A stretch of DNA of 64,000 nucleotides from Jatrophihabitans sp. GAS493 (GTDB taxonomy: Bacteria; Actinomycetota; Actinomycetes; Mycobacteriales; Jatrophihabitantaceae). The stretch covers positions 1,674,001 through 1,738,000 of the forward strand of contig NZ_LT907982.1 of assembly GCF_900230215.1 (NCBI RefSeq), given 5' to 3'. The position numbers and the translations under genes are program-made. A model generated the notes under the pieces. That model saw only the letters and a list, made by a program, of their open reading frames with translations. It was not told where the DNA came from and ran no database searches. Positions 1-64,000 of the stretch are shown here, piece after piece; position 1 is the stretch's first letter, and every line of letters starts with the position of its first letter.

Positions 1-868
1 ACATCGCTAACCACCTCGCCGATATTTACGGCACCGACGTCTCTCGGGAGTTGGTGTCGAAGGTGGCCGACGCGGTTATCTCAGAGATGCAGGAGTGGCA
101 AATCGCGACCGCTCGATGCGGTGTATCCGGTGGTGCTGATCGATGCGATCCTGTTGAAAGTCCGCGACGGCCAAGTCGCCAACCGCCCGGTATATGTGGC
201 GATGGGCATCACTCTGGACGGGCAACGTGACGTGCTCGGTATGTGGGTCGGCCCATCCGGTGGCGAAGATGCGAAGCAGTGGATGAACCTGCTGTCGGAG
301 CTTCGTAATCGTGGGATCCTCGACGTGTGCATCGTGTGCTGCGACGGGTTGAAGGGCCTGCCCGACGCGATCACCGCGACCTGGCCGCATGCGGTCGTGC
401 AAGACATGCGTGTGCACTTGGTCCGCAACAGCCTGCGGTATGCCGCGAAGGCCGACTGGGCCAAGATCACCGGCGAATTTGAAGACGATCTACACCGCAG
501 CGACCGTTACCGCCGCCGAAGAACGCTTCGCCGAGTTCGCTGAACGCTGGCAGACCAAGTACCCGGCGATGATCGGGATGTGGCAACGGTCGTGGACGGA
601 GTTCACCCCGCTTCCTCGACTTCCCCGTCGAGATCCGGAAACTGCTCTACACCACCAACGGCATCGAATCGCTGGACGCGAGGTTCCGGCAGGCGACCCG
701 CCGACGTGGGCACTTCCGCAACGAGGAAGCCGCACTGAAGGTCCTGTACCTCACCGTCAAGGAACGCCGACCCCAACCGGGGCCAACCCCACCGGCCAGA
801 CCAACGGCTGGAAATCCATCCTGCACACCCTGGCAATGACCTACGGCGACCGCCTCGGAACCAACTAG
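1..868 (+). pseudogene. IS256-family (mutator) transposase, frameshifted and 5'-truncated by window edge
   Basis: Translations of three frames join into one IS256-type DDE transposase. Frame 3 (from base 3) reads IANHLADIYGTDVSRELV and related text. Near base 100 the reading moves to frame 1, with VYPVVLIDAILLKVRDGQVA and later CIVCCDGLKGLPDAI, which carry the first two catalytic Asp contexts. Near base 480 it moves to frame 2 (TIYTAATVTAAEERFAEFAE). A further shift near 610 is needed to read a FPVEIRKLLYTTNGIESL-like segment, and the last shift, near 770, restores TNGWKSILHTLAMTYGDR before the stop at 866-868. Four frame changes mean it cannot make an active transposase. The 5' part lies outside the window. 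Family assignment is confident; whether some frame changes are assembly errors cannot be told. Confidence 0.88.
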
Positions 869-880
869 CCATGACGCCTT

Positions 881-902
881 GCACAGAAAATCTGACAGAC
901 CA
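881..902. mobile_element. possible right terminal region of the IS256-type element
   Basis: Just after the transposase stop there is an AT-richer stretch containing GCACAGAAAATCTGACAGAC. IS256-type elements of actinobacteria usually end a short distance after the transposase stop in sequence of this character. The left inverted repeat is outside the window, so the terminus cannot be confirmed and no target duplication can be checked. Confidence 0.3.
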
Positions 903-1126
903 GGTCGCGGCGGTGGCGGGGTCCCGCGCATCGCCACCGCAGCCGAGGTCGTAGGTCTGCCAGGTGGACCCGCGTATCCGCAATCCCTATAAGGGGATCC
1001 GGCAGTGCCTTGCGGTGGGATGCGTTCACTAGACGGTTTGAACGCGGCGCGGGCTCTGCGCCGTGAGGGTGAGGACAGATAGATCGCCGGTGACATGGGG
1101 CCGCACTATTGAGACAGGACATCGAG

Positions 1127-1942
1127 ATGACGAGGAAACGATCCCATGCCGGGGTGTTGCGGTCGGCCAGACGGGCGGCGGCAGCGGGTTTGGCTGTTGT
1201 TGTCGGAGCAGTTGGCTTCGGTACGGGTATCGCCCACGCCGACCCATCATCGTTCAGCCCCGGCGGGTGGAGTGGCTACGTGGCTTGGGGAGGGCCGTAC
1301 ACATCGGCGGCGGCGGATTTCATCGTGCCGGTCGGGGTCTGTTCGCCCGGGCAGAGTGGGGGGATGGCAAATGCCTACTGGGTAGGCATCCAAGGCGACA
1401 ACGGCGGAGGCGGCGCCGCTGCGATTGTCCAGACCGGCTTTGGCCTTGGCTGCAACGACGGTCAGCCCGAGTATTACGCCCTGCATGCCGACTCAGTAGG
1501 CAATTGGATCTTCAGTCCCGAGCCAGTGCGGCCCGGCGACCTCATTCATGCCTCCGTGTCGTGTGATACCAGCGACATCTGCTGGGAGGACCTCGTCAAC
1601 GAAACCCAGAACTGGTGGAATAACACGACCGTGCAGGTGCCCGGGGGATTCTCCACGTACGTCGCCGCGGTCGCTGCCGAATCGTATAACGGGGGCATCA
1701 ATGACTTCCCCGTACAGGTGAGCAACGCGAGGATCAACGGCGTGCCGATCGCTTGGTCCGCACCTCAAGCCAATGAAGAGACGCCAAGCCTCTACGGCGG
1801 GACCGCTGGCATAGATCCCAGCCCGCTCGACTCGACCGGGATGGGTTTCTACTTCTACTGGAATGGTGTGCCTGGTCTGAGCCCAGGCGTGAGCCCAACC
1901 CAGTACCTGGAGCCCCGGAACAACGGGCTGCCTCCGGCTTGA
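1127..1942 (+). CDS. secreted glutamic (G1/eqolisin-like) peptidase family protein
   Basis: Predicted 271-aa exported protein. The N-terminus MTRKRSHAGVLRSARRAAAA is basic, followed by a hydrophobic stretch and an AHA-DP signal-peptidase site after about residue 38. The mature part resembles fungal scytalidoglutamic peptidase: WSGYVAWGGPYTSAAADFIVP, then YWVGIQGD, then AAIVQTGFG. The Gln of IVQTG (about Q102) aligns with catalytic Q53, and AAVAAESY places Glu (about E185) at the position of catalytic E136. Four cysteines could form disulfides. I chose ATG 1127 because AGGA lies nine bases upstream; an in-frame TTG at 1109 is the alternative. The gene stands alone between an IS remnant and the catabolic cluster and has no copy of the cluster dyad. 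Family membership is by remembered motif only, and peptidase activity is inferred. Confidence 0.62.
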   Translation: MTRKRSHAGVLRSARRAAAAGLAVVVGAVGFGTGIAHADPSSFSPGGWSGYVAWGGPYTSAAADFIVPVGVCSPGQSGGMANAYWVGIQGDNGGGGAAAIVQTGFGLGCNDGQPEYYALHADSVGNWIFSPEPVRPGDLIHASVSCDTSDICWEDLVNETQNWWNNTTVQVPGGFSTYVAAVAAESYNGGINDFPVQVSNARINGVPIAWSAPQANEETPSLYGGTAGIDPSPLDSTGMGFYFYWNGVPGLSPGVSPTQYLEPRNNGLPPA

Positions 1943-2333
1943 CGTGGTCGTCGTTGGACGGCGTCAAGCCGACTCGCGGTCCGTTGAGGTCAACGGGGTG
2001 CGTCAGCCGTGGCCACCTGGTTGTCGGTAAGGGTGCTTCGTAAGTTCGACATCAGTGGCTGACAGGTGCGTATAGACCCACAACCCACCGAAGCCCGCGG
2101 CGCAGCGGCAGGTACAGCAGGTACAGCCCCCCGTATCTGCTGGGATACGGCGTTCCTTCGGCTAGTTCGGGACGTGTGCTTGGGTGCGCGATGAGCCGCG
2201 GCGTTGAGTTTGGCGGTTCTCGGTCGAGCTGAGGCGGTGCGTTGCGTTGGTCGAGGAATACACCGGAATCGGAAGCGTAGACATCGTTGGGTTTGAAGCG
2301 ATCCACGCCTGCACAGGCAGCCACTTGTTGGGG

Positions 2334-2364
2334 TTGACAGGTGGTGTGAGTGACGCGATAGTAT
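2334..2364 (+). promoter_or_regulatory. sigma70-type promoter, TTGACA-N19-TAGTAT
   Basis: TTGACA at 2334-2339 and TAGTAT at 2359-2364; the 19-base spacer is slightly long. Transcription would begin near 2371, inside the adjacent dyad, so a bound repressor would block it. Drives the LLM gene at 2459. Confidence 0.5.
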
Positions 2365-2365
2365 G

Positions 2366-2381
2366 CCAACCAACCGGTTGG
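2366..2381. promoter_or_regulatory. cluster dyad operator 1
   Basis: CCAACCAACCGGTTGG fits YCRAC-YRNNYR-GTYRR and contains the perfect inner palindrome CCAACCGGTTGG. It lies directly after the -10 box of the promoter for the LLM gene at 2459. Confidence 0.7.
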
Positions 2382-2458
2382 GTTCCCGTGCGGGCTTGGT
2401 GAGAGGGTGTCATGCGTCGTACGTGCCTTGCCGTTGCGGTCGCGATTGGGGTGTGGTT

Positions 2459-3517
2459 ATGACGGCGGTTTCGGCGTGGGCCGGTTCGAAATCAGGGGAT
2501 GGGTCTGGTTCGTCGTCGTCGGATGCTGAGCAGATTGTCGGGGCCTCTCGCCGCCCATCCAAACCGCAGCTTTCAATTGGGCTGAGGAACTTCGCTTCCA
2601 CCGCCCCCGCCGATTGGCGGCATATCCTTGATCAAGCGCGCGCGGCGGATCTGGCCGGAGTCGATCGGATCTTTGTCCCTGACCACCTGGCCTTCGGCAG
2701 CGATCTCACGGGATATAGCAAGCCTGGTCAAGGTGGCGTTGTCGGAGGAGTCCAACCCACAGAGGCCGACGGTGAATGGCTTGATTCGCTTACGATCCTC
2801 GGCGCCATCGCGGCTGTGACGGACCGAGTACGTCTTGCGACGAACATATTGGTTGCGCCCTTGCGCGGTGCCGTCGTTCTGGCGAAGGTCGCTTCGACAA
2901 TTGACGTGATCTCCCACGGTCGTTTCGATCTTGGCGTCGGGATCGGCTGGCAGAAGGCCGAGTATCGCGCGGTCGGCGTGGAGTTCTCGGAACGTGGACG
3001 CGTCTTGGACGAGACTCTCGCGGCTTGCCGCGATCTGTGGACTTCCCGCGAAGCCTCCTACATCGCCAAGGACTTCTCGCTGGACGGCATTCATATGATG
3101 CCGAAACCCGTTCGCCCCGATGGGGTTCCAGTGTGGATTGGTGGGCGGCCAATTCCTGCCACGGCACGGCGGCTCGTTCGATATGGGACCGGCTGGATTC
3201 CGTGGGGAGTGACGAGTGAGTCATTCGGCGAGGCAGCGCAAGAAATGCGGCGGCTAGTAGAAGACGAGGGCGGCGACTTCGGCACACTGCAGATCGCTCT
3301 CGGGCTGCCCACTGTCGTGTCAGCGTCCACCGGTGGTCTGGATCTCCCGGCAATGTTCGAACCGGTCCCTGACCTCGTGCAGCTCGGCGTCTCCGATTTC
3401 CGGACCATGGTGCGAATACCTCACGACGCAGAAGCGGCACGATCGTCGTTCGAGGATCTTCTCGCCGAATTCGAGCGGGCACTCCCGAGCGGAGAGAAAG
3501 CAGACGAAGCGCTGTAG
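2459..3517 (+). CDS. LLM-class (F420-dependent type) flavin oxidoreductase
   Basis: 352-aa luciferase-like monooxygenase TIM-barrel protein. Motifs: SIGLRNFAS near the start, GVDRIFVPDHL, TDRVRLATNILVAPLR, and GRFDLGVGIGWQ, the usual LLM signature. PVWIGGR lies further on, and the C-terminal part has the LGVSDFRTM segment seen in F420-type members. ATG 2459 is used because the longer reading begins inside the operator; the about 35 residues before SIGLRNF are Ser/Gly-rich and may be a poorly conserved extension. Such enzymes oxidise or reduce small organic substrates with F420 or FMN, and the substrate is unknown here. First gene of the dyad-controlled cluster, convergent with the crotonase at 3771. 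Confidence 0.82.
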   Translation: MTAVSAWAGSKSGDGSGSSSSDAEQIVGASRRPSKPQLSIGLRNFASTAPADWRHILDQARAADLAGVDRIFVPDHLAFGSDLTGYSKPGQGGVVGGVQPTEADGEWLDSLTILGAIAAVTDRVRLATNILVAPLRGAVVLAKVASTIDVISHGRFDLGVGIGWQKAEYRAVGVEFSERGRVLDETLAACRDLWTSREASYIAKDFSLDGIHMMPKPVRPDGVPVWIGGRPIPATARRLVRYGTGWIPWGVTSESFGEAAQEMRRLVEDEGGDFGTLQIALGLPTVVSASTGGLDLPAMFEPVPDLVQLGVSDFRTMVRIPHDAEAARSSFEDLLAEFERALPSGEKADEAL

Positions 3518-3770
3518 CGCGCTCCACCGTCTGGAGCGATCGCGTGTCCTGATTGGGCACACGGCCCGGGTAACCGAACGATAGACGATTGTTGGTAGTA
3601 GACGCGTCCACGTGGCGGACCTCGCCCCTTGATCGGGGGCCCGTCGTCACCCGAAACCAGATCGGAAACGGGCACCTGCAGTTACCCGACGTGTCTAGGG
3701 CACGACCGGCGCCGCGCTCGATCGCGAGCGCGACAGCCGCCAGGCCCGGCCGATGCCGTGGCGCTGCTCT

Positions 3771-4532
3771 CTAGCGGCCCTGCCAGGACGGCCGGCGCTT
3801 CTCTGCGAAGGCCAGTGCTCCTTCGGAAGCGTCCGCGCTACTGAAGATCGGTGCGTAGATTCTCTTCGACTCTTCCCAGCCCTCGTCCATGCTCCAGTCA
3901 CTCGCCCGCCGCACGATCTCGCGGGACGCGGCAACGGCCAGTGGACCATTGGCGGTAATTCTCTTCGCCAGAGCGAGCGCGCCGTCGAGGGCCCCGCCGG
4001 CGGGCGTGACGGAGTTGATAAGCCCGATGCGCAGGGCGTCGGCGGCGGAGATCGGATCACCGGTGAGAGCGAGCTCCATGGCCACCGCCTGGGGAATGCG
4101 TCGGGGCAGGCGGAGCAGGCCGCCACCGGCAGCGACGAGACCGCGTTTGACCTCGGGAATGCCGAAGATCGAATCTTCGGCGGCGACGATCAGGTCACAG
4201 GCGAGCGCGATCTCGCAGCCACCCGCTAGAGCCGGGCCCTCGACCGCGGCGATGAGCGGCTTCTGGGTGGGGGTTTGCGTGAAACCGAGCATGCCGCGTG
4301 TCTCATCCGCGACCTTTTCGCCGGCTAAGAAGGCCTTAAGGTCCATCCCGGCGCTGAAGAAGCCACCGGCGCCGGTGATGATGCCGACGACGAGGTCACT
4401 CCGGGCATCGAGTTCATCGATCGCCGCGGTTGCAGCGTCGGAGACGGCACGGTTGACCGCGTTCCGAGACTCGGGACGGTTGATCGTGATGATCGCAATA
4501 CCGTCGCGATGCTCAACGAGGACATCGCCCAT
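3771..4532 (-). CDS. enoyl-CoA hydratase (crotonase), both catalytic Glu present
   Basis: 253-aa crotonase. The oxyanion-hole region reads ITGAGGFFSAGMDLKAF. LAGGCEIALACDL and FGIPEVKRGL keep both glutamates that act as general acid/base in enoyl-CoA hydratases (rat E144 and E164 positions). The C-terminus EKRRPSWQGR is typical. It should hydrate 2-enoyl-CoAs in beta-oxidation. Start at 4532 is supported by GGGGAGAG just upstream. Dyad 2 (4610-4625) lies upstream together with TACGTT, a possible -10 box on the minus strand. Convergent with the LLM gene; about 250 bases between the two ends show no clear terminator. Confidence 0.88.
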   Translation of the reverse strand: MGDVLVEHRDGIAIITINRPESRNAVNRAVSDAATAAIDELDARSDLVVGIITGAGGFFSAGMDLKAFLAGEKVADETRGMLGFTQTPTQKPLIAAVEGPALAGGCEIALACDLIVAAEDSIFGIPEVKRGLVAAGGGLLRLPRRIPQAVAMELALTGDPISAADALRIGLINSVTPAGGALDGALALAKRITANGPLAVAASREIVRRASDWSMDEGWEESKRIYAPIFSSADASEGALAFAEKRRPSWQGR

Positions 4533-4609
4533 CCGCTCTCCCCTAGTTAACGGCCCTCCACTCGTCATCGATTGACGAACCACCGGCCAGCGAAACGTGA
4601 AACGTATAA

Positions 4610-4625
4610 CCAACCGTACAGTTGG
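4610..4625. promoter_or_regulatory. cluster dyad operator 2
   Basis: CCAACCGTACAGTTGG, a perfect CCAAC-N6-GTTGG site. Located about 80 bases upstream of the crotonase start at 4532 (minus strand), with TATACGTT directly downstream on that strand as a likely -10 region. Confidence 0.75.
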
Positions 4626-4666
4626 CTAGAAACGCAGTCAAGGCGAGTGGCGGCTAACGCTTCCCG

Positions 4667-5416
4667 CTAGCGCGGCCGTGGTGGACGCTTCGGCCAGAGG
4701 TTGCCGGCCTCGATTGCCTTGGGCAGCACGAGCAGGCATTCGCTCTCGGTCGTCACGTTCCCCTCAGGGTCATACACGGTGGCCTTTAGCCGGCGCTTGG
4801 CGCCGTCAATGCTCTCCAGCCAGGCTCTCATTCCGACGGTGCCCAGGGGAGTGGGTCGCCGGTAATTCACCACAAGATTCACCGTCATCGCCGGCATTCC
4901 CGCAGCCGCAGCCGCTTCGGTGAAGAGCTGGTCGAGAAGCAACGCAAGAACACCGCCATGCACCAATCCCGGGGGACCCTCATACAAGGGACCGAGTTCG
5001 AGCTCGGCGTAGGCGTCCTTCTCGCCCCAGAACATTGCGTTTTCACCCAATGCGGCGGCGAACGGGTTGCGCAGTCCCAGGACGGGGTTGCCATGTTCGC
5101 GGGCGCCGCCGTCATGACCGAGTTCGAGGCCGAAGCTCGCCGCGCGGGCCCGGACGAGCAGGCGGGCGGTGATGCTTTCGATCTGGGCGGTGACCACACG
5201 CACCAGGTCGGGATCGACCTCGGTGCGCAACTGAGCCTCATTCAGCCCGCGGACCGCCTGCGTCAGTGCGCCATAGACCTCGTCCTGCTCCCGCAGGGCA
5301 TCCGGGGTCAACGTGGTCGGCCGGTACACGGGCACGAGGCCGTCGTTGACCCCGTTCGAGGGCTCGGCGTTCGCGCCGCTCCGGACGTCGAGTTTCTGCG
5401 TCATCGGCTCACTCAT
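4667..5416 (-). CDS. PaaI-like hotdog thioesterase
   Basis: 249-aa protein whose C-terminal two thirds form one hotdog domain: GLVHGGVLALLLDQLF is the PaaI/4HBT active-site helix, followed by VNLVVNYRRPTPLG and the ESIDGAKRRLKATVYDPEGN strand pair. The N-terminal 100 residues are helical and of unknown role. Likely hydrolyses acyl-CoA and so frees CoA from dead-end intermediates. ATG 5416 is only six bases after TACGAT (5423-5428, minus strand), the expected distance for a leaderless transcript. It is divergent from the NMO-like gene and shares dyad 3 with it. Confidence 0.82.
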   Translation of the reverse strand: MSEPMTQKLDVRSGANAEPSNGVNDGLVPVYRPTTLTPDALREQDEVYGALTQAVRGLNEAQLRTEVDPDLVRVVTAQIESITARLLVRARAASFGLELGHDGGAREHGNPVLGLRNPFAAALGENAMFWGEKDAYAELELGPLYEGPPGLVHGGVLALLLDQLFTEAAAAAGMPAMTVNLVVNYRRPTPLGTVGMRAWLESIDGAKRRLKATVYDPEGNVTTESECLLVLPKAIEAGNLWPKRPPRPR

Positions 5417-5422
5417 CGGTGC

Positions 5423-5428
5423 ATCGTA
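5423..5428 (-). promoter_or_regulatory. -10 box TACGAT for a leaderless thioesterase transcript
   Basis: On the minus strand TACGAT is followed by six bases and then ATG 5416. This matches the TANNNT to +1 distance of actinobacterial leaderless genes. The dyad at 5430-5445 lies immediately upstream, over the spacer. No clear -35 box is visible. Confidence 0.5.
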
Positions 5429-5429
5429 A

Positions 5430-5441
5430 CCGACCAAGCGG

Positions 5442-5445
<4 letters not shown>
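5430..5445. promoter_or_regulatory. cluster dyad operator 3
   Basis: CCGACCAAGCGGTTGA, an imperfect site that still fits YCRAC-YRNNYR-GTYRR. It sits between divergent genes (thioesterase 5416 minus, NMO 5504 plus) and overlaps the promoter elements of both. Confidence 0.65.
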
Positions 5446-6481
<1,036 letters not shown>

Positions 6482-6492
6482 GAGGGGCGACC

Positions 6493-7638
6493 ATGGACTA
6501 CGACCTGGGCGAATCGGCCGCCGCGCTGCGTGCGCGGTTGCGTCACATACTCGCCGACCTGCTGCCGGAAGGATGGGCCGGTCCATTCAAGAGCGATCCT
6601 GCCGTGCAGAAAGTGACCCGAAACGTCTGCGAACGTCTGGGTGCTGAGCGGCTTCTCACGATCAGCTGGCCGCAGGAGTATGGCGGTGCTGCCGCCAGCG
6701 AATGGGAACAGGCCGTGTTGCGCGAAGAGATGTGGGCGCATTTCGAGCCCCGAGGTGCGCAGTACATGGGGTTGAGCTGGGTGGGACCGACAATCATGCA
6801 CTTCGGCACCCCGGAGCAGAAAGCGCAGCATCTTCCGCCGATCGCCAGTGGGCAGGTGATCTGGGCCCAGGGCTTCAGTGAACCGGAGTCCGGAAGTGAT
6901 CTCGGTTCGCTGTCTCTGGCGGCGACGCCCGACGGTGACGGGTGGTGCCTGAACGGCCAGAAGATATGGACGTCGTATGCGAACATCGCGGACTGGTACT
7001 TCGTCGCGGCCCGCACCAGCCGAGCTGAAGGCGTCAAGACGGACGGCATTTCGATCTTCATCATCCCCATGTCGCGTACGGGCGTCACCGTGCGGCCGAT
7101 CGATTCGATGATGGGAGAGCAACACCTCAACGAGGTCTTCTTCGATGACGTTCGGGTCGAGCGTGCCGAACTGCTCGGCAAACTCAATCGAGGCTGGGAC
7201 GTCATCAAGTACGTGCTCGGACACGAGCGTATCGGCATCCCGCGCTACGCTCGCGACGAGCGCGTGTTGTCTGCGCTAGCTGAGGTAGACGACGTGAGCC
7301 AAGGTGCCTGCGGGGTGGCGTTCGCCCGTGCCTTGGTGCACGCGCGGACAGCGCGGTTACTGAACTATCGTGCGGTATCCGAGCGGGAGCGCGGGACACT
7401 GACCGACCTGCACGCGTCGACCGCGCGCATCGCGTCGATCCTGCTCGATCAGGAAGTCGCAGAACTCGCCCTCGACACGGTCGGGGCCGCCGCGCTGGCC
7501 CCCGATCCACGAGCTGGTGTGCTCGGCCTGATCGAAGACGTATTCCGGTACTCGCGTTCTGCGACGATCGCATCTGGAACCATCGAGGTGCAGCGCATGA
7601 TCGTCGCCCGGGCCCGCATGGCGCAGGTGAGCTCGTGA
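6493..7638 (+). CDS. acyl-CoA dehydrogenase, large subunit of pair A
   Basis: 381-aa FAD-dependent ACAD. Domains in order: N-terminal helices, middle beta domain with QGFSEPESGSDLGSL and LNGQKIWTSYA (FAD and substrate contacts), then C-terminal helices. The medium-chain-type Glu of YEGT is replaced (IASGTIEVQ); instead GHERIG carries a Glu where isovaleryl- and long-chain-type ACADs have their catalytic base. Start follows AGGAGGGG. The next gene overlaps by four bases and encodes a smaller ACAD-like protein lacking this Glu, as in mycobacterial heteromeric FadE pairs (FadE26/27, FadE28/29). Likely introduces an alpha-beta double bond into a bulky acyl-CoA; substrate unknown. Confidence 0.88.
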   Translation: MDYDLGESAAALRARLRHILADLLPEGWAGPFKSDPAVQKVTRNVCERLGAERLLTISWPQEYGGAAASEWEQAVLREEMWAHFEPRGAQYMGLSWVGPTIMHFGTPEQKAQHLPPIASGQVIWAQGFSEPESGSDLGSLSLAATPDGDGWCLNGQKIWTSYANIADWYFVAARTSRAEGVKTDGISIFIIPMSRTGVTVRPIDSMMGEQHLNEVFFDDVRVERAELLGKLNRGWDVIKYVLGHERIGIPRYARDERVLSALAEVDDVSQGACGVAFARALVHARTARLLNYRAVSERERGTLTDLHASTARIASILLDQEVAELALDTVGAAALAPDPRAGVLGLIEDVFRYSRSATIASGTIEVQRMIVARARMAQVSS

Positions 7639-8573
7639 ACCGGGAATGGCCCGCGGCAGCGCGTGAGCTCGAGCTCGGGCTTCGCGACGCCCTCGACGAT
7701 CTCGGGGCTGTGAATCTTGCTCGGGCAGCCGAAGCCGACCCGACCATCCGAGAAAAGCAGCTCAAACCGGCACTAGAAGCTCAGGGCGTTCTCGAGCTAG
7801 ACCCCTTTGGCGACGAAGACGAAGCCGCCGCGGCGGTCCTGGCAGCTCGCGCCCTCGGTGCGGTGATGGCGCCCTGGCCCATCGCTGCCACCCTCGCAGC
7901 ACAGCGGCTTGATGCCGACGCCCTCTATGTGGTCGATGGGGCGGTCAGGCATTTGGAGCATGCCAACCTGGCCACCTCGGCTATTGCGGTGGGATTTGAC
8001 GGAGCGGGCGCGAGAATCTGCGTGTCAGGGGACAATGCGTCGGCACGACTCGATCCGTTCGGAACTCCCGTCACGCTCGGCGATCCCGCTCAGGTCGACG
8101 CGTCGGCGGTGAAGATGCGTCTCGTGCTCGACGCCTTCTACGCCAGCGGGGCCATGAATACTGCGACGAGTCTCGCGGCGCGGTACGCGCTCGATCGACG
8201 GCAGTTCGGCAAGTCGATCGGCCAGTTCGGAGAGATTCGCTGGCGCCTGGCCGACATGACGGTGGCCAATGACGGTCTCGGCGAACTCGCGGCGTTCACC
8301 TGGTACTTGCTTCGGTCCGGCACCGCGACGACAGCCGACGTGCTGGCGCTGCGCGTGGGCATGCTCGAGACGATCGATACCGTGCTGAAGAACGGTCATC
8401 AGATATTTGGCGCAATCGGCCTCTGCGAGGAACACGACCTCGTTGTGATCGACCGACACATCACCTCGCTGCGGGTCCGCCCCGCTGGCGCCACCCGTAC
8501 GGCCGAACTGTTGCTCGAAGCGATCAACAAGGTGGGCTTTGACGCCATCTACCCGGTGCCGGCTCGCCGCTGA
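7635..8573 (+). CDS. acyl-CoA dehydrogenase-like small subunit of pair A
   Basis: 312-aa ACAD family protein, shorter than the usual about 380. The FAD-binding RRQFGKSIGQFGEIRWRLAD segment is kept. At the helix-G position LVLDAFYASG has no Glu, and no YEGT Glu is seen at the C-terminus, so it is probably the non-catalytic partner. GTG start overlaps the large-subunit stop (GTGA), pointing to translational coupling and a 1:1 complex. The N-terminal domain is degenerate in sequence. A 102-base gap separates it from the ligase at 8676. Confidence 0.83.
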   Translation: MNREWPAAARELELGLRDALDDLGAVNLARAAEADPTIREKQLKPALEAQGVLELDPFGDEDEAAAAVLAARALGAVMAPWPIAATLAAQRLDADALYVVDGAVRHLEHANLATSAIAVGFDGAGARICVSGDNASARLDPFGTPVTLGDPAQVDASAVKMRLVLDAFYASGAMNTATSLAARYALDRRQFGKSIGQFGEIRWRLADMTVANDGLGELAAFTWYLLRSGTATTADVLALRVGMLETIDTVLKNGHQIFGAIGLCEEHDLVVIDRHITSLRVRPAGATRTAELLLEAINKVGFDAIYPVPARR

Positions 8574-8675
8574 CATGCGTCGCGCAATGAGAACCGGCGA
8601 ACGCAGACGCCTGTCGATACCGGTGGCCAGGTCCGCGACGCGAACCAGCCAATCGATCGGATGGAGACGCGAGTA

Positions 8676-10253
8676 ATGGTTGATACGGTCATCGCCACTC
8701 TCGCCGAGCGCGTGCGGCAGGACGCCGATGTCGACATGGTGTCGTGTGGTCAGGATTGGCGCAGTGTCGGCGACGTCTACCGGCGGGCCAGGCGTATCGC
8801 CGCGGGTCTGTTCGAGCTCGGCGTCCGCCCAGGGGAGCGTGTTGCCTCAATGATGAGCAACCGTGACGAGGCCGTCGACCTCTTCTTTGCCTGCAACTTC
8901 CTCGGCGCGATCTACGTTCCGCTCAACGTCTTTCTCAAGGGTGAGTTCCTGCGCTACCAGCTGGCCGATGCCGAGCCGCGGGTTGTCATCGCCGATCGAG
9001 CCGGACTGCCACTCATTCGGCAAGCAACGGCCGGCGAGCAGTTTCGCAACTGCCTCGTGGTGGCGCTCGATGATGGCGACGTCGGCCGGATCCACTTCGC
9101 CGAGCTCGACGTCGATGGCGAGCAGCACTGGCCCGACCCGACGTTGGACGACATCTCATGTCTTCTCTACACGTCCGGAACCACCGGCATGCCGAAAGGG
9201 TGCATCATCGGTAACGGCTACCTGGTGAACATGTGCCGGGCCCACCAGCACTTTGGCTGGTTCACCCGCGACGACACGTCTCTGTGTCCCCTGCCGCTGT
9301 ACCACGGGTTCGCGCTCAGCGCCCTGATGGATGCCCTCGTCGGTGGCTGCCGGGTCGCTTTTGATCCCGAGTTCAGCGCGTCAGGTTTGCTCGACCGCGC
9401 CCGCGAGCTCGGAGCGACGCAGCTGTTCGGCGTCGGTGCGATGGCGACCGCGCTACTGGCAACGCCGACGCGGCCTGACGATCACCACCACCAGATCGAT
9501 AGGGCGATCTTCATTCCACTGTCGCCGCAGATCAGAACCCAACTCGAGCGGCGCTTCGGTGTGCGCGCGATCTGTGAGGGATATGGTCAGACGGAGGTTG
9601 TGCCGGCGACAATGGGCGTCGGCGGTGACGTGACCGACACCGGACGAGCCAGTGCCGGGCGTGCCGTGCCGTGGCTTGATGTTCAGGTCCTCGACGAGGT
9701 CGGGCACGTATTGCCCGCGGGCCAGACAGGTGAGATCGTCGTCCGCCCCCGCGAACCCTATTCGATGTTCTCCGGATATTGGCGCAAGGAAGTCGAGACG
9801 CTCGCAGCCTGGCAAGACCTGTGGCACCACACGGGCGACCTCGGTTTCTTCGATGATGATTCGCGGTTGTTCTTCGTTGACCGAAAGAAGGATGCGCTGC
9901 GACGGCGCGGTGAAAACGTCTCCTCGGTCGAGCTGGAGCAGGCCATTCTGAGGCATCCGGCGGTGGTCGCTGCGGCTGCACACGCCGTGCCTGCGGGCAG
10001 CAACGAGGACGATATCAAGGTATGCCTTGTGCTCGAGGCCGACGCCGTGATTGCGCCGGCAGATCTGTTCAGGTTCTTCAGCTCAAACTTGCCTTACTAC
10101 GCAGTCCCACGGTTCGTCGAGATCGTGGACGAACTACCCACCAACGCGGTGGGCCGCGTGCTGAAGCACAAACTGCGTGACCGGTGGGACTCGCCGGCAA
10201 CGGTGGACCTGAAGAAGCTGGGTCTCGTTGTCGGAAGGGATGCGCGCCGATGA
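8676..10253 (+). CDS. AMP-forming acyl-CoA ligase (CaiC/FadD type) with atypical A10 motif
   Basis: About 525-aa ANL-superfamily adenylating enzyme. A3 loop LLYTSGTTGMPKGC (about residues 163-176), A5 CEGYGQTEVVPAT, A7 LWHHTGDLGFFDDD, A8 hinge DRKKDALRRRGENVSSVE. The A10 segment reads LPTNAVGRVLKHKLRDR, so the usual catalytic Lys after Gly is Arg, with Lys three residues later. The ligase at 21797 has the same change. It should activate a carboxylic acid to its CoA ester through an acyl-AMP, unless the A10 change alters this. ATG 8676 is preferred over 8661 because GGAG lies nine bases upstream. It follows ACAD pair A, probably in the same operon. Confidence 0.85.
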   Translation: MVDTVIATLAERVRQDADVDMVSCGQDWRSVGDVYRRARRIAAGLFELGVRPGERVASMMSNRDEAVDLFFACNFLGAIYVPLNVFLKGEFLRYQLADAEPRVVIADRAGLPLIRQATAGEQFRNCLVVALDDGDVGRIHFAELDVDGEQHWPDPTLDDISCLLYTSGTTGMPKGCIIGNGYLVNMCRAHQHFGWFTRDDTSLCPLPLYHGFALSALMDALVGGCRVAFDPEFSASGLLDRARELGATQLFGVGAMATALLATPTRPDDHHHQIDRAIFIPLSPQIRTQLERRFGVRAICEGYGQTEVVPATMGVGGDVTDTGRASAGRAVPWLDVQVLDEVGHVLPAGQTGEIVVRPREPYSMFSGYWRKEVETLAAWQDLWHHTGDLGFFDDDSRLFFVDRKKDALRRRGENVSSVELEQAILRHPAVVAAAAHAVPAGSNEDDIKVCLVLEADAVIAPADLFRFFSSNLPYYAVPRFVEIVDELPTNAVGRVLKHKLRDRWDSPATVDLKKLGLVVGRDARR

Positions 10254-10276
10254 AGTTCACCTAGGTCAGGGCCACC

Positions 10277-11887
10277 CTAGGGATGCGGTGCTGAACTCAA
10301 ACGTTCACGTTTGATCACGAGTCCGGTCTTATCGCGGTCCCACGTCTGTCTGGTTACTCCTTCGGCCCGCAACCGATACTTCTCGACCTTGTTCGTTGGC
10401 GTGACCGGTAGTTCGTCGACTACCCGCACGTAGCGTGGAATCATGAAGTGCGCGAGCCTCGGCTGTAAGAATCTGATCAGATCGGCCGGGTCGATGGTCG
10501 CTCCCGCAGTCGAGGTGACTACCGCCAGCACGTCATCCTCCCCGAACTCGCTGGGAACCGGGACTACGGCGGCATCACGCACATTCGGATGAGCGAGAAT
10601 CTCTTTCTCCACCTCGAACGATGAGATGTTTTCGCCTCGGCGCCTGATCGCATCCTTGAGCCGGTCGACGAAGAAATAGTTGCCCTCGGCATCGCGACGC
10701 ATCGCATCCCCGGTGTGGAACCAACCGTTGCGCCAGGCTCGTGCGGAAGCTTCCGGGCTGCCGAGGTACGCCGTGGACAGGGCCCAAGGCACCGCACAGC
10801 GAAGTATGACCTCGCCGGCCACACCGTCTGGAAGTTCGATGTCGTTGGAGTCGACGATTCGGGCGTCGAACTCGGGCCGCAGTCGGCCTGCGGTGCCCCT
10901 GATACGTGGGTTGACCTCGCTCACCAGCGGGGTCGAGATCTCAGTCATGTTGTAGCAGGTGATGACATCGACGCCGAAACGCCGCGTGAACTCTTCGGAG
11001 TCATTGCTCAGGGGCACCATCAATACCTGTTCCAAGGTGTGGTCCCGATCTGCCGGACCGGGTGGCTCCTTCAGCAGAAATGTCGTCATCGCACCGAGCA
11101 AGGTGCCCGACGTAATACCGAAGCGACGCACATCGCGCCAGAACGTCTGGGTGCTGAATGCCTCGAGCATCACTATCGAACCGCGGTTGAGTAGTGCGTT
11201 GTAGACAATGCCGGTGCCACTCATGTGAAACATCGGGCCGACGAGCATCAATCGATGCCCCGGTCGAGAGGGTATTCCCAGCACGCTCAGATAGTTCAAC
11301 AGATAGCTAGCGATCGCGCCCTTCGACGGCCCGGTCGTACCCGAGGTGTAAATGATCGCCAGCGGATCCCAGGGCTCGATTGGACGCTCCGGGTCTTTCA
11401 ACGCCAGCGGGTCACCGGAGTGGAGGACCGCGTCCGACAGCACGGTGACGCCCGAGGGCGTGTGCGTCTGAGGGCCGACAACGATCAGCGTCGTCAGCTT
11501 GTCGCGTTCGATCGAATCCAGTCGGTCAACGAGGCGGCTGTCTGCGATGAGCACCCGTGCACCCGAGTTGTTGACGACGTGTTCCAATACGCCTGCCTTG
11601 TAACCGGTATTGAACGGCGTGTAGACCGCACCCAGATAGGTGATCGAAAGGTAGGCCAGTAGCGCTGCCGGTCCGTTTGGCAGCCAAACCCCGACGATGT
11701 CGCCCTGCCCGACGCCGAGTGACTGCAGCGCGCTCGCCCACGCCCGGGTGCGCTGCAGCGTCTCTGCCCTCGACCACTGTTCGCCGGTCTGCTCCATAAT
11801 CGCGAAGATCTCATTCGGAGCCTCGGCGGCTCGCTGCTCTAGTAGCCTCCGCACGACACACTCGTCCCGACCTGGTACGTCAACCAT
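10277..11887 (-). CDS. AMP-forming acyl-CoA ligase
   Basis: 536-aa ANL-superfamily ligase. A3 IIYTSGTTGPSKGAIA, A5 CYNMTEISTPL, A7 WFHTGDAMRRD, A8 DRLKDAIRRRGENISSFE, and A10 LPVTPTNKVEKYRLR with the usual Lys. The A5 Tyr/Thr/Glu set is intact. GGAGGA precedes ATG 11887. Convergent with the ligase ending at 10253, with only 23 bases between stops; CCTAGG repeats there may form a small hairpin. The gene is downstream of the crotonase at 11923, 35 bases apart, so the two form a minus-strand operon. Resembles the ligase at 16393 in length and C-terminal sequence. Confidence 0.88.
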   Translation of the reverse strand: MVDVPGRDECVVRRLLEQRAAEAPNEIFAIMEQTGEQWSRAETLQRTRAWASALQSLGVGQGDIVGVWLPNGPAALLAYLSITYLGAVYTPFNTGYKAGVLEHVVNNSGARVLIADSRLVDRLDSIERDKLTTLIVVGPQTHTPSGVTVLSDAVLHSGDPLALKDPERPIEPWDPLAIIYTSGTTGPSKGAIASYLLNYLSVLGIPSRPGHRLMLVGPMFHMSGTGIVYNALLNRGSIVMLEAFSTQTFWRDVRRFGITSGTLLGAMTTFLLKEPPGPADRDHTLEQVLMVPLSNDSEEFTRRFGVDVITCYNMTEISTPLVSEVNPRIRGTAGRLRPEFDARIVDSNDIELPDGVAGEVILRCAVPWALSTAYLGSPEASARAWRNGWFHTGDAMRRDAEGNYFFVDRLKDAIRRRGENISSFEVEKEILAHPNVRDAAVVPVPSEFGEDDVLAVVTSTAGATIDPADLIRFLQPRLAHFMIPRYVRVVDELPVTPTNKVEKYRLRAEGVTRQTWDRDKTGLVIKRERLSSAPHP

Positions 11888-11922
11888 GCATTCCTCCGGT
11901 GATCATCACGAATGGCGCCGCG

Positions 11923-12672
11923 TCAGGCGTTGCGCCATGTCGGCGGCCGCCGTTCGAAGAAGGCGCCAATGCCCTCGGCGACGTCCTCGGTAGCGAGCAG
12001 GCGCTCGTGAGCGGCGTCCGATCGGGCCCAATCGTCGGCCTCGTCAGCGTTGAGCGTCGCGTTGACGATGGCGAGGGACTCGCGGACCGCGACCGGTGCG
12101 TTTTCGCAGACGCGCTCCGCGAGGGCAATCGCGCCTTCGAGTGCTTTCCCAGGTTCGACGAGCATATTGACGAAGCCCAGACGCTCGGCTCGCTCCGCCG
12201 TGAGGTTGTCCGTGGTGAGCAGCAATTCCCGGGCCACGTTGGCGGGCAACGCCTTGGCGACTCGGAACGCGCCCCCGAAGTCTGGCATGAGGCCGCGCCG
12301 CGCTTCCGGCAGGCCAAACGAGGCGTTGGTCGCAGCGACCACCAAGTCGCAGCACAACACCAACTCCATGCCACCACCGAGCGCAAGACCCTCGACCGCA
12401 GCGATGAGCGGTGTGCGCCGCGACCGGGTGATGATCCCAGCGATGCCGCCCCGCTCAGTTGGGGAGCCGGGACCGACAGAGAGATCCGCGCCGGCACAGA
12501 ACACCTGAGTGCCACCGGTGAGCACGCCGCACCACAACTCCGGCTCGTCGTCGAGCTCATTGAGCGCAAGATCGATGCCGGCGGTGATGGAGCTATCGAT
12601 GGCGTTGCGTTTCGCCTCCCTGCGTAGGGTGATGACCAAAACCCGGCCCCGGCGTTCGGTGGTTACCGTCAT
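11923..12672 (-). CDS. enoyl-CoA hydratase (crotonase)
   Basis: 249-aa crotonase. TGGTQVFCAGADLSVG forms the oxyanion hole, GGGMELVLCCDLVVA and FGLPEARRGLMPDFGG keep both catalytic glutamates, and it ends ERRPPTWRNA. Expected to hydrate 2-enoyl-CoA. First gene of a minus-strand operon with the ligase at 10277. Start at 12672; no strong ribosome-binding site is visible. The upstream region to 12972 holds two dyads, the nearer (12835-12850) being the candidate operator of this operon. Confidence 0.87.
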   Translation of the reverse strand: MTVTTERRGRVLVITLRREAKRNAIDSSITAGIDLALNELDDEPELWCGVLTGGTQVFCAGADLSVGPGSPTERGGIAGIITRSRRTPLIAAVEGLALGGGMELVLCCDLVVAATNASFGLPEARRGLMPDFGGAFRVAKALPANVARELLLTTDNLTAERAERLGFVNMLVEPGKALEGAIALAERVCENAPVAVRESLAIVNATLNADEADDWARSDAAHERLLATEDVAEGIGAFFERRPPTWRNA

Positions 12673-12834
12673 CGCCAGGCTGCCGTCGGTTCGCCCCAGA
12701 CCTCGACGTCCGAGAGCAGGGGGTGATGACCCTTCGCTCCGGTTGGCCGTCGAATGATGGCCATTCGGCCAAAGCGAACGTTCACGTGAGCATTCTCCGA
12801 GGTCATCTGCGATATCGACAGCATGCGGTTGAAG

Positions 12835-12850
12835 CCAACCAGTTAGCTGG
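12835..12850. promoter_or_regulatory. cluster dyad operator 4
   Basis: CCAACCAGTTAGCTGG, with one mismatch in the right arm. It lies in the divergent gap between the crotonase (12672, minus) and the carboxylase (12973, plus). The same gap also holds a separate palindrome GAACGTTC at 12776-12783 of unknown meaning. Confidence 0.6.
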
Positions 12851-12930
12851 GAACGGTAGCACCGGCATCAGGCGAAGTACAGAGGCGCATGTAAGACAGT
12901 TGACACTTCGGCCGTTCGGCGACGAGGATG

Positions 12931-12946
12931 TCAACCGGACAGTTGG
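12931..12946. promoter_or_regulatory. cluster dyad operator 5
   Basis: TCAACCGGACAGTTGG, fitting the dyad consensus, placed 26 bases before the carboxylase start at 12973. A TTGACA lies 25 bases upstream (12900-12905), but no convincing -10 box follows it at normal spacing. Confidence 0.68.
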
Positions 12947-12972
12947 CTATGACGAGGAGGCGCAAATACCGA

Positions 12973-15900
12973 ATGGTGGACCCGTCCACGGCACCCTCGT
13001 CAGGTGATCCGCGGCCAGTAACCCTGCGTCGGGTGCTGATCGCGAACCGGGGTGAGATTGCCATCCGGATTGCCCGGGCTTGTGGCGACCTTGGGGTGGT
13101 GGCGGTCGCCGTGTACTCACACGACGACGCAGATGCTCTTCATGTTCGGCGGGCCGACGAGGCTATGGCTCTGCCTGGGCGTGGGCCACAGGCCTATCTG
13201 GACATCGATGCGCTGATCGCAGTCGCTGGACAGATGGACTGCGATGCCGTCCACCCTGGTTACGGATTTCTGAGCGAAAGTGCGCAGTTCGCTCGGGCCT
13301 GTCGAGCGGCGGGTCTAGTCTTCATCGGCCCCGATGCATCGGCGCTGGAGCTATTCGGAGACAAGGCCCGTGCCCGCATGCTGGCGGGGGAGCAGAAGAT
13401 CCCGGTCGCGGCCGGCAGCCCGGCTGACATCACCTTCGAGGATGCCGGGTTGTTCATCCAGTCTCTGCCCGCCGGCCGCAGCGCGATGTTGAAGGCAGTA
13501 TCCGGCGGCGGTGGGCGCGGTATCCGTCTGATCTCGAACCTCGGCGAGCTAGCCGAGCAGTGGCCGCGCTGCCGATCGGAGGCCTTGGCCGCGTTTGGCA
13601 GCGAAGCGCTCTATATCGAGGAGTTTCTACCCTCCGCGCGCCACGTCGAAGTCCAGGTTCTGGCCGATGCGACGGGCGCGGTGAGCCACCTGTGGGACCG
13701 CGACTGCAGTATTCAGCGCCGCCACCAGAAACTGGTCGAGATCGCGCCCAGTCCGTGGCTGGGCTCCGAGTTGCGCAATGAGTTGCTGGAGGCGGCGCTC
13801 GCCCTCGCAAGGGCGTCGTCGTACTGCAACATAGGTACCTTCGAGTTTCTCATCGAACTGGGCGAAGACGGCGTGGAGACCGGCCGCTGGGTGTTCTTGG
13901 AGGCCAACCCGAGGTTGCAGGTGGAACACACCGTCACCGAGGAGGTTTGTGGCGTCGATCTGGTCCAGACGCAACTGCGGTTGGCGGCCGGTTCGACGCT
14001 GGCCCAGTTGGGGTTGACGGATCCGAACCGGCACCGACCCGAGGGCTATGCCATCGAGCTCCGGATCAACGCGGAGACGATCCAGCCCAGTGGTCGGAGC
14101 ATTGCCGCAGCCGGCCGACTGCGCGCATTCGATCCGCCTTCGGGGCAAGGCATCCGACTCGAGACCCTCGGATTTCAGGGCTACGACGTCAGCCTGGCAT
14201 TCGACTCTCTGCTGGCGAAGCTGATCGTGCACAGCGCCGGCGGCGGGTTCGACCAGGCGTTGAATCGGGCCTACCGGGCGCTGTGCGAGTTTCGGATCGA
14301 CGGGGTGTCAACCACCGTGCCGTTGCTTCAGAATCTGCTCAAGCATCCGGCGTTGTCGGTCGGAAGGATCGACACTCGGTTTGTCGAGCGGGAGGTCGCG
14401 GCGCTGACAGCCCCAGGTGAGCATCACGCACGCTACCCGGACGTAGCGACCGGAGTCACTGACGAGCTACCCGATATCGCACAATCGGCGCCGCCGGGGA
14501 CCGTGGCGATCACCAGCGATTACCCGGGAGTGCTCGTCCAGCTTGATCTCACTGAGGGCCAGTCGATTCGTCGCGGCCAATCGCTAGCAGTCGTCGAGGC
14601 AATGAAGATGGAGCAGACGCTGACAGCCGATCAGGACGGCGTAGTCGTGTCAGTCGCGGTTGCGATCGGGGACTCGATTCGCAGTGGTCAGGCCCTGGCG
14701 TATCTCGACCCGAGTTTCATCGCCGAGGTCGCAATGGACGCCGCGACGACCGAGGTGGCCGGTGCAATGGCTACCGCGCTGGAGCACCTGGCCGTGCGAC
14801 GGCTCGAGCTCGACGACGTCAGTCGACCGGAGGCAGTCGCAAAAGCCGAGCGGCGTGGGACACATACGGCCCGGGAACGCGTTGAGATGTTCTGCGACCC
14901 AGGATCATTCATCGAGTTCGGAGGCCTGGTTCGCGCCGAGGGTATGGGTGACCGGGCACCGGCCGACGGGGTCATCACCGGTACCGCTGCGGTGGACGGT
15001 CGGCCCGTGGTTCTGATTGTGCAGGACTTCTCTGTGTTCGGTGGAAGCGTCGGCCATCTCGGTGGTGCCAAGATGAGCCGGGCGATCGATCTCGCTCTGC
15101 TGTATGGGCACCCCCTGGTCATGTTGCTGGACGGCGGAGGACACCGGATCCAGGACGGCCAGCGCTCGCGGGCTTACGCACAGGCTGGTAACACGTTCAA
15201 TCAGATCGCCCGGCTGTCCGGCTTCGCACCGATTGTGGCGGGCCTGCTTGGCCCTGGGTTCGCCGCTAACACCAACTTCAGTGGGATGGCCGACTTCGTC
15301 GTCATGCGTCGTAAACACGCGACGATGGGAATCGCCGGACCCGCGCTGGTCGCGGCGGCGACTGGAGAGGTGATCAGCTCCGAGGAACTCGGCGGGGTCG
15401 ACCGCCAGGTCGATCGCCAGGGTCTGGCCGACCTTGCGGTGGACACTGAAGAGGAGGTGTTTGCCGCCATCCGATCGTTTCTTTCCTACCTGCCGGATAA
15501 TGCCGGCCTGCCGACACCAAGCCGGCGACCGCTCGATTCCGATGACGACCAGCAGCGCGCCGAAGTTCTGCCCGGGCTGGTTCCGGTCAATACCCGTCAC
15601 GCCTATGACGTCCGTCCGGTGATCGAGGCAATCGCCGACCTGGACAGCGTCTTCGAAATCAAACCCAAGTACGCACAGAACCTGGTTACTGCCTTCGTAC
15701 GCATCGGCGGCGAATCGGTTGGCTTACTCGCCAATCAGGCCCTATATGCCGGTGGGCAGCTGGACGCCGCCGCCTGCGAGAAAGCCGCGCATTTTATTGC
15801 CCTCTGTGATGCTTTCGGGGTGCCGCTCGTCCTTCTGATGGACGTCCCGGGATTCTTGGTCGGGCCGGAAGCCGAGCGGACCACGCTCGGGCGACGGAGC

Positions 15901-16311
15901 GCTCGCATGCTATTCGAGCTGGGCCACGCGACCGTCCCCCGCATCTCCGTCGTGCTGCGTAAAGGGTATGGCTTGGGCTACATCGCGATGGCTGGTGGCA
16001 ACAGTTTCGAAGCCGACGCGTGCCTGGCGTGGCCCACAGCCGAGATTTGCGCGATGTCGGTCGAAGGTTCTGTTGATGTCGCTTACCGCCGCGATTATGA
16101 AAGCGCCCCGTACCCGCGCGCCCGTAGGGCGGAGATCATTGCCTCGATCCGCGAGCAGGTCGGTCCTCTGCAGGCCGCGGAGGGGTTCGGCATCGATGAT
16201 CTGATCGACCCCCGCGAAACCCGATCGCGGATCAAGGACATTCTGCGTCGGGCTCCACGGCGGCGAACGAGTCGGCAACCGCCCAAGTACCGATCGATAT
16301 CGCCGATCTGA
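12973..16311 (+). CDS. single-chain acyl-CoA carboxylase (BC-BCCP-CT), copy 1
   Basis: About 1112-aa biotin enzyme with all three functions in one chain. Biotin carboxylase comes first: LIANRGEIAIRIARA, ATP-grasp loop SGGGGRGIR (about 177-185), ANPRLQVEHTVTEEV. Then the biotinyl domain with VVEAMKMEQ (Lys about 545), then a carboxyltransferase half beginning HTARERVEMFCDPGSFIEFGG and ending with DVPGFLVGPEAER and KGYGLGYIAMAGG. The order matches long-chain acyl-CoA carboxylases of mycobacteria and some proteobacteria rather than two-subunit Acc/Pcc enzymes. Start 12973 is taken because the longer reading begins within dyad 5 and GGAGG lies upstream. It heads the operon carboxylase-ligase-carboxylase. 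Substrate unknown: propionyl-, long-chain or beta-methyl enoyl-CoA are options. Confidence 0.9.
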   Translation: MVDPSTAPSSGDPRPVTLRRVLIANRGEIAIRIARACGDLGVVAVAVYSHDDADALHVRRADEAMALPGRGPQAYLDIDALIAVAGQMDCDAVHPGYGFLSESAQFARACRAAGLVFIGPDASALELFGDKARARMLAGEQKIPVAAGSPADITFEDAGLFIQSLPAGRSAMLKAVSGGGGRGIRLISNLGELAEQWPRCRSEALAAFGSEALYIEEFLPSARHVEVQVLADATGAVSHLWDRDCSIQRRHQKLVEIAPSPWLGSELRNELLEAALALARASSYCNIGTFEFLIELGEDGVETGRWVFLEANPRLQVEHTVTEEVCGVDLVQTQLRLAAGSTLAQLGLTDPNRHRPEGYAIELRINAETIQPSGRSIAAAGRLRAFDPPSGQGIRLETLGFQGYDVSLAFDSLLAKLIVHSAGGGFDQALNRAYRALCEFRIDGVSTTVPLLQNLLKHPALSVGRIDTRFVEREVAALTAPGEHHARYPDVATGVTDELPDIAQSAPPGTVAITSDYPGVLVQLDLTEGQSIRRGQSLAVVEAMKMEQTLTADQDGVVVSVAVAIGDSIRSGQALAYLDPSFIAEVAMDAATTEVAGAMATALEHLAVRRLELDDVSRPEAVAKAERRGTHTARERVEMFCDPGSFIEFGGLVRAEGMGDRAPADGVITGTAAVDGRPVVLIVQDFSVFGGSVGHLGGAKMSRAIDLALLYGHPLVMLLDGGGHRIQDGQRSRAYAQAGNTFNQIARLSGFAPIVAGLLGPGFAANTNFSGMADFVVMRRKHATMGIAGPALVAAATGEVISSEELGGVDRQVDRQGLADLAVDTEEEVFAAIRSFLSYLPDNAGLPTPSRRPLDSDDDQQRAEVLPGLVPVNTRHAYDVRPVIEAIADLDSVFEIKPKYAQNLVTAFVRIGGESVGLLANQALYAGGQLDAAACEKAAHFIALCDAFGVPLVLLMDVPGFLVGPEAERTTLGRRSARMLFELGHATVPRISVVLRKGYGLGYIAMAGGNSFEADACLAWPTAEICAMSVEGSVDVAYRRDYESAPYPRARRAEIIASIREQVGPLQAAEGFGIDDLIDPRETRSRIKDILRRAPRRRTSRQPPKYRSISPI

Positions 16312-16392
16312 TCCAGCTCGAATCACCGGGCGAGGCCGGAGGTTTTTCGATTCCGGATGCCAGGCGTGACCACGACTCTCTTGGAGGAACGA

Positions 16393-17997
16393 ATGACTGG
16401 GCTACCCGAGATTTCCGAACGCACGCTACAGGCAGCCTGGGCCCGTGCCCTCGAGGACCGCCCAGAGGCAATCGCCCACGTCGACGGCTCGGATGAGTGG
16501 ACGTTTGCCCAGAGCTACGCCCGGATCGGCCGTTTGGCCGGTGGCATCGAGAGCCTTGGGGTCGGTCATCAGCACCCTGTCGCCCTGCTTCTGGATAATT
16601 CTGTCGACTTCGTTCACCTCTGGATGGCGCTTGGCCTTGGCGGGCAAATCGAGGTCCCGATCAGCACGGCCTACAAGTATCAGTTCCTCACGCACGTGCT
16701 CAACGACTCCGGCGCGCAGACCCTGGTGATCGAAGACGCTTACGTGGGCCGGCTTCTGCAGGTTGCGGCAGATCTGAAGTACCTGCAGACGGTCGTCATC
16801 CACGGCGATCCGAGCGCCGCCGACCTGCTTCGCGGATCGTACCGAGTCCTGCACTTCAGTGAGCTCGAAGAACATGGAGTTCGCGATCCGGTGCCCGGCA
16901 ACCCAGCTGCCCTACTGGCCTACATGTACACGTCTGGCACGACCGGCGCGTCGAAGGGTGTCATGTGTTCACACGCGCATGCATACACCTACGCCTCGCG
17001 CGAGGACGACACGGATCCGCGACCGCGCCCTGGCGATCGTGTCCTGCTGACCCTTCCGATGTTCCATATCGGCGGCCAATGGTCGTGGGTCTATCAAGCG
17101 TTGATCCAGCAGGCCACTTGTGTGATCGAGACTGGCTTCTCGGTCTCGAAGTTCTGGGCGATCGTGAGAGAACAGAAAATCACGGTCACGGGCCTGCTCG
17201 GAAGCATGGCCGAACTGCTGTGGCAACGTCCAGCGGCGGCCGACGACGCCGACAACCCGCTTGAGATCGCCGTGATGGCTCCGATGCCGAGCGACCGCGC
17301 GGGGTTCTGCAAGAGGTTCCAAGTGCAAGCCTCCACCGCGTATGGCATGAGCGAGATCGGGAGGGTCATGGATGGGCCGGTCGGCAGCGTGGTCGGCACC
17401 GAGGCTGGATTCCGGCGGGATTGCTACGAGCTGCGGCTCGTCGATGAACGGGGAACGGACATGCCGATCGGACAGAGCGGAGAGCTATGGGTCCGTCCGG
17501 TTGAGCCGCTGACAGTCATGTCGGGCTACCTCAACCGACCCGAGAGCAACGCCGAAATGATGGTCGACGGCTGGTTGCACACCGGCGATGTACTTCGCTG
17601 TGACGAGACCGGACGGTACTACTTCGTCGATCGAGTCAAGGATGCCCTGCGTCGCCGTGGCGAAAATGTGTCCAGCTTTGAGGTCGAGAGCGTCATCAAC
17701 CAACACCCGGCTGTCTTGGAGAGCGCGGTCGTGGCCGTTCGCTCGCAGCTCACCGAGGACGAGATACGCGCCATCATCGTGCTGCGCGAGGGGTATGAGT
17801 TCGACCCGGAGCAACTTACGGGATTCCTCATCGAGCGCCTGCCCTACTTCATGGTTCCCCGCTACCTCGAGACGGCATCGTCGCTGCCACGGACCCCTAC
17901 TCAGAAGGTACGGAAGTTCGAGTTGCGCACTAGTGAGCTCGGTCCCGACGTCTGGGACCGGGAGGCGGCCGGCATCCGGTTGCGGAGCAGAAGTTGA
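16393..17997 (+). CDS. AMP-forming acyl-CoA ligase between two carboxylases
   Basis: 534-aa ANL ligase. A3 YMYTSGTTGASKGVMCS, A5 STAYGMSEIGRV, A7 WLHTGDVLRCDETG, A8 DRVKDALRRRGENVSSFE, A10 LPRTPTQKVRKFELR with catalytic Lys. ATG 16393 follows TTGGAGGAACGA, a good ribosome-binding site. It lies 81 bases after carboxylase 1, and its stop overlaps the TTG start of carboxylase 2 (TTGA). A natural reading is that it makes the CoA ester that the flanking carboxylases, or one of them, act on. Similar to the ligase at 10277. Confidence 0.88.
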   Translation: MTGLPEISERTLQAAWARALEDRPEAIAHVDGSDEWTFAQSYARIGRLAGGIESLGVGHQHPVALLLDNSVDFVHLWMALGLGGQIEVPISTAYKYQFLTHVLNDSGAQTLVIEDAYVGRLLQVAADLKYLQTVVIHGDPSAADLLRGSYRVLHFSELEEHGVRDPVPGNPAALLAYMYTSGTTGASKGVMCSHAHAYTYASREDDTDPRPRPGDRVLLTLPMFHIGGQWSWVYQALIQQATCVIETGFSVSKFWAIVREQKITVTGLLGSMAELLWQRPAAADDADNPLEIAVMAPMPSDRAGFCKRFQVQASTAYGMSEIGRVMDGPVGSVVGTEAGFRRDCYELRLVDERGTDMPIGQSGELWVRPVEPLTVMSGYLNRPESNAEMMVDGWLHTGDVLRCDETGRYYFVDRVKDALRRRGENVSSFEVESVINQHPAVLESAVVAVRSQLTEDEIRAIIVLREGYEFDPEQLTGFLIERLPYFMVPRYLETASSLPRTPTQKVRKFELRTSELGPDVWDREAAGIRLRSRS

Positions 17998-20900
17998 GCG
18001 GCGGTCCCATTCGGCGGCTGCTGATCGCCAACCGCGGCGAGATCGCGGTTCGGATCATCGGCACGGCCGCAGCACTTGGCATCGAGACGGTCGCGATCTA
18101 TTCGACCGACGACGCCGCTAGTGCGCACGTCGCTCGTGCGGACGCTGCGGTCGCTCTCAATCGGGTTGGGCCGGGTGCTTACCTCGACGTCGCCGCCGTC
18201 GTTACGGCAGCGAAAGAGACCGGTTGTGATGCCGTGCATCCGGGCTACGGATTCCTGGCTGAGCGGGCGGAGTTTGCGGCCGCGTGCGCGGCCGAGAGAA
18301 GTCGCTTCGTCGGTCCGTCGCCCGCCGCGCTTGAGCTGTTCGGGGACAAGGTGCTGGCGCGCGAACGGGCCAACTTGTTGAGCGTCCCAGTGCTACCGGC
18401 GACGTCGGGTGAGCTTCGCCTGTCCGACGCGCTCGCGTTCCGTGCCGGTCTCGGAACCGACGCGGAGGTGATGGTGAAGGCGATCGCCGGTGGCGGGGGG
18501 CGCGGAATGCGCCGGGTCAGCGCGGCCGACGATCTGGAGCAGGCATTGCGCGAAGCTGAGGCGGAGGCGCAAGCAGGCTTCGGCGACGGCCGGCTGTACC
18601 TCGAGCAGGCGTTGACGAGCGCACGGCATATCGAGGTCCAAGTCGCCGGGGACGAGCGCGGGCAGGTCTCAGTGTTGGGTGATCGGGATTGCAGCCTGCA
18701 GCGACGGCGGCAGAAGCTCATCGAGATCGCGCCGGCTCCGGCGCTCGCCAACGAGTTGCGGCGCCGACTGCATGAGAGCGCCCGCGCTTTGATCTCTTCG
18801 GGTGAGTATGCCGGCCTGGCCACCGTGGAGTTCTTGGTTGACGGATCGGCCTTTTATTTCCTCGAGGTCAACCCCCGGATCCAAGTCGAGCACACAGTGA
18901 CCGAGGAGGTCACCGGTCTGGATCTCGTCGAGCTGTCACTGCGCATCGCGGCTGGCGAGGGTCTGGATGCCTGCGCATTGGACCTACCGTCGCGCCAACG
19001 CGGCGTATCGATCCAAGCTCGGGTGAATGCGGAGACGATGACGGTTGACGGCGCGGTACGGCCGTCGGTAGGAATTCTGCGTGCCTTCCGACCACCGACC
19101 GGGCGCGGCGTTCGGGTCGACACCCACGGCTACGTCGGCTGGGAGGTTGGCCCGCGTTTCGATTCGCTGTTGGCCAAGGTGATCGTCCGCGACGCGAGCC
19201 CCGAGCGGGCGGCGCGCCTGCTGATCCAGGCGTTGGCTGAATTCGAAGTCGTCGGAGTGGACACCAATCTGCACCTTCTCCGGCAACTGGCAACGAATCT
19301 GGACCTGCTCACCGGAGGGGCCGATACGAGATTTGTCGACACTCATCTGCTGAGTCTGCTGCCGGATCCGATCGTGACCGAGGTCAGTGTCGATGACTAC
19401 GGACCGGCCGAGGCAATCGCTGCGCCAGTCGCCGGCGTCGTGGTCAGCGTGGCTGCGACACCGGGATCGAGTATCTCGGCTGGAACTCCGCTCATAGTGC
19501 TCGAGGCCATGAAAATGGAGCACGTCGTCTACGCCGAGCACCCAGGCACGGTCGACGAGGTCTCGGTGACCCAGGGGGCCGTCGTAGACGCCGGTGACGT
19601 CCTCATGCGGGTCACGGTTGCGTCGACGGCAGGTTCGGAGGCCGCCGACGATCCCTCGCCGAGCGAGGAGACGGCAACGATTCGCCAAGATCTGGCCGAA
19701 GTACGTCGACGGCATGCGCTCACCCAGGACGACGCCCGCCCGGAGGCGATTGGACGGCGACACGCCGCCGGGCGACGTACTGCTCGCGAAAATATCCGGG
19801 ATCTGTGCGATCCGGGCAGTTTCGTCGAGTATGGGGCTCTAGCGGTGGCCGCGCAGCGGCATCGGCGCACGCTCGACGAGCTAATCCGGCGAACACCGGC
19901 CGACGGCCTGATCACTGGAATCGCAAAAGTCGGAGGTCGGTCCACCGTCGTCATGTCTTACGACTACACAGTCATGGCCGGCACGCAGGGCAAGCAGAAT
20001 CACCGTAAGACTGAACGCATGCTGCAGATCGCTGCCGAGCGTCGGCTGCCAGTCGTGATCTTCGCCGAGGGCGGCGGCGGCCGGCCTGGTGACAACGACG
20101 GCGACAACACGGCGTCCTTGGACTCGCCGTCGTTCCGCAAAGCCGCAGAACTGGCCGGAAAGGTGCCCATGGTGGCGGTCGTCTCCGGCTTCTGCTTCGC
20201 CGGCAACGCCGCGTTGGCCGGAGTCTGCGATGTGATCATCGCGACCGAGGCGAGCAGCCTTGGCATGGGGGGACCGGCAATGATCGAGGGTGCCGGACTC
20301 GGACGGGTCGATCCAGCCGATGTCGGGCCGATGCCGGTGCAATATCGCAACGGAGTCGTCGATGTCCTGGTCGCCGATGATCCGGCCGCGGTTGCGATGG
20401 CGCGGCGCTACCTCAGCTACTTTGCCGCGTCGGAGGCGGATGCGTCGTTCGATGATCAACGGTCGCTCCGTTCGATCGTGCCTGAACGCCGAGTGCGGGT
20501 CTACGACGTGCGCCGAGTAATTCACGGTCTGGCTGACGCCGGAAGCGTGATGGAGTTGCGCGCCGGCTATGGCCAATCGGTGATCACCGCGCTCGTGCGG
20601 TTAGGCGGCCACACTGCGGCCGTGATCGCCAACAATCCCATGCAGCTTGGCGGGGCGATCGACGCAGACGGGGCCGACAAGGCAGTCCGCTTCTGGCAGC
20701 TATGCGAAAGCCACCGGGTGCCCGTCCTATCGCTTTGCGATACGCCCGGGTTCATGGTCGGACCGGCCGCCGAGCAGTCCGCGGCGGTACGACGCTTCGG
20801 CGCGATGTTCGCTACGGGCGCCCGGTTGACCGTTCCGCTCTGCCTTGTCGTCCTGCGCAAGAGCTACGGCCTGGGCGCGATGGCGATGGCCGGCGGTGAC

Positions 20901-21173
20901 TTCAAGAAGCCGCTGATCTCGTTGGCGTGGCCGACGGGTGAGATGGGGGGGATGGGTTTGGAAGGTGCCGTGCGCCTTGGCTTTCGAGCCGAACTTGACG
21001 CCATCAGGGACCCGGCCGTCCGAGAACAGCGATATCAGGAACTCGTGGCCGAGCACTACGAACTAGGCAAGGCGTTGACCGTGGCCACCGCATTCAGTCT
21101 CGACGACGTGATCGATCCGGCCGAAACTCGCGATCTACTGATCAGCATCTTCGCGACGGGCGGCGCCGGGTGA
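17994..21173 (+). CDS. single-chain acyl-CoA carboxylase (BC-BCCP-CT), copy 2
   Basis: 1059-aa paralogue of the enzyme at 12973 with the same order. Biotin carboxylase: LLIANRGEIAVRI, AGGGGRGMRR, EVNPRIQVEHTVTEEV. Biotinyl site VLEAMKMEH (Lys about 507). Carboxyltransferase: RRTARENIRDLCDPGSFVEYG, EGGGGRPGDNDGD, CDTPGFMVGPAAEQ and SYGLGAMAMAGGDF. TTG start overlaps the ligase stop. The carboxyltransferase acyl-CoA loops differ clearly from copy 1 (for example GGGGRPGDNDGDN against DGGGHRIQDGQRS), so the two probably carboxylate different substrates rather than being redundant. No separate epsilon subunit or biotin ligase gene is nearby. Confidence 0.9.
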   Translation: MSGGPIRRLLIANRGEIAVRIIGTAAALGIETVAIYSTDDAASAHVARADAAVALNRVGPGAYLDVAAVVTAAKETGCDAVHPGYGFLAERAEFAAACAAERSRFVGPSPAALELFGDKVLARERANLLSVPVLPATSGELRLSDALAFRAGLGTDAEVMVKAIAGGGGRGMRRVSAADDLEQALREAEAEAQAGFGDGRLYLEQALTSARHIEVQVAGDERGQVSVLGDRDCSLQRRRQKLIEIAPAPALANELRRRLHESARALISSGEYAGLATVEFLVDGSAFYFLEVNPRIQVEHTVTEEVTGLDLVELSLRIAAGEGLDACALDLPSRQRGVSIQARVNAETMTVDGAVRPSVGILRAFRPPTGRGVRVDTHGYVGWEVGPRFDSLLAKVIVRDASPERAARLLIQALAEFEVVGVDTNLHLLRQLATNLDLLTGGADTRFVDTHLLSLLPDPIVTEVSVDDYGPAEAIAAPVAGVVVSVAATPGSSISAGTPLIVLEAMKMEHVVYAEHPGTVDEVSVTQGAVVDAGDVLMRVTVASTAGSEAADDPSPSEETATIRQDLAEVRRRHALTQDDARPEAIGRRHAAGRRTARENIRDLCDPGSFVEYGALAVAAQRHRRTLDELIRRTPADGLITGIAKVGGRSTVVMSYDYTVMAGTQGKQNHRKTERMLQIAAERRLPVVIFAEGGGGRPGDNDGDNTASLDSPSFRKAAELAGKVPMVAVVSGFCFAGNAALAGVCDVIIATEASSLGMGGPAMIEGAGLGRVDPADVGPMPVQYRNGVVDVLVADDPAAVAMARRYLSYFAASEADASFDDQRSLRSIVPERRVRVYDVRRVIHGLADAGSVMELRAGYGQSVITALVRLGGHTAAVIANNPMQLGGAIDADGADKAVRFWQLCESHRVPVLSLCDTPGFMVGPAAEQSAAVRRFGAMFATGARLTVPLCLVVLRKSYGLGAMAMAGGDFKKPLISLAWPTGEMGGMGLEGAVRLGFRAELDAIRDPAVREQRYQELVAEHYELGKALTVATAFSLDDVIDPAETRDLLISIFATGGAG

Positions 21174-21207
21174 ACAGTGCGTCGCCGCCGCGATGACCTT
21201 CGTGCCG

Positions 21208-21696
21208 CTAAACGGCGCCGGGCGCGCGGAGTTGCGCAATCTTGCGGAAGTCCCAGCTGGCGATCTTGCGTGGGCGAATCCTCAACCAGGCATGCGCACC
21301 GTCGTACTGCATATCGTCGGTTCCGCTGTATTTGCGCGAGAAGCTAGCCTCGGCCGCCGTCAGTCGAGGATCCGGGCGTCCTTCGCGGGGTGCCTCACCG
21401 ATCTGCTCAGCGGTACCGATGATCTCTACACCGCGCAGTTCCAGGTAGTCGGTTCCGGCGTCGATGACAGCACTCACGCGAGGATCGCGTTGTACATCGG
21501 CCCAACGTTGCGAGCGGGTCAGCGAGTAGAGCCACAGGAACTCGGTGTCCCAGGTGAACCACAGCGGCGCGGCGTGCGGACCGTCAAGTCCGATTGTGGC
21601 CACCCGGCATGTGCGCTCAAGGGTGAGAAACTCGTCGCGTTCCAAGGGCGACATCGCCAGCGAGCGGTTGCGGCGCTGACTGCGAATCTCGGTCAT
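21208..21696 (-). CDS. PPOX-class split beta-barrel (FMN or F420) protein
   Basis: 162-aa protein of the pyridoxamine-phosphate-oxidase fold. FLTLERTCRVATIGLDGPHAAPLWF is the typical first strand pair, followed by WLYSLTRSQRWADVQRDPRVSAVID and LRGVEIIGTAEQI. Actinobacteria have many small FMN-, heme- or F420-binding members acting as reductases; which cofactor applies here is not visible. Start 21696 is set by AGGAG just upstream; a longer GTG reading from 21726 has no such site. Ends 34 bases from carboxylase 2 in convergent orientation and is divergent from the ligase at 21797, sharing dyad 6. Confidence 0.8.
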   Translation of the reverse strand: MTEIRSQRRNRSLAMSPLERDEFLTLERTCRVATIGLDGPHAAPLWFTWDTEFLWLYSLTRSQRWADVQRDPRVSAVIDAGTDYLELRGVEIIGTAEQIGEAPREGRPDPRLTAAEASFSRKYSGTDDMQYDGAHAWLRIRPRKIASWDFRKIAQLRAPGAV

Positions 21697-21735
21697 ATGG
21701 GCTCCTGAAGAGGGCTCGGGTCTCACCCGAAGGGT

Positions 21736-21763
21736 TTGCGAAAGGGTTTCGTTCAGCTAGTCT
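21736..21763 (+). promoter_or_regulatory. promoter TTGCGA-N16-TAGTCT
   Basis: TTGCGA at 21736-21741 and TAGTCT at 21758-21763. Transcription would start near 21770 inside dyad 6, then AAGGAG and ATG 21797. Confidence 0.5.
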
Positions 21764-21765
21764 AC

Positions 21766-21781
21766 CCAACTATACGGTTGG
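21766..21781. promoter_or_regulatory. cluster dyad operator 6
   Basis: CCAACTATACGGTTGG, a perfect-arm site placed on the predicted start point of the ligase-crotonase-ACAD operon, and also upstream of the divergent PPOX gene. Confidence 0.75.
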
Positions 21782-21796
21782 GAAAGGAGTAAAGCC

Positions 21797-23389
21797 ATGC
21801 TGCAGGGCAATACGGTCGATGCGGTTCTTCGCGAGCGACTGGCCGCCGACCCGGACTCCCCGTTCGTATCGTTCGGGTCCGATTGGTTCTCGCTCCGGGA
21901 CCTCGATGAGCGCAGCGATCGACTCGCCACCGGACTGGCTCGCTTGGGTGTGCGCCGCGGCGACCACGTCGCGTCAATCCTCCCGAACCGGGTCGAGACG
22001 ATCGACCTGCTCTTCGCCGTCGCCAAGCTCGGAGCCGTCCAGGTTCCGCTGAACTACTGGATCAAGGGCGACTTCCTCGAGTACCAGCTTGTCGACTCCG
22101 GCGCCAAGTTCCTGATCGCGGACGGGCCTGGGTATGAGGCCGCAGCCGGTCTGCTGAATCTCACGGACGTGCAGCAGGTGGTGCACGTCGGACGGGCCGT
22201 GCCGAACACGGTGCCGTACGCCGATCTGCTGACCGAGCGAGGGACTTTCACCAGCGAGGCCCGGCCCTCCGACCTGCTGGCGATCATGTACACCTCGGGC
22301 ACGACTGCAGCGGCCAAAGGCTGCATGCTGAGCACCGGCTACTACGTGACGGTCGGTCGGGCGTACGGCGCGCGCAACTGGGTCGTGCCCGGTGATCGCA
22401 TGTATACCGCGCACCCGCTGTTCCATTCGAGCGGGCAGATGGTGTCGTTCATGAGTGTGCTCGTCAACGATGCCTCGATCTGCTTCGCGCCCGAGTTCCA
22501 CGCCTCCACCTACATCGCGGACGCCGTCGCGGCGGAGGCGACGATGCTCGAGGGTGTGGGCGTTATGGGCAACATGATCCTGGCCCAGCCGCCTCAGCCG
22601 GTCGACGGGGCACATCCCTTCCGGCTCGCGGTCTGGGTACCGATGTCGGTCGAGAACCAGGCGGAGTTTGAACGCCGCTTCAACACCCCGGTGATCTCGG
22701 AGGGTTACGGGCAGACCGAGTGCGTCCCGATAACAAACAGCGATCCCTACGGCGTGCGCGATCGTACGACGTCAGGGCAGGTGTCGCCGATGCTGGATGT
22801 CAGCGTCGTCGATGAACACGATGAGCCGGTGCCTCACGGTGTGGCGGGGGAACTCGTGGTACGTCCGCGGGTGCCGCAGGCGATGTTCAGCGGCTACTGG
22901 AAGAAGCCCGACGTCACCGCTGACGCCTGGCGAAATCTGTGGCACCACACGGGCGACTTCGGGTTCGTCGACGCCCAGGGCGTCATCACTTTTGTCGACC
23001 GCAAGAAGGACATGGTCCGCAGACGCGGTGAGAACGTCTCGGCGCTCGCACTGGAACAGGTGATCCGACAGCATCCGGCGATCGACGACGTCGCTGTGTG
23101 TGGAGTACCGGCCGCGGTCGGAGACGACGACATCAAGGCCACGCTCGTTCTGGCGGGCGGCGCGACGTTGACCGCGCCGGAGTTCTTCGCGTTCGTCCGT
23201 GACGAGCTTCCCTACTTCGCCATACCCCGCTATGTCGACATCCGTGGTGCCCTGCCCGTCAACGCGCTCGGACGAGTAATGAAGCACGTGCTGCGCGACG
23301 AAGGTGTCACCACCGCCACCTGGGATTTGGAGAGTGAGGGACTTGTGCTAACCCGTCAGGAACGACACGCTGCGCAGACGACAACGTGA
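21797..23389 (+). CDS. AMP-forming acyl-CoA ligase (CaiC/FadD type) with atypical A10 motif
   Basis: 530-aa ANL ligase, closest in this window to the one at 8676. A3 IMYTSGTTAAAKGCML has Ala-Ala where most members have a Gly-x-Pro turn. A5 SEGYGQTECVPIT, A7 LWHHTGDFGFVDAQG, A8 DRKKDMVRRRGENVSALALE, and A10 LPVNALGRVMKHVLRDE, again Arg in place of the usual Lys. AAGGAG lies before ATG 21797. It is the first gene of a four-gene run (ligase, crotonase, ACAD small, ACAD large) with overlapping ends, downstream of dyad 6. Confidence 0.86.
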   Translation: MLQGNTVDAVLRERLAADPDSPFVSFGSDWFSLRDLDERSDRLATGLARLGVRRGDHVASILPNRVETIDLLFAVAKLGAVQVPLNYWIKGDFLEYQLVDSGAKFLIADGPGYEAAAGLLNLTDVQQVVHVGRAVPNTVPYADLLTERGTFTSEARPSDLLAIMYTSGTTAAAKGCMLSTGYYVTVGRAYGARNWVVPGDRMYTAHPLFHSSGQMVSFMSVLVNDASICFAPEFHASTYIADAVAAEATMLEGVGVMGNMILAQPPQPVDGAHPFRLAVWVPMSVENQAEFERRFNTPVISEGYGQTECVPITNSDPYGVRDRTTSGQVSPMLDVSVVDEHDEPVPHGVAGELVVRPRVPQAMFSGYWKKPDVTADAWRNLWHHTGDFGFVDAQGVITFVDRKKDMVRRRGENVSALALEQVIRQHPAIDDVAVCGVPAAVGDDDIKATLVLAGGATLTAPEFFAFVRDELPYFAIPRYVDIRGALPVNALGRVMKHVLRDEGVTTATWDLESEGLVLTRQERHAAQTTT

Positions 23390-24276
23390 CCGATTACGTG
23401 ATCGGTGAGCCCATCGCCGTCGGGTCGGAGCAGTCCCGTGACGTCGTTGTCGAGCGGCACGGCGCTGCATTGCTGATCCGGCTCAGCCGCACCGCACGAT
23501 TCAACGCGATCGGCGGGACGATGCTGCGCGACCTCATCGATGCCTTCGAACAGGCCGCACAGGACGACGACGTGCGCGTCGTGGTGACGACGGGCGCAGG
23601 CGGGTCCTTCTGCGTCGGCGCTGACGTCGCGGACTTCCCCCGGGTGGCGCATCTGCCGGCCCGCGAGCTACTGGTCAGCGACCTCATCGGCGGCGAGAAG
23701 GGCCTGCCGGCCCTGTCGGCCGGGCAGGTGGACCGCGAGGAGTTGGGAAATGCCGGCCGGGTTGCGCTGCGGTTGTGGTCCCTGGAGAAGCCCACCATCG
23801 CCGCGGTGAACGGCCCCGCCGTCGGTGGCGGCTTCGCGCTGGCACTGCTGCACGATCTGCGTCTGTGTTCCTCCTCGGCCCAGTTCGGGACGGGGTTCCT
23901 CACTGCTGGCCTGGCGCCTGAGATGGGGACGAGCGTGTTGCTGCCAAACCTCGTCGGGGGCGCGGCGGCGACCGAACTCCTCTACACCGGCCGGATGTTG
24001 GATGCCGCGGCGGCGCAGCGGATGGGCATCGTTTCGGAGGTGATCGGCGACGACGAGCTTCTCGATCGAGCACTGGAGCTTGCCACGCGGATAGCCACGT
24101 ACCCGGCGCTGGCCGCCCAACTCACGAAGCGGCTGCTCCGGCGGGCGATGGGAGACACCCTCGAGGCGCAGCTTCGGGCCGAGTACTCGGCGCAGGTCTC
24201 GCTCTTCGACGACCCTGGCACCCGGTCCGCTCTGGACCGGCTCACCCAACGTGTGAAGGGCGGTAAGCGCGGATGA
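23386..24276 (+). CDS. crotonase-family protein lacking both hydratase glutamates
   Basis: 296-aa crotonase fold. TTGAGGSFCVGADVADF supplies the oxyanion hole. Where hydratases have GCEL it has GGGFALALLHDL, and where they have PExxxG it has FGTGFLTAGLAPEMG, so neither standard catalytic Glu is present. Members with such changes act as isomerases, dehalogenases, C-C hydrolases or other crotonase-fold enzymes. GTG start overlaps the ligase stop by four bases; its own stop overlaps the ACAD start. The about 30-residue insert around GEKGLPALSAGQVDREEL is longer than in the neighbouring crotonases. Confidence 0.82.
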   Translation: MTDYVIGEPIAVGSEQSRDVVVERHGAALLIRLSRTARFNAIGGTMLRDLIDAFEQAAQDDDVRVVVTTGAGGSFCVGADVADFPRVAHLPARELLVSDLIGGEKGLPALSAGQVDREELGNAGRVALRLWSLEKPTIAAVNGPAVGGGFALALLHDLRLCSSSAQFGTGFLTAGLAPEMGTSVLLPNLVGGAAATELLYTGRMLDAAAAQRMGIVSEVIGDDELLDRALELATRIATYPALAAQLTKRLLRRAMGDTLEAQLRAEYSAQVSLFDDPGTRSALDRLTQRVKGGKRG

Positions 24277-25358
24277 GTCACTCAGCTCCGGCGAGGATCC
24301 AGCCTGAGAGCGGCGAGATCCTGGGTCGCTGGCAGGATCTGATGCCATCGCAGGAGCGGGCTGAATTGTCCGCCTCAGCGAGCCGTCACTTCGGCGAGCG
24401 GTTCGGTCCGGATGTGCTGAGGGCCGCGTTCGACGTCGCGGCGTCGGACGGCTCCGGTTGGGGCAGCGTCGTTTCCCATGGATACGCCGCGATCGGAATG
24501 CCGGAGGAATTCGGCGGTATCGGTTCGTTGGTCGACCTGGTGGCGGTGCTAGAGGAATCCGGGCGGGCACTGCTGTCGGTGCCGCTACTGGCGACCACGT
24601 TGGCCTGGCAGACGCGGGTCGCCTTTGGTTCCCGCGTCGACGTCGAGTCGGGGAAAGCTGAGGCGCTGGGCGTCGTCGATGTCTCGGGCACCACGATCGC
24701 GGCCCTCGACGGAAACGTGGCCGACCGGGTCGTCGTCGTCCGGCCGTGCGGTACCGGAGCCGAGCTGCATCAGATCGACCCGTCCCAGTCCCCACCGCAC
24801 ACCGTGTACGACCAGACCGATCCGGGCCGCCCCCTCGCCGTCTTCGCAGCCGGGGGGACGGTGATAGCGACCAGCGACCGTAGCGTGGATCAGGTCCTCG
24901 CACCGGCCCGAGTGCTGCTGGCGGCCGATCTCATCGGCGTGGCTGTGGGCGCTCTCGACCGGTCGATCAGTCACGCGTTGGTACGCCAACAGTTCGCTCG
25001 CCCGATCGGTGAGTTTCAGGCGATCAAGCACAGACTCGCCGACGTGTACGTCGGCATCGAGCGTGCGCGATCGCTGACCCGGGCCGCGGCCGTCGCAATC
25101 GGTGCAGCGGAGACGGCCACCGAGGTGGACGACGGCACGGTCTTGTCGTTGCTCGCCAAGGCGGCGGCCGGAGAGGTGGCCCTGGATGCGACAGCGGCAT
25201 TCGTCCAGGTCCTCGGCGCGATGGGATTGACCTTCGAGGCCGACGCGCACCTGTTCTTCCGGAGGGCGCAGCAGAGCGTCCCGTTCCTCGGTTCCCCGGC
25301 GGTCGGGTATGCGCGGGCAGCCACACTGACGGCCGCCGGGAGCAAGCATGAGTACTGA
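24273..25358 (+). CDS. acyl-CoA dehydrogenase-like small subunit of pair B
   Basis: 361-aa ACAD family protein. The N-terminal helix domain ends IGMPEEFGGIGSLVDL; the FAD segment is VRQQFARPIGEFQAIKHRLAD. The helix-G region LLAADLIGVAVGALD has no Glu, and the C-terminus FFRRAQQSVPFLG lacks a YEGT Glu. It is therefore probably the non-catalytic partner of the ACAD at 25348, which it overlaps by 11 bases. In this pair the small gene comes first, as in pair D and unlike pairs A and C. Confidence 0.84.
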   Translation: MSHSAPARIQPESGEILGRWQDLMPSQERAELSASASRHFGERFGPDVLRAAFDVAASDGSGWGSVVSHGYAAIGMPEEFGGIGSLVDLVAVLEESGRALLSVPLLATTLAWQTRVAFGSRVDVESGKAEALGVVDVSGTTIAALDGNVADRVVVVRPCGTGAELHQIDPSQSPPHTVYDQTDPGRPLAVFAAGGTVIATSDRSVDQVLAPARVLLAADLIGVAVGALDRSISHALVRQQFARPIGEFQAIKHRLADVYVGIERARSLTRAAAVAIGAAETATEVDDGTVLSLLAKAAAGEVALDATAAFVQVLGAMGLTFEADAHLFFRRAQQSVPFLGSPAVGYARAATLTAAGSKHEY

Positions 25359-26457
25359 CCTGATCGACGAGTTCGTGGCATTCCTCGAGAGTTTTCTGCC
25401 GTCGGACTACGAGCTGCGGTATCGCGATTACCGCAAGGATGAGGCGCTGCGCTCGGAGTATCAAGTGGCGGCGTTCGAGGCCGGATGGCTCATGCCGGAG
25501 TGGGAGCCCGAGTTGGGCGGTCATGGCCTGGCCCGCTCCGACGCCCTGGCCATCCGCATCGAGGGTGCCCGGCGCCATGCTCCGCGCATCCTCAACATTC
25601 AGGGGGCAGGGGTGGTCGCGCCGGCGCTGAGGCAGTTCGGCAGCGACGAGCAGAAGCAACGTCTGCTTCGGCCGCTGTTGCGCGGCGAGGAGTGGTGGGC
25701 GCTTGGAATGTCCGAGCCCGGCTCAGGTTCCGACCTTGCCTCGCTGCGCACGAGCGCGCTACTGGACGGCGACCACTTCGTCGTCAACGGTCAGAAGATC
25801 TGGACGACCCAGGCTCACGAGTCGCGCTGGTGCACCCTGTATGTGCGTACCGATCCCAGTGCGTCCGTCCACGCCGGCATTTCGTGTTTGATCCTCGACC
25901 TGACGTCGCCCGGCGTGGAGATCCGGCCGATCCGCCGGGCGGCTGATTCGGTGGACGCGTTCTGCGAGGTGTTCCTCGACGAGGTGCGCATTCCCGAACA
26001 GAACCTGCTCGGCCCCTTGAACGGCGGCTGGGGGGTTGCCACGCAGAGCCTGGAACATGAGCGGGACATGATCTGGATCTACAACTGGATCGACGTCGAA
26101 CGCGCGCTGGAACCTGTGCTGCCCGGTGCGGTCGCCGATTCGCATCTCGCGGTTCGGGCGGGTCGATTGCTGGCCGACTCAGCGGCGATCCGGTTCACGG
26201 GGCTGCGAACGGTCCTCGGGCGTATGCAGGAGCGTCCGACGCCGGAATTCTTCATCCTCAAGTTGCTGGGCTCGGAGACCGTACAACGTGCGACCCAGCT
26301 GGCTCTGGACGTGCGCGGACTCGATGCGTTCGCGGATCCCGACCTGTTCGACGACCGGGTCGAATCATTGGGGGCGACGATCTACGGCGGGACCTCGGAG
26401 ATTCAGCGGAACCTCATCGCCGAGCGGGTGCTCGGCCTGCCCCGACAACGGCGTTGA
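25348..26457 (+). CDS. acyl-CoA dehydrogenase, large subunit of pair B
   Basis: 369-aa ACAD. GMSEPGSGSDLASLRT and VVNGQKIWTTQAHES form the FAD/substrate site. The helix-G region SLEHERDMIW carries a Glu at the isovaleryl-type catalytic position, and IYGGTSEIQRN has Gly in place of the medium-chain-type Glu. Last gene of the ligase-crotonase-ACAD-ACAD operon, ending 20 bases from the stop of the TetR gene, which is convergent. No strong hairpin was noticed in that short gap. Confidence 0.88.
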   Translation: MSTDLIDEFVAFLESFLPSDYELRYRDYRKDEALRSEYQVAAFEAGWLMPEWEPELGGHGLARSDALAIRIEGARRHAPRILNIQGAGVVAPALRQFGSDEQKQRLLRPLLRGEEWWALGMSEPGSGSDLASLRTSALLDGDHFVVNGQKIWTTQAHESRWCTLYVRTDPSASVHAGISCLILDLTSPGVEIRPIRRAADSVDAFCEVFLDEVRIPEQNLLGPLNGGWGVATQSLEHERDMIWIYNWIDVERALEPVLPGAVADSHLAVRAGRLLADSAAIRFTGLRTVLGRMQERPTPEFFILKLLGSETVQRATQLALDVRGLDAFADPDLFDDRVESLGATIYGGTSEIQRNLIAERVLGLPRQRR

Positions 26458-26477
26458 CCGGCGCGGCCGAGCGGGGA

Positions 26478-27062
26478 TCAGCGGCTCAGGACGCCGTGGA
26501 GCACGAACTCGGTGATCTCGCGGACCAGAGCCTTACGGGACTGCCGGTTCGCCCCGCGGTACCAGACCGGAACGTAGGAGAGGATGCCGATGATCGAGTA
26601 CATCACCACGGTGGGGTCCTGCTCGCGGAACTCGCCCGACCGGACCCCCGCGCGAAGCACCTGACGCTCAAAACGTTCGAAGCGATCGATCCGCCCCTGC
26701 AACGACTCCACCTGCTCCTTTTCCAGATTGCTCCGGATCCAGGGAAGCTCCTGGAAGAAGACGACGAGGTCATCGGCCTTGGTCGACACCATGTCGACCT
26801 GCAGCTCGACCAGGGCACGGATGCGCTCGGTGGGCGTGGCATCGGCCGGAATCCGGTCGAGCAATTCCATGGTCGCGTCGAGCTGGTCGGAGAGGAGCTC
26901 GTAGAGAATCGCGCTCTTGGACGGGTAGTAGTGGTACAGCGTGCCCTTGTTGAGCCCGACCTCGTCTGCGATCAAGTCCATGGTCGCCGAGTCGTAGCCA
27001 TGAATGCGGATCAAGCGGGCGGCGGTGGCGCGGACTTCGTCGCGGCGAGACGGCCTCGGCAT
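26478..27062 (-). CDS. TetR-family transcriptional regulator
   Basis: 194-aa protein. Residues about 5-55 are a TetR helix-turn-helix: VRATAARLIRIHGYDSATMD then DEVGLNKGTLYHYYPSKSAI. The rest is an all-helical ligand domain (LVVFFQELPWIRSNLEKEQ) like those of TetR proteins that sense acyl-CoAs or hydrophobic effectors. It is the only regulator gene in the window, so it is the first candidate to bind the dyad found 17 times here, but the 87 bases between it and the divergent crotonase (27150) hold no good copy. It may therefore not autoregulate, may use a different site, or the dyad may belong to a regulator elsewhere. GGAAAGGAC lies just before ATG 27062. Confidence 0.9.
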   Translation of the reverse strand: MPRPSRRDEVRATAARLIRIHGYDSATMDLIADEVGLNKGTLYHYYPSKSAILYELLSDQLDATMELLDRIPADATPTERIRALVELQVDMVSTKADDLVVFFQELPWIRSNLEKEQVESLQGRIDRFERFERQVLRAGVRSGEFREQDPTVVMYSIIGILSYVPVWYRGANRQSRKALVREITEFVLHGVLSR

Positions 27063-27149
27063 GCTCGTCCTTTCCTCAGAGTTGAGCGTAGCCTACCCGC
27101 TATTGGGGATCACCATGCAAGTCACACTGAAGAAATGTAGGGGAAATCT

Positions 27150-27923
27150 ATGGGCGAGTCGCCTTTGGTTGCAACGCGCGAGGGATCGATTCTGCTGGTT
27201 CGGCTGAATAGGCCGGAGCAGTTGAACGCACTTGACTGGGACCTGTGTGCCCAGCTTCACCGACTCTGGATCGAGACGGCCGCCGATCGCGAAGTTCGGG
27301 TCGTCGTGCTGACCGGTGCCGGGCGTGGATTCTGCGCTGGCGCCGACGTCGGCGATCTCGCTGGTGAGCGGCGTGCGCGTGGCGCCGGTGTGGATGACGA
27401 GCTCGCATTTCTGCCCGGCGATCACCTGTCCGTCCCGGTGATCGTCGCCGTGAACGGAGTCTGCGCCGGCGGTGGCCTGCACTTCGTCGCCGACGCGGAC
27501 ATCGCGATCGCCGCTGACCAGGCGTCCTTTCTCGATCCACACGTCTCCGTCGGGCAGGTCAGCGCGCTCGAGCCGGTGTCGCTCGCGCTGCGCGTCCCGC
27601 TGCCGCAGATCGCACGACTTGCGCTGCTGGGGCGGTCCGAGCGGTGGAGCGCCGAGCACGCTCTCGCTGTGGGGCTGGTCACGGAGGTAGTGCCCCCGGA
27701 GCGCCTGGTCGAGCGGGCCATGGAGCTGGCAAACGTGATTGCCGCGAACTCGCCGGCCGCGGTGGCGGCCACGCGGCACGCGCTGCGTTCGGTGCAGCGT
27801 CGACTACTGCATGACGAGCTGGAACAGGGATGGATCGCGGTACAGCAGCACTGGACGCACCCGGACTGCGTCGAGGGACCAACCGCATTCGCTGAGCGAC
27901 GCCCACCGGCGTGGCAGCTGTGA
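27150..27923 (+). CDS. crotonase-family protein lacking both hydratase glutamates
   Basis: 257-aa crotonase fold. TGAGRGFCAGADVGDL is the oxyanion-hole region. NGVCAGGGLHFVADADIAIA has His in place of the first catalytic Glu, and FLDPHVSVGQVSALEP has His in place of the second. The replacement of both by His suggests a reaction other than simple hydration, or a changed mechanism. The C-terminus ERRPPAWQL is normal. AGGGGA lies before ATG 27150. Divergent from the TetR gene and the only catabolic gene here without a dyad in its upstream region; its relation to the TetR is therefore of interest. Confidence 0.84.
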   Translation: MGESPLVATREGSILLVRLNRPEQLNALDWDLCAQLHRLWIETAADREVRVVVLTGAGRGFCAGADVGDLAGERRARGAGVDDELAFLPGDHLSVPVIVAVNGVCAGGGLHFVADADIAIAADQASFLDPHVSVGQVSALEPVSLALRVPLPQIARLALLGRSERWSAEHALAVGLVTEVVPPERLVERAMELANVIAANSPAAVAATRHALRSVQRRLLHDELEQGWIAVQQHWTHPDCVEGPTAFAERRPPAWQL

Positions 27924-27947
27924 GATGAGCTCCCAGCCAAAACTTAA

Positions 27948-27963
27948 CCGAACAACCGGTTGA
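27948..27963. promoter_or_regulatory. cluster dyad operator 7
   Basis: CCGAACAACCGGTTGA, a weaker left arm with good centre and right arm. It overlaps the TTGACT -35 box of the ACAD pair C promoter. Confidence 0.6.
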
Positions 27964-27988
27964 CTACGACGGGTCCGGGCTCTAGCGT
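27960..27988 (+). promoter_or_regulatory. promoter TTGACT-N17-TAGCGT for a leaderless ACAD transcript
   Basis: TTGACT at 27960-27965, ideal 17-base spacer, TAGCGT at 27983-27988. Seven bases later is ATG 27996, so the messenger probably begins at the start codon. Confidence 0.65.
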
Positions 27989-27995
27989 CAGGCAC

Positions 27996-29165
27996 ATGAT
28001 TGCAGCGCTTGGTGCAGAGCAGATGGAGTTCCTGGCCGACCTCCGCCGGTATCTCGACTCTCTTGACCCTGAACTAATATCGGCCACCAGAGCCGAGAAC
28101 ATTGACGACCCGATGCAGCCCCGCGAGAATGGGCGGCGCTTTCTGAAGCAGATCGCCAGTGACGGCTGGCTGGGGATCTCGTGGCCGGTGGAGTACGGCG
28201 GCCAGGGGCGCACGGCCATCGAACAGTGGCTGTTCGCCGAGGAACTCTACGATCGTCGCCTGCCCAACGGCCTACTTACCCTCAACTCCATCGGCCCGAC
28301 GCTGATGCTGCTCGGCAGTGCCGACCAGAAGGCCGAGTTCCTCCCTCGCATCCGTGCTGCCGAGCTCGAGTTCGCGATCGGCTACACCGAACCCGACGCC
28401 GGTAGCGACCTGGCGGCGCTACGAACCCGCGCGGTCAGGGACGGCGACGAGTACGTCATAAACGGGCAGAAGATCTTCACCACTGGCGCCTCAGTGGCGA
28501 CGCACCTGTGGCTGGCGGCGCGCACCGGTACCCAGGAGTCGCGGCACAAAGGCGTCAGTGTGTTCATCGTTGCGATGGACACGCCGGGGATCTCCATTAC
28601 GCCGATCATCACCCAGGGCGGGGAGCGGACAAATACGGTCTTCCTCGACGACGTGCGTGTGCCGATCAGCGGGCGTGTAGGTGAGGAGAACGCCGGCTGG
28701 GGAGCGATCGTCTCGGCACTGAACTTCGAGCGCATGTTCTATCACAACGAACCGCGCTGGGAGCTGCGACAGCTCATCGGGTGGGCCACGGACGAAGGCC
28801 TTCTCGAGGGTGACTCGCCGGAGTCGCTCGAATTGCAATCGGTTGCCGGCGAGTTGGCCGTCGACGTGGAGATCTGCCGGCTGTTCGCGCTGCGCGGCGC
28901 GAAGATTCTCGCTTCCGGACGAGTCCCGTACGCCGAGGCGTCGGTCAACAAGATCTGGTGGGGAGAACTTCGCCAGCGCATCTGCAATACCGGCCTGGAT
29001 CTGATCGGCGAGGCAGGCACGATCGCCGACTCCTCGGAGTACGCCCCGGCTCACGGACATCTCGAACATGGGCTGCGCTCGTCGCCGGTGTGGCGATTCG
29101 GAGGCGGCACGAACGAGATTCAACTAGACATCATTGCGACTCAAGGATTGGGCATGCCTCGATGA
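27996..29165 (+). CDS. acyl-CoA dehydrogenase, large subunit of pair C
   Basis: 389-aa ACAD. GYTEPDAGSDLAALRTR and VINGQKIFTTGASVATHLW form the FAD/substrate site. ALNFERMFYHNEP carries a helix-G Glu at the isovaleryl-type catalytic position, and FGGGTNEIQLD has Gly instead of the other Glu. ATG 27996 is chosen because it lies exactly at the predicted transcription start of the promoter at 27960-27988; longer readings begin inside that promoter. The stop overlaps the ATG of the small subunit (ATGA). Resembles the large mycobacterial FadE type used for cyclic or branched acyl-CoAs. Confidence 0.88.
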   Translation: MIAALGAEQMEFLADLRRYLDSLDPELISATRAENIDDPMQPRENGRRFLKQIASDGWLGISWPVEYGGQGRTAIEQWLFAEELYDRRLPNGLLTLNSIGPTLMLLGSADQKAEFLPRIRAAELEFAIGYTEPDAGSDLAALRTRAVRDGDEYVINGQKIFTTGASVATHLWLAARTGTQESRHKGVSVFIVAMDTPGISITPIITQGGERTNTVFLDDVRVPISGRVGEENAGWGAIVSALNFERMFYHNEPRWELRQLIGWATDEGLLEGDSPESLELQSVAGELAVDVEICRLFALRGAKILASGRVPYAEASVNKIWWGELRQRICNTGLDLIGEAGTIADSSEYAPAHGHLEHGLRSSPVWRFGGGTNEIQLDIIATQGLGMPR

Positions 29166-30271
29166 GCGACACCGACCTGACCGAGAACGAGTCCCTGCTC
29201 GCGCAGTCGGCCCGTGACTGCTTCTCCGACTTCGTCGACAACACCTACCTCAACGAGCAGCAACAGTCGGAGGATGGCTTCGAAGTCGGCCGTTGGAAGC
29301 AGATGGTTGATCTCGGTTGGACCGGGATCAACCTTGCCGAGGGAGTGGGCGGCGCCGGCGGCACGCTGGCCGAGGCTGGCGTCGTGGCTCGTGAGTATGG
29401 ATACGCCGCGTTCGCCTCGCCACTGTTGCCGACGATGCGTGCCGCGACGGCGTTGGGCACGCTGAACGACGGGCGCTTCGACGAGGTATTGACACGTATC
29501 GCCGACGGTTCGGCTGCGTCGATCATCGCCCCGCCGGACCGCACCCTGCGTGCTGAGGCGCTCTCCGGCGGGGGTTACCGGCTCTCCGGAACGCCGACGC
29601 TGGTCGAGTGGTTTCACGCGAGTACCGACGTCGTCCTGTGTGTGCCATTGGCGGACTCCGACCGCTGGCTGATGGCCACACTCAACCGCGACCAGCTCGA
29701 CACCTATGGCGAGGCAGTACCGAGCATCGACAACGAGCGCATAGCCCGTCTCGATCTCGACGGTTTCGAGTTGTCAGCATCAGCACTGACGCGAGAAGAG
29801 AGCGCCGAAGCCTGTGGGTATGCATTGGCCCGCGCGAACCTGCTGCGCGCCAGCGCGATGGTCGGGGGGGCCCAGGCTGTGGTGGACAGGAGCGCGCAGT
29901 ATGCCCTGGTGCGAGAGCAGTTCGGTCAGAAGATCGGTAGTTTCCAGGCGATCCGCCATCATTTGGCCCGGATGGTAATCGCCACCGACGCGGCCCGCCT
30001 GGTGACGGATGACGCGCTCACCCGTGCGACGGTCGACGCTGCGGAGACGGCGATCGCTGAAGTGGCGCTCTTCGTCGCGGGACGCTCCTACGTCGAGGTG
30101 GTCCTCACCGGCGCCGAGGTGCATGCCGGTGTGGGGACCACGGTGGAGCACATCATGCACCACCACTACACCCGTGCCAAGGCGATGCAGCTACGCGCCG
30201 GCAAGCGGGCAAACCGGCTTCGCGAGATCCACGCGGCGCTGACCGTGCGCCACGAGGGAAGCATCTGGTGA
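29162..30271 (+). CDS. acyl-CoA dehydrogenase-like small subunit of pair C
   Basis: 369-aa ACAD family protein. GWTGINLAEGVGGAGGTLAE belongs to the N-terminal helical domain; the FAD segment is VREQFGQKIGSFQAIRHHLAR. The helix-G region LLRASAMVGGAQAVVDRS has no Glu, so it is probably non-catalytic and paired with 27996. ATG 29162 overlaps the previous stop by four bases; longer in-frame readings run inside the upstream gene. The stop overlaps the GTG of the SDR gene. Confidence 0.84.
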   Translation: MSDTDLTENESLLAQSARDCFSDFVDNTYLNEQQQSEDGFEVGRWKQMVDLGWTGINLAEGVGGAGGTLAEAGVVAREYGYAAFASPLLPTMRAATALGTLNDGRFDEVLTRIADGSAASIIAPPDRTLRAEALSGGGYRLSGTPTLVEWFHASTDVVLCVPLADSDRWLMATLNRDQLDTYGEAVPSIDNERIARLDLDGFELSASALTREESAEACGYALARANLLRASAMVGGAQAVVDRSAQYALVREQFGQKIGSFQAIRHHLARMVIATDAARLVTDDALTRATVDAAETAIAEVALFVAGRSYVEVVLTGAEVHAGVGTTVEHIMHHHYTRAKAMQLRAGKRANRLREIHAALTVRHEGSIW

Positions 30272-31059
30272 CGCTCAACGCCGGACGTGTCGCCGTCGTC
30301 ACCGGCGGTGGCCGCGGGCTCGGGCGAGCAGCCGCGCTGCGGCTAGCCGGTGAGGGCGCTGACGTCGCTGTGTTGGCTCGCTCCGCTGACGAAATAGACA
30401 AGGTTGCCTACGAGGTCGAGGCATGTGGTGTGCGCAGTCTGGCTGTAACGGTCGACGTAGCCTCGGCGGACGACGTCGAGGAGGCCTGCAGCCGGATCGA
30501 GAAGGAGTTGGGTGGTGTAGACATCCTGGTCAACAACGCCGGCAACATGCTCTACAAGCCACTCGTGCCGCTGCCCGGTCTCGAGACATTCGCGCCCGGG
30601 TTTGACCTTCCAACAACCGACGCGGAGTTCGAAGCAGTCCTCGACGTGCATCTATTCGGCGCGGTGCGGATGCTGCGGGCGTTCGGTCCGGGGATGCTCG
30701 AGCGCCGGCACGGGCGAGTCGTAAACGTCGTCTCGAACGTCGTTCGGCGTACGGTGCCATTCTGTCTGAGCTACGACACCGCCAAGGGCGCCCTGGTTCA
30801 GCTGACGAGGTCGTTGGCGCGCGAATGGGGGCCGTACGGCGTTACCGTCAATGCCATCGCGGCCGGGCACTTCCACACCTCGATGAGCGCCGCACAGTTC
30901 GAGAACGACTCAATATATAAGAAGATGGTGAAGCGCATACCCGTGAAGCGGGGCGGCGACCTCGAGGAGTTCGCTGCGCTGGTGGCGTACCTGAGTGGCG
31001 AAGAAACCGGGTTCGTCACGGGTGAGACGATTGGCATCGACGGCGGCGAGACGCTCTAG
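30268..31059 (+). CDS. short-chain dehydrogenase/reductase (SDR)
   Basis: 263-aa classical SDR. Cofactor loop VVTGGGRGLGRAAAL, NNAGNMLYK, catalytic YDTAK with VVNVVSNVV supplying the Ser strand, and the C-terminal GFVTGETIGIDGGETL. An insert around PLPGLETFAPGFDLP is longer than usual. In an operon with an ACAD pair it most likely oxidises a 3-hydroxyacyl-CoA or a side-chain alcohol. Asp or Glu after the second strand cannot be judged well: VLARSADE has Arg-Ser, which suggests NADP preference. GTG start overlaps the preceding stop. Confidence 0.88.
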   Translation: MTLNAGRVAVVTGGGRGLGRAAALRLAGEGADVAVLARSADEIDKVAYEVEACGVRSLAVTVDVASADDVEEACSRIEKELGGVDILVNNAGNMLYKPLVPLPGLETFAPGFDLPTTDAEFEAVLDVHLFGAVRMLRAFGPGMLERRHGRVVNVVSNVVRRTVPFCLSYDTAKGALVQLTRSLAREWGPYGVTVNAIAAGHFHTSMSAAQFENDSIYKKMVKRIPVKRGGDLEEFAALVAYLSGEETGFVTGETIGIDGGETL

Positions 31060-31076
31060 CGCGGTGTTGCGTCCTT

Positions 31077-31721
31077 TCACTGCTGGTCGGGGCGCAACGC
31101 GAGGTAGAGGGCGGTGGCCTCCGCGCACAGCCGCTCGCCGTCGCGCAGTTCACCGCGCAGCCAGCGCTTTCGTCCGTCGATCTCGTCGGCGTGTAGGTGC
31201 AGCCTCACCGGCTGGTTGATCGGGGTGATGCTGCGAAAGTCGATGGTCAGCGAGGCGGTTCGTGACCGGGTGGTGTCGTCGAGGTCGGCCAGCATGCCGA
31301 ACCCGTCGTCGAAGGCGAGGGCAACGGCGCCACCATGGGCTGCGCTGTTGTTGCCGGAGTGGAACGGGCCGAACACAGTCTCAAACAGAATCTCAGTGCG
31401 ACTCCAGGAGATCAACCGCAACGGTGGGCTGAGTGTTTGGCCGCGACCGGGGACGTTGAGCAACTTTCCCCAGAGTTGATCGTCGTTGGCGACCGCATGC
31501 GCCCCGAGCGCATCCAGAGCCTGCGAAATGTGCTCACGCACGGTCTCGACCACCGCAGACGGTGGGGCGGTCGACGCGACGGCGTGCTGCAGTCGGCGCA
31601 GATCGCCGACCAGGTCGGGCCACGCCGGCGCTGAGCGCTCGAGCGCCTGTTCGCACCACGCACGCCAGTAATCACCAAACGGGAACGGCTTGGAGGGGTC
31701 CGCCACCTCGGTCTGCTTCAT
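31077..31721 (-). CDS. hotdog-fold acyl-CoA thioesterase
   Basis: 214-aa protein with an N-terminal helical part and a C-terminal single hotdog domain: SAAHGGAVALAFDDGFGMLADLD is the active-site helix with the His-Gly-Gly turn, followed by SLTIDFRSITPINQPV and EIDGRKRWLRGELRDGERLC. Similar plan to the thioesterase at 4667. ATG 31721 is preceded by GGAGCGAG; an in-frame ATG at 31745 is possible but has a weak site. Divergent from ACAD pair D with dyad 8 between. Probably frees CoA from accumulating acyl-CoAs. Confidence 0.8.
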   Translation of the reverse strand: MKQTEVADPSKPFPFGDYWRAWCEQALERSAPAWPDLVGDLRRLQHAVASTAPPSAVVETVREHISQALDALGAHAVANDDQLWGKLLNVPGRGQTLSPPLRLISWSRTEILFETVFGPFHSGNNSAAHGGAVALAFDDGFGMLADLDDTTRSRTASLTIDFRSITPINQPVRLHLHADEIDGRKRWLRGELRDGERLCAEATALYLALRPDQQ

Positions 31722-31767
31722 CTCGCTCCGCACCCTCTCAGTCATGAAAGTTGTTTCCGATACGCAC

Positions 31768-31795
31768 TTGCGCAGGACGTACTCAACCATATAGT
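31768..31795 (+). promoter_or_regulatory. promoter TTGCGC-N16-TATAGT for ACAD pair D
   Basis: TTGCGC at 31768-31773 and TATAGT at 31790-31795. The -10 box is in the centre of dyad 8. Seven bases later an ATG (31803) is in frame with the ACAD, so a leaderless start is possible. Confidence 0.5.
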
Positions 31796-31798
31796 TGA
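31783..31798. promoter_or_regulatory. cluster dyad operator 8
   Basis: TCAACCATATAGTTGA; the wider sequence ACTCAACCATATAGTTGAGT is a near-perfect 20-base palindrome. It sits in the divergent gap between a thioesterase and ACAD pair D and covers the -10 box of the latter. Confidence 0.78.
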
Positions 31799-31835
31799 GT
31801 AAATGTCGCTGCCCGGTGACCACGGACGGAGTGCA

Positions 31836-32855
31836 ATGGATCTCGCATTGAGCGCGGATCAGGTCGAGATCGCCGAGACGTTCTCGGACCTGTTCGCCAA
31901 AGAGTCGACGACGGAACGTACCCGCCTCGCCGAGGAAGCTGGCTTCGATCTCGCGCTGTGGAAGACGGTGGCCGGCGTCGGACTACTGGGTATCGCGGTC
32001 CCGGAAGACCGCGGCGGAAGTGGACAGGGGTTTCTCGAGTTCGGGCTGGTGGCTGAGGCCGCCGGACGGCAGCTCGCTTGTATCCCGCTGGTCGAGTCGG
32101 CGGTCGCGCTCCACGAGCTCGCCGGTGCTGCCGAAGTGGCGCACCTTCTGGAGCGGGCGCTGACGGGCTCGCCGATCGTGGTGGTCGCGCCACGCCCGGC
32201 CGAGGATGGCGTTGCCCGTATGGTGCCGGGCGGCGCGGTCGCGGACGCTGTCCTCGCACTCGATGATGACGAACTCGTCCTGGTCGAGAGCGCTCCGGGC
32301 GTCGCGATCAATGAACTCGGCTTCGTCGCCGCTGCTGACCGCCCCGTGCGCGGCGACGAAGCCGTCCGACACGTCCTGGCCAGCGGTAGCCAGGCCAGTG
32401 CCCGCTGGTCGAGCGTGCTGGGGCGTTGGCGGCTCGGTGCCGCATCGGCTGCTGCGGGACTGGCGCATCAGGCGCTGGAGAGTGCCGCGGGCTACGCCAA
32501 GCACCGCCGTCAGTTCGGTGTGCCGATCGGCTCATTCCAAGCCATCTCGCACTCGCTGGCCGAGGTCGCCATGGCCGCCGACGGGGCGCTCCTGCTGGCC
32601 CGGGAGGCGGCCTGGCGACATGACATGGGCCTCGACTCATGGCGGCTGCAGGCGGCGACCGCCTACGCCTTTGCCACCGAGACCGCGGTGACGGCCGCGG
32701 CAGCCTGCCTGCACGTGCACGGCGGCTACGGCTTCACCCTGGAGTACAACGCCCAGCTGTACCTGCGGCGGGCCAAAGCAATGATGCTGCTCGGCGGTGA
32801 CCCGGAACAGGTCTGGGAAGAGGTCGGCATCGCGACAGTTGGGGGAGGATTCTGA
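31836..32855 (+). CDS. acyl-CoA dehydrogenase-like small subunit of pair D
   Basis: 339-aa ACAD family protein. GLLGIAVPEDRGGSGQGFLE is N-terminal; the FAD segment is HRRQFGVPIGSFQAISHSLAE; HVHGGYGFTLEYNAQLYLRR is the C-terminal helix motif. The helix-G region RLGAASAAAGLAHQALE has no Glu, so it is probably the non-catalytic partner of the ACAD at 32855, whose ATG overlaps its stop by one base. ATG 31836 has GGAG upstream. An in-frame ATG at 31803 lies at the predicted transcription start and would add 11 residues; both may be used. Confidence 0.84.
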   Translation: MDLALSADQVEIAETFSDLFAKESTTERTRLAEEAGFDLALWKTVAGVGLLGIAVPEDRGGSGQGFLEFGLVAEAAGRQLACIPLVESAVALHELAGAAEVAHLLERALTGSPIVVVAPRPAEDGVARMVPGGAVADAVLALDDDELVLVESAPGVAINELGFVAAADRPVRGDEAVRHVLASGSQASARWSSVLGRWRLGAASAAAGLAHQALESAAGYAKHRRQFGVPIGSFQAISHSLAEVAMAADGALLLAREAAWRHDMGLDSWRLQAATAYAFATETAVTAAAACLHVHGGYGFTLEYNAQLYLRRAKAMMLLGGDPEQVWEEVGIATVGGGF

Positions 32856-34012
32856 TGGATTTCGCGCTGGACGTGCGGACCGAGCAGTTGCGCGCCGAGG
32901 TGCGGCAAATGATCCGCGAACACCTCACGCCCGCCGTGGCCGAACGAGTCGCCGCCACCGGCGGCAGCCGACACGACCCGCAATTCCATGCCGAAATGGC
33001 CCGTCGTGGTTGGATCACCCCGAACTGGCCTGAGCGTGAAGGCGGATTGGGCTGGGACCGAGGCGACTTGGACGTGATGCATGAGGAGTTCGTGGTCGCC
33101 GGAGCGCCGGTCATGGGCGTCGCACTGACCCGGATCGTGGCCGAGACGCTGCGCCGGGTCGGTACTGAGGAGCAGAAGCAGCGGATCCTGGGGCCGGTGC
33201 GAGCCGGAGAGTTGGTCATGTGTCTCGGTTATACCGAGCCGGAGGCCGGTTCTGACCTGGCGTCGGTGCGCACCGCCGCGACCAAGGTCGAGGGAGGCTG
33301 GGTGATCACCGGGCAGAAGATCTTCACGACCCTTGCCGACCAGGCTGACTACGTATGGCTGCTTGCCCGCACCGACCCGCAGGCCCCAAGACATGCCGGG
33401 ATGACGATCTTCCTAGTCCCGACGAACGCCCCGGGCTTCTCGTTGGCACCGGTGCACACACTGAGCGGCGAACGGACGAACATTACGTACTACTCGGAGG
33501 TCTTCGTCGACGACACGGCGCTCGTCGGCCAGCCGGGAGATGGGTGGCGGATCGTCAGTCTTGCGCTGGCCTTTGAACGCGGTGGTGAGTTCACCGGGCT
33601 GCTCCGCCGACTCGTCGAGTCGACCACTGAATGGCTGCGTGAAGCCGGCCCGGTCGTGACGGCCAGGGCTGCCCGGCGGTTGGGACGCGCGATCGCCGAG
33701 GCCGAGGTGTCGCGTCTGCTCGGTGCTCAGGCCTCAGCGGCGCGCAGTGCCGGAGACGGCGGATACGTCCAAGGAGCCATGGCGAAGGTGTACGCGACGC
33801 AATCCCTGCAGCGCACCACCAGTTCGCTACTCGATGCCACTGGGGAAGCCGGGATGCTGAACCCGGGCTCGGCCGCCGCGCCGGGCGCGGGGGATATCCA
33901 ACTGCTGTACCGCGAGTCGCAGATCGCCACGATCTACGGCGGGTCCAACGAGGTGCTCAAGACCGTGATTGCGCAAGGCCGACTGGGTCTGCCGCGCGCG
34001 ACGCGCGCCTGA
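32855..34012 (+). CDS. acyl-CoA dehydrogenase, large subunit of pair D
   Basis: 385-aa ACAD. GYTEPEAGSDLASVRT and VITGQKIFTTLADQADYVW form the FAD/substrate site. LALAFERGGEF carries the isovaleryl-type catalytic Glu; IYGGSNEVLKT has Gly at the other position. GGGGGAGG lies just before the start. Second gene of pair D. After its stop the next operon begins with dyad 9; only about 90 bases separate them and no clear terminator is visible. Confidence 0.88.
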   Translation: MDFALDVRTEQLRAEVRQMIREHLTPAVAERVAATGGSRHDPQFHAEMARRGWITPNWPEREGGLGWDRGDLDVMHEEFVVAGAPVMGVALTRIVAETLRRVGTEEQKQRILGPVRAGELVMCLGYTEPEAGSDLASVRTAATKVEGGWVITGQKIFTTLADQADYVWLLARTDPQAPRHAGMTIFLVPTNAPGFSLAPVHTLSGERTNITYYSEVFVDDTALVGQPGDGWRIVSLALAFERGGEFTGLLRRLVESTTEWLREAGPVVTARAARRLGRAIAEAEVSRLLGAQASAARSAGDGGYVQGAMAKVYATQSLQRTTSSLLDATGEAGMLNPGSAAAPGAGDIQLLYRESQIATIYGGSNEVLKTVIAQGRLGLPRATRA

Positions 34013-34027
34013 CGATGACGGCGTTTA

Positions 34028-34043
34028 CCAACTGATCGGTTGA
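34028..34043. promoter_or_regulatory. cluster dyad operator 9
   Basis: CCAACTGATCGGTTGA. The right arm overlaps the TTGACT -35 box of the ligase promoter. Confidence 0.74.
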
Positions 34044-34068
34044 CTTCGTTTCGCGCGCGTCTTAGTCT
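34040..34068 (+). promoter_or_regulatory. promoter TTGACT-N17-TAGTCT
   Basis: TTGACT at 34040-34045 and TAGTCT at 34063-34068 with an ideal 17-base spacer. Same geometry relative to the dyad as at 27960. Drives the ligase-crotonase operon. Confidence 0.65.
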
Positions 34069-34104
34069 CCGGTTGCGAACAATCGCACGCGCGTGGAGGT
34101 CTTG

Positions 34105-35748
34105 GTGGTCGCAGAAAACGAGTACGACTGGAACCTGGCGGACGTTTGGGAGGCAGTCGCCGGCGTCCTGCCGGACGCGCCGGCACAGATACACGGTGCC
34201 CGCGCGTTCACGTGGTCGCAGTTCGAGCAACGCGCCAATGGCCTGGCCAGCTCACTGCTTGACGGTGGGGCGAGCCGGAACGACCGACTCGCGATCTTCC
34301 TGCGTAACAGTCCGGAATATCTTGAAGCCTCGCATGCCGCGTTGAAGATCGGCATACCGGCGGTCAACACGAACTACCGCTATGGCAGTGACGAACTGCG
34401 CTATCTCTGGGACGACGCCGATGTCACCACCGTCGTGTTTCATGGTTCATTCACCGACCAGGTCGCTGCGGTGCGTGACAAGACGCCGAAGATACGCACT
34501 TGGATCCACGTGGACGACGGCACTGAGGCCTGTCCGGCCTGGGCCGTCCCCTACGAGCAGACCCTGGTGGCCACCAGCGACGTGGTGCGTTCGTCGTGGG
34601 GCAGGCATGGCAGTGACTTGTTCCTGCTCTACACGGGCGGGACGACCGGTCTACCCAAGGGCGTCATGTGGCGCAGCCTGGACTTTCTCGAGCAGACGAA
34701 CGCTGTCTCCAAGATCAACTACTCCCTGGAACGGGGCCCAGCGGGTATCGCAGACGTGCTTGCCGCGCCGGGCCGGGTCCACGTCTCGGCCAGCCCGTAC
34801 ATGCACGGAACCGGCCTGTTCGGTGCGTTCATAACGATGCACGAGGGCGGCACGTGCATCTCGCTCACCAGCCCCGGCTTCGACGCGATCGAATTGCTCG
34901 ACGTGATCGACCGTTACCGGGTGTCGGCGTTGTCCATGACGGGCGAGGTCTTTGCTCGGCGGATTCTCGACGCGCTGGACGCTGAGCCGGGGCGCTGGGA
35001 TGTCTCGTCGATGCGTGAGGTGTTGAACTCCGGCGCCATGCTCAGTGAGGCCTCCAAGCGTGACCTTCTCGACAACTGGCCGGAGGTGACCCTGCTAGAC
35101 GGGTTCTCCTCCTCGGAAAGCTTCGGTCTGGGCTGGTCGGTGGCAACCAAGGGGAACATTCCCGCGACCGGTCGATTCACCCCCGGCGCGACCGTGTCGG
35201 TGCTCGATGACGAGGGCAAGCCGGTCCGGCCCGGATCAGACGCGCCCGGTCGGCTGGCCATCGCCGGTCGGGTGCCGCTCGGGTACTACAAGGACACGGC
35301 CAAGTCCGAAGGCACCTTCGTCGACATCGACGGTGTCTTGTATGCGCTGCCCGGCGACAGAGCGACGGTGAACCTCGACGGCACGATCCAGTTGGTCGGG
35401 CGCGACTCACTGTGCATCAACTCCGGTGGTGAGAAGATATTCACCGAGGAGGTCGAGTCGGTAATCCTCGACCATGAACTCGTGACTGACGTGCTGGTGG
35501 TCGGTCTACCCGACCCGGTATGGGGTCAGCTGGTCACCGCCGTGGTGAGCACCCGAGCCGGCAGCACGCTGACGCAAGACGAGGTGGTGGCCCACGTGAA
35601 GACGCGCCTGGCTGGATTCAAGGCACCGAAGCACCTCGTGCTGGTGCCCACAGTGCCGCGCGCTCCGAACGGCAAACCCGATTACGACGCGGCCCGCGCG
35701 CTCGTGCAGGCGAGTCGCGCCGCTGTCGCAGGGATGGCGGGGCAGTGA
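34105..35748 (+). CDS. AMP-forming acyl-CoA ligase, FadD3/FadD19-like
   Basis: 547-aa ANL ligase. A3 reads LLYTGGTTGLPKGVMWR, the variant typical of actinobacterial FadD enzymes for steroid-derived or other bulky acids. A5 DGFSSSESFGLGW, A8 GRDSLCINSGGEKIFTEEVE, A10 VPRAPNGKPDYDAAR with catalytic Lys. GTG 34105 is preferred because GGAGG lies five bases upstream; a GTG at 34093 is also in frame. Followed by a crotonase with a four-base overlap. A role in activating a cyclic or branched acid is plausible by family, not proven. Confidence 0.87.
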   Translation: MVAENEYDWNLADVWEAVAGVLPDAPAQIHGARAFTWSQFEQRANGLASSLLDGGASRNDRLAIFLRNSPEYLEASHAALKIGIPAVNTNYRYGSDELRYLWDDADVTTVVFHGSFTDQVAAVRDKTPKIRTWIHVDDGTEACPAWAVPYEQTLVATSDVVRSSWGRHGSDLFLLYTGGTTGLPKGVMWRSLDFLEQTNAVSKINYSLERGPAGIADVLAAPGRVHVSASPYMHGTGLFGAFITMHEGGTCISLTSPGFDAIELLDVIDRYRVSALSMTGEVFARRILDALDAEPGRWDVSSMREVLNSGAMLSEASKRDLLDNWPEVTLLDGFSSSESFGLGWSVATKGNIPATGRFTPGATVSVLDDEGKPVRPGSDAPGRLAIAGRVPLGYYKDTAKSEGTFVDIDGVLYALPGDRATVNLDGTIQLVGRDSLCINSGGEKIFTEEVESVILDHELVTDVLVVGLPDPVWGQLVTAVVSTRAGSTLTQDEVVAHVKTRLAGFKAPKHLVLVPTVPRAPNGKPDYDAARALVQASRAAVAGMAGQ

Positions 35749-36509
35749 GCGTCACACTCGCCCGCGCCGATGGCATCGCACGCATCACCATCGACAACCC
35801 CGGCCGTCGCAATGCGCTGACCCCCGCCGATTTCGCGACACTCCGTGACCTGCTCGGCGAGGTCGCGGATACCCCCGGCGACCGCGTGCTGATCGTCGCC
35901 GGTGCCGGCGGAACGTTCTGCGCCGGAGCGGATCTGTCGGATGGCCCTCCCGAGTCCTCGGTGATCGCGGCGATGCGCCCCATCCATGAGACGGCCCGCG
36001 CGCTACACCGGCTGCCCCAGCCGGTGATCGCGGCGGTCGAGGGGCATGCCGTCGGAGCCGGGATGAGCCTCGCCCTCGGCTGCGACATCGTCCTGGCCTC
36101 GACCTCGGCGAAGTTCAGCCAGATCTTCGTCAAGCGCGGTCTGTCACCCGACTTCGGCAGTTCCTGGTTGCTGCCGCGGCTGGTAGGAGTTCACATGGCC
36201 AAACGACTGGCGCTGCTCGGTGACATCATCGATGCCCAAGAGGCGTTGCGATTGGGCATCGTCGCTGAAGTAAGTGAACCCGATGACTTCCAGCAGACCG
36301 TGGACCGATGGGCCGGTCGGCTGGCGGAGGGCCCGCCGATGGCGATGGCATTCACCAAGCAGTTGATCGATCAGTCGTTCTCGACGAGCTTCGACGACGC
36401 CCTCGATGCGGAGGCGGCGGTCGCCGCCGTGAACAGTGTGTCCGAGGACGCCACCGAGGCGTTCAAGGCCTTCGCCGAAAAGCGCACGCCGACCTTCAAG
36501 GGACGCTGA
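35745..36509 (+). CDS. crotonase-family protein, isomerase-like active site
   Basis: 254-aa crotonase. VAGAGGTFCAGADLSDG forms the oxyanion hole. AVGAGMSLALGCDIVLA lacks the first hydratase Glu, and FSQIFVKRGLSPDFGSSWLL lacks the second but has the SPDFG Asp common in enoyl-CoA isomerases and in several actinobacterial EchA proteins. Probably shifts a double bond rather than hydrating it. GTG start overlaps the ligase stop; longer readings lie inside the ligase gene. Convergent with the SDR gene, whose stop is eight bases away. Confidence 0.86.
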   Translation: MSVTLARADGIARITIDNPGRRNALTPADFATLRDLLGEVADTPGDRVLIVAGAGGTFCAGADLSDGPPESSVIAAMRPIHETARALHRLPQPVIAAVEGHAVGAGMSLALGCDIVLASTSAKFSQIFVKRGLSPDFGSSWLLPRLVGVHMAKRLALLGDIIDAQEALRLGIVAEVSEPDDFQQTVDRWAGRLAEGPPMAMAFTKQLIDQSFSTSFDDALDAEAAVAAVNSVSEDATEAFKAFAEKRTPTFKGR

Positions 36510-36516
36510 CGGGCGT

Positions 36517-37401
36517 TCAACTATTCGGTAGCGCTACCGCGTCGTTCGGGATCGTCCAGTTGCTGGTGTCGAGGACCTCGCCGATGTGGGCAGCGATATC
36601 CTCCGGGGTGGCGTCCGGGTTGGTGTAACCGGCGGTCTCTCCGATGAAGTCGCGGGCAAACCGTCCAGCGGTGGCGAAGATGATCTCGCCGCTGAGGCTG
36701 CATGATTCGTGCACCAGGTAGGCCACAGCCGGCGCGACCTTGTCAGGCGACATGGCCGCGTGCAGGTTGTCAGGAAGCATCGCGGCGGTCATGGCGGTGG
36801 CCGCCCCCGGGGAGAGGATGTTGACCCCGATCCCGTACTTGGCGCCTTCGATGGCCAAGGTGCGTCCCAGGCCCACCATGGCCGCCTTCGCGGACGCGTA
36901 GTTGGCCTGTCCGGGGTTGCCGAAGAGGCCGGCGACCGAGGTTGTCACGAGCACCCGGCCATACTGCTGCTCACGTAGATGGCCCCAGGCGGCCCGGGTC
37001 AGCTGCAGAGCTCCGTGCAGGTGAACGGCGAAAACATCATTGATCTCTTCGTCCGACATCTTTCCGAATGACCTGTCGCGCAGGATGCCCGCGTTGTTGA
37101 TCACGATGTCGACCCGGCCATAGGCGTCCAAGGCGGTCTGGACGAGCGCCGCCCCGGCGCCGGGATCGGCGATCGAGGCGTTGTGTGCGACCGCGTCGCC
37201 GCCGGCGGCCACGATGTCGGCGACCGTCCGTGCCGCCGGCGTGGTGCTCTGGCCGTCGTCGAGGTCTATCTTGACATCGATGTCGTTGACGACGACCTTG
37301 GCGCCCCTCGACGCGAGCAGGCTCGAGTAGGCGCGGCCGAGGCCACCTCCTCCGCCGGTGATGATGGCGACGCGGCCGTCGAAACGAAGTTGCTCGGTCA
37401 A
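36517..37401 (-). CDS. SDR, (3R)-hydroxyacyl-CoA dehydrogenase type (MFE-2/Fox2-like)
   Basis: 294-aa SDR resembling the dehydrogenase domain of peroxisomal multifunctional enzyme 2. IITGGGGGLGRAYSSLLASR, VVVNDIDVKID (Asp for NAD), INNAGILRDRSFGKM, NYASAKAAMVGLGRT with catalytic Tyr and Lys, and ILSPGAATAMT. Members oxidise 3-hydroxyacyl-CoAs and often work with MaoC-type hydratases such as the one at 41470. TTG 37401 is chosen because GGAGG lies seven bases upstream; longer readings run into the divergent promoter region. Shares dyad 10 with the thiolase gene. Confidence 0.88.
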   Translation of the reverse strand: MTEQLRFDGRVAIITGGGGGLGRAYSSLLASRGAKVVVNDIDVKIDLDDGQSTTPAARTVADIVAAGGDAVAHNASIADPGAGAALVQTALDAYGRVDIVINNAGILRDRSFGKMSDEEINDVFAVHLHGALQLTRAAWGHLREQQYGRVLVTTSVAGLFGNPGQANYASAKAAMVGLGRTLAIEGAKYGIGVNILSPGAATAMTAAMLPDNLHAAMSPDKVAPAVAYLVHESCSLSGEIIFATAGRFARDFIGETAGYTNPDATPEDIAAHIGEVLDTSNWTIPNDAVALPNS

Positions 37402-37452
37402 GGTTCTACCTCCGGATTCGGTGCCGCGTGGACAGCGGCGATGCAACTATAG

Positions 37453-37468
37453 CCAACCGTGCAGTTGG
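37453..37468. promoter_or_regulatory. cluster dyad operator 10
   Basis: CCAACCGTGCAGTTGG, perfect arms, nearly identical to operator 2. It lies in the divergent gap between the SDR (37401, minus) and thiolase (37487, plus), directly upstream of the thiolase -10 box. Confidence 0.78.
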
Positions 37469-37473
37469 TTTGC

Positions 37474-37479
37474 TAGCGT
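37474..37479 (+). promoter_or_regulatory. -10 box TAGCGT for a leaderless thiolase transcript
   Basis: TAGCGT followed by seven bases and GTG 37487, the same geometry as at 27983. No ribosome-binding site is present before the GTG, which supports leaderless translation. Confidence 0.6.
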
Positions 37480-37486
37480 TTGAACT

Positions 37487-38706
<1,220 letters not shown>

Positions 38707-38710
<4 letters not shown>

Positions 38711-40422
38711 ACCGGCCCATGTCCGACGTAACCCGACCCCTTACCGTCGCCGAGGCGGCCGCGGTGCTTACCTCGCCCGGAGCGCGCTACGAACTCGAAG
38801 ACGTGGTCGTGGATGGCCGCTCGCTGCGGCGGTACAAGAACGCGCCCAGGCATATGCGGGACATCTTCGTCGCGACGGGGGTGTATGCCGACCGTGATGC
38901 CATCGTCTACCAGGACGAGCGCCTGACCTACGGTCAGCTCTACGTGTGCGTCGGCGAGCTCGCTTGGGCGATGCGGGAGCGGTTCGGGATCTCCCGTGGC
39001 GACCGGGTCGCGCTACTGATGCGCAACTTGCCCGAGTACATCGTGGCATTCTGGGCCGCCCAGGTGCTCGGCGCGATCGCCGTTCCGCTGAACGCCTGGT
39101 GGTCGGAGTCGGAGCTGCGCACCGGCCTGGACAACGCCGAACCGCAGCTGCTGATCGTCGACGGCGAGCGATTCGAGCGCCTCGGCGAGGCGCTCGAGGA
39201 CCTGGGCGTGCCCCAGGTGATAGTGACGCGCCACGAGGGCGAGCTGCCGGCGGGCGTGCTCGACTGGGAGCAGGCCCTCGCCGCCGGCGCGGGTTACGAC
39301 GGCCTGCCCCCCGCACCCGAGCTGTCCTCGGACGATCCGGCGACCATCATCTACACCTCCGGCACAACGGGACATCCGAAGGGCGCCGTCGCGACGTCGC
39401 GCAACCATCTCGCGTTGATCATGACAGCTGGCTACCAGTCCGAATTGGCGGCTCTGACTGCGTCGCGGCCGCCCGCAGCGCGGCCCACGGCACAGCCCAC
39501 TCTGCTCAACACGTTGCCGATGTTCCACATCGGCGGGATCTCCTCGCTTTACTGTTCCGCGGCGGGCGGAGTGAAGCAGGTCTTGATGTACAAGTGGGAC
39601 TCGGAGGACGCGCTGCGGCTGTTCGCCGACGAGGAGGTTACCAACATCTCGGCGGTCCCTACGGTGCTGCGCCGGCTGCTTGAAGCGGCCGCCGCCAGTG
39701 GCCAGCGGTTGGAGACGCTAAGTGGTGCCGGCGTCGGCGGCGGGCCTGGTGCGGGTGAACTCGCCGATGCCCTGGCCGCGGCAATCGGCCCCGATTCACT
39801 CATCAATCACGGGTACGGCCTGACCGAGACGACGTCGTCGGTGACTCAGCACATCGGCTCGTCTTACTTCGCCCGGCCGGCCAGCGCGGGCCCAGCGGTG
39901 CCGGGCGCCGAGGTCCGCATCGTCAACGAGAATCGGGAAGCCGGGCTCGGCGAGCCGGGTGAGATCTGGGTACGCGGCCCGCAGGTGATCTCTGAATACT
40001 GGCGCAACCCCGAGGCGACGGCCGAGTCCATGGTCCACGGCTGGTTCCGTACCGGCGACGTCGGCGCGCTCGACGCGGATCACTACCTCACCATCCTGGA
40101 CCGGGAGAAGGATGTGGTCATCCGGGGCGGCGAAAACGTGTACTCCGTCGAGGTGGAGACCGTGATCGCCTCTCACCCGGACGTCGCCGACGTGGCCGTG
40201 GTTGGCCTGCCGGATCCCGATCTGGGCGAGATCGTCGCCGCCGTGGTCGTGCCACGGGACGGCCTGACCCTCAACGAAGCCGAATTGCGGGCCAAGGTCG
40301 CCAGCAGCGTGGCGACGTTCAAGGTCCCGACTGTGTGGTGGATCCGACCGGAACCGTTGCCCCGCAATGCGACGGCCAAGGTGCTCAAGCATGAGCTGCG
40401 CCGTACTTTCCCCAGGGTGTGA
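38707..40422 (+). CDS. AMP-forming acyl-CoA ligase
   Basis: About 571-aa ANL ligase with an N-terminal extension (VAEAAAVLTSPGARYELEDV) before the usual start. A3 IIYTSGTTGHPKGAVA, A5 NHGYGLTETTSSV, A7 WFRTGDVGALDAD, A8 DREKDVVIRGGENVYSVEVE, A10 LPRNATAKVLKHELR. The CAIC-like N-terminal block and the gap between A3 and A5 fit fatty- or aryl-acid ligases. GTG 38707 overlaps the thiolase stop; ATG 38719 is an alternative four codons later. Convergent with the kinase gene, ten bases from its stop. Confidence 0.87.
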
Positions 40423-40432
40423 CGGATTCCCG

Positions 40433-41473
40433 TCAGTTACCGGCGAGCAGGTCGCCCGCGATCCCGAGCCAGGTCCCGGCCGCGATCCCGAACTTGGTGA
40501 TATCTGTGTCATCGTTCATCACGCCTGACTGGTAGCGCTTGGCCGCGCGCAACCCCGTGCCGGCCAACCGCCAGCAGGCGAAGGCATGGTAGTAGCCCAC
40601 CTGGTCCAGATCGGTATCGGTGAGCGACACGTACCGGTCGAGGGCCGCTCCCAGCGAGATTGAGCCGGCCGACCCAGTCGGCATGCGGGCACCCAGGACG
40701 GCTTCGGCCGGGGGGTTCCAGAAGGCCGCCAACAGCCCCAGATCGGCCAGCGGGTCGCCGAGGGTGACGAGCTCCCAGTCGAGGAGTGCCCGCACCTCTC
40801 CGTCATCGCCGACGATTGCGTTGCCGAGCCGGTAGTCACCGTGCACGATCCGCGGTGCGGTGTCCTCGGGCTGTCGCCTGCGCAGAGTCTCTCCGAGCGA
40901 GTTCATCAGCTCGACCTGCTTCTCGGTTTCGGGGATACGCGCCTCGTTGGCCACCGATAGCCAGCGCCGCATTTGCCGACTCAGGTAGTTCGCGCGCGGC
41001 CCGAGGTCACCCAGTCCGACCTCGTCCGGGTCGACCCGGTGCAGTGTGGCGAGGGTGTCGACGATGTTCATCGTCGCCGAGTTCAGCGCATCGGGTGACA
41101 GCAGGGTTCGAGCCTTCTGCTCGTCGTCGATGACGTACCCCTCGACAAAATCGGTGATGTGGCACGGGAGGCCCAGCGGGCTGTCAGCCGTTCCGGTGTA
41201 GCGCACCCGCGGAACGGGTACCGGCGTAGCCGCCAGGGCCGCCATTGCGCGGGCTTCGCGACCGGTGTCGTGTGCGCCGCCAGAGTGGTTGCCGGACGGC
41301 GGGTGCCGCAGCACCCACACATGACCGGCGATGTCGGTGACGCGGTAGGTCAGCATGCTGTAGCCGCCGGCGATTCGTGAGAACGTGAACGGTCCGACGG
41401 CGTCGGGAAGGATGTCGGCCAGCCAGGCCGTGATCCCCGCGGGCACGGCCTCATCGAGAGTCAGGGAGGTCAT
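40433..41473 (-). CDS. APH-fold phosphotransferase, ACAD10/11-N-terminal-like
   Basis: 346-aa kinase of the aminoglycoside-phosphotransferase fold. RIAGGYSMLTYRVTD is the nucleotide loop, VWVLRHPP holds the ATP Lys/Arg strand, RIVHGDYRLGNAIV is the catalytic loop with Asp, and LLDWELVTLGDPLADLG is the metal-binding Asp. The match is to the kinase domain joined to acyl-CoA dehydrogenases in ACAD10/11 and to LvaA-type kinases of levulinate catabolism, not to antibiotic-resistance enzymes. A plausible job is phosphorylation of a 4-hydroxyacyl-CoA so that it can be dehydrated. ATG 41473 overlaps the stop of the MaoC-type gene, with which it forms an operon. Confidence 0.85.
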   Translation of the reverse strand: MTSLTLDEAVPAGITAWLADILPDAVGPFTFSRIAGGYSMLTYRVTDIAGHVWVLRHPPSGNHSGGAHDTGREARAMAALAATPVPVPRVRYTGTADSPLGLPCHITDFVEGYVIDDEQKARTLLSPDALNSATMNIVDTLATLHRVDPDEVGLGDLGPRANYLSRQMRRWLSVANEARIPETEKQVELMNSLGETLRRRQPEDTAPRIVHGDYRLGNAIVGDDGEVRALLDWELVTLGDPLADLGLLAAFWNPPAEAVLGARMPTGSAGSISLGAALDRYVSLTDTDLDQVGYYHAFACWRLAGTGLRAAKRYQSGVMNDDTDITKFGIAAGTWLGIAGDLLAGN

Positions 41474-42333
41474 CGCCCCGCCACTATGACTTCGGCATTC
41501 AGAACCGAGGCGTCGTCGCGTTGCGGCACACTGCTGATCAGCGTGATCTTGTTGCCCTCCCGCCATGCCTTCGTGCGGATCGTCTCGCCGGGCAGCACGA
41601 TGCCGGTGAAGATGCCCTCATATACCCGGACACCGTCGGCGTTGCCGTCGAGGAGGTGTGTGACCGCCGCTTTCAGCACGATGCCGTACGTGGCCAGGCC
41701 GTGCAGAATGGGTCGCTCAAAGCCAACCCTCCTGGCGAACTCAGGATCGCTGTGCAGTGGATTTCGGTCCCCCAGCAGGCGGTACAGCAGTGCCTGCTGG
41801 GGGAGGGTCTCCGTGTCGAACACCGCATCGGGGGAACGTTCGGGGGCGGTGATACTCAGTGTGGTCCCGCGATCTCCGCCGAAGCCGCCTTCACCTCTGG
41901 CGAAGATCCGCATCGTCGAGGTCCACAGGTGGCCGCCGTCGCCGTCGGTGACATCGGTCGCCAGCTCGATCACGGCAGCTGAGCCCTTGTCCTGGATCGC
42001 CGCGATGTGCGTCGAGGCGACGCCCTCGGCCGAGGTCGGTAGTGGGGCGTTGATCTCGATGCGCTGGCTTCCGTGCAGGATCTTCGACAGGTTTATGTCG
42101 ATCCCCGGCCAGTCCAGGCCCGGAGGCTGCGTCTCGCGCAGCGAAGGCGCGACGACGGCGAACGTCGGAAGGACCTGCAGGTGCGGTTCCGTCGCATAGC
42201 TCAGCTGTCGGGCATCCGTCGGCGGGTTGCCGTAGCCGATCGCCAGCTGGTACAGCAGGACGTCGTCGGGCCGCCAGTGCACATCGAGCTGGCGAGGAAT
42301 CGAGGGCAGCGCCCGGGTGAGATCGATCGGCAC
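41470..42333 (-). CDS. MaoC-type (2-enoyl-CoA hydratase 2) double-hotdog protein
   Basis: 287-aa protein with two hotdog halves. The C-terminal half carries LYRLLGDRNPLHSDPEFARR and FERPILHGLATYG, the Asp/His catalytic motif of (R)-specific hydratases; the N-terminal half (DVLLYQLAIGYGNP) is the substrate-binding partner, as in MFE-2 hydratase domains. It would give (3R)-hydroxyacyl-CoAs, the substrate type expected for the SDR at 36517. GTG start at 42333 follows a weak AGCAGG. First gene of an operon with the kinase; dyad 11 lies upstream, shared with the divergent LLM gene. Confidence 0.9.
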   Translation of the reverse strand: MPIDLTRALPSIPRQLDVHWRPDDVLLYQLAIGYGNPPTDARQLSYATEPHLQVLPTFAVVAPSLRETQPPGLDWPGIDINLSKILHGSQRIEINAPLPTSAEGVASTHIAAIQDKGSAAVIELATDVTDGDGGHLWTSTMRIFARGEGGFGGDRGTTLSITAPERSPDAVFDTETLPQQALLYRLLGDRNPLHSDPEFARRVGFERPILHGLATYGIVLKAAVTHLLDGNADGVRVYEGIFTGIVLPGETIRTKAWREGNKITLISSVPQRDDASVLNAEVIVAGR

Positions 42334-42423
42334 GTGATACCTGCTTCGGGAGTCGAGCTGTGGAGGTGCGAACCGCAGCCGGCCCAGACCTCATACGTAG
42401 CAATGCTGTCGACGAGACCGTAC

Positions 42424-42439
42424 CCGACTACTCGGTTGG
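42424..42439. promoter_or_regulatory. cluster dyad operator 11
   Basis: CCGACTACTCGGTTGG, in the divergent gap between the MaoC-type gene and the LLM gene. On the plus strand it runs directly into TATCGT (42440-42445), a possible -10 box. Confidence 0.7.
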
Positions 42440-42525
42440 TATCGTGTCAAGGCGGCCGGTGTCCGTCAAGTAGTCGTGATGAATCGGACGGACCGGGACA
42501 ACCAGATGATGGGATGGAGGCATCG

Positions 42526-43527
42526 ATGGCTCAACTGGTTCGGCGCCTGGGTATGACGCTGCCGTTCGGCGACGACCGACTCGACGTGCTGCCGGCGGTG
42601 CTGGCCAAGCTCGCAGCCGCTGGATACTCCGACGCCTGGACGAGCGAATTGGCCGCAACCGACGCCTTCGCGCCACTATTGGTCTCCGCCCTGTCGCAGC
42701 CCCAATTGCAGCTGGGCACCTCTATCGCCGGGGTCTTCTCGCGTAGCCCTGCATTGCTGGCCATGAACGCTCTCGCCGTTGCCGAACTGAGCCCGCATCC
42801 CGTCCACGTCGGCGTCGGGGCATCGAGTAAGACGATGGTAGAGGGCTGGCACGGCGCGCAGTTCGTCAAACCATTCGAGAGGGTCCGCGACACTGTGCGA
42901 TTCCTGCGTTTGGCCTTCACCGGCGAACGGGTCAGCTACCGAGGCGATACGTTCTCGATCGACGGATTCCGCCTAGACCGTGCTCCCGAACGGCGCCCAC
43001 GCGTGCTGGTGGCGGCGTTGCGCGAGCGAATGCTCAGGCTGGCCGGACAGGAGGCCGACGGCGTCATCCTCAACTGGCTCAGCCCAGCCGACGTCGCGCG
43101 GGTTGTGCCGTACGTGCTCGATCACAATCCGGGCGGCGACGTCGTGGCCCGGCTGTTCGTCGTCGCCGGCGATGACGTCGCGTTCGCCCGCGACGCGGCC
43201 CGGCGGCACGTCACGGCGTACCTGAACACCGGCGTATACGCGGCGTATCAGCAGTGGCTCGGCCGCGGACCGGCGCTGGAGGCGATGTGGCAGGCATGGC
43301 GGGCCGGTGACCGCGCGGCCGCGCTCGCCGCCGTTCCCGAATCGGTGGTCGACGAGTTGTTCATCACCGGCGACGCGGATGCGGTGTGGAGCCGTACCCG
43401 TGAGTACGTCGCGGCCGGCGTCACCGTGCCGGTGCTGTCGATCGGCGGTCCGCGGGACGTCGCCTGGGAGCTCGCGATCCAGCTCGGTCAGCGGTTCGCG
43501 GCCGAGTCAGCCGCGGTCCCGCAATGA
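42526..43527 (+). CDS. LLM-class flavin (F420-type) oxidoreductase
   Basis: 333-aa luciferase-like protein. GYSDAWTSELAATDAFAP, QLQLGTSIAGVFSRSPALLA, HPVHVGVGASSKTMVEGWHG, FDTVRFLRLAFTGE-like text and RPRVLVAALRERMLRLA fit the F420-dependent group that includes methylene-tetrahydromethanopterin reductase-like and hydride-transfer enzymes. ATG 42526 has GGAGG six bases upstream; longer readings overlap the divergent gene. The last 21 bases overlap the end of the convergent crotonase at 43507. Substrate unknown. Confidence 0.84.
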   Translation: MAQLVRRLGMTLPFGDDRLDVLPAVLAKLAAAGYSDAWTSELAATDAFAPLLVSALSQPQLQLGTSIAGVFSRSPALLAMNALAVAELSPHPVHVGVGASSKTMVEGWHGAQFVKPFERVRDTVRFLRLAFTGERVSYRGDTFSIDGFRLDRAPERRPRVLVAALRERMLRLAGQEADGVILNWLSPADVARVVPYVLDHNPGGDVVARLFVVAGDDVAFARDAARRHVTAYLNTGVYAAYQQWLGRGPALEAMWQAWRAGDRAAALAAVPESVVDELFITGDADAVWSRTREYVAAGVTVPVLSIGGPRDVAWELAIQLGQRFAAESAAVPQ

Positions 43528-44214
43528 GGCGATGAGGCCGGCGGCCAGCGCCTGTTCGCGCCGGTCGGCGGCGTCGCCGAACTGATCGCGGGTCAGGTCG
43601 AAGAGCGCCCGCACCTCGCCCGACGGGGCGGCGCTGGTGGCGGCGATAGCTGAGGCCAGCTCGATCGCCCGTGGCAGTAGTTGCTCGTGCGGCAGCAGTT
43701 CGTTGAGCAGCCCGATGCGCAGTGCCGTCGGCGCGTCGACGACGGTGCCGGCAAGCGAGATCTGCCGGGCCCAGGCCTGGCCGACCGCCTCCGGAAGCCG
43801 AGTACTCATGCCCCAAGCCGGTGTGAAACCGAGCCGGGCGTGGGTGTCGGCGAAGCTCGCACGCTCGCTGCCAATCCGGAAGTCGCAGGCCAAGCAGAGT
43901 TCGAGGCCGCCGGTGATCGCAGCCCCGTTCACCGCCCCGATCAGCGGTACCGGAGTGTGCCGGAAGGTGTGAATCGCCTCGGCGGGGAAGTCGTCGCCCG
44001 CTGCGATGCCGGCCAAGTCGACACCCGCGCAGAACGCCGGGTCGGCACCGGTCAGGACGATGGCCCGTGTCTCGCCGGCGGCGGCTGCGTCCTTGATCGC
44101 ATCGCTGAGATCCAGCAGGAGGGCCCGCGAGATCGCGTTCTTCTTCGCGGGCCGGTTCAGCGTCAGTACGACTACGCCGGGCGCAGGGCGCTCCGACAGG
44201 ACCAGATCGCTCAT
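43507..44214 (-). CDS. enoyl-CoA hydratase/isomerase family protein
   Basis: 235-aa crotonase. TGADPAFCAGVDLAGI is the oxyanion hole. AITGGLELCLACDF keeps the first catalytic Glu, while FADTHARLGFTPAWG has His in place of the second, so activity may be hydratase-like with an altered acid/base or isomerase-like. It is a little shorter than its relatives. AAGGAG precedes ATG 44214, and TATACT (44256-44261, minus strand) beside dyad 12 is a good -10 box. Its 3' end overlaps the LLM gene by 21 bases in convergent orientation. Confidence 0.85.
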   Translation of the reverse strand: MSDLVLSERPAPGVVVLTLNRPAKKNAISRALLLDLSDAIKDAAAAGETRAIVLTGADPAFCAGVDLAGIAAGDDFPAEAIHTFRHTPVPLIGAVNGAAITGGLELCLACDFRIGSERASFADTHARLGFTPAWGMSTRLPEAVGQAWARQISLAGTVVDAPTALRIGLLNELLPHEQLLPRAIELASAIAATSAAPSGEVRALFDLTRDQFGDAADRREQALAAGLIASLRDRG

Positions 44215-44262
44215 CGCCGGGTGCTCCTTGGTTGACGGATTCGCAGACCGGAGCGAGTATAA

Positions 44263-44278
44263 CCAACCGACCAGTTAG
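44263..44278. promoter_or_regulatory. cluster dyad operator 12
   Basis: CCAACCGACCAGTTAG, with one weak position in the right arm. It lies between the divergent crotonase and ligase genes; TATACT at 44256-44261 on the minus strand directly adjoins it. Confidence 0.72.
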
Positions 44279-44322
44279 TAATTGGAGCGGCGCTGACTCA
44301 GGCCTGACGATGAAGGACCATC

Positions 44323-45900
44323 ATGGACGAGAGCTCGTTGTTGACCGAATCGGTCGGGCAGATCCTGCTCCGGCAGGCGAAAACCCGTGGTGACGCCACT
44401 GCGCTGGCCTGGATGGACCGTGGCCCGGGCGGCGGTGACGGTGACGGCGGCGGTGACGGCATCCTGCGGCGCATGACCTATGGCCGACTGGCGGCCGCGG
44501 TGAACGCCGTCGCGCATCAGCTCGACCATCTGCCTCGCGGGGAGCGGGTGGTGGTCTGGGGCGCGAATTCGGTCGAGTGGGTCCTGGTCGAGTACGCCTG
44601 CGCCGCGCGCGGGCTTGTGCTGGTGGCGTACAACACCGCCTGGACCGACGCGGAGGCCAGCTCGGCAACCGAGCTGGTCGAACCAGCCCTCGTCTTCGCA
44701 GGCTCCGGGGGGCGCGCAGCGCCATTGCTGGAGCGGGCCGAGAGGCTGCCGGGAGCTCCACCGGTCCGCGCTCTGGCCGACTTGAGTCCACTGGTCGACG
44801 GCTCGGTCGCAGCGGCCTCGGACGCGTTTCTCGATGTGGCGCCGGGTGAGCCCTTCCTGATCCAGTTCACCTCGGGGACGACTGGCCGGGCCAAGGGCGC
44901 CGTCCTGACCCATCGGGCGGCCGTCAACAGTGCTTTCCTGCGGCTGCGGCCGACGACGTCGAGCGCGGATGTGACGCTGAACAGCGTGCCGTTCCACCAC
45001 GTTGGCGGATCGGTGTTCGTGCTGCTCGGCGCGTTGACGACCGGCAGCGCCCTCGTGGTTACCGACTCGTTCAACGCCGAGGAGTCGGTGCGTCTGCTCA
45101 CCGCTGCTCAGGTCACGCAGCTCGGTGGGGTGCCGACCATGGTCGAGCGCGTCCTGGACCGCCCGGACGCGGCGGCGGCCGTCAGCGGGCTGCGGATGGT
45201 TGCGCTGGGCGGCACCGACATCAGCCCGGCCCTCGTCCGCCGCATACGCGACGAGGTCGGGGCGGTGGTCATGGTTACCTACGGCCAGTCCGAGTGCCCG
45301 TTGATCTCGAACACCGCGGCCACCGACGCGCCCGAGCGGGTGGCTACGACCGCCGGACAGTCCGCCGAAGAGACCGAGATCTGCATCGTCGATGCCCGCA
45401 CCGGAGAGGAGGTGCCGGTCGGCGAAACCGGGGAGATTCTAGTGCGCTCGCCCATGGTCATGGAGGGCTACTTCCGCATGCCTGAGCAGACTGCGCAGAC
45501 GCTGCGCGCCGATGGTCTGTTGCGTACGGGCGATCTCGGATCGTTCGACGCCGACGGCTATCTGACCATCCGGGGCCGGCTGCGGGAGGTGATCATCCGC
45601 GGCGGCGAGAACATCTACCCGGCCGAGGTTGAGGCCGCGCTCGGGGAGCACCCCGATGTCCTCGCCTGTGCGGTGGTCGGGCTCGACGATCCGCACTTGG
45701 GCGAGCAGGTGGCCGCGAGCGTCGTCACCGTCGGCGACCGGGATCCCGCTGAGCTCGAAGCGTTCCTGGCCGATCGAGTGGCGCACTTCAAGATCCCCAG
45801 AACCTGGCGATTCGTGGCCGAACTGCCGGTGACGGCGTCTGGGAAAGTCCGTCGGACCGCCGTCCGAGATTCGATGCAATCGAGCATTAAACCCGTGTGA
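44323..45900 (+). CDS. AMP-forming acyl-CoA ligase
   Basis: 525-aa ANL ligase. A3 IQFTSGTTGRAKGAVLT, A5 VTYGQSECPLIS, A7 LLRTGDLGSFDADG, A8 GRLREVIIRGGENIYPAEVE, A10 LPVTASGKVRRTAVR. The GGENIYP form is that of medium-chain and aryl-CoA ligases. A Gly/Asp-rich run GPGGGDGDGGGDG near residue 40 is unusual for the family and probably a flexible loop. AAGGA precedes ATG 44323. It follows dyad 12 and precedes the transporter operon, which starts after dyad 13. Confidence 0.88.
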   Translation: MDESSLLTESVGQILLRQAKTRGDATALAWMDRGPGGGDGDGGGDGILRRMTYGRLAAAVNAVAHQLDHLPRGERVVVWGANSVEWVLVEYACAARGLVLVAYNTAWTDAEASSATELVEPALVFAGSGGRAAPLLERAERLPGAPPVRALADLSPLVDGSVAAASDAFLDVAPGEPFLIQFTSGTTGRAKGAVLTHRAAVNSAFLRLRPTTSSADVTLNSVPFHHVGGSVFVLLGALTTGSALVVTDSFNAEESVRLLTAAQVTQLGGVPTMVERVLDRPDAAAAVSGLRMVALGGTDISPALVRRIRDEVGAVVMVTYGQSECPLISNTAATDAPERVATTAGQSAEETEICIVDARTGEEVPVGETGEILVRSPMVMEGYFRMPEQTAQTLRADGLLRTGDLGSFDADGYLTIRGRLREVIIRGGENIYPAEVEAALGEHPDVLACAVVGLDDPHLGEQVAASVVTVGDRDPAELEAFLADRVAHFKIPRTWRFVAELPVTASGKVRRTAVRDSMQSSIKPV

Positions 45901-45937
45901 CGCTTGACATAGTCGACCTGAATGTGAGTGGCTGTAC

Positions 45938-45953
45938 CCAACCAACTGGTCAG
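45938..45953. promoter_or_regulatory. cluster dyad operator 13
   Basis: CCAACCAACTGGTCAG, a good left arm and imperfect right arm, 18 bases before the ABC ATPase start. A TTGACA lies upstream at 45904-45909, without a clear -10 box at standard spacing. Confidence 0.62.
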
Positions 45954-45971
45954 GTAAAGGATGAACGACCT

Positions 45972-46712
45972 ATGACTGCGCTATCTGACGTCAGCCGCAC
46001 CGGCGGCCTCGGCGAACATCGTGCCGACGAGGTGCTCGCTGCACGTGACCTATGCATCGGCTACGGCGATCTCACGGTCGCCCGCGACCTCAATCTGCAG
46101 GTGAATCGGGGCGAGCTGGTAGCACTGATGGGGGCCAACGGGGCCGGAAAGACAACGCTCGTCCAGACGCTGGTCGGCTTGTTGAAGCCCGTCTCGGGCC
46201 ACGTCGCCATGTACGGCGAGCAGACCAGCCAACCGCTGCACAAGCGCAGTCGCCAAGGCCTGTCGTTCGTCGCTGACGACCGCTCGATCATCCCGGGGCT
46301 CACGGCCCGCGACAACCTGCGCATCGCGGCGGTGTCAGATACCCAGGCCGCGGCGGACTTCCCCGTCCTGGCGCCGTTGCTCAAGCGCCGAGCAGGCCTG
46401 CTCTCCGGCGGTGAACAGCAACTGTTGACCGTCTACCGGGCTCTGTCGCGCGGCGCCCAGATCGTCGTGATCGACGAGCTGTCCCAGGGTTTGGCCCCTC
46501 AAGTCGTCGACCGGATCTGCGGGATGCTGCGCCAGGCCACCGAAAACGGCACGGCGGTAGTTGTCGTCGAGCAGACCCTGCGTCGCGCGCTCGCGATCTC
46601 CGATCGCTTCGCCGTACTGCACGGTGGGTCGATCGCTCTGACCGGTCAGTCGGCCGAGTACCGCAACCACCAATCCGACATCGAGCACCTGTACCTGCGA
46701 ACGGCCCAGTGA
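45972..46712 (+). CDS. branched-chain-type ABC transporter ATPase (LivF-like)
   Basis: 246-aa ABC ATPase of the hydrophobic amino acid/carboxylate (HAAT) family. Walker A GANGAGKTTL, signature LLSGGEQQLL, Walker B IVVIDELSQGL, and VVVVEQTLRRAL, where LivF proteins also have Gln in place of the switch His. All motifs are standard. Partner ATPase and both permeases are in the next gene. In CoA-ester catabolic clusters HAAT transporters commonly import carboxylic acids, which would suit the nearby ligases. ATG 45972 is preceded by AAGGA; longer readings cover dyad 13. Confidence 0.9.
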   Translation: MTALSDVSRTGGLGEHRADEVLAARDLCIGYGDLTVARDLNLQVNRGELVALMGANGAGKTTLVQTLVGLLKPVSGHVAMYGEQTSQPLHKRSRQGLSFVADDRSIIPGLTARDNLRIAAVSDTQAAADFPVLAPLLKRRAGLLSGGEQQLLTVYRALSRGAQIVVIDELSQGLAPQVVDRICGMLRQATENGTAVVVVEQTLRRALAISDRFAVLHGGSIALTGQSAEYRNHQSDIEHLYLRTAQ

Positions 46713-46721
46713 AAGGCTGAC

Positions 46722-49529
46722 ATGAACTTCTTCCTTTATCTGATCCTCGGGCTCGGTGCCGGTGCGGTCTACGGGCTGCTGGCACAGGGGATCATCGTCA
46801 TCTACCGCACGTCCCGGGTGCTCAACTTTGCCCAGGGCGCGATCGCGATGGCCAGTGCGTACACCTTCGTGAACCTCTCCATCACCCACGGCTGGCCGTC
46901 ATGGGTGGCCCTGATCGTCACGACGTTGCTTGCGGCCGTGCTCGGTGTGTTGGTCCAGCTGCTGGTGATGGGCCCGATGCATCAGGCCTCGCCGCTGGCT
47001 CGGGTCTCGGCCACGCTCGGTCTGCTGATCACGCTGGAGTCGGCGATCTCGCTGCACTACGGGACGGAGGGCACGATCGTTCGGAGCTTCCTGCCCAATG
47101 GGGCGGTCCACCTCTGGCATGATGCCAGTGTCGGCGCGGACCGGCTCATTCTGGTCGGCATCGGCGCCGTCGTGACCGCGATCCTCTGGCTGGTCTACCA
47201 CCTCACCCAGTTGGGCCGTTTGACCACGGGTGTATCGCAGAACCCGGTCGCGGTAGCCAGCCTCGGTCACTCACCGGCGCGGTTGGCCATGGTGAACTGG
47301 GCGATCGGCTGCGGCCTCGCCGGATTCTGTGGTTGCCTGGTCGTACCGTTGACCGGCCTGCAGATCTCCACCCTGACGATGCTCGTCGTCCCTGCCCTGG
47401 CGGCAGCCATCGCCGGCAACTTCGTGTCGTTCCCCGGTACTTTTGCGGCGGGTCTGGCCATCGGTGCCGCCGAGTCGATTGTGCAGAACTACGTGCACAC
47501 GCCGGGCTGGCCGGAGGCTGTGCCCTTCATCGCGATCGTCGTGCTCTGTGTCGTACGCGGAGGCAGCCTGCCGACCCGTGACACGATGTTGGAGCGGCTG
47601 CCCAAGGTCGGCAGCGCCCGATTCGGGCGCACCGGCATAGTGACCGTGTGCGTCCTTGCCTTCGTGTTCGTCAACGTCGGTCCGCAGTCCTGGATCGCTC
47701 CGGTGGAGACTACGGCGCTGATCGCGCTGATCGGACTCTCGATCGTGGTGGTGATGGGCTTTGCGGGTCAACTCAACCTCGCCCCGTACGCGCTCGCCGG
47801 GATCTCCTGCCTGCTGGCCGCTCACGTCGCCGAATCGTGGGGTTGGTCCCTGGTGCCATGCCTGCTCGTCGGCGCTGTGGCGGCGGTGCCGGTCGGACTG
47901 CTCGTCGCCATGCCCGCCCTACGCACCCGCGGCGCCAATCTCGCCGCGGCCACCCTGGGCCTCGGCGTGGTCGTTCAGGACCTGATCTTCAGCAACTCCG
48001 ACTACACCGGTGGCTTCACCGGAATGACCACCGGAACGCCGAACTTGTTCGGATGGTCGCTGGACTCGGATCTGCACCCGGCCCGCTATGCCAGCCTGGT
48101 GATCGTCGTACTGCTGGTGGCGGGCATCGCCGTCGTCAACATCCGACGCAGCTCCTCAGGGCGCCGGCTTCTGGCCGTACGCGGGAACGAGCGAGCCGCC
48201 GCGTCGCTTGGCATAAGTGTGTGGGGTGCCAAGCTCTACGCGTTCTCGGTCTCGGCCTTTCTCGCCGGCGCCTACGGTGTGCTGAGCCAGTTCCAGACCG
48301 GCACCGTCACGTTCCTGACGTTCTCTCCGCTGGCGTCGCTGCTGCTGGTGGGCTCCGTTGTCCTCGGCGCGGTCGGCTATGCCAGCGGCGCCTTTGTCGC
48401 GGGGATCATCGCCACCGGCGGGATCCTCTCGAACTGGCTCGGTTTCACCCAAATCGACAAGTACCTGCCGCTGATCAGCGGGCTGGCACTCATGCTGACC
48501 CTCGTGCTGAACCCGAGCGGACTCGTGCCGGGGACAATCGACAGTGTCCGGATGCTGCTTCGCAAGCTGATCAAAACGGCACCCGCCGAGGTGGGCGAGG
48601 CCGCGCACACACCTGAGTCGGTGGAGGTGCCGGAACCGACCGACGCCACTGCTCCGGCGGTCGGCGCAGACGCTGTCGCGGGCCGCCGCACCAGTATCAC
48701 CAGGCTCCGCCAGACCGATCGGGTAGAGCCCCTGCCGCTGGAGGTAACCGGCTTATCCGTGTCCTTCGGCCGGGTGCAGGCGGTTCGGGACGTGGCGCTG
48801 ACTGTCCAGCCGGGCGAGGTGCTCGGTCTCATCGGCCCGAATGGCGCCGGCAAGACCACGGCAATCGATGCCATCACCGGGTTCGTGAACGCCAGTGGCT
48901 CGATCAAGCTCGGCGGGGTGGAACTGGCCGGCTACTCAGCTTATAAGCGAGCGGCCCGTGGCCTGTCGCGATCCTTCCAAGCGATCGAACTCTTCGACGA
49001 CCTCAGCCTGGCCGAGAACCTCTCGGTCGGCGCCGAGGGCGCCGCGGGTATCAGCTACCTGCGCGACATCCTCGCGCCCCGCGGTAGCAAGCTATCGCCC
49101 ACCACTGAGGCTGCGGTCGAGATGTTCGGCCTCGCGCCCTATCTCAACCAGCTGCCGGGCGACCTGCCCTTCGCCGTCCGGCGTCTGGCCGGCATCGCGC
49201 GCTGTGTCGCGAAGTCGCCGTCTGTGGTGCTGCTGGACGAGCCGGCCGCGGGGCTCGGCCAGCACGAGCTGGGCGAGCTGGATGACCTGATCCGGCGTCT
49301 GGCCAAGGACATGGGCATGGGCGTCGTTCTCGTGGAGCATCACCTCGAGCTGGTGATGTCGGTATGTGATCGCATTCAGGTGCTGACCCTCGGGTCGACG
49401 CTGGCCGTAGGCACGCCCGCGGAGGTCTCCGCGAACGCGGAGGTGCGGGTTGCCTACATGGGCGAAGCCACCGAGGCCACCGACGCGCTCGATGCCGATC
49501 TGGCAGAGGCACTCTCCGGAACAGAGTGA
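46722..49529 (+). CDS. fused LivH-LivM-LivG: two permeases and one ATPase in one chain
   Basis: 935-aa ABC transporter fusion. Residues 1 to about 290 are a LivH-type permease (NFAQGAIAMASAYTFVNL, LLITLESAISLHYG); about 300-610 a LivM-type permease (GFAGQLNLAPYALAGISCLL, NERAAASLGISVWGAKLYAF); then a Pro/Glu/Thr-rich linker of about 80 residues; then a LivG-type ATPase. Walker A is GPNGAGKTTAID (about 704-715), Walker B VVLLDEPAAGL, switch His VLVEHHLELV. The ABC signature is degenerate: QLPGDLPFAVRRLAGIARC where LivG has a NLAYGQQR- or LSGGQ-like segment. LivM-LivG fusions are known; the triple fusion is less usual. No substrate-binding protein gene is in the window, so it must be elsewhere if it exists. 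Confidence 0.92.
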   Translation: MNFFLYLILGLGAGAVYGLLAQGIIVIYRTSRVLNFAQGAIAMASAYTFVNLSITHGWPSWVALIVTTLLAAVLGVLVQLLVMGPMHQASPLARVSATLGLLITLESAISLHYGTEGTIVRSFLPNGAVHLWHDASVGADRLILVGIGAVVTAILWLVYHLTQLGRLTTGVSQNPVAVASLGHSPARLAMVNWAIGCGLAGFCGCLVVPLTGLQISTLTMLVVPALAAAIAGNFVSFPGTFAAGLAIGAAESIVQNYVHTPGWPEAVPFIAIVVLCVVRGGSLPTRDTMLERLPKVGSARFGRTGIVTVCVLAFVFVNVGPQSWIAPVETTALIALIGLSIVVVMGFAGQLNLAPYALAGISCLLAAHVAESWGWSLVPCLLVGAVAAVPVGLLVAMPALRTRGANLAAATLGLGVVVQDLIFSNSDYTGGFTGMTTGTPNLFGWSLDSDLHPARYASLVIVVLLVAGIAVVNIRRSSSGRRLLAVRGNERAAASLGISVWGAKLYAFSVSAFLAGAYGVLSQFQTGTVTFLTFSPLASLLLVGSVVLGAVGYASGAFVAGIIATGGILSNWLGFTQIDKYLPLISGLALMLTLVLNPSGLVPGTIDSVRMLLRKLIKTAPAEVGEAAHTPESVEVPEPTDATAPAVGADAVAGRRTSITRLRQTDRVEPLPLEVTGLSVSFGRVQAVRDVALTVQPGEVLGLIGPNGAGKTTAIDAITGFVNASGSIKLGGVELAGYSAYKRAARGLSRSFQAIELFDDLSLAENLSVGAEGAAGISYLRDILAPRGSKLSPTTEAAVEMFGLAPYLNQLPGDLPFAVRRLAGIARCVAKSPSVVLLDEPAAGLGQHELGELDDLIRRLAKDMGMGVVLVEHHLELVMSVCDRIQVLTLGSTLAVGTPAEVSANAEVRVAYMGEATEATDALDADLAEALSGTE

Positions 49530-49536
49530 CTGATAC

Positions 49537-49580
49537 CGGCCTTCCCGGACTCCGCTGGCCAGCAGAGTCCGGGAAGGCCG
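49537..49580. terminator. bidirectional hairpin between convergent genes
   Basis: A perfect 16-bp inverted repeat: CGGCCTTCCCGGACTC at 49537-49552 pairs with GAGTCCGGGAAGGCCG at 49565-49580, and the 12-base loop contains the smaller palindrome GCTGGCCAGC. It lies between the transporter stop and the metallo-hydrolase stop. No T-run follows, as is common in actinobacterial terminators. Confidence 0.8.
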
Positions 49581-49581
49581 C

Positions 49582-50577
49582 TTAAATCAGGACCGGCTCA
49601 TCGTCGCGCACTGCGAACCAGCTGTCGATATCCGTCCCGGTATTGCGCAGGTATCCGCGGCGCTCCAGGTACAGCAGATGCGCATGCGCCTCGCCCATCG
49701 CGAACCGCCGCTGTACGCCGCGCATCTGCTCCCATGGCCGGCTCCAGTGCAGCAGTCCGGACACCTCGGCGGTGCTCAGTCCCGGGGTGTCGTGCAACGC
49801 CCGCAGCACCTCGGCTAGTCGTTCTTGGTGATGGGTGATGACGTCGTGAACCCGTTGCCGCAGGCCGCGGAACCGGTACTCGTGCGCAGGAAGTACCTCA
49901 TCGGCTCGCAGTGTCAGCAGCTTCTCCAGCGAGGCCAGGTAGTCGCTGAGACCCTCGGTCGGCAGGAAGGGACTCGTGCTGATATTGGGGGTGATCCGGG
50001 GCAGCAAGTGGTCTCCGGTCAGGAGAACCTCGGTCCCGGAGTCGTAGAAGCAGGTGTGGCCGGGCGTGTGCCCCGGGGTCCAGACCGAGATCAGGCTGGT
50101 TCCAGGACCGAGCGGCCGGTCGCCGTCGGAGAGCAGGCGGTCGGGCGCGATTTTCATGTCCTCGAAAGTGTCGGCGTCGCCGACCAGCAATTCGAAATCG
50201 CCGGTGACGCCGCCGCGCCGACGAAACCACTCCGCCTCCTCGCGGCAGTACTCCTCGGGCGTGCCCACACGTGCCTGCATTTCGAGGTCGGCCGGGTGTA
50301 GGGCGACCCAGGCGTCGCTGTGTTGCCTGATGCGGCGCACCAGGCCGTAGTGGTCTCCGTGAGCGTGAGTCACCAGGATCGCCTTGACGTCCCCGATCGA
50401 CCAGCCGACCGAGCCGAGTCCGCTGACGAGCCCCTCCCAGGATGCTTCGCTTGACCAGCCGGTGTCGACCAGGGCAATACCGCCCGCGTACTGCATGGCG
50501 TAGCTGAGGACGTAGCGCAGCGGGTTGTCGGGGAAGACGGTGGGGACCGACCAGAGGCCAGGGCGCACCAGCTCCAC
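49582..50577 (-). CDS. metallo-beta-lactamase fold hydrolase
   Basis: At least 331 aa. THAHGDHYGL is the HxHxDH zinc motif; VWTPGHTPGHTCFY and LLTGDHLLPRITPN give further metal ligands, and VLPAHEYRFRG follows. The C-terminal helical domain (ERRGYLRNTG) is like MBL-fold hydrolases found in acyl-CoA gene clusters. Likely hydrolyses a thioester or lactone; substrate unknown. The GTG at 50577 has no ribosome-binding site, and the in-frame reading continues upstream as AIEVTGTLQKQAWADRVLPP, which looks like real coding sequence. The true start may be a rare ATT near 50642 behind GAGAAGGGC. Minus-strand TAAGAT at 50684-50689 next to dyad 14 is a possible -10 box. Confidence 0.84.
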   Translation of the reverse strand: MELVRPGLWSVPTVFPDNPLRYVLSYAMQYAGGIALVDTGWSSEASWEGLVSGLGSVGWSIGDVKAILVTHAHGDHYGLVRRIRQHSDAWVALHPADLEMQARVGTPEEYCREEAEWFRRRGGVTGDFELLVGDADTFEDMKIAPDRLLSDGDRPLGPGTSLISVWTPGHTPGHTCFYDSGTEVLLTGDHLLPRITPNISTSPFLPTEGLSDYLASLEKLLTLRADEVLPAHEYRFRGLRQRVHDVITHHQERLAEVLRALHDTPGLSTAEVSGLLHWSRPWEQMRGVQRRFAMGEAHAHLLYLERRGYLRNTGTDIDSWFAVRDDEPVLI

Positions 50578-50691
50578 CGGCGGCAGTACTCGGTCGGCCC
50601 AGGCCTGTTTCTGCAGTGTCCCGGTGACTTCGATGGCAATTGCCCTTCTCGTTGACCTGCGGCTGGGTGGCTGCTACGTTCGGATCTTAGA

Positions 50692-50707
50692 TCAACCAAC
50701 CGGTTGG
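50692..50707. promoter_or_regulatory. cluster dyad operator 14
   Basis: TCAACCAACCGGTTGG; it also contains the perfect 16-base palindrome AACCAACCGGTTGGTT at 50694-50709. It sits between the divergent MBL hydrolase and thiolase genes. Confidence 0.8.
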
Positions 50708-50759
50708 TTATAACCCACGGTCGTCTGCCCTGTCAAAGACGACGAACATGAGGTGAAAT

Positions 50760-51902
50760 ATGCGGGATGCGGTCATCGTCGGCGCGGTTCGGACGCCGAT
50801 CGGCAGGCGGAACGGTGCGTATGCCAACGTACATCCGATCGACCTGTCGGCCTACGTGCTTCAGGGTCTGGTGAATAAGACTGGGATCGACCCGGCCGTC
50901 ATCGACGACGTCATCTGGGGCTGCGTGCAGCAGGTGGGCGGTCAGTCGCTGAATCCGGCTCGGCTGGCGGCGCTGGCTGCCGGCTTCCCCGAGACCGTGC
51001 CCGGCACCTCCGTGGACCGGCAGTGCGGCTCGTCGCAGCAATCGGTGCACTTCGCCGCGGCAGCGGTTGTCTCCGGCCAGTGCGACGTCGTGGTCGCCGG
51101 TGGCGTCGAGAGCATGACGATGGTCCCCATGGGCGCGTCGATGGCCGACCCGGCCTATGGCGCGCCGTACGGTCCGCTGTTCAGCCAGCGCTACCCCGAT
51201 GAGCCAAACCAGGGCGTCGGCGCCGAGATGGTAGCGGAAAAGTGGGGTTTTTCGCGCAGTCAGCTCGACGAATACGCTGTACAGTCCCACGAGCGCACGG
51301 CCGCTGCGATCGACGCCGGCGCCTTTACCGAGCAGTATGTCGAGATCCCCGGTACCGGCCTGACCGTCGACCAGGGATTGCGTCGCGGGACATCCCTTGA
51401 CGTCCTCGCCGGTCTAAAACCCGCATTCAAATCTGACGGTGTCATCCACGCCGGCAATTCCTCGCAGATCTCCGACGGCTCCGGCGCGCTCCTGATCACA
51501 ACCAGCGAGAAGGCGGCCGAACTCGGGCTGAAGCCACTGGTCCGCCTGCACACGTTCGCGGTCGCCGGCAGTGATCCGGTCATCATGCTCACCGGCCCGA
51601 TTCCGGCGACGGCCAAGGCGCTGGCCCGTTCCGGCCTGTCGATCAACGAGATCGGTGCATTCGAGATCAACGAGGCCTTCGCACCGGTCCCGCTGGCGTG
51701 GCAGGTCGAGACCGGCGCCGACCCGAAGAACCTCAACCCGCTGGGCGGTGCCATCGCGGTCGGTCACCCCTTGGGTGGTTCAGGGGCAATCCTGATGACC
51801 CGACTGGTACACAACATGGTCGACAACGGCATCCAGTACGGCCTGCAGAGCATGTGCGAGGGTGGCGGCATGGCCAACGCAACCATCCTCGAACTGCTAT
51901 GA
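50760..51902 (+). CDS. acetyl-CoA acyltransferase (thiolase)
   Basis: 380-aa thiolase. Nucleophile in VDRQCGSSQQSVHF (C89), GHPLGGSG His (about 336) and Cys in MCEGGGMANAT (about 366) are present, so the catalytic set is complete. VESMTMVPMG and EINEAFAPVPLAW are family motifs. It differs clearly from the thiolase at 37487 and probably serves another chain or ring type. GAGGTGA precedes ATG 50760. Forms an operon with the SDR at 51916. In a ketone-carboxylation route it would cleave the 3-ketoacyl-CoA. Confidence 0.9.
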   Translation: MRDAVIVGAVRTPIGRRNGAYANVHPIDLSAYVLQGLVNKTGIDPAVIDDVIWGCVQQVGGQSLNPARLAALAAGFPETVPGTSVDRQCGSSQQSVHFAAAAVVSGQCDVVVAGGVESMTMVPMGASMADPAYGAPYGPLFSQRYPDEPNQGVGAEMVAEKWGFSRSQLDEYAVQSHERTAAAIDAGAFTEQYVEIPGTGLTVDQGLRRGTSLDVLAGLKPAFKSDGVIHAGNSSQISDGSGALLITTSEKAAELGLKPLVRLHTFAVAGSDPVIMLTGPIPATAKALARSGLSINEIGAFEINEAFAPVPLAWQVETGADPKNLNPLGGAIAVGHPLGGSGAILMTRLVHNMVDNGIQYGLQSMCEGGGMANATILELL

Positions 51903-51915
51903 ACAGGACGACACC

Positions 51916-52698
51916 ATGAATCTCGAGGGAACGAGCGCCGTCGTCACCGGCGGCGCGTCCGGGCTGGGCGAGGCCACGGTCCGCCGACTGGCCAAGGCGG
52001 GCGTGACAGTCGTCATCGCCGATCTGCAGTCCGAACGCGGAACGGCGCTGGCCGATGAGGTCGGCGGCATCTTCTGCCGCGTCGACGTCACCGACACCGA
52101 CGACATCATCGCCGCTGTCGAGGCCGCCGCCGCCGCCGCGCCGCTTCGTTCCGCCGTGAATTGCGCTGGCATAGGTATCCCGGCCCGCACCATCGGCCGC
52201 GATGGCAGGTACGAGTCCGCGCACGACCTGGACAGCTACAGACGGGTCCTGGACATCGACCTGGTCGGCACGTTCGACATGATCCGCATCGCGGCAACCG
52301 CGATGAGCCGTCTCGAACCACTGGACTCCGGAGTACGCGGGGCAATCGTCAACACCGCCTCGGTAGCTGCCGAGGACGGCCAGATCGGCCAGGCCGCCTA
52401 CTCCAGCGCCAAGGCCGGAATCGTTGGCATGACGCTGCCGATCGCGCGTGACCTCGGTGCTGTGGGAATCCGGATCAACACGATCCTGCCGGGCTATTTC
52501 CTTACTCCGGCTTACGGAACCGGGCCGAAGTCGGAGGAGATCATTGCCAAGTTCACCGAGGACATCGTCTTCCCCCGTCGCTTCGGGCGCACGGAGGAGT
52601 TCGCCTCGCTGGCCTACGAGCTGCTCACCAACGACTACCTCAACGGCGAATCGATCCGGCTCGACGCGGCGGCCCGAATGCCACCGAAGACGATCTGA
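51916..52698 (+). CDS. SDR, HSD10-like 3-hydroxyacyl-CoA or alcohol dehydrogenase
   Basis: 260-aa [21 protein letters not shown] is the cofactor loop, [11 protein letters not shown] has the Asp for [19 protein letters not shown], then catalytic Ser in [10 protein letters not shown] and [11 protein letters not shown]. This set is like type-10 17beta-hydroxysteroid/3-hydroxyacyl-CoA dehydrogenases; secondary-alcohol dehydrogenases also look like this. ATG 51916 follows AGGACGACACC, 13 bases after the thiolase stop; a longer reading overlaps the thiolase. Followed by a strong hairpin. Confidence 0.88.
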
Positions 52699-52738
52699 CG
52701 TCCGGCTCGGCCGGTCGCTAGTTCGGCCGCGAACGTCG

Positions 52739-52768
52739 AAGGCCGGCAACCACTAGGTTGCCGGCCTT
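52739..52768. terminator. bidirectional hairpin between convergent operons
   Basis: A perfect 13-bp stem, AAGGCCGGCAACC at 52739-52751 with GGTTGCCGGCCTT at 52756-52768, and a four-base loop. It separates the thiolase-SDR operon from the DUF/HyuA/HyuB operon that reads toward it. Confidence 0.85.
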
Positions 52769-52802
52769 CACCATTGGTGGCCACAGGCCAACCGTCAGCC
52801 GG

Positions 52803-53825
52803 TCACCGGCCGCTCTGCATCCCGATCGGTAGGCCGTCGACGAGCTGGTCGAGCACTTCGACGATGCCCAGGCCGTGCCGGCCGTCGTTGGTCTCGAAGT
52901 CGTACGCGGCGTAGCCGATCCGGGTGACCTGGGTGCTGCCGTCCTCGAGCTCCTTAAGGTGGCGCAGCGGGACGAATCGCTCCGGCTTGCGGGCGACAGC
53001 GGTGAGTGCCAGCTCGCCGCCGGGACCGTCGACGTCGCTGATCACCGAACGAATATAACCATCATCGGTCCAGTCGATGGTCAGGCCACGCAGGATCGCC
53101 TCGTACACCTGGTCGTCCTTCGTGATGGCGGCTCGCCGGGTCAGGCTGCCGTCACGGCGGCCCACCTCCAGCGTCATGATCTGCGTACCGTCGTCGAGGA
53201 TCGCGGTGATCCAGCGGTGGAAGAGGGGCCCGGTCCAGTCGCGCGGTCCCCACGAGTGATCGCGGAGCCCACCGCCCTGCACCTCGAACACCTGATCTCC
53301 GATCAGGATCCGGCCGTCGAGCCGACCGAACTGCTCGTAATGACCGAGGGCGAGCGTCTCCTCCAGGAAGTTGCCGGGGTCGTCGCCGTTCGTCCCGAAC
53401 GAGGCGCCGTCGGCGACGTTGGCCAGGTCGATCCGGACCTTCTGCACGGGTGCGTCGGCCAGTGCCTGACGCGGGCTGCTCAGCACCCGCGGGTCGGTGA
53501 ACACCGACATGGTGCCGTCGAAGGTGAGCTGTTGCCGGCGGTGCGGCTCCAGCACCTCGATGCTGATCGAGCCGACGGCGAGCTGCTCCGACCCGAACGT
53601 CCGCGTGCGTTCGAAGGACAGCAGTGTGTCGCCTGACGGCAGGAACACCAGCCCAGTAGCCTGGCCGGACGGTTGGTTGGGTTGCACGGCGACGCGCAGC
53701 CAACCGACCACACCGGAGTCCAACGACGCGAAGTTGTAGTACGTACTCTCGTTGTACTGCGGATCGCTGTCCGGGACGTGCCGGCACTCATGCTCCGGCT
53801 TGATCGTTTCGATGAACATGGACAT
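52803..53825 (-). CDS. AttH/lipocalin-like protein of unknown function (DUF7064-type)
   Basis: 340-aa protein without signal peptide. The motif GLRDHSWGPRDWTGPLFHRW in the middle is characteristic of a lipocalin-like family often found in terpenoid, steroid and alkane catabolic clusters. The N-terminal half has ESTYYNFASLDSGVVGWLRV and the C-terminal part YAAYDFETNDGRHGLGIVEV. No enzyme activity can be assigned; binding or isomerising a hydrophobic substrate is possible. ATG 53825 lies one base after the HyuA stop (53827-53829) and GAGG is just upstream, so it is the third gene of the HyuB-HyuA operon. The gene at the right window edge seems to start a related protein. Confidence 0.72.
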   Translation of the reverse strand: MSMFIETIKPEHECRHVPDSDPQYNESTYYNFASLDSGVVGWLRVAVQPNQPSGQATGLVFLPSGDTLLSFERTRTFGSEQLAVGSISIEVLEPHRRQQLTFDGTMSVFTDPRVLSSPRQALADAPVQKVRIDLANVADGASFGTNGDDPGNFLEETLALGHYEQFGRLDGRILIGDQVFEVQGGGLRDHSWGPRDWTGPLFHRWITAILDDGTQIMTLEVGRRDGSLTRRAAITKDDQVYEAILRGLTIDWTDDGYIRSVISDVDGPGGELALTAVARKPERFVPLRHLKELEDGSTQVTRIGYAAYDFETNDGRHGLGIVEVLDQLVDGLPIGMQSGR

Positions 53826-53826
53826 G

Positions 53827-55977
53827 TCAGGCCTCGATCACAATGCTGTTCCAGGCGTCGACGATCGCACTCTGGCCTTGCCGAAGCACCAGGGTCGTGT
53901 CCACGAACTCCACGATCGCCGGTCCGGTGACCCTCGCGCCGCTGGTGATGTTCTGTCCTGAGTACACCGGTGTGGCGATAGGCGTGCTCCCCAGCTCGTA
54001 CCACAGCACGTCGCGGTGCGAGCTCGGCTGGAGGTCGTAGGCCTCGCCGGCGCCGGCGGCGGTGAGTTCGAACGAGGTGATCTGCGCCCGCGCGCTGACC
54101 CGCAGAGACGTGATGACAAATCCGGCAGCGGCGTAGCCGCTCCCCTCACCGAAGAGCCGCTCGTACTCCTGCTCGAAACTGGCCGTCAAGGAAGCAACCT
54201 CTGCCGGCCCGTACGTCCCCCCGGGCGCGGGCACCCGCAGCTCGTTGACCTGTAGCGAGTAGCGCATCTCGACGAAGCGGTCCAGAGTCACTCCCGCCTC
54301 GCGCATTGCCGGCGGGACGGCGGCCCAGACCTGTTCCTCGAGCTGCTTCCATGCCCCGTTGAGCAACTGGGCGTCGAACGGTGATGCGAAGCTGACCGGT
54401 GCATCCTGGACGAGCATCGCGTCGGCGGCACCGACACCGAACGCCGACCAGCCGGCCGCCAGGTCGCCCAGCGGCATGACCACGGTACGGATGCCAAGCT
54501 GGCGCGCCACCGCCGGGCAGTGCACCGCGCCGGCGCCCCCGTAGGCGTACATGACACACGAACGCGGGTCGTATCCCTGGTGCACGCTCGACAGACGGAT
54601 CGCGTCGGCCATCTGGTCGTCGACGATGCGAGCCGCCGCGGCGGCGGTCTGGGCTGCGGTAAATCCGAGCGGCCGGCCGGCCCGCTCCAGCGCGTCGTGC
54701 GCAGCCTTGCCGCCCAGCGCCAAGTCTCCGCCGAGGAAGTATTCGGGGTTGAGGTAGCCGAGAACCAGGTCGGCGTCGGTCACTGTCGCTTCCGTGCCAC
54801 CGCGCAGATACGCCGCCGGTCCCGGCACCGCACCGGCACTTCGTGGGCCCACCCGCAGGCTGCGGGTCTGCTCGTCGTAGGCCACGATGCTGCCACCACC
54901 GGCGCCGACCGAGCGGACGTCGAGAGTGGGCACGAAGTATTCGAATTGGCCGTATCGCGTCGTGGAGCGCGTCACTGGCAGGCCGCCGCGGATGATTCCG
55001 ACGTCGAACGTCGTACCACCCATGTCTCCGGTGAGGACGTTGACTGACGCCAGGTCCGTCTCGCCGGCCGAGGCCCGGGCTAGCTTTCCGGCGCCGATCA
55101 GGCCGGCGACCGGCCCGGACCCGATGGTGAGCAGCGGCAGCGTGCGGGCGCGGGCGGCTTCGATGAGGCCCCCGGTGCAGCTCATGATCGACAGTGCGCC
55201 TCCATAGCCGAGGCCCGCGAGCTGCTCACCGAGTTGGCCGAGGTACGCACTGGTCACTGGTCCGATCATTGCGTTGATGAGCGTGGCGATTGCTCGCTGG
55301 TACTCGCCTTGCCGGGGCACGACCTCCGAGCTCACCGAGACGAACGCGTCCGGCGCCTCCTCGCGAACGATGTTGGCCAGCATCCGCTCGTGGATGTCGT
55401 TCGCCGTCGACCACAGCAGGGTGATGGCGAAAGCCTCCACGCCGTCGGCGGCCAGTCGCCGGACGGTGGCGCGGGCGGCCTGCTCGTCGAGGCCGACGAT
55501 GATGCGGCCGTCCGTCGCGATGCGCTCGGTGATCTCCGCGACCAGCGACTTGGGAACCAGTGGCTCCGGTTTGGTCTGTCCGGCCAGATGCGCGATCTCG
55601 CGCGGGTCCAGGCCCGCAAGCCGGTTGCCGGCCTGCATGAAGAACACGGTGTCGCGATGCCCGGCGGTGGTCAACAGCGCGACTTTCGCGGTGCGCTTTT
55701 CGACCAGGGCGTTGGTGCCGACAGTGCAGCCGTGGACGATCGAGCCGGCCCGGGCGATCAAGTCGGCCGCGGTGAGGTCCAGGCGACGCGCGGCCGCGGC
55801 GATTGAGTCGATGAAGCCGCGGTGGAAATCCGGAGGCGTGGAGGACGCCTTGCCGATCGTGATGCGCCCCCGACTGTCGGTGACTACGCAGTCGGTGAAG
55901 GTCCCACCGATGTCGACGCCGATGACATATTCGCCACCCTGCTCTTTAACATTCCCAACGTTCTCGTTCGCGGTCAC
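53827..55977 (-). CDS. hydantoinase/oxoprolinase/acetone-carboxylase beta-like subunit (HyuA family)
   Basis: 716-aa ATP-binding subunit of the HyuA/AcxA family. YVIGVDIGGTFTDCVV is the N-terminal actin-like phosphate loop; HGCTVGTNALVEKRTAKVAL, SGPVAGLIGAGKLA, LTGDMGGTTFDVG (second phosphate loop), GAGGGSIVAYDE and MYAYGGAGAVHCPAVARQLG follow in the family order. The HyuA partner activates a carbonyl or bicarbonate by phosphorylation. GTG 55977 overlaps the HyuB stop by four bases; longer readings lie inside HyuB. Neighbouring HyuB carries a zinc-ribbon tail, which favours a carboxylase over hydantoinase or oxoprolinase. Confidence 0.87.
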   Translation of the reverse strand: MTANENVGNVKEQGGEYVIGVDIGGTFTDCVVTDSRGRITIGKASSTPPDFHRGFIDSIAAAARRLDLTAADLIARAGSIVHGCTVGTNALVEKRTAKVALLTTAGHRDTVFFMQAGNRLAGLDPREIAHLAGQTKPEPLVPKSLVAEITERIATDGRIIVGLDEQAARATVRRLAADGVEAFAITLLWSTANDIHERMLANIVREEAPDAFVSVSSEVVPRQGEYQRAIATLINAMIGPVTSAYLGQLGEQLAGLGYGGALSIMSCTGGLIEAARARTLPLLTIGSGPVAGLIGAGKLARASAGETDLASVNVLTGDMGGTTFDVGIIRGGLPVTRSTTRYGQFEYFVPTLDVRSVGAGGGSIVAYDEQTRSLRVGPRSAGAVPGPAAYLRGGTEATVTDADLVLGYLNPEYFLGGDLALGGKAAHDALERAGRPLGFTAAQTAAAAARIVDDQMADAIRLSSVHQGYDPRSCVMYAYGGAGAVHCPAVARQLGIRTVVMPLGDLAAGWSAFGVGAADAMLVQDAPVSFASPFDAQLLNGAWKQLEEQVWAAVPPAMREAGVTLDRFVEMRYSLQVNELRVPAPGGTYGPAEVASLTASFEQEYERLFGEGSGYAAAGFVITSLRVSARAQITSFELTAAGAGEAYDLQPSSHRDVLWYELGSTPIATPVYSGQNITSGARVTGPAIVEFVDTTLVLRQGQSAIVDAWNSIVIEA

Positions 55978-58328
55978 AGGAACCGTACCTCCCCAAGCAC
56001 CGGCTCGCTCGCGCGCGCTATTTCGGTTGTCAGCAGTGTGTGGCATCCAGGACAGTAGTACCGCCGGAAGACCATATCCTCGTCCAGGAACACCCGCGGA
56101 TCGCTGACGCCGGGCAGTACATCGACCCCGGTCTGGCAGATCTGCAGGCCGAACTTGTAGTTTGCGCGGTAATCACTGAGCACCGTGTCGCAGCGGGCGC
56201 AGGCGAGCACGCGGTGGGCGCCCTCGTCGCGCGCCACGACGTACTCCTGTACCGCCCGCGGATCCTCTCCCGTGGCGGCCGAAGACAGCGGCTCGGCCGG
56301 TACACCGAAGAACTCCGGCACCGCCGGCCAGCCCCGCCGCTCGTCGAGCAGGTGAATGCGCCGAGCCGCGGTCGCGGCCGCGTCCAACTCGCCATCGGCC
56401 GCCACTACTACGCCGTAGAGCAGGTGCGCGGCTTCGCTCGAGACATATCCACGCTGGACGTCGCTGACCACTCGCTCAGGTTCGCGATCGAGCGGGTCGC
56501 CGTAGCCGCCGCCGCCGGATACCACGAGTAGCAGCACATCGTCGGAGGCCAGCGCGGTGCCGTTGGACTTCGGACGAAGCCGCAGCGTCTCGGCAACCGA
56601 CAGCTCGTCGACCGTACGCGGCGCCTGGCCGCCCGCGAGCAGTTCGGGCAGGTTCGTCGACTTCAACACCTTGTAGTGTGCGGTCGGTGACGGGTGGCCG
56701 CCGGAGACGCCCATCGCCTGGTTCGTCGTGACGCCCTGGCCGCCCGCGTTGGTGATGATCTCCACGTAGCCGGCGCGGTAGGTCATGAGGGCGACCTCCA
56801 TTCCCACCCCGCCGCGCCAGCGCCCGGCGCCTCCGGTGTCCTCGGCCTCCTTGCGATAAAGGATCAGCAGCGGGTCGCGGGCTTCGGTGTCCTCTACGTT
56901 CGGCATCCGGATCAACGGGTCGTACGACGCGCCGGCTGTTTCGATCCCATCGGCATACGACCGTGACCCGCCACCGAAACCACATGCGGCCGTTACCGCG
57001 GTACCGAAGAAGTTGCCGCGGTCATCCAGCCCGGCCAATACGGTGAGCGGGCAATCCGGACCGGCGACGGCGATGTCGGCTTTGAGTTCCGGATCGGTCG
57101 CCAGCAGTCGCGCGAACATGTTTTGCAGGCGTTCGTAGCTGCTGCTGATGTTCAGCACGCCGCCGCTGACCGCGGCCGGGTAGTCGCAACAGCTCAACAG
57201 GCCGGGAATCGGGCGGAAATCGATCTGCCGCTGAGCCCCGCCGATGGAGAAGGTGTGCTCGTAGAGGATCGTCTGTGCAGTGACGCCGAGGACGATTCCG
57301 GCGAAGTTCATGTAGGTGAAGCCGTTTGGCCCATCGCTTTGGGCCTCGGTACCGATGTTGTCGATAGTCAGCCTGGAGCCGCGCTTGGTGATGTTGAACT
57401 GGACCCGGTGGGTGGTCCGGTCGCCGGGCAGCTTCTCGTCGAAGTACAGGACATCGCTCAGCGTGCAGTCAGGCAGACGCTCGAGCTTCTCGGCAAAGGC
57501 CGCCTGGGCGTTGTCCAGGATTCGGCGCATCGCCGACTTGACGACCGGTGCGCCGAACTCGGCGCAGGTCTCTTGAAGCCGCCGCGCGGCGAACCGGCAA
57601 CCGGCCAGCTGGGCCCGCAGGTCGAGTGCCACCATGTCCGGCAGTCGGGAGTGCCGGCGGTACATCTGTTCCAGATCCGTGCGCATCACGCCGCGCTCGA
57701 CAAGCTTGAACGGCGTGAACAGCACCGGGTCGCTGTGCACGTCCGGAGCATTCTGCGGCCAACCACCGGGGACGATACCGCCGAGGTCGTACTGTTGAGC
57801 CGCGTTGGACACCCAGGCGAACAGCTCGCCGTCGACGAAGACCGGCATCGTGATGCAGACGTCCATCTGGTGCGACGCCCCGATCCACGGGTCGTTGCCG
57901 ACGAAGATGTCGCCCTCGTGGATTCCGGGCGACTCACTGAACCGCTCCATGATGTAGCGCGCAACCAGCGGCGAACCGGTGTTGAGGTACTGGATGAAGG
58001 GCGCGCTCATCACGATCTCGGCGTCTTCGGTGAGCACCGACATGTTGAAGTCAAGAGCCTGGAAGATCGGCGAGCCGGACATCCGCGACAGCGTGTCACC
58101 GTGCGCGATGTTGATCGTCCACAGCCGGTTGCGCAGCACCTCGAAGGTCACGGGGTCGAGATCGACGTCCGTGTTGGTGCTGAGCTTCAGCGCCGGCGAT
58201 ACGCGGCTGAGCCAGTCGTCGGCGGGGCGGTAGCTGTGCTGGATGCCGTCCCAGACGATGTCTTCATAGCCTGGGTAGGCTTCGTCGGTGCCCCCGTAAG
58301 CATTACCGCTGGAAATATCGACAGACAC
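55974..58328 (-). CDS. HyuB/acetone-carboxylase alpha-like subunit fused to a gamma-like zinc-ribbon domain
   Basis: 784-aa protein, longer than ordinary HyuB (about 520-600). The main part has the HyuB metal-site text: LDFNMSVLTEDAEIVM, HEGDIFVGNDPWIGASHQMD, FNITKRGSRLTIDNIGTEAQ and RWRGGVGMEVALMTYRAGY. The last 75 residues hold CARC (C710, C713) and CPGC (C759, C762) around DYRANYKFGLQ, like the zinc-binding gamma subunit of acetone carboxylases. This suggests an alpha-gamma fusion of an ATP-dependent ketone carboxylase. GTG 58328 is chosen for GGAGG four bases upstream. First gene of a three-gene operon; dyad 15 is upstream. Confidence 0.85.
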   Translation of the reverse strand: MSVDISSGNAYGGTDEAYPGYEDIVWDGIQHSYRPADDWLSRVSPALKLSTNTDVDLDPVTFEVLRNRLWTINIAHGDTLSRMSGSPIFQALDFNMSVLTEDAEIVMSAPFIQYLNTGSPLVARYIMERFSESPGIHEGDIFVGNDPWIGASHQMDVCITMPVFVDGELFAWVSNAAQQYDLGGIVPGGWPQNAPDVHSDPVLFTPFKLVERGVMRTDLEQMYRRHSRLPDMVALDLRAQLAGCRFAARRLQETCAEFGAPVVKSAMRRILDNAQAAFAEKLERLPDCTLSDVLYFDEKLPGDRTTHRVQFNITKRGSRLTIDNIGTEAQSDGPNGFTYMNFAGIVLGVTAQTILYEHTFSIGGAQRQIDFRPIPGLLSCCDYPAAVSGGVLNISSSYERLQNMFARLLATDPELKADIAVAGPDCPLTVLAGLDDRGNFFGTAVTAACGFGGGSRSYADGIETAGASYDPLIRMPNVEDTEARDPLLILYRKEAEDTGGAGRWRGGVGMEVALMTYRAGYVEIITNAGGQGVTTNQAMGVSGGHPSPTAHYKVLKSTNLPELLAGGQAPRTVDELSVAETLRLRPKSNGTALASDDVLLLVVSGGGGYGDPLDREPERVVSDVQRGYVSSEAAHLLYGVVVAADGELDAAATAARRIHLLDERRGWPAVPEFFGVPAEPLSSAATGEDPRAVQEYVVARDEGAHRVLACARCDTVLSDYRANYKFGLQICQTGVDVLPGVSDPRVFLDEDMVFRRYYCPGCHTLLTTEIARASEPVLGEVRFL

Positions 58329-58373
58329 AGTGCCTCCAAGTGCGGCGTCTCGCAAAGAAGGGCGCCGTTTATG

Positions 58374-58389
58374 TCAACTGATTGGTTGG
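58374..58389. promoter_or_regulatory. cluster dyad operator 15
   Basis: TCAACTGATTGGTTGG, about 46 bases before the HyuB start on the minus strand and only about 60 bases after the stop of the upstream ALDH gene, so it marks a separate promoter for the HyuB operon. Confidence 0.74.
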
Positions 58390-58447
58390 TATCGTCTCAC
58401 ATGTCGGGGCCATGTCAACAGTGTGAACCCGGCGGCGGGTGGCGCGG

Positions 58448-59887
58448 TTAGCTGTAGTACACGGACTGCAACTGCTGGAAGCCCGCCAGTCCCTCCGGGC
58501 CCAACTCTCGGCCGATGCCGCTCTGCTTGACGCCGCCGAACGGCGCGAACCAGTCGATGTTGTAGTAGTTTACGCCGACCGATCCGGTCCGGATCCGATT
58601 GGCTACGGCGCGGGCGCGTTCGGGGTCCGCACTCCATACGCTGCCGCCCAGGCCGTACTCCGAGTCGTTGGCGATCCGGATCGCGTCGTCGTCGCCGTCG
58701 TAGGCGATCACTGACAGCACCGGGCCGAAGATCTCTTCACGGGCGATCGTGGCGTCGTTCGACACGTCGGCGAACACGGTCGGCTCGACGTACCAGCCCT
58801 TGTCGAGTCCTGCGGGGCGCCCGCCGCCAACGATCAGCCGAGCCTCGGTTCTGCCCGCGGCGATGTAGCCTTCGACGCGTTCCCGCTGGCGCTGGCTCAC
58901 CAGCGGGCCAAGCGCGGTTGCTGGATCGAACGGGTCGCCCACCGGCATCGCGGACGCCAGCGCAGCGAATGCGCCCACGACCTCGTCGTAGCGGTTGCGC
59001 GGTGCGAGGATCCGCGTGCCGAGGATGCAGGTCTGGCCGCTATTGACCAATGTGCACGCGAACAGCTTCTCCATCTCGGTGGACAGGTCGGCGTCATCAA
59101 GGACGATCACCGCGGACTTGCCGCCGAGTTCCAGGGTCACCGGGCGGAGCATTCGGCCGCACGTCTCGCCGATGGTGCGCCCGGCTCGGGTGGAGCCTGT
59201 GAAGGCCACCTTGTCGACGTCGGGGTGCTCGACGATGCGCCGGCCGGTGTCGGGTCCTCCGGTCACCAGGTTCACCACGCCCGGCGGTAGTCCTGCCTCC
59301 GCCGCGGCCTCGGCCATGAGGTAGGCGTCGAGGATCGTCTCCGGCGCCGGCTTCAGCACCACGGTATTGCCGGCCGCTAGCGCCGGTGCGAGCTTGAAGA
59401 ACGTGAGGGTCTGCGGAAAGTTCCACGGGATGATGGCGCCGATGACGCCGATCGGGACGCGGCGCACCACTGTCTTGCCGCCGGTGTAGGAGACGCGTTC
59501 CTCTTCGACGGGGGCCGAGCGTGCGAGCCCAGCGTAGTAGCGCAGCAGTCCCGCCGGTGCGACGGCTTCCGACAGGGATGCGATCATCGTCGGCATCCCC
59601 ATCTGCAGCGTGACGGCTCGCGCGGTCTGATCCTTGCGCTTGTCGATCGCGTCGGCGAAGCGCTCCAGTGCGTCGGCCCGGCGGGACGGCTCCCAGGTGG
59701 ACCACCCGCTGGGGTCGTCGAACGCGCGGCGCGCCGCTGCGACCGCGGCATCCACATCGTCGGCTGATCCGTCTGCGGCGGTGGCGACGACCTCCTCGGT
59801 CGAGGCCGAGATGACCTGGAAACGACCAGTTCCCTTGGCCGGTGCCCATGCTCCATCGATGAACATGCTGTCTTCGTGCTGAGTCAT
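58448..59887 (-). CDS. aldehyde dehydrogenase (NAD(P)-dependent)
   Basis: 479-aa ALDH superfamily enzyme. IPWNFPQTLTFFKLAPALAAG, FTGSTRAGRTIGE (cofactor loop), LELGGKSAVIVLDDAD with the general-base Glu, NSGQTCILGTR with the nucleophile Cys, and EEIFGPVLSVIAYDGDD are all present; the ending is FGGVKQSGIGRELGPEGLAG. It oxidises an aldehyde to an acid, so it could deliver substrates to the nearby ligase. ATG 59887 is preferred over 59893 because AGAGGAG is then six bases away instead of adjoining. Promoter TTGACG-N18-TAGGAT and dyad 16 lie upstream. Confidence 0.92.
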   Translation of the reverse strand: MTQHEDSMFIDGAWAPAKGTGRFQVISASTEEVVATAADGSADDVDAAVAAARRAFDDPSGWSTWEPSRRADALERFADAIDKRKDQTARAVTLQMGMPTMIASLSEAVAPAGLLRYYAGLARSAPVEEERVSYTGGKTVVRRVPIGVIGAIIPWNFPQTLTFFKLAPALAAGNTVVLKPAPETILDAYLMAEAAAEAGLPPGVVNLVTGGPDTGRRIVEHPDVDKVAFTGSTRAGRTIGETCGRMLRPVTLELGGKSAVIVLDDADLSTEMEKLFACTLVNSGQTCILGTRILAPRNRYDEVVGAFAALASAMPVGDPFDPATALGPLVSQRQRERVEGYIAAGRTEARLIVGGGRPAGLDKGWYVEPTVFADVSNDATIAREEIFGPVLSVIAYDGDDDAIRIANDSEYGLGGSVWSADPERARAVANRIRTGSVGVNYYNIDWFAPFGGVKQSGIGRELGPEGLAGFQQLQSVYYS

Positions 59888-59943
59888 CGCCATCTCCTCT
59901 GACCGGACCGGTGCCCTTTATGGTGAGCCGTCGCCGACTCGCG

Positions 59944-59973
59944 ATCCTACGTAGCCGGAGCGACATTCGTCAA
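59944..59973 (-). promoter_or_regulatory. promoter TTGACG-N18-TAGGAT for the ALDH gene
   Basis: On the minus strand TTGACG (59968-59973) and TAGGAT (59944-59949) with an 18-base spacer. The -35 box overlaps dyad 16, the same arrangement as at 27960 and 34040. Confidence 0.6.
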
Positions 59974-59985
59974 CCAACTGGTTGG
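59970..59985. promoter_or_regulatory. cluster dyad operator 16
   Basis: TCAACCAACTGGTTGG, with extended symmetry into GGTT. It overlaps the -35 box of the ALDH promoter. Confidence 0.78.
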
Positions 59986-60079
59986 TTAAGTAGTCCGATC
60001 GAGTGACCGGCTTCGGCGGTGGCGGCGATCCTGGGTCACGTTCTTGACCTGCGGGCTTTTGCGCTGCATGCTGCCGTTA

Positions 60080-60095
60080 CCAACTATTCGGTTGG
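60080..60095. promoter_or_regulatory. cluster dyad operator 17
   Basis: CCAACTATTCGGTTGG, perfect arms, 23 bases before the kinase start at 60119. With operator 16 it makes a pair 110 bases apart, each serving one of two divergent transcription units. Confidence 0.76.
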
Positions 60096-60118
60096 CTGAC
60101 GATCGCAAGGAGTGCGAG

Positions 60119-61180
60119 ATGCGGAAATCAGGGTTGACCCCCTCCTGGTTGACCGACGTGTTGCGCGGTGCCGGTCACCGCAACGTTCTCGTCACCGACG
60201 TGAGTGTGACCGCAGTCGGCACCGGTCAGATGGCCGACAGCTACCGCGTTATCCCCGTCTACGCGGGTGAGCCGGTCGACGTCCCCGACAGTGTGGTCGT
60301 GAAGCTGACGTCTGAGGACCAGGCGAGCATCGACACCAGCCGCGAGCAGGGGAACTACCTGCGTGAGGTCCGCTTCTATCAACAACTCGCGCCGACCATC
60401 GCAACCCGTGTGCCCGGCTGCCTGTACGCCGACGTGTCCCAGTCCGGCGATGACTTCGTACTCGTGATGGAGGACGTCGGACCGGCTGAACAGGGCGATC
60501 AGATCTCCGGCTGCTCGCTGGAACGGTGCGAGGTCGTCGTCGATGAGGCCGCGAGGTTGCACGGTCCACGTTGGGGGGACCCGGCGTTGGCCCAACTGCC
60601 CTGGCTGAACATCAACGATCAGATGTACCCACTCGCGACGACACTGCTGACGGCGGCGTTTCCGGTATTCTGCAAGCAGTACGACGGCATCCTCGACTCA
60701 GCGGTGGTCGACGTCGGAACGCGGTTGATCGAGCAGCTGCCCAGTTTCTTCGAGCTTCAGCGGGCCATGCCCTGGACACTCCAGCACGGCGACTATCGGC
60801 CCGACAACGTGCTGTTCGACATTCACGGCGGTGCGGAGCCGGCCGCGATCGTCGACTGGCAAACGATCGTGTTGGGCCCGGGCGTACTGGACGTCGCCTA
60901 CTTCGTCGGAGGAGCTCTTACCCCGCCCGACCGGCGCAAGCATGAGGGCGAGCTTTTCGACCGTTATCACCAGCGACTCCTCGAGCAGGGTGTCGACTAC
61001 CCCAAAGCGCGACTCTGGGACGACTACCGCGCGGCTACGTTCTGGGGCTACCTGGTCGGCATGGGAGCGTCGGTCGCGGTGAAGCGAACCGAGCGCGGCG
61101 ACGCGATGTTCATGTCGATGATCGATCGGGCGACTCAACAGATTCTGGACCTCGACGCCCTCCGGACGCTGACGCGATGA
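60119..61180 (+). CDS. APH-fold phosphotransferase (EcdO/ChoK-like kinase)
   Basis: 353-aa kinase fold. GTGQMADSYRVIPVY is the nucleotide loop, DSVVVKLTSEDQ has the ATP Lys, DDFVLVMEDVGPAEQGDQ the hinge, TLQHGDYRPDNVLFD the catalytic loop, and AAIVDWQTIVLGPGVLDVAYF the metal-binding Asp. Such proteins in actinobacterial CoA-ester clusters are annotated only as phosphotransferases; a hydroxyacyl-CoA or alcohol substrate is likely. It differs from the kinase at 40433. AAGGAG lies before ATG 60119. The stop overlaps the ATG of the LLM gene, so kinase, LLM protein, ligase and DUF protein form one operon. Confidence 0.84.
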   Translation: MRKSGLTPSWLTDVLRGAGHRNVLVTDVSVTAVGTGQMADSYRVIPVYAGEPVDVPDSVVVKLTSEDQASIDTSREQGNYLREVRFYQQLAPTIATRVPGCLYADVSQSGDDFVLVMEDVGPAEQGDQISGCSLERCEVVVDEAARLHGPRWGDPALAQLPWLNINDQMYPLATTLLTAAFPVFCKQYDGILDSAVVDVGTRLIEQLPSFFELQRAMPWTLQHGDYRPDNVLFDIHGGAEPAAIVDWQTIVLGPGVLDVAYFVGGALTPPDRRKHEGELFDRYHQRLLEQGVDYPKARLWDDYRAATFWGYLVGMGASVAVKRTERGDAMFMSMIDRATQQILDLDALRTLTR

Positions 61181-62238
61181 CGGACGCGATTTCACAACTC
61201 GGGTTCTATACCCTCGCCGGCCACACGGAGACGCCCCGCGATCTGATCGACGAAGTGCGCACGGCCGAACAGATCGGTCTCGGTGCGGTATTCATCTCCG
61301 AGCGTTGGAACACGAAGGAGGCCGGCACGATCTCAGGGGCCGTCGGGGCGGTGTCGGAGCGGATAGCCATCGCGACGGCGGCGACCAACCACACCACCCG
61401 ACACCCGGTGATCACCGCCTCGTACGCGACGACGATGCATCGACTCACCGGTGGCCGCTTCACGCTGGGCATCGGCCGCGGCATCAAGCCGGTCTTCCAG
61501 GCGTACGGTCTGCCGGCGATCACCATCGCCGGTATGGAGGACTTCGCCGGACTGATGCGCCGCATGTGGCACGGCGAGACGGTGCTGGACCACGACGGGC
61601 CGGCCGGCAAGTACCCGGTCCTGCGGTTGATCGGATCCTCTATCGACGCGGACATCCCACTCGGCCTCACTGCCTGGGGTCCGGCCACCTGCGCGCTCGG
61701 CGGCCGTGCCTTCGACCAGGTGGTCCTGCACACCTTCTTCGCCGATGCGACTGTCGCCCGCTGTGTGCGTGCCGTGCGCGCCGCCGCGGAGCAGGCCGGC
61801 CGAGACCCCGATGCCGTCAAAGTCTGGTCCGTTCTGGCCACGATTCCGCCCGGCACCGATGGCGATGCTCGGCTGATGAAGGTGGTTGCCCGCCTGGCGA
61901 CCTACCTGCAGATCCCCGGTTACTCCGATGGCCTCGTTGCCGCAAACGAGTGGGACCCCGCGATACTCGAACAGTTCCGCGCGAGCGAGGTTGTCCAAGG
62001 CTTCGCCGGTAACCCGATCGATCAGCATGCGACGTCCGACCAACTCGAACAGATCGCGCTTCTGATACCGGCAGAGTGGTCCGAGGCTGCGGCCGAGGGG
62101 AGTGCCGCGCAGTGCGCAGCGGCCGCCCAGCACCAGCTTGACCTCGGCGTGGATGGTGTGATTCTGCACGGGTCGACGCCCACCGAACTCGCGCCGATCG
62201 TCGAGGCCTACCGCTCGGCCAACCGGCAACCGGCGTAG
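61177..62238 (+). CDS. LLM-class flavin (F420-type) oxidoreductase
   Basis: 353-aa luciferase-like protein. GLGAVFISERWNTKEAGTI, TAATNHTTRHPVITASYATTM, GGRFTLGIGRGIKPVFQAYG and the C-terminal LGVDGVILHGSTPTEL are characteristic of the TIGR03857-type F420 LLM group. Function unknown; F420-linked alcohol/ketone or C=C chemistry is possible. ATG overlaps the kinase stop by four bases. Third LLM protein in the window; the three are quite different from each other. Confidence 0.86.
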   Translation: MTDAISQLGFYTLAGHTETPRDLIDEVRTAEQIGLGAVFISERWNTKEAGTISGAVGAVSERIAIATAATNHTTRHPVITASYATTMHRLTGGRFTLGIGRGIKPVFQAYGLPAITIAGMEDFAGLMRRMWHGETVLDHDGPAGKYPVLRLIGSSIDADIPLGLTAWGPATCALGGRAFDQVVLHTFFADATVARCVRAVRAAAEQAGRDPDAVKVWSVLATIPPGTDGDARLMKVVARLATYLQIPGYSDGLVAANEWDPAILEQFRASEVVQGFAGNPIDQHATSDQLEQIALLIPAEWSEAAAEGSAAQCAAAAQHQLDLGVDGVILHGSTPTELAPIVEAYRSANRQPA

Positions 62239-62256
62239 GAACAGGGAGCACGCGGG

Positions 62257-63807
62257 ATGTATCCCGGAACCTTCGCCAAGACGACCCCCGACCACCCGGC
62301 GATCATCATGGCGACGTCCGGTCAGACGATTACCTACGCCGAGCTCGACCGGCGCTCGATGCGGCTCGCGCAGCTTCTCTACGACCGGGGTCTGCGTCGC
62401 GGCGACCGGGTAGCCGTCCTGGCCGAGAACCATCCCCGCTATTTCGAGGTGTTCTGGGCCGCGGTGCGCAGCGGGCTATACCTCGTCGCCGTGAATCGCC
62501 ATCTGGCCCTTGAGGAGGCCAACTACATCGTCCGCAACTCGGGTGCGTCGGCGTTCGTCTCGACGGCGGCACTGGCCGAGACCGCAAGTCGCATGCTGCT
62601 CGAGCTCGACGCCTGCCCGACGCGGCTGATGATCGATGGTGTCGTCGCCGGCTTCGAGCCGTACGAGCAGGCCATCGCGGCGTACCCGGCGCAGCCGCTG
62701 ATCGAGCAGTGGCGTGGCGACTTCCTCCTTTACTCCTCGGGCACAACCGGACGGCCCAAGGGTGTGATGCGGGCGCTGCCGGAGACCCGGGTCGACACGA
62801 CGCCCGGCATCGTTTCGCCGATGGAAAAGCACGTACTCGGCATGGACGCGAGCACCATCTACCTCAGCCCGGCACCGCTCTATCACGCAGCTCCGCTCGG
62901 TTGGTGCAGTGGCGTCCATGAACTCGGCGGCACGGCGATCGTGATGGAGCACTTCGACGCCGAGCAGTACCTGGCGACCGTGGAGAAGTACCGCGTCACC
63001 CACTCGCAGGTGGTACCGACGATGTTCGTGCGGATGCTCAAGCTGGCAGAGAGCGCTCGCCGTCGCTACGACTTGTCGAGCCTTCAGCAGGTCATCCATG
63101 CGGCCGCCCCGTGCCCGCCCGAGCTGAAGCGGCAGATGATCGACTGGCTCGGCCCGATCGTGTCCGAGTACTACTCCTCGACGGAGGGCAACGGGTTCAC
63201 GTTCATCACCGCGCAGGAGTGGCTGGCTCACCCGGGGTCGGTGGGCCGACCGCTGCTGGGCGAGCCGCACATCTGCGACGACCTCGGCGTGGAGTTGCCG
63301 CCTGGACAATTGGGCACCCTGTACTTCAACCGCCCCGACCTGACGTTCGAGTACTTCGGCGACGTCGACAAGACGGCGTCCACCCGACACCCGGTCAACC
63401 CGGAGTGGACCACCCTTGGCGACATCGGCTACCTCGACGAGGAAGGTTATCTGTACCTCACCGACCGCAAGGCGTTCATGATCATCTCCGGTGGGGTGAA
63501 CATCTACCCGGCCGAGATCGAATCGTGCTTGATCACCCACCCCGCGGTCGCTGACGTCGCGGTGTTCGGCCTGCCCAATCCCGAGATGGGCGAGTCCGTC
63601 CACGCGGCGGTGCAGCTCGAACCCGGATACGAGCCGTCAGAAGATCTGAGTACGGCGCTGCGCGCATTCGCGCACGAGAACCTCGCCGGCTACAAGGTGC
63701 CTCGAACACTCGACTTCCGCGACGAGCTGCCGCGGCTCCCCACCGGCAAGCTGGCCAAGGGACGGCTGCGCGACGAGTATCTGACCGCGAACATCGGGGC
63801 CGTATGA
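62257..63807 (+). CDS. AMP-forming acyl-CoA ligase, FadD4-like
   Basis: 516-aa ANL ligase with the short N-terminus MYPGTFAKTTPDHPAI typical of a FadD4-like group. A3 LLYSSGTTGRPKGVMRA, A5 SEYYSSTEGNGFT, A7 WTTLGDIGYLDEEG, A8 DRKAFMIISGGVNIYPAEIE, A10 LPRLPTGKLAKGRLR. GGGAG lies upstream of ATG 62257. It follows the LLM gene by 18 bases and overlaps the next gene. In a ketone-carboxylation route it could activate the beta-keto acid formed by the HyuAB-type enzyme. Confidence 0.88.
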   Translation: MYPGTFAKTTPDHPAIIMATSGQTITYAELDRRSMRLAQLLYDRGLRRGDRVAVLAENHPRYFEVFWAAVRSGLYLVAVNRHLALEEANYIVRNSGASAFVSTAALAETASRMLLELDACPTRLMIDGVVAGFEPYEQAIAAYPAQPLIEQWRGDFLLYSSGTTGRPKGVMRALPETRVDTTPGIVSPMEKHVLGMDASTIYLSPAPLYHAAPLGWCSGVHELGGTAIVMEHFDAEQYLATVEKYRVTHSQVVPTMFVRMLKLAESARRRYDLSSLQQVIHAAAPCPPELKRQMIDWLGPIVSEYYSSTEGNGFTFITAQEWLAHPGSVGRPLLGEPHICDDLGVELPPGQLGTLYFNRPDLTFEYFGDVDKTASTRHPVNPEWTTLGDIGYLDEEGYLYLTDRKAFMIISGGVNIYPAEIESCLITHPAVADVAVFGLPNPEMGESVHAAVQLEPGYEPSEDLSTALRAFAHENLAGYKVPRTLDFRDELPRLPTGKLAKGRLRDEYLTANIGAV

Positions 63808-64000
63808 GCATCCGCAAGCCGTCCTCCGAGCACTCGCCACTGAGCGGGCTCGACGAACTGCCGATTCATCAGATCGGCCAGCCAATCCGGGTCGTCGCTA
63901 CCAGCGACGCCCGCGCGTACGAGCGCTACTGGTTCTCCGCGCAGGACGTCGACGGCGATTTCCTTCTCATGACCGGCATGGGCTTCTATCCGAACCTGGG
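63804..64000 (+). CDS. lipocalin-like DUF7064/7065-type protein, 3' end beyond window
   Basis: ATG 63804 overlaps the ligase stop (ATGA), and an open frame runs to the window edge, 65 complete codons. It reads LDELPIHQIGQPIRVVATSD, then AYERYWFSAQDVDGDFLLMT and GMGFYPNLG, which fits the N-terminus of the same broad family as the protein at 52803 (steroid/terpenoid-cluster lipocalin-like proteins). No function can be assigned, and the diagnostic DHSWG-type motif would lie outside the window. Confidence 0.6.
   Translation, partial: MSIRKPSSEHSPLSGLDELPIHQIGQPIRVVATSDARAYERYWFSAQDVDGDFLLMTGMGFYPNL

What the first reader, a model, noticed from the sequence alone, without database searches (positions are those of the whole stretch)
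55974..58328. HyuB fused to an acetone-carboxylase gamma-like zinc ribbon
The C-terminal 75 residues have two CxxC pairs around a DYRANYKFG segment, absent from ordinary HyuB/oxoprolinase. Acetone and acetophenone carboxylases use alpha, beta and a small zinc-binding gamma subunit; here alpha and gamma appear as one chain next to a beta-like HyuA.
Basis: partly seen in the sequence, partly recalled or inferred. Interest (0 to 1): 0.62.

Follow-up and report, generated by a model that had tools for sequence, protein, structure and literature searches.

The report
Carboxylase-like enzyme with fused zinc subunit
An actinobacterium carries an ATP-driven enzyme of the kind labelled only as a hydantoinase, whose large subunit has the small zinc subunit of acetone and acetophenone carboxylases built onto its end, which suggests an unstudied branch of enzymes that may add bicarbonate to ketones; no activity has been shown.

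Summary
The last ~85 residues of this HyuB are homologous to the zinc-binding gamma subunit of acetone (Acx) and acetophenone (Apc) carboxylase. Pfam Acetone_carb_G is above its cut-off. A profile of fused and split relatives finds only the Apc and Acx gamma chains among solved structures before E = 0.015. The tail folded alone matches those chains far above anything else.
The fusion is not unique: it recurs in Actinomycetota, haloarchaea and one alphaproteobacterium. Three haloarchaeal plasmids carry a homologous enzyme with gamma as a separate gene.
In trees of both large subunits, all sampled gamma-less hydantoinase-type proteins form one clade; all sampled gamma-bearing ones, Apc and Acx included, lie outside it. 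The window's enzyme lies outside the Apc and the Acx groups.
The genome has one HyuA and no second ATPase subunit, so the composition is Acx-like. Carboxylation is the best inference but untested. Cautions: neighbouring-gene statistics are weak, and one catalytic metal ligand (His) is Gln here and in two orthologues.
Verdict: a new variant of a known kind.

The parts
55974..58328 (-). HyuB-gamma fusion protein (beta + gamma in PMC5214803 naming), 784 aa from a GTG start with GGAGG upstream; the open frame begins at 58355
56493..58157 (-). Hydantoinase_B domain, residues 67-621 of the 793-aa ORF; metal-site residues D102, H162, D165 and Q187 (His in the other relatives except two)
57795..57797 (-). 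codon of Q187, at the position of the fourth metal ligand (His124 of CapB, His148 of Apc, His175 of Acx)
   Evidence: ligand identities from PMC8453981
55989..56243 (-). gamma domain (Acetone_carb_G), residues 705-789, with C719, C722, C768, C771
53827..55977 (-). HyuA, ASKHA-type ATPase subunit (alpha), 716 aa from a GTG that overlaps the HyuB-gamma stop codon (GTGA); the listed ORF starts at 56046
52803..53825 (-). DUF7065/DUF7064 protein, directly downstream of HyuA, same strand; a DUF7065 gene also lies near the orthologous pair of M. branderi
58448..59893 (-). aldehyde dehydrogenase, upstream, same strand; possible first gene of the operon
50760..51902 (+). thiolase on the other strand; a thiolase 63% identical to it lies near the Nakamurella lactea pair
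62257..63807 (+). acyl-CoA synthetase (AMP-binding), closest to the FadD4-type models but below their cut-offs

Best explanation
[quoted passage not shown] Most likely it is a biotin-independent, ATP-dependent carboxylase. HyuA (one ASKHA ATPase site, no alpha' in the genome) would phosphorylate the enol of a ketone-like substrate and bicarbonate in turn. The activated intermediates would pass along an internal channel to the metal site in HyuB, where they join to a beta-keto acid. The gamma domain is a structural zinc ribbon that wraps the HyuB domain and is not catalytic. A CoA ligase and a thiolase of the surrounding catabolic island could then cleave the product. Shown here: homology and predicted fold of the tail, gene pair and overlap, single HyuA, ATP motifs, position in the trees. 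Inferred: carboxylation, the sequential use of one ATP site, the channel, zinc binding, the downstream steps. The substrate is unknown.
For: Gamma homology: Pfam cut-off met; HMM of 15 stand-alone gammas E = 1e-13; profile A4 (27 rows, 23 fused and 4 stand-alone) hits 5l9w_C at 1.2e-15, 5m45_C at 2.3e-11 and 5svb_C at 5.6e-11, next row 0.015; the tail model (pLDDT 77.8) has Apc and Acx gamma chains as its top five Foldseek rows, probability 1.00, next E 0.39, and Z 9.2, 2.7 A over 89 residues for 5l9w_C against 4.1 for the best unrelated row. Split forms HyuA-HyuB-gamma in three haloarchaeal plasmids, gamma annotated 'acetone carboxylase subunit gamma'. On the HyuB tree, built without the tail, presence of gamma changes once over 108 tips (shuffles at least 27), 3 times if two decayed tails are called absent. 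On the HyuA tree the gamma-less set with caprolactamase and N-methylhydantoinase is one clade, local support 0.99. PMC5214803 (parts 1-3 of 5 read) states that gamma is found in Apc and Acx and lacking in hydantoinases. HyuB scores higher with ApcD (190 bits) than with CapB (151), both far below the equivalog cut-offs. HyuA keeps the ATP motifs. The locus lies in an island with CoA ligases, acyl-CoA dehydrogenases and two thiolases.
Against: No member of this gamma-bearing group is known to me to have a measured activity. The metal ligand His is Gln in the window, M. branderi and N. lactea; in caprolactamase H124A is inactive (<0.015%; PMC8453981). Neighbour statistics are weak: thiolase in 5 of 38 gamma-bearing against 0 of 48 gamma-less loci, p = 0.014 uncorrected over 16 families, and 4 of 21 against 0 of 15, p = 0.12, after dereplication; CoA ligases, SDRs and acyl-CoA dehydrogenases show no significant enrichment. 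HyuA scores higher with caprolactamase CapA (451 bits) than with ApcC (313). PMC5214803 says gamma is far from the active site, so gamma alone does not prove carboxylation.
Confidence: 0.6

Rival explanations
1. An ATP-dependent amidohydrolase (lactam, hydantoin or imide opening) that kept or acquired a gamma domain as a structural clamp.
For: HyuA is closest by NCBIfam score to CapA (451 bits); the first metal ligand is Asp as in Apc and Hyd, not Glu as in Acx; caprolactamase also needs bicarbonate (PMC8453981), so the chemistries are close.
Against: The sampled gamma-less hydantoinase-type proteins, with CapAB and N-methylhydantoinase, form a separate clade in the trees.
Confidence: 0.25
2. 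In the window's own sub-clade the H to Q change at the metal site has altered or weakened catalysis; the protein binds another metal, catalyses a different last step, or is losing function.
For: Q187 in the window, M. branderi and N. lactea, His in three sister Mycobacterium proteins; H124A kills caprolactamase.
Against: The reading frame is intact and about 70% identical between the window, M. branderi and N. lactea, the Gln is shared by these three genomes, Gln can ligate metals (general knowledge), and eight gamma-less sequences have Gln at another His ligand.
Confidence: 0.12
3. A complete Apc-type enzyme whose alpha' subunit is encoded elsewhere in the genome.
For: Profile and structure scores of the tail are as good for Apc gamma as for Acx gamma.
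Against: Only one Hydantoinase_A match in the genome; the same Pfam model detects the alpha'-type protein of an Apc-like gene row in another genome of the same family at 194 bits (L023).
Confidence: 0.02
4. An unrelated zinc ribbon on an ordinary hydantoinase.
For: Two CxxC pairs are common in zinc ribbons (general knowledge).
Against:: gamma chains of Apc and Acx stand alone at the top; other ribbons are at or near chance.
Confidence: 0.01

Closest known systems
Acetone carboxylase (Acx; PDB 5m45, 5svb, 5svc)
   Same: alpha, beta and gamma parts, a single ATPase subunit type, gamma ribbon with four Cys, metal site in HyuB
   Different: gamma fused to HyuB with a short linker, gene order HyuB-gamma then HyuA, first metal ligand Asp instead of Glu, outside the Acx group in both trees, Gln for the fourth ligand. 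Some actinobacterial Acx-type proteins also have gamma fused, with a longer linker
Acetophenone carboxylase (Apc; PDB 5l9w)
   Same: gamma ribbon (best profile and Z scores), Asp as first metal ligand, HyuA and HyuB parts
   Different: no alpha' subunit, gamma fused, outside the Apc group of the trees
Caprolactamase / ATP-dependent hydantoinase (CapAB 6yra, N-methylhydantoinase 7hk5)
   Same: HyuA-HyuB pair, ATP motifs, metal site
   Different: these lack gamma and form another clade (N-methylhydantoinase was placed on the HyuA tree only)
Haloarchaeal HyuA-HyuB-'acetone carboxylase subunit gamma' (Haladaptatus, Haloterrigena, Natronosalvus plasmids)
   Same: same three parts; the HyuB of Haladaptatus and Haloterrigena falls near the window's clade (39-41% identical)
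   Different: gamma is a separate gene of 93-99 aa; order A-B-gamma; I know of no measured function

Membership tests
Pfam Acetone_carb_G (gamma subunit) | profile score above the curated cut-off | tested here: met
   26.8 bits, cut-off 21
Pfam Acetone_carb_G (gamma subunit) | four zinc cysteines in two CxxC pairs | tested here: met
   C719, C722, C768, C771 invariant in six aligned sequences; zinc binding itself not testable here
Pfam Acetone_carb_G (gamma subunit) | gamma fold | tested here: met
   predicted tail: Z 9.2, 2.7 A over 89 residues to 5l9w_C; Z 8.4-8.6 to Acx gamma
Acetone carboxylase | alpha, beta and gamma parts present, no alpha' | tested here: met
   (gamma as a fused domain)
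Acetone carboxylase | first metal ligand Glu (Glu89) | tested here: not met
   Asp102
Acetone carboxylase | groups with Acx in trees of both large subunits | tested here: not met
Acetone carboxylase | gene order acxA-acxB-acxC (PMC5214803) | tested here: not met
   order HyuB-gamma, HyuA
Acetone carboxylase | ATP- and bicarbonate-dependent acetone carboxylation | not testable with these tools
   needs purified protein
Acetophenone carboxylase | second ATPase subunit alpha' | tested here: not met
   single Hydantoinase_A match in the genome; the model detects an alpha'-type protein elsewhere
Acetophenone carboxylase | groups with Apc in trees | tested here: not met
Acetophenone carboxylase | epsilon subunit | not tested
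   divergent and not always present (PMC5214803)
ATP-dependent hydantoinase/oxoprolinase/lactamase | no gamma subunit (PMC5214803) | tested here: not met
   gamma domain present
ATP-dependent hydantoinase/oxoprolinase/lactamase | groups with CapAB (both trees) and N-methylhydantoinase (HyuA tree) | tested here: not met
Hydantoinase/ketone carboxylase superfamily | HyuA with ATP motifs DxGGTxTD, DxGGT, GxxPGP | tested here: met
   D45-D52, D341-T345 and P408-P410 among invariant columns; motifs from PMC8453981
Hydantoinase/ketone carboxylase superfamily | metal tetrad Asp/Glu-His-Asp-His in HyuB | tested here: not met
   D102, H162, D165 kept; fourth position is Gln187. Placement in the superfamily rests on the HyuA and HyuB Pfam domains and the trees

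The most novel reading that the evidence does not exclude
The gamma-bearing proteins outside Apc and Acx, fused or split, are one or more uncharacterised classes of biotin-independent, ATP-dependent carboxylases in actinobacteria and haloarchaea. They use a single ATPase subunit and act on larger, perhaps alicyclic or steroid-like, ketones. Gamma is then the marker that separates carboxylases from hydrolases throughout the superfamily, and the zinc in it is dispensable, since some lineages have lost the cysteines.
Probability: 0.4. Interest if true: 0.68.

Novelty: new variant of a known kind. Interest (0 to 1): 0.5.

Why it matters
PMC5214803 notes that only few enzymes of this superfamily are biochemically characterised. 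In the plasmid records I opened, fused proteins are filed as 'hydantoinase B/oxoprolinase family protein'. If gamma marks carboxylases, a simple domain check would re-annotate many of them as candidate bicarbonate-fixing catabolic enzymes. The fused form reduces the known multi-subunit ketone carboxylases to two chains, which would ease expression and structure work. The natural His/Gln difference between close orthologues gives a direct test of the metal site.

Tried and rejected
Rejected: unrelated zinc ribbon; Apc with a distant alpha'; HyuA-HyuB-gamma single-chain fusions suggested by open frames of 1467 aa (L021) and 1777 aa (L022), in which HyuA is read in another frame.

Led nowhere or weak: gene-neighbourhood statistics do not settle the function. 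The full-length HyuB-gamma model is poor (mean pLDDT 47.3, six sequences); its Foldseek rows are consistent but I do not rest on them. Two scans of viral contigs found no relative. Paper searches for the fusion (listings only) showed no description of it in the held library; most subscription journals are not held, so it may be in print elsewhere. PF08882 misses part of the fused family (L154, scanned in part, at 14.4 bits, and L170 without a match), so the counts are lower bounds.

Labels chosen by me: L161 and L168 were called 'none' by the HMM but have tails of about 100 residues that look like decayed gamma; both ways of counting are given. In one search they were counted as gamma-bearing. 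L022 counts as split because its gamma is read in another frame of a 74%-complete assembly. L020 (fused) sits near Apc/Acx on the HyuB tree and was grouped with them. Two duplicate copies of the N. lactea protein (L019, L168:3-881) were dropped before the HyuB tree. The gamma-bearing loci were partly chosen because they had gamma; the 60 loci were taken from the HyuB list without checking for gamma, though the last 20 and a few others were picked from its lower score band. Alignments and the trees were not repeated with another method; supports are FastTree local values and the trees were midpoint-rooted.

Full report
What is there. On the minus strand at 55974-58328 lies a HyuB protein of 784 aa (GTG start with GGAGG upstream; the open frame starts at 58355, 793 aa, whose numbering I use). 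Pfam finds Hydantoinase_B at 67-621 and Acetone_carb_G at 705-789, 26.8 bits against a cut-off of 21. HyuA (53827-55977) can begin with a GTG that overlaps the HyuB stop codon (GTGA), so the two are probably translated together. A DUF7065/7064 gene starts one base beyond the end of HyuA, and an aldehyde dehydrogenase gene precedes HyuB on the same strand. The genome holds one HyuB, one HyuA and one Acetone_carb_G match. It is in the same order as Nakamurella lactea (handle G118 and the named locus L027 share the contig length 364,481).

Is the tail a gamma subunit? Four lines agree. (a) The curated Pfam model. (b) An HMM of 15 stand-alone gamma proteins from other loci scores the window frame at 51.3 bits, E = 1e-13 among 16,326 ORFs; all its hits up to E = 10 were HyuB frames or gammas already found, and 2000 shuffles of the tail reached at most 11.2 bits. 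In the other direction, an HMM of 20 fused tails only finds the Apc- and Acx-type gammas outside HyuB frames at E = 3e-8 to 1e-19 and the three haloarchaeal ones at 7e-24 to 2e-25. (c) A profile of 23 fused and 4 stand-alone gammas (A4) finds in the PDB 5l9w_C, 5m45_C and 5svb_C at 1.2e-15 to 5.6e-11, then nothing before 0.015. (d) The tail folded alone (pLDDT 77.8) has the Acx and Apc gamma chains as its five best Foldseek rows (probability 1.00); VIA-align gives Z 9.2, 2.7 A, 89 residues for 5l9w_C and 8.4-8.6 for Acx gamma, the next row 4.1.

The fusion is recurrent. Orthologues with the tail, 68-70% identical, are in Mycobacterium sp. E796, E2479 and MBM, in Nakamurella lactea and on an M. 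branderi plasmid; a Solirubrobacterales MAG has one at 38%. Each has HyuA next to it. The window and the first five have the order HyuB-HyuA; one search counts this order in 6, and A-B in 31, of the 37 gamma-bearing loci outside the Apc/Acx group that have a HyuA. More distant fusions are in Halorientalis, Natrinema and Niveispirillum plasmids. In Haladaptatus, Haloterrigena and Natronosalvus plasmids the pair is followed by a separate gene of 93-99 aa, annotated 'acetone carboxylase subunit gamma' and confirmed by Pfam. This split-and-fused pattern argues that the tail works with this HyuB. In the order of the window the A4 profile finds gamma in 21 of 150 genomes, 26 places; HyuB is in 83 of 150. 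Of the 26 places, 18 lie in open frames of at least 700 aa; I fetched 17 of those, and in all 17 HyuB is in the same frame. In the phylum sample 22 of 396 genomes have gamma by either profile.

Trees. From the window and 103 loci I took 105 HyuB proteins and added three PDB chains, aligned without the tail: 35 fused, 20 with a separate gamma nearby, 50 without by the HMM. Of the 50, 48 form one clade with caprolactamase (local support 0.96); the other two (L161, L168) have decayed tails and sit among fused proteins. All gamma-bearing ones with Apc and Acx lie outside that clade. Presence of gamma needs one change over 108 tips with L161 and L168 counted as present (1000 shuffles: at least 27, mean 36), or three if they are scored absent. 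The HyuA tree (118 tips) gives the same split: gamma-less partners plus CapA and N-methylhydantoinase form one clade, support 0.99. The window is outside the Apc group and outside the Acx group in both. Fused, split and absent states change 7 or 8 times in all; Acx-type proteins of L102-L106 have their own fusion, with a longer linker. Deep branches of the gamma-bearing part are poorly supported, so I do not claim that the rest forms a single clade. The sample is mainly actinobacterial.

Active sites. HyuA keeps the phosphate and adenosine motifs (motifs from PMC8453981, passages seen). HyuB has D102, H162 and D165, but Q187 at the fourth ligand. Among 108 aligned rows the Gln occurs in three, the window, M. 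branderi and N. lactea; the other 105, with the sister Mycobacterium proteins, have His. In caprolactamase the Ala mutant of this His is inactive (<0.015% conversion; PMC8453981, passages). Gln may still hold a metal. This is the strongest sequence-level caution about the activity of this very protein. The first ligand is Asp as in Apc and hydantoinases; Acx has Glu.

Zinc. Some tails have lost cysteines but keep the rest: Rhodococcus opacus plasmid pCP105 (L064), L100 and L022, and Acx-type L104 and L105. This fits the view in PMC5214803 (parts 1-3 of 5 read) that the zinc of gamma is structural and far from the active site.

Mechanism. By analogy with acetone carboxylase (PMC5543143, passages): enol phosphate and carboxyphosphate are made in turn in HyuA, pass through a channel and join at the metal of HyuB. 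With no alpha', the two-site scheme of Apc cannot apply. None of these steps was tested here. In Apc, gamma is embraced by the C-terminal arm of the HyuB-type subunit, so attachment to that end is sterically plausible.

Context. The window from about 21.8 to 63.8 kb is a catabolic island; the proteins that I scanned there include five AMP-binding CoA ligases, five acyl-CoA dehydrogenase-type proteins, two thiolases, an enoyl-CoA hydratase, three SDRs and a branched-chain-type ABC transporter. This suits carboxylation, CoA activation and thiolysis as in acetophenone degradation (PMC5214803). However, tested over 38 gamma-bearing and 48 gamma-less loci, only thiolase (5 against 0, p = 0.014), MaoC (4 against 0, p = 0.035) and TetR (6 against 1, p = 0.041) differ at p < 0.05 among 16 families, uncorrected, and none after dereplication (21 and 15 loci). 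Context is suggestive only.

Naming. The annotated plasmid records that I opened call the fused proteins 'hydantoinase B/oxoprolinase family protein'. I found no paper on the fusion in the held library (search listings only). PMC5214803 distinguishes Hyd, Acx and Apc partly by the presence of gamma as a separate subunit; a fused class was not mentioned in the parts I read. PMC10865871 (passages) calls the gamma zinc of Acx apparently structural.

Verdict. Homology of the tail: near certain. Ketone-carboxylase-like enzyme: likely (0.6). Substrate: unknown. New variant of a known kind.

Noticed in passing
window 57795-57797 (Q187 of HyuB): A catalytic metal ligand that is His in 105 of 108 aligned rows is Gln in the window, M. 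branderi and N. lactea, but His in three sister Mycobacterium proteins.
   Followed up: partly
L102, L103, L104, L105, L106: Acx-type HyuB proteins of other Actinomycetota also carry gamma fused at the C-terminus through a longer linker; in L104 and L105 zinc cysteines are wholly or partly lost.
   Followed up: partly
L064 (R. opacus pCP105), L100, L022: Gamma-like tails without the four-cysteine site; in L064 and L022 an SDR and a CoA ligase are nearby.
   Followed up: partly
window 46722-49529: One 935-aa chain combines branched-chain-type permease domains (two stretches) and an ATPase domain, normally separate proteins.
   Followed up: no
window 21797-63807: Large catabolic island with five CoA ligases, acyl-CoA dehydrogenases including two tandem pairs, two thiolases, SDRs and luciferase-type oxidoreductases; its substrate is unknown.
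   Followed up: no
window 52803-53825; L060 9309-10301: A DUF7065 protein accompanies the HyuB-gamma/HyuA pair in the window and in M. branderi; phosphotransferase-type genes are nearby in both.
   Followed up: partly
L060 11569-12045: In M. branderi a '2,4'-dihydroxyacetophenone dioxygenase family' gene and several P450 genes flank the pair, perhaps a hint at an aromatic or cyclic ketone.
   Followed up: no
L107 (G316): An Apc-like gene row (alpha', gamma, alpha, then a HyuB) in another genome of the phylum.
   Followed up: no
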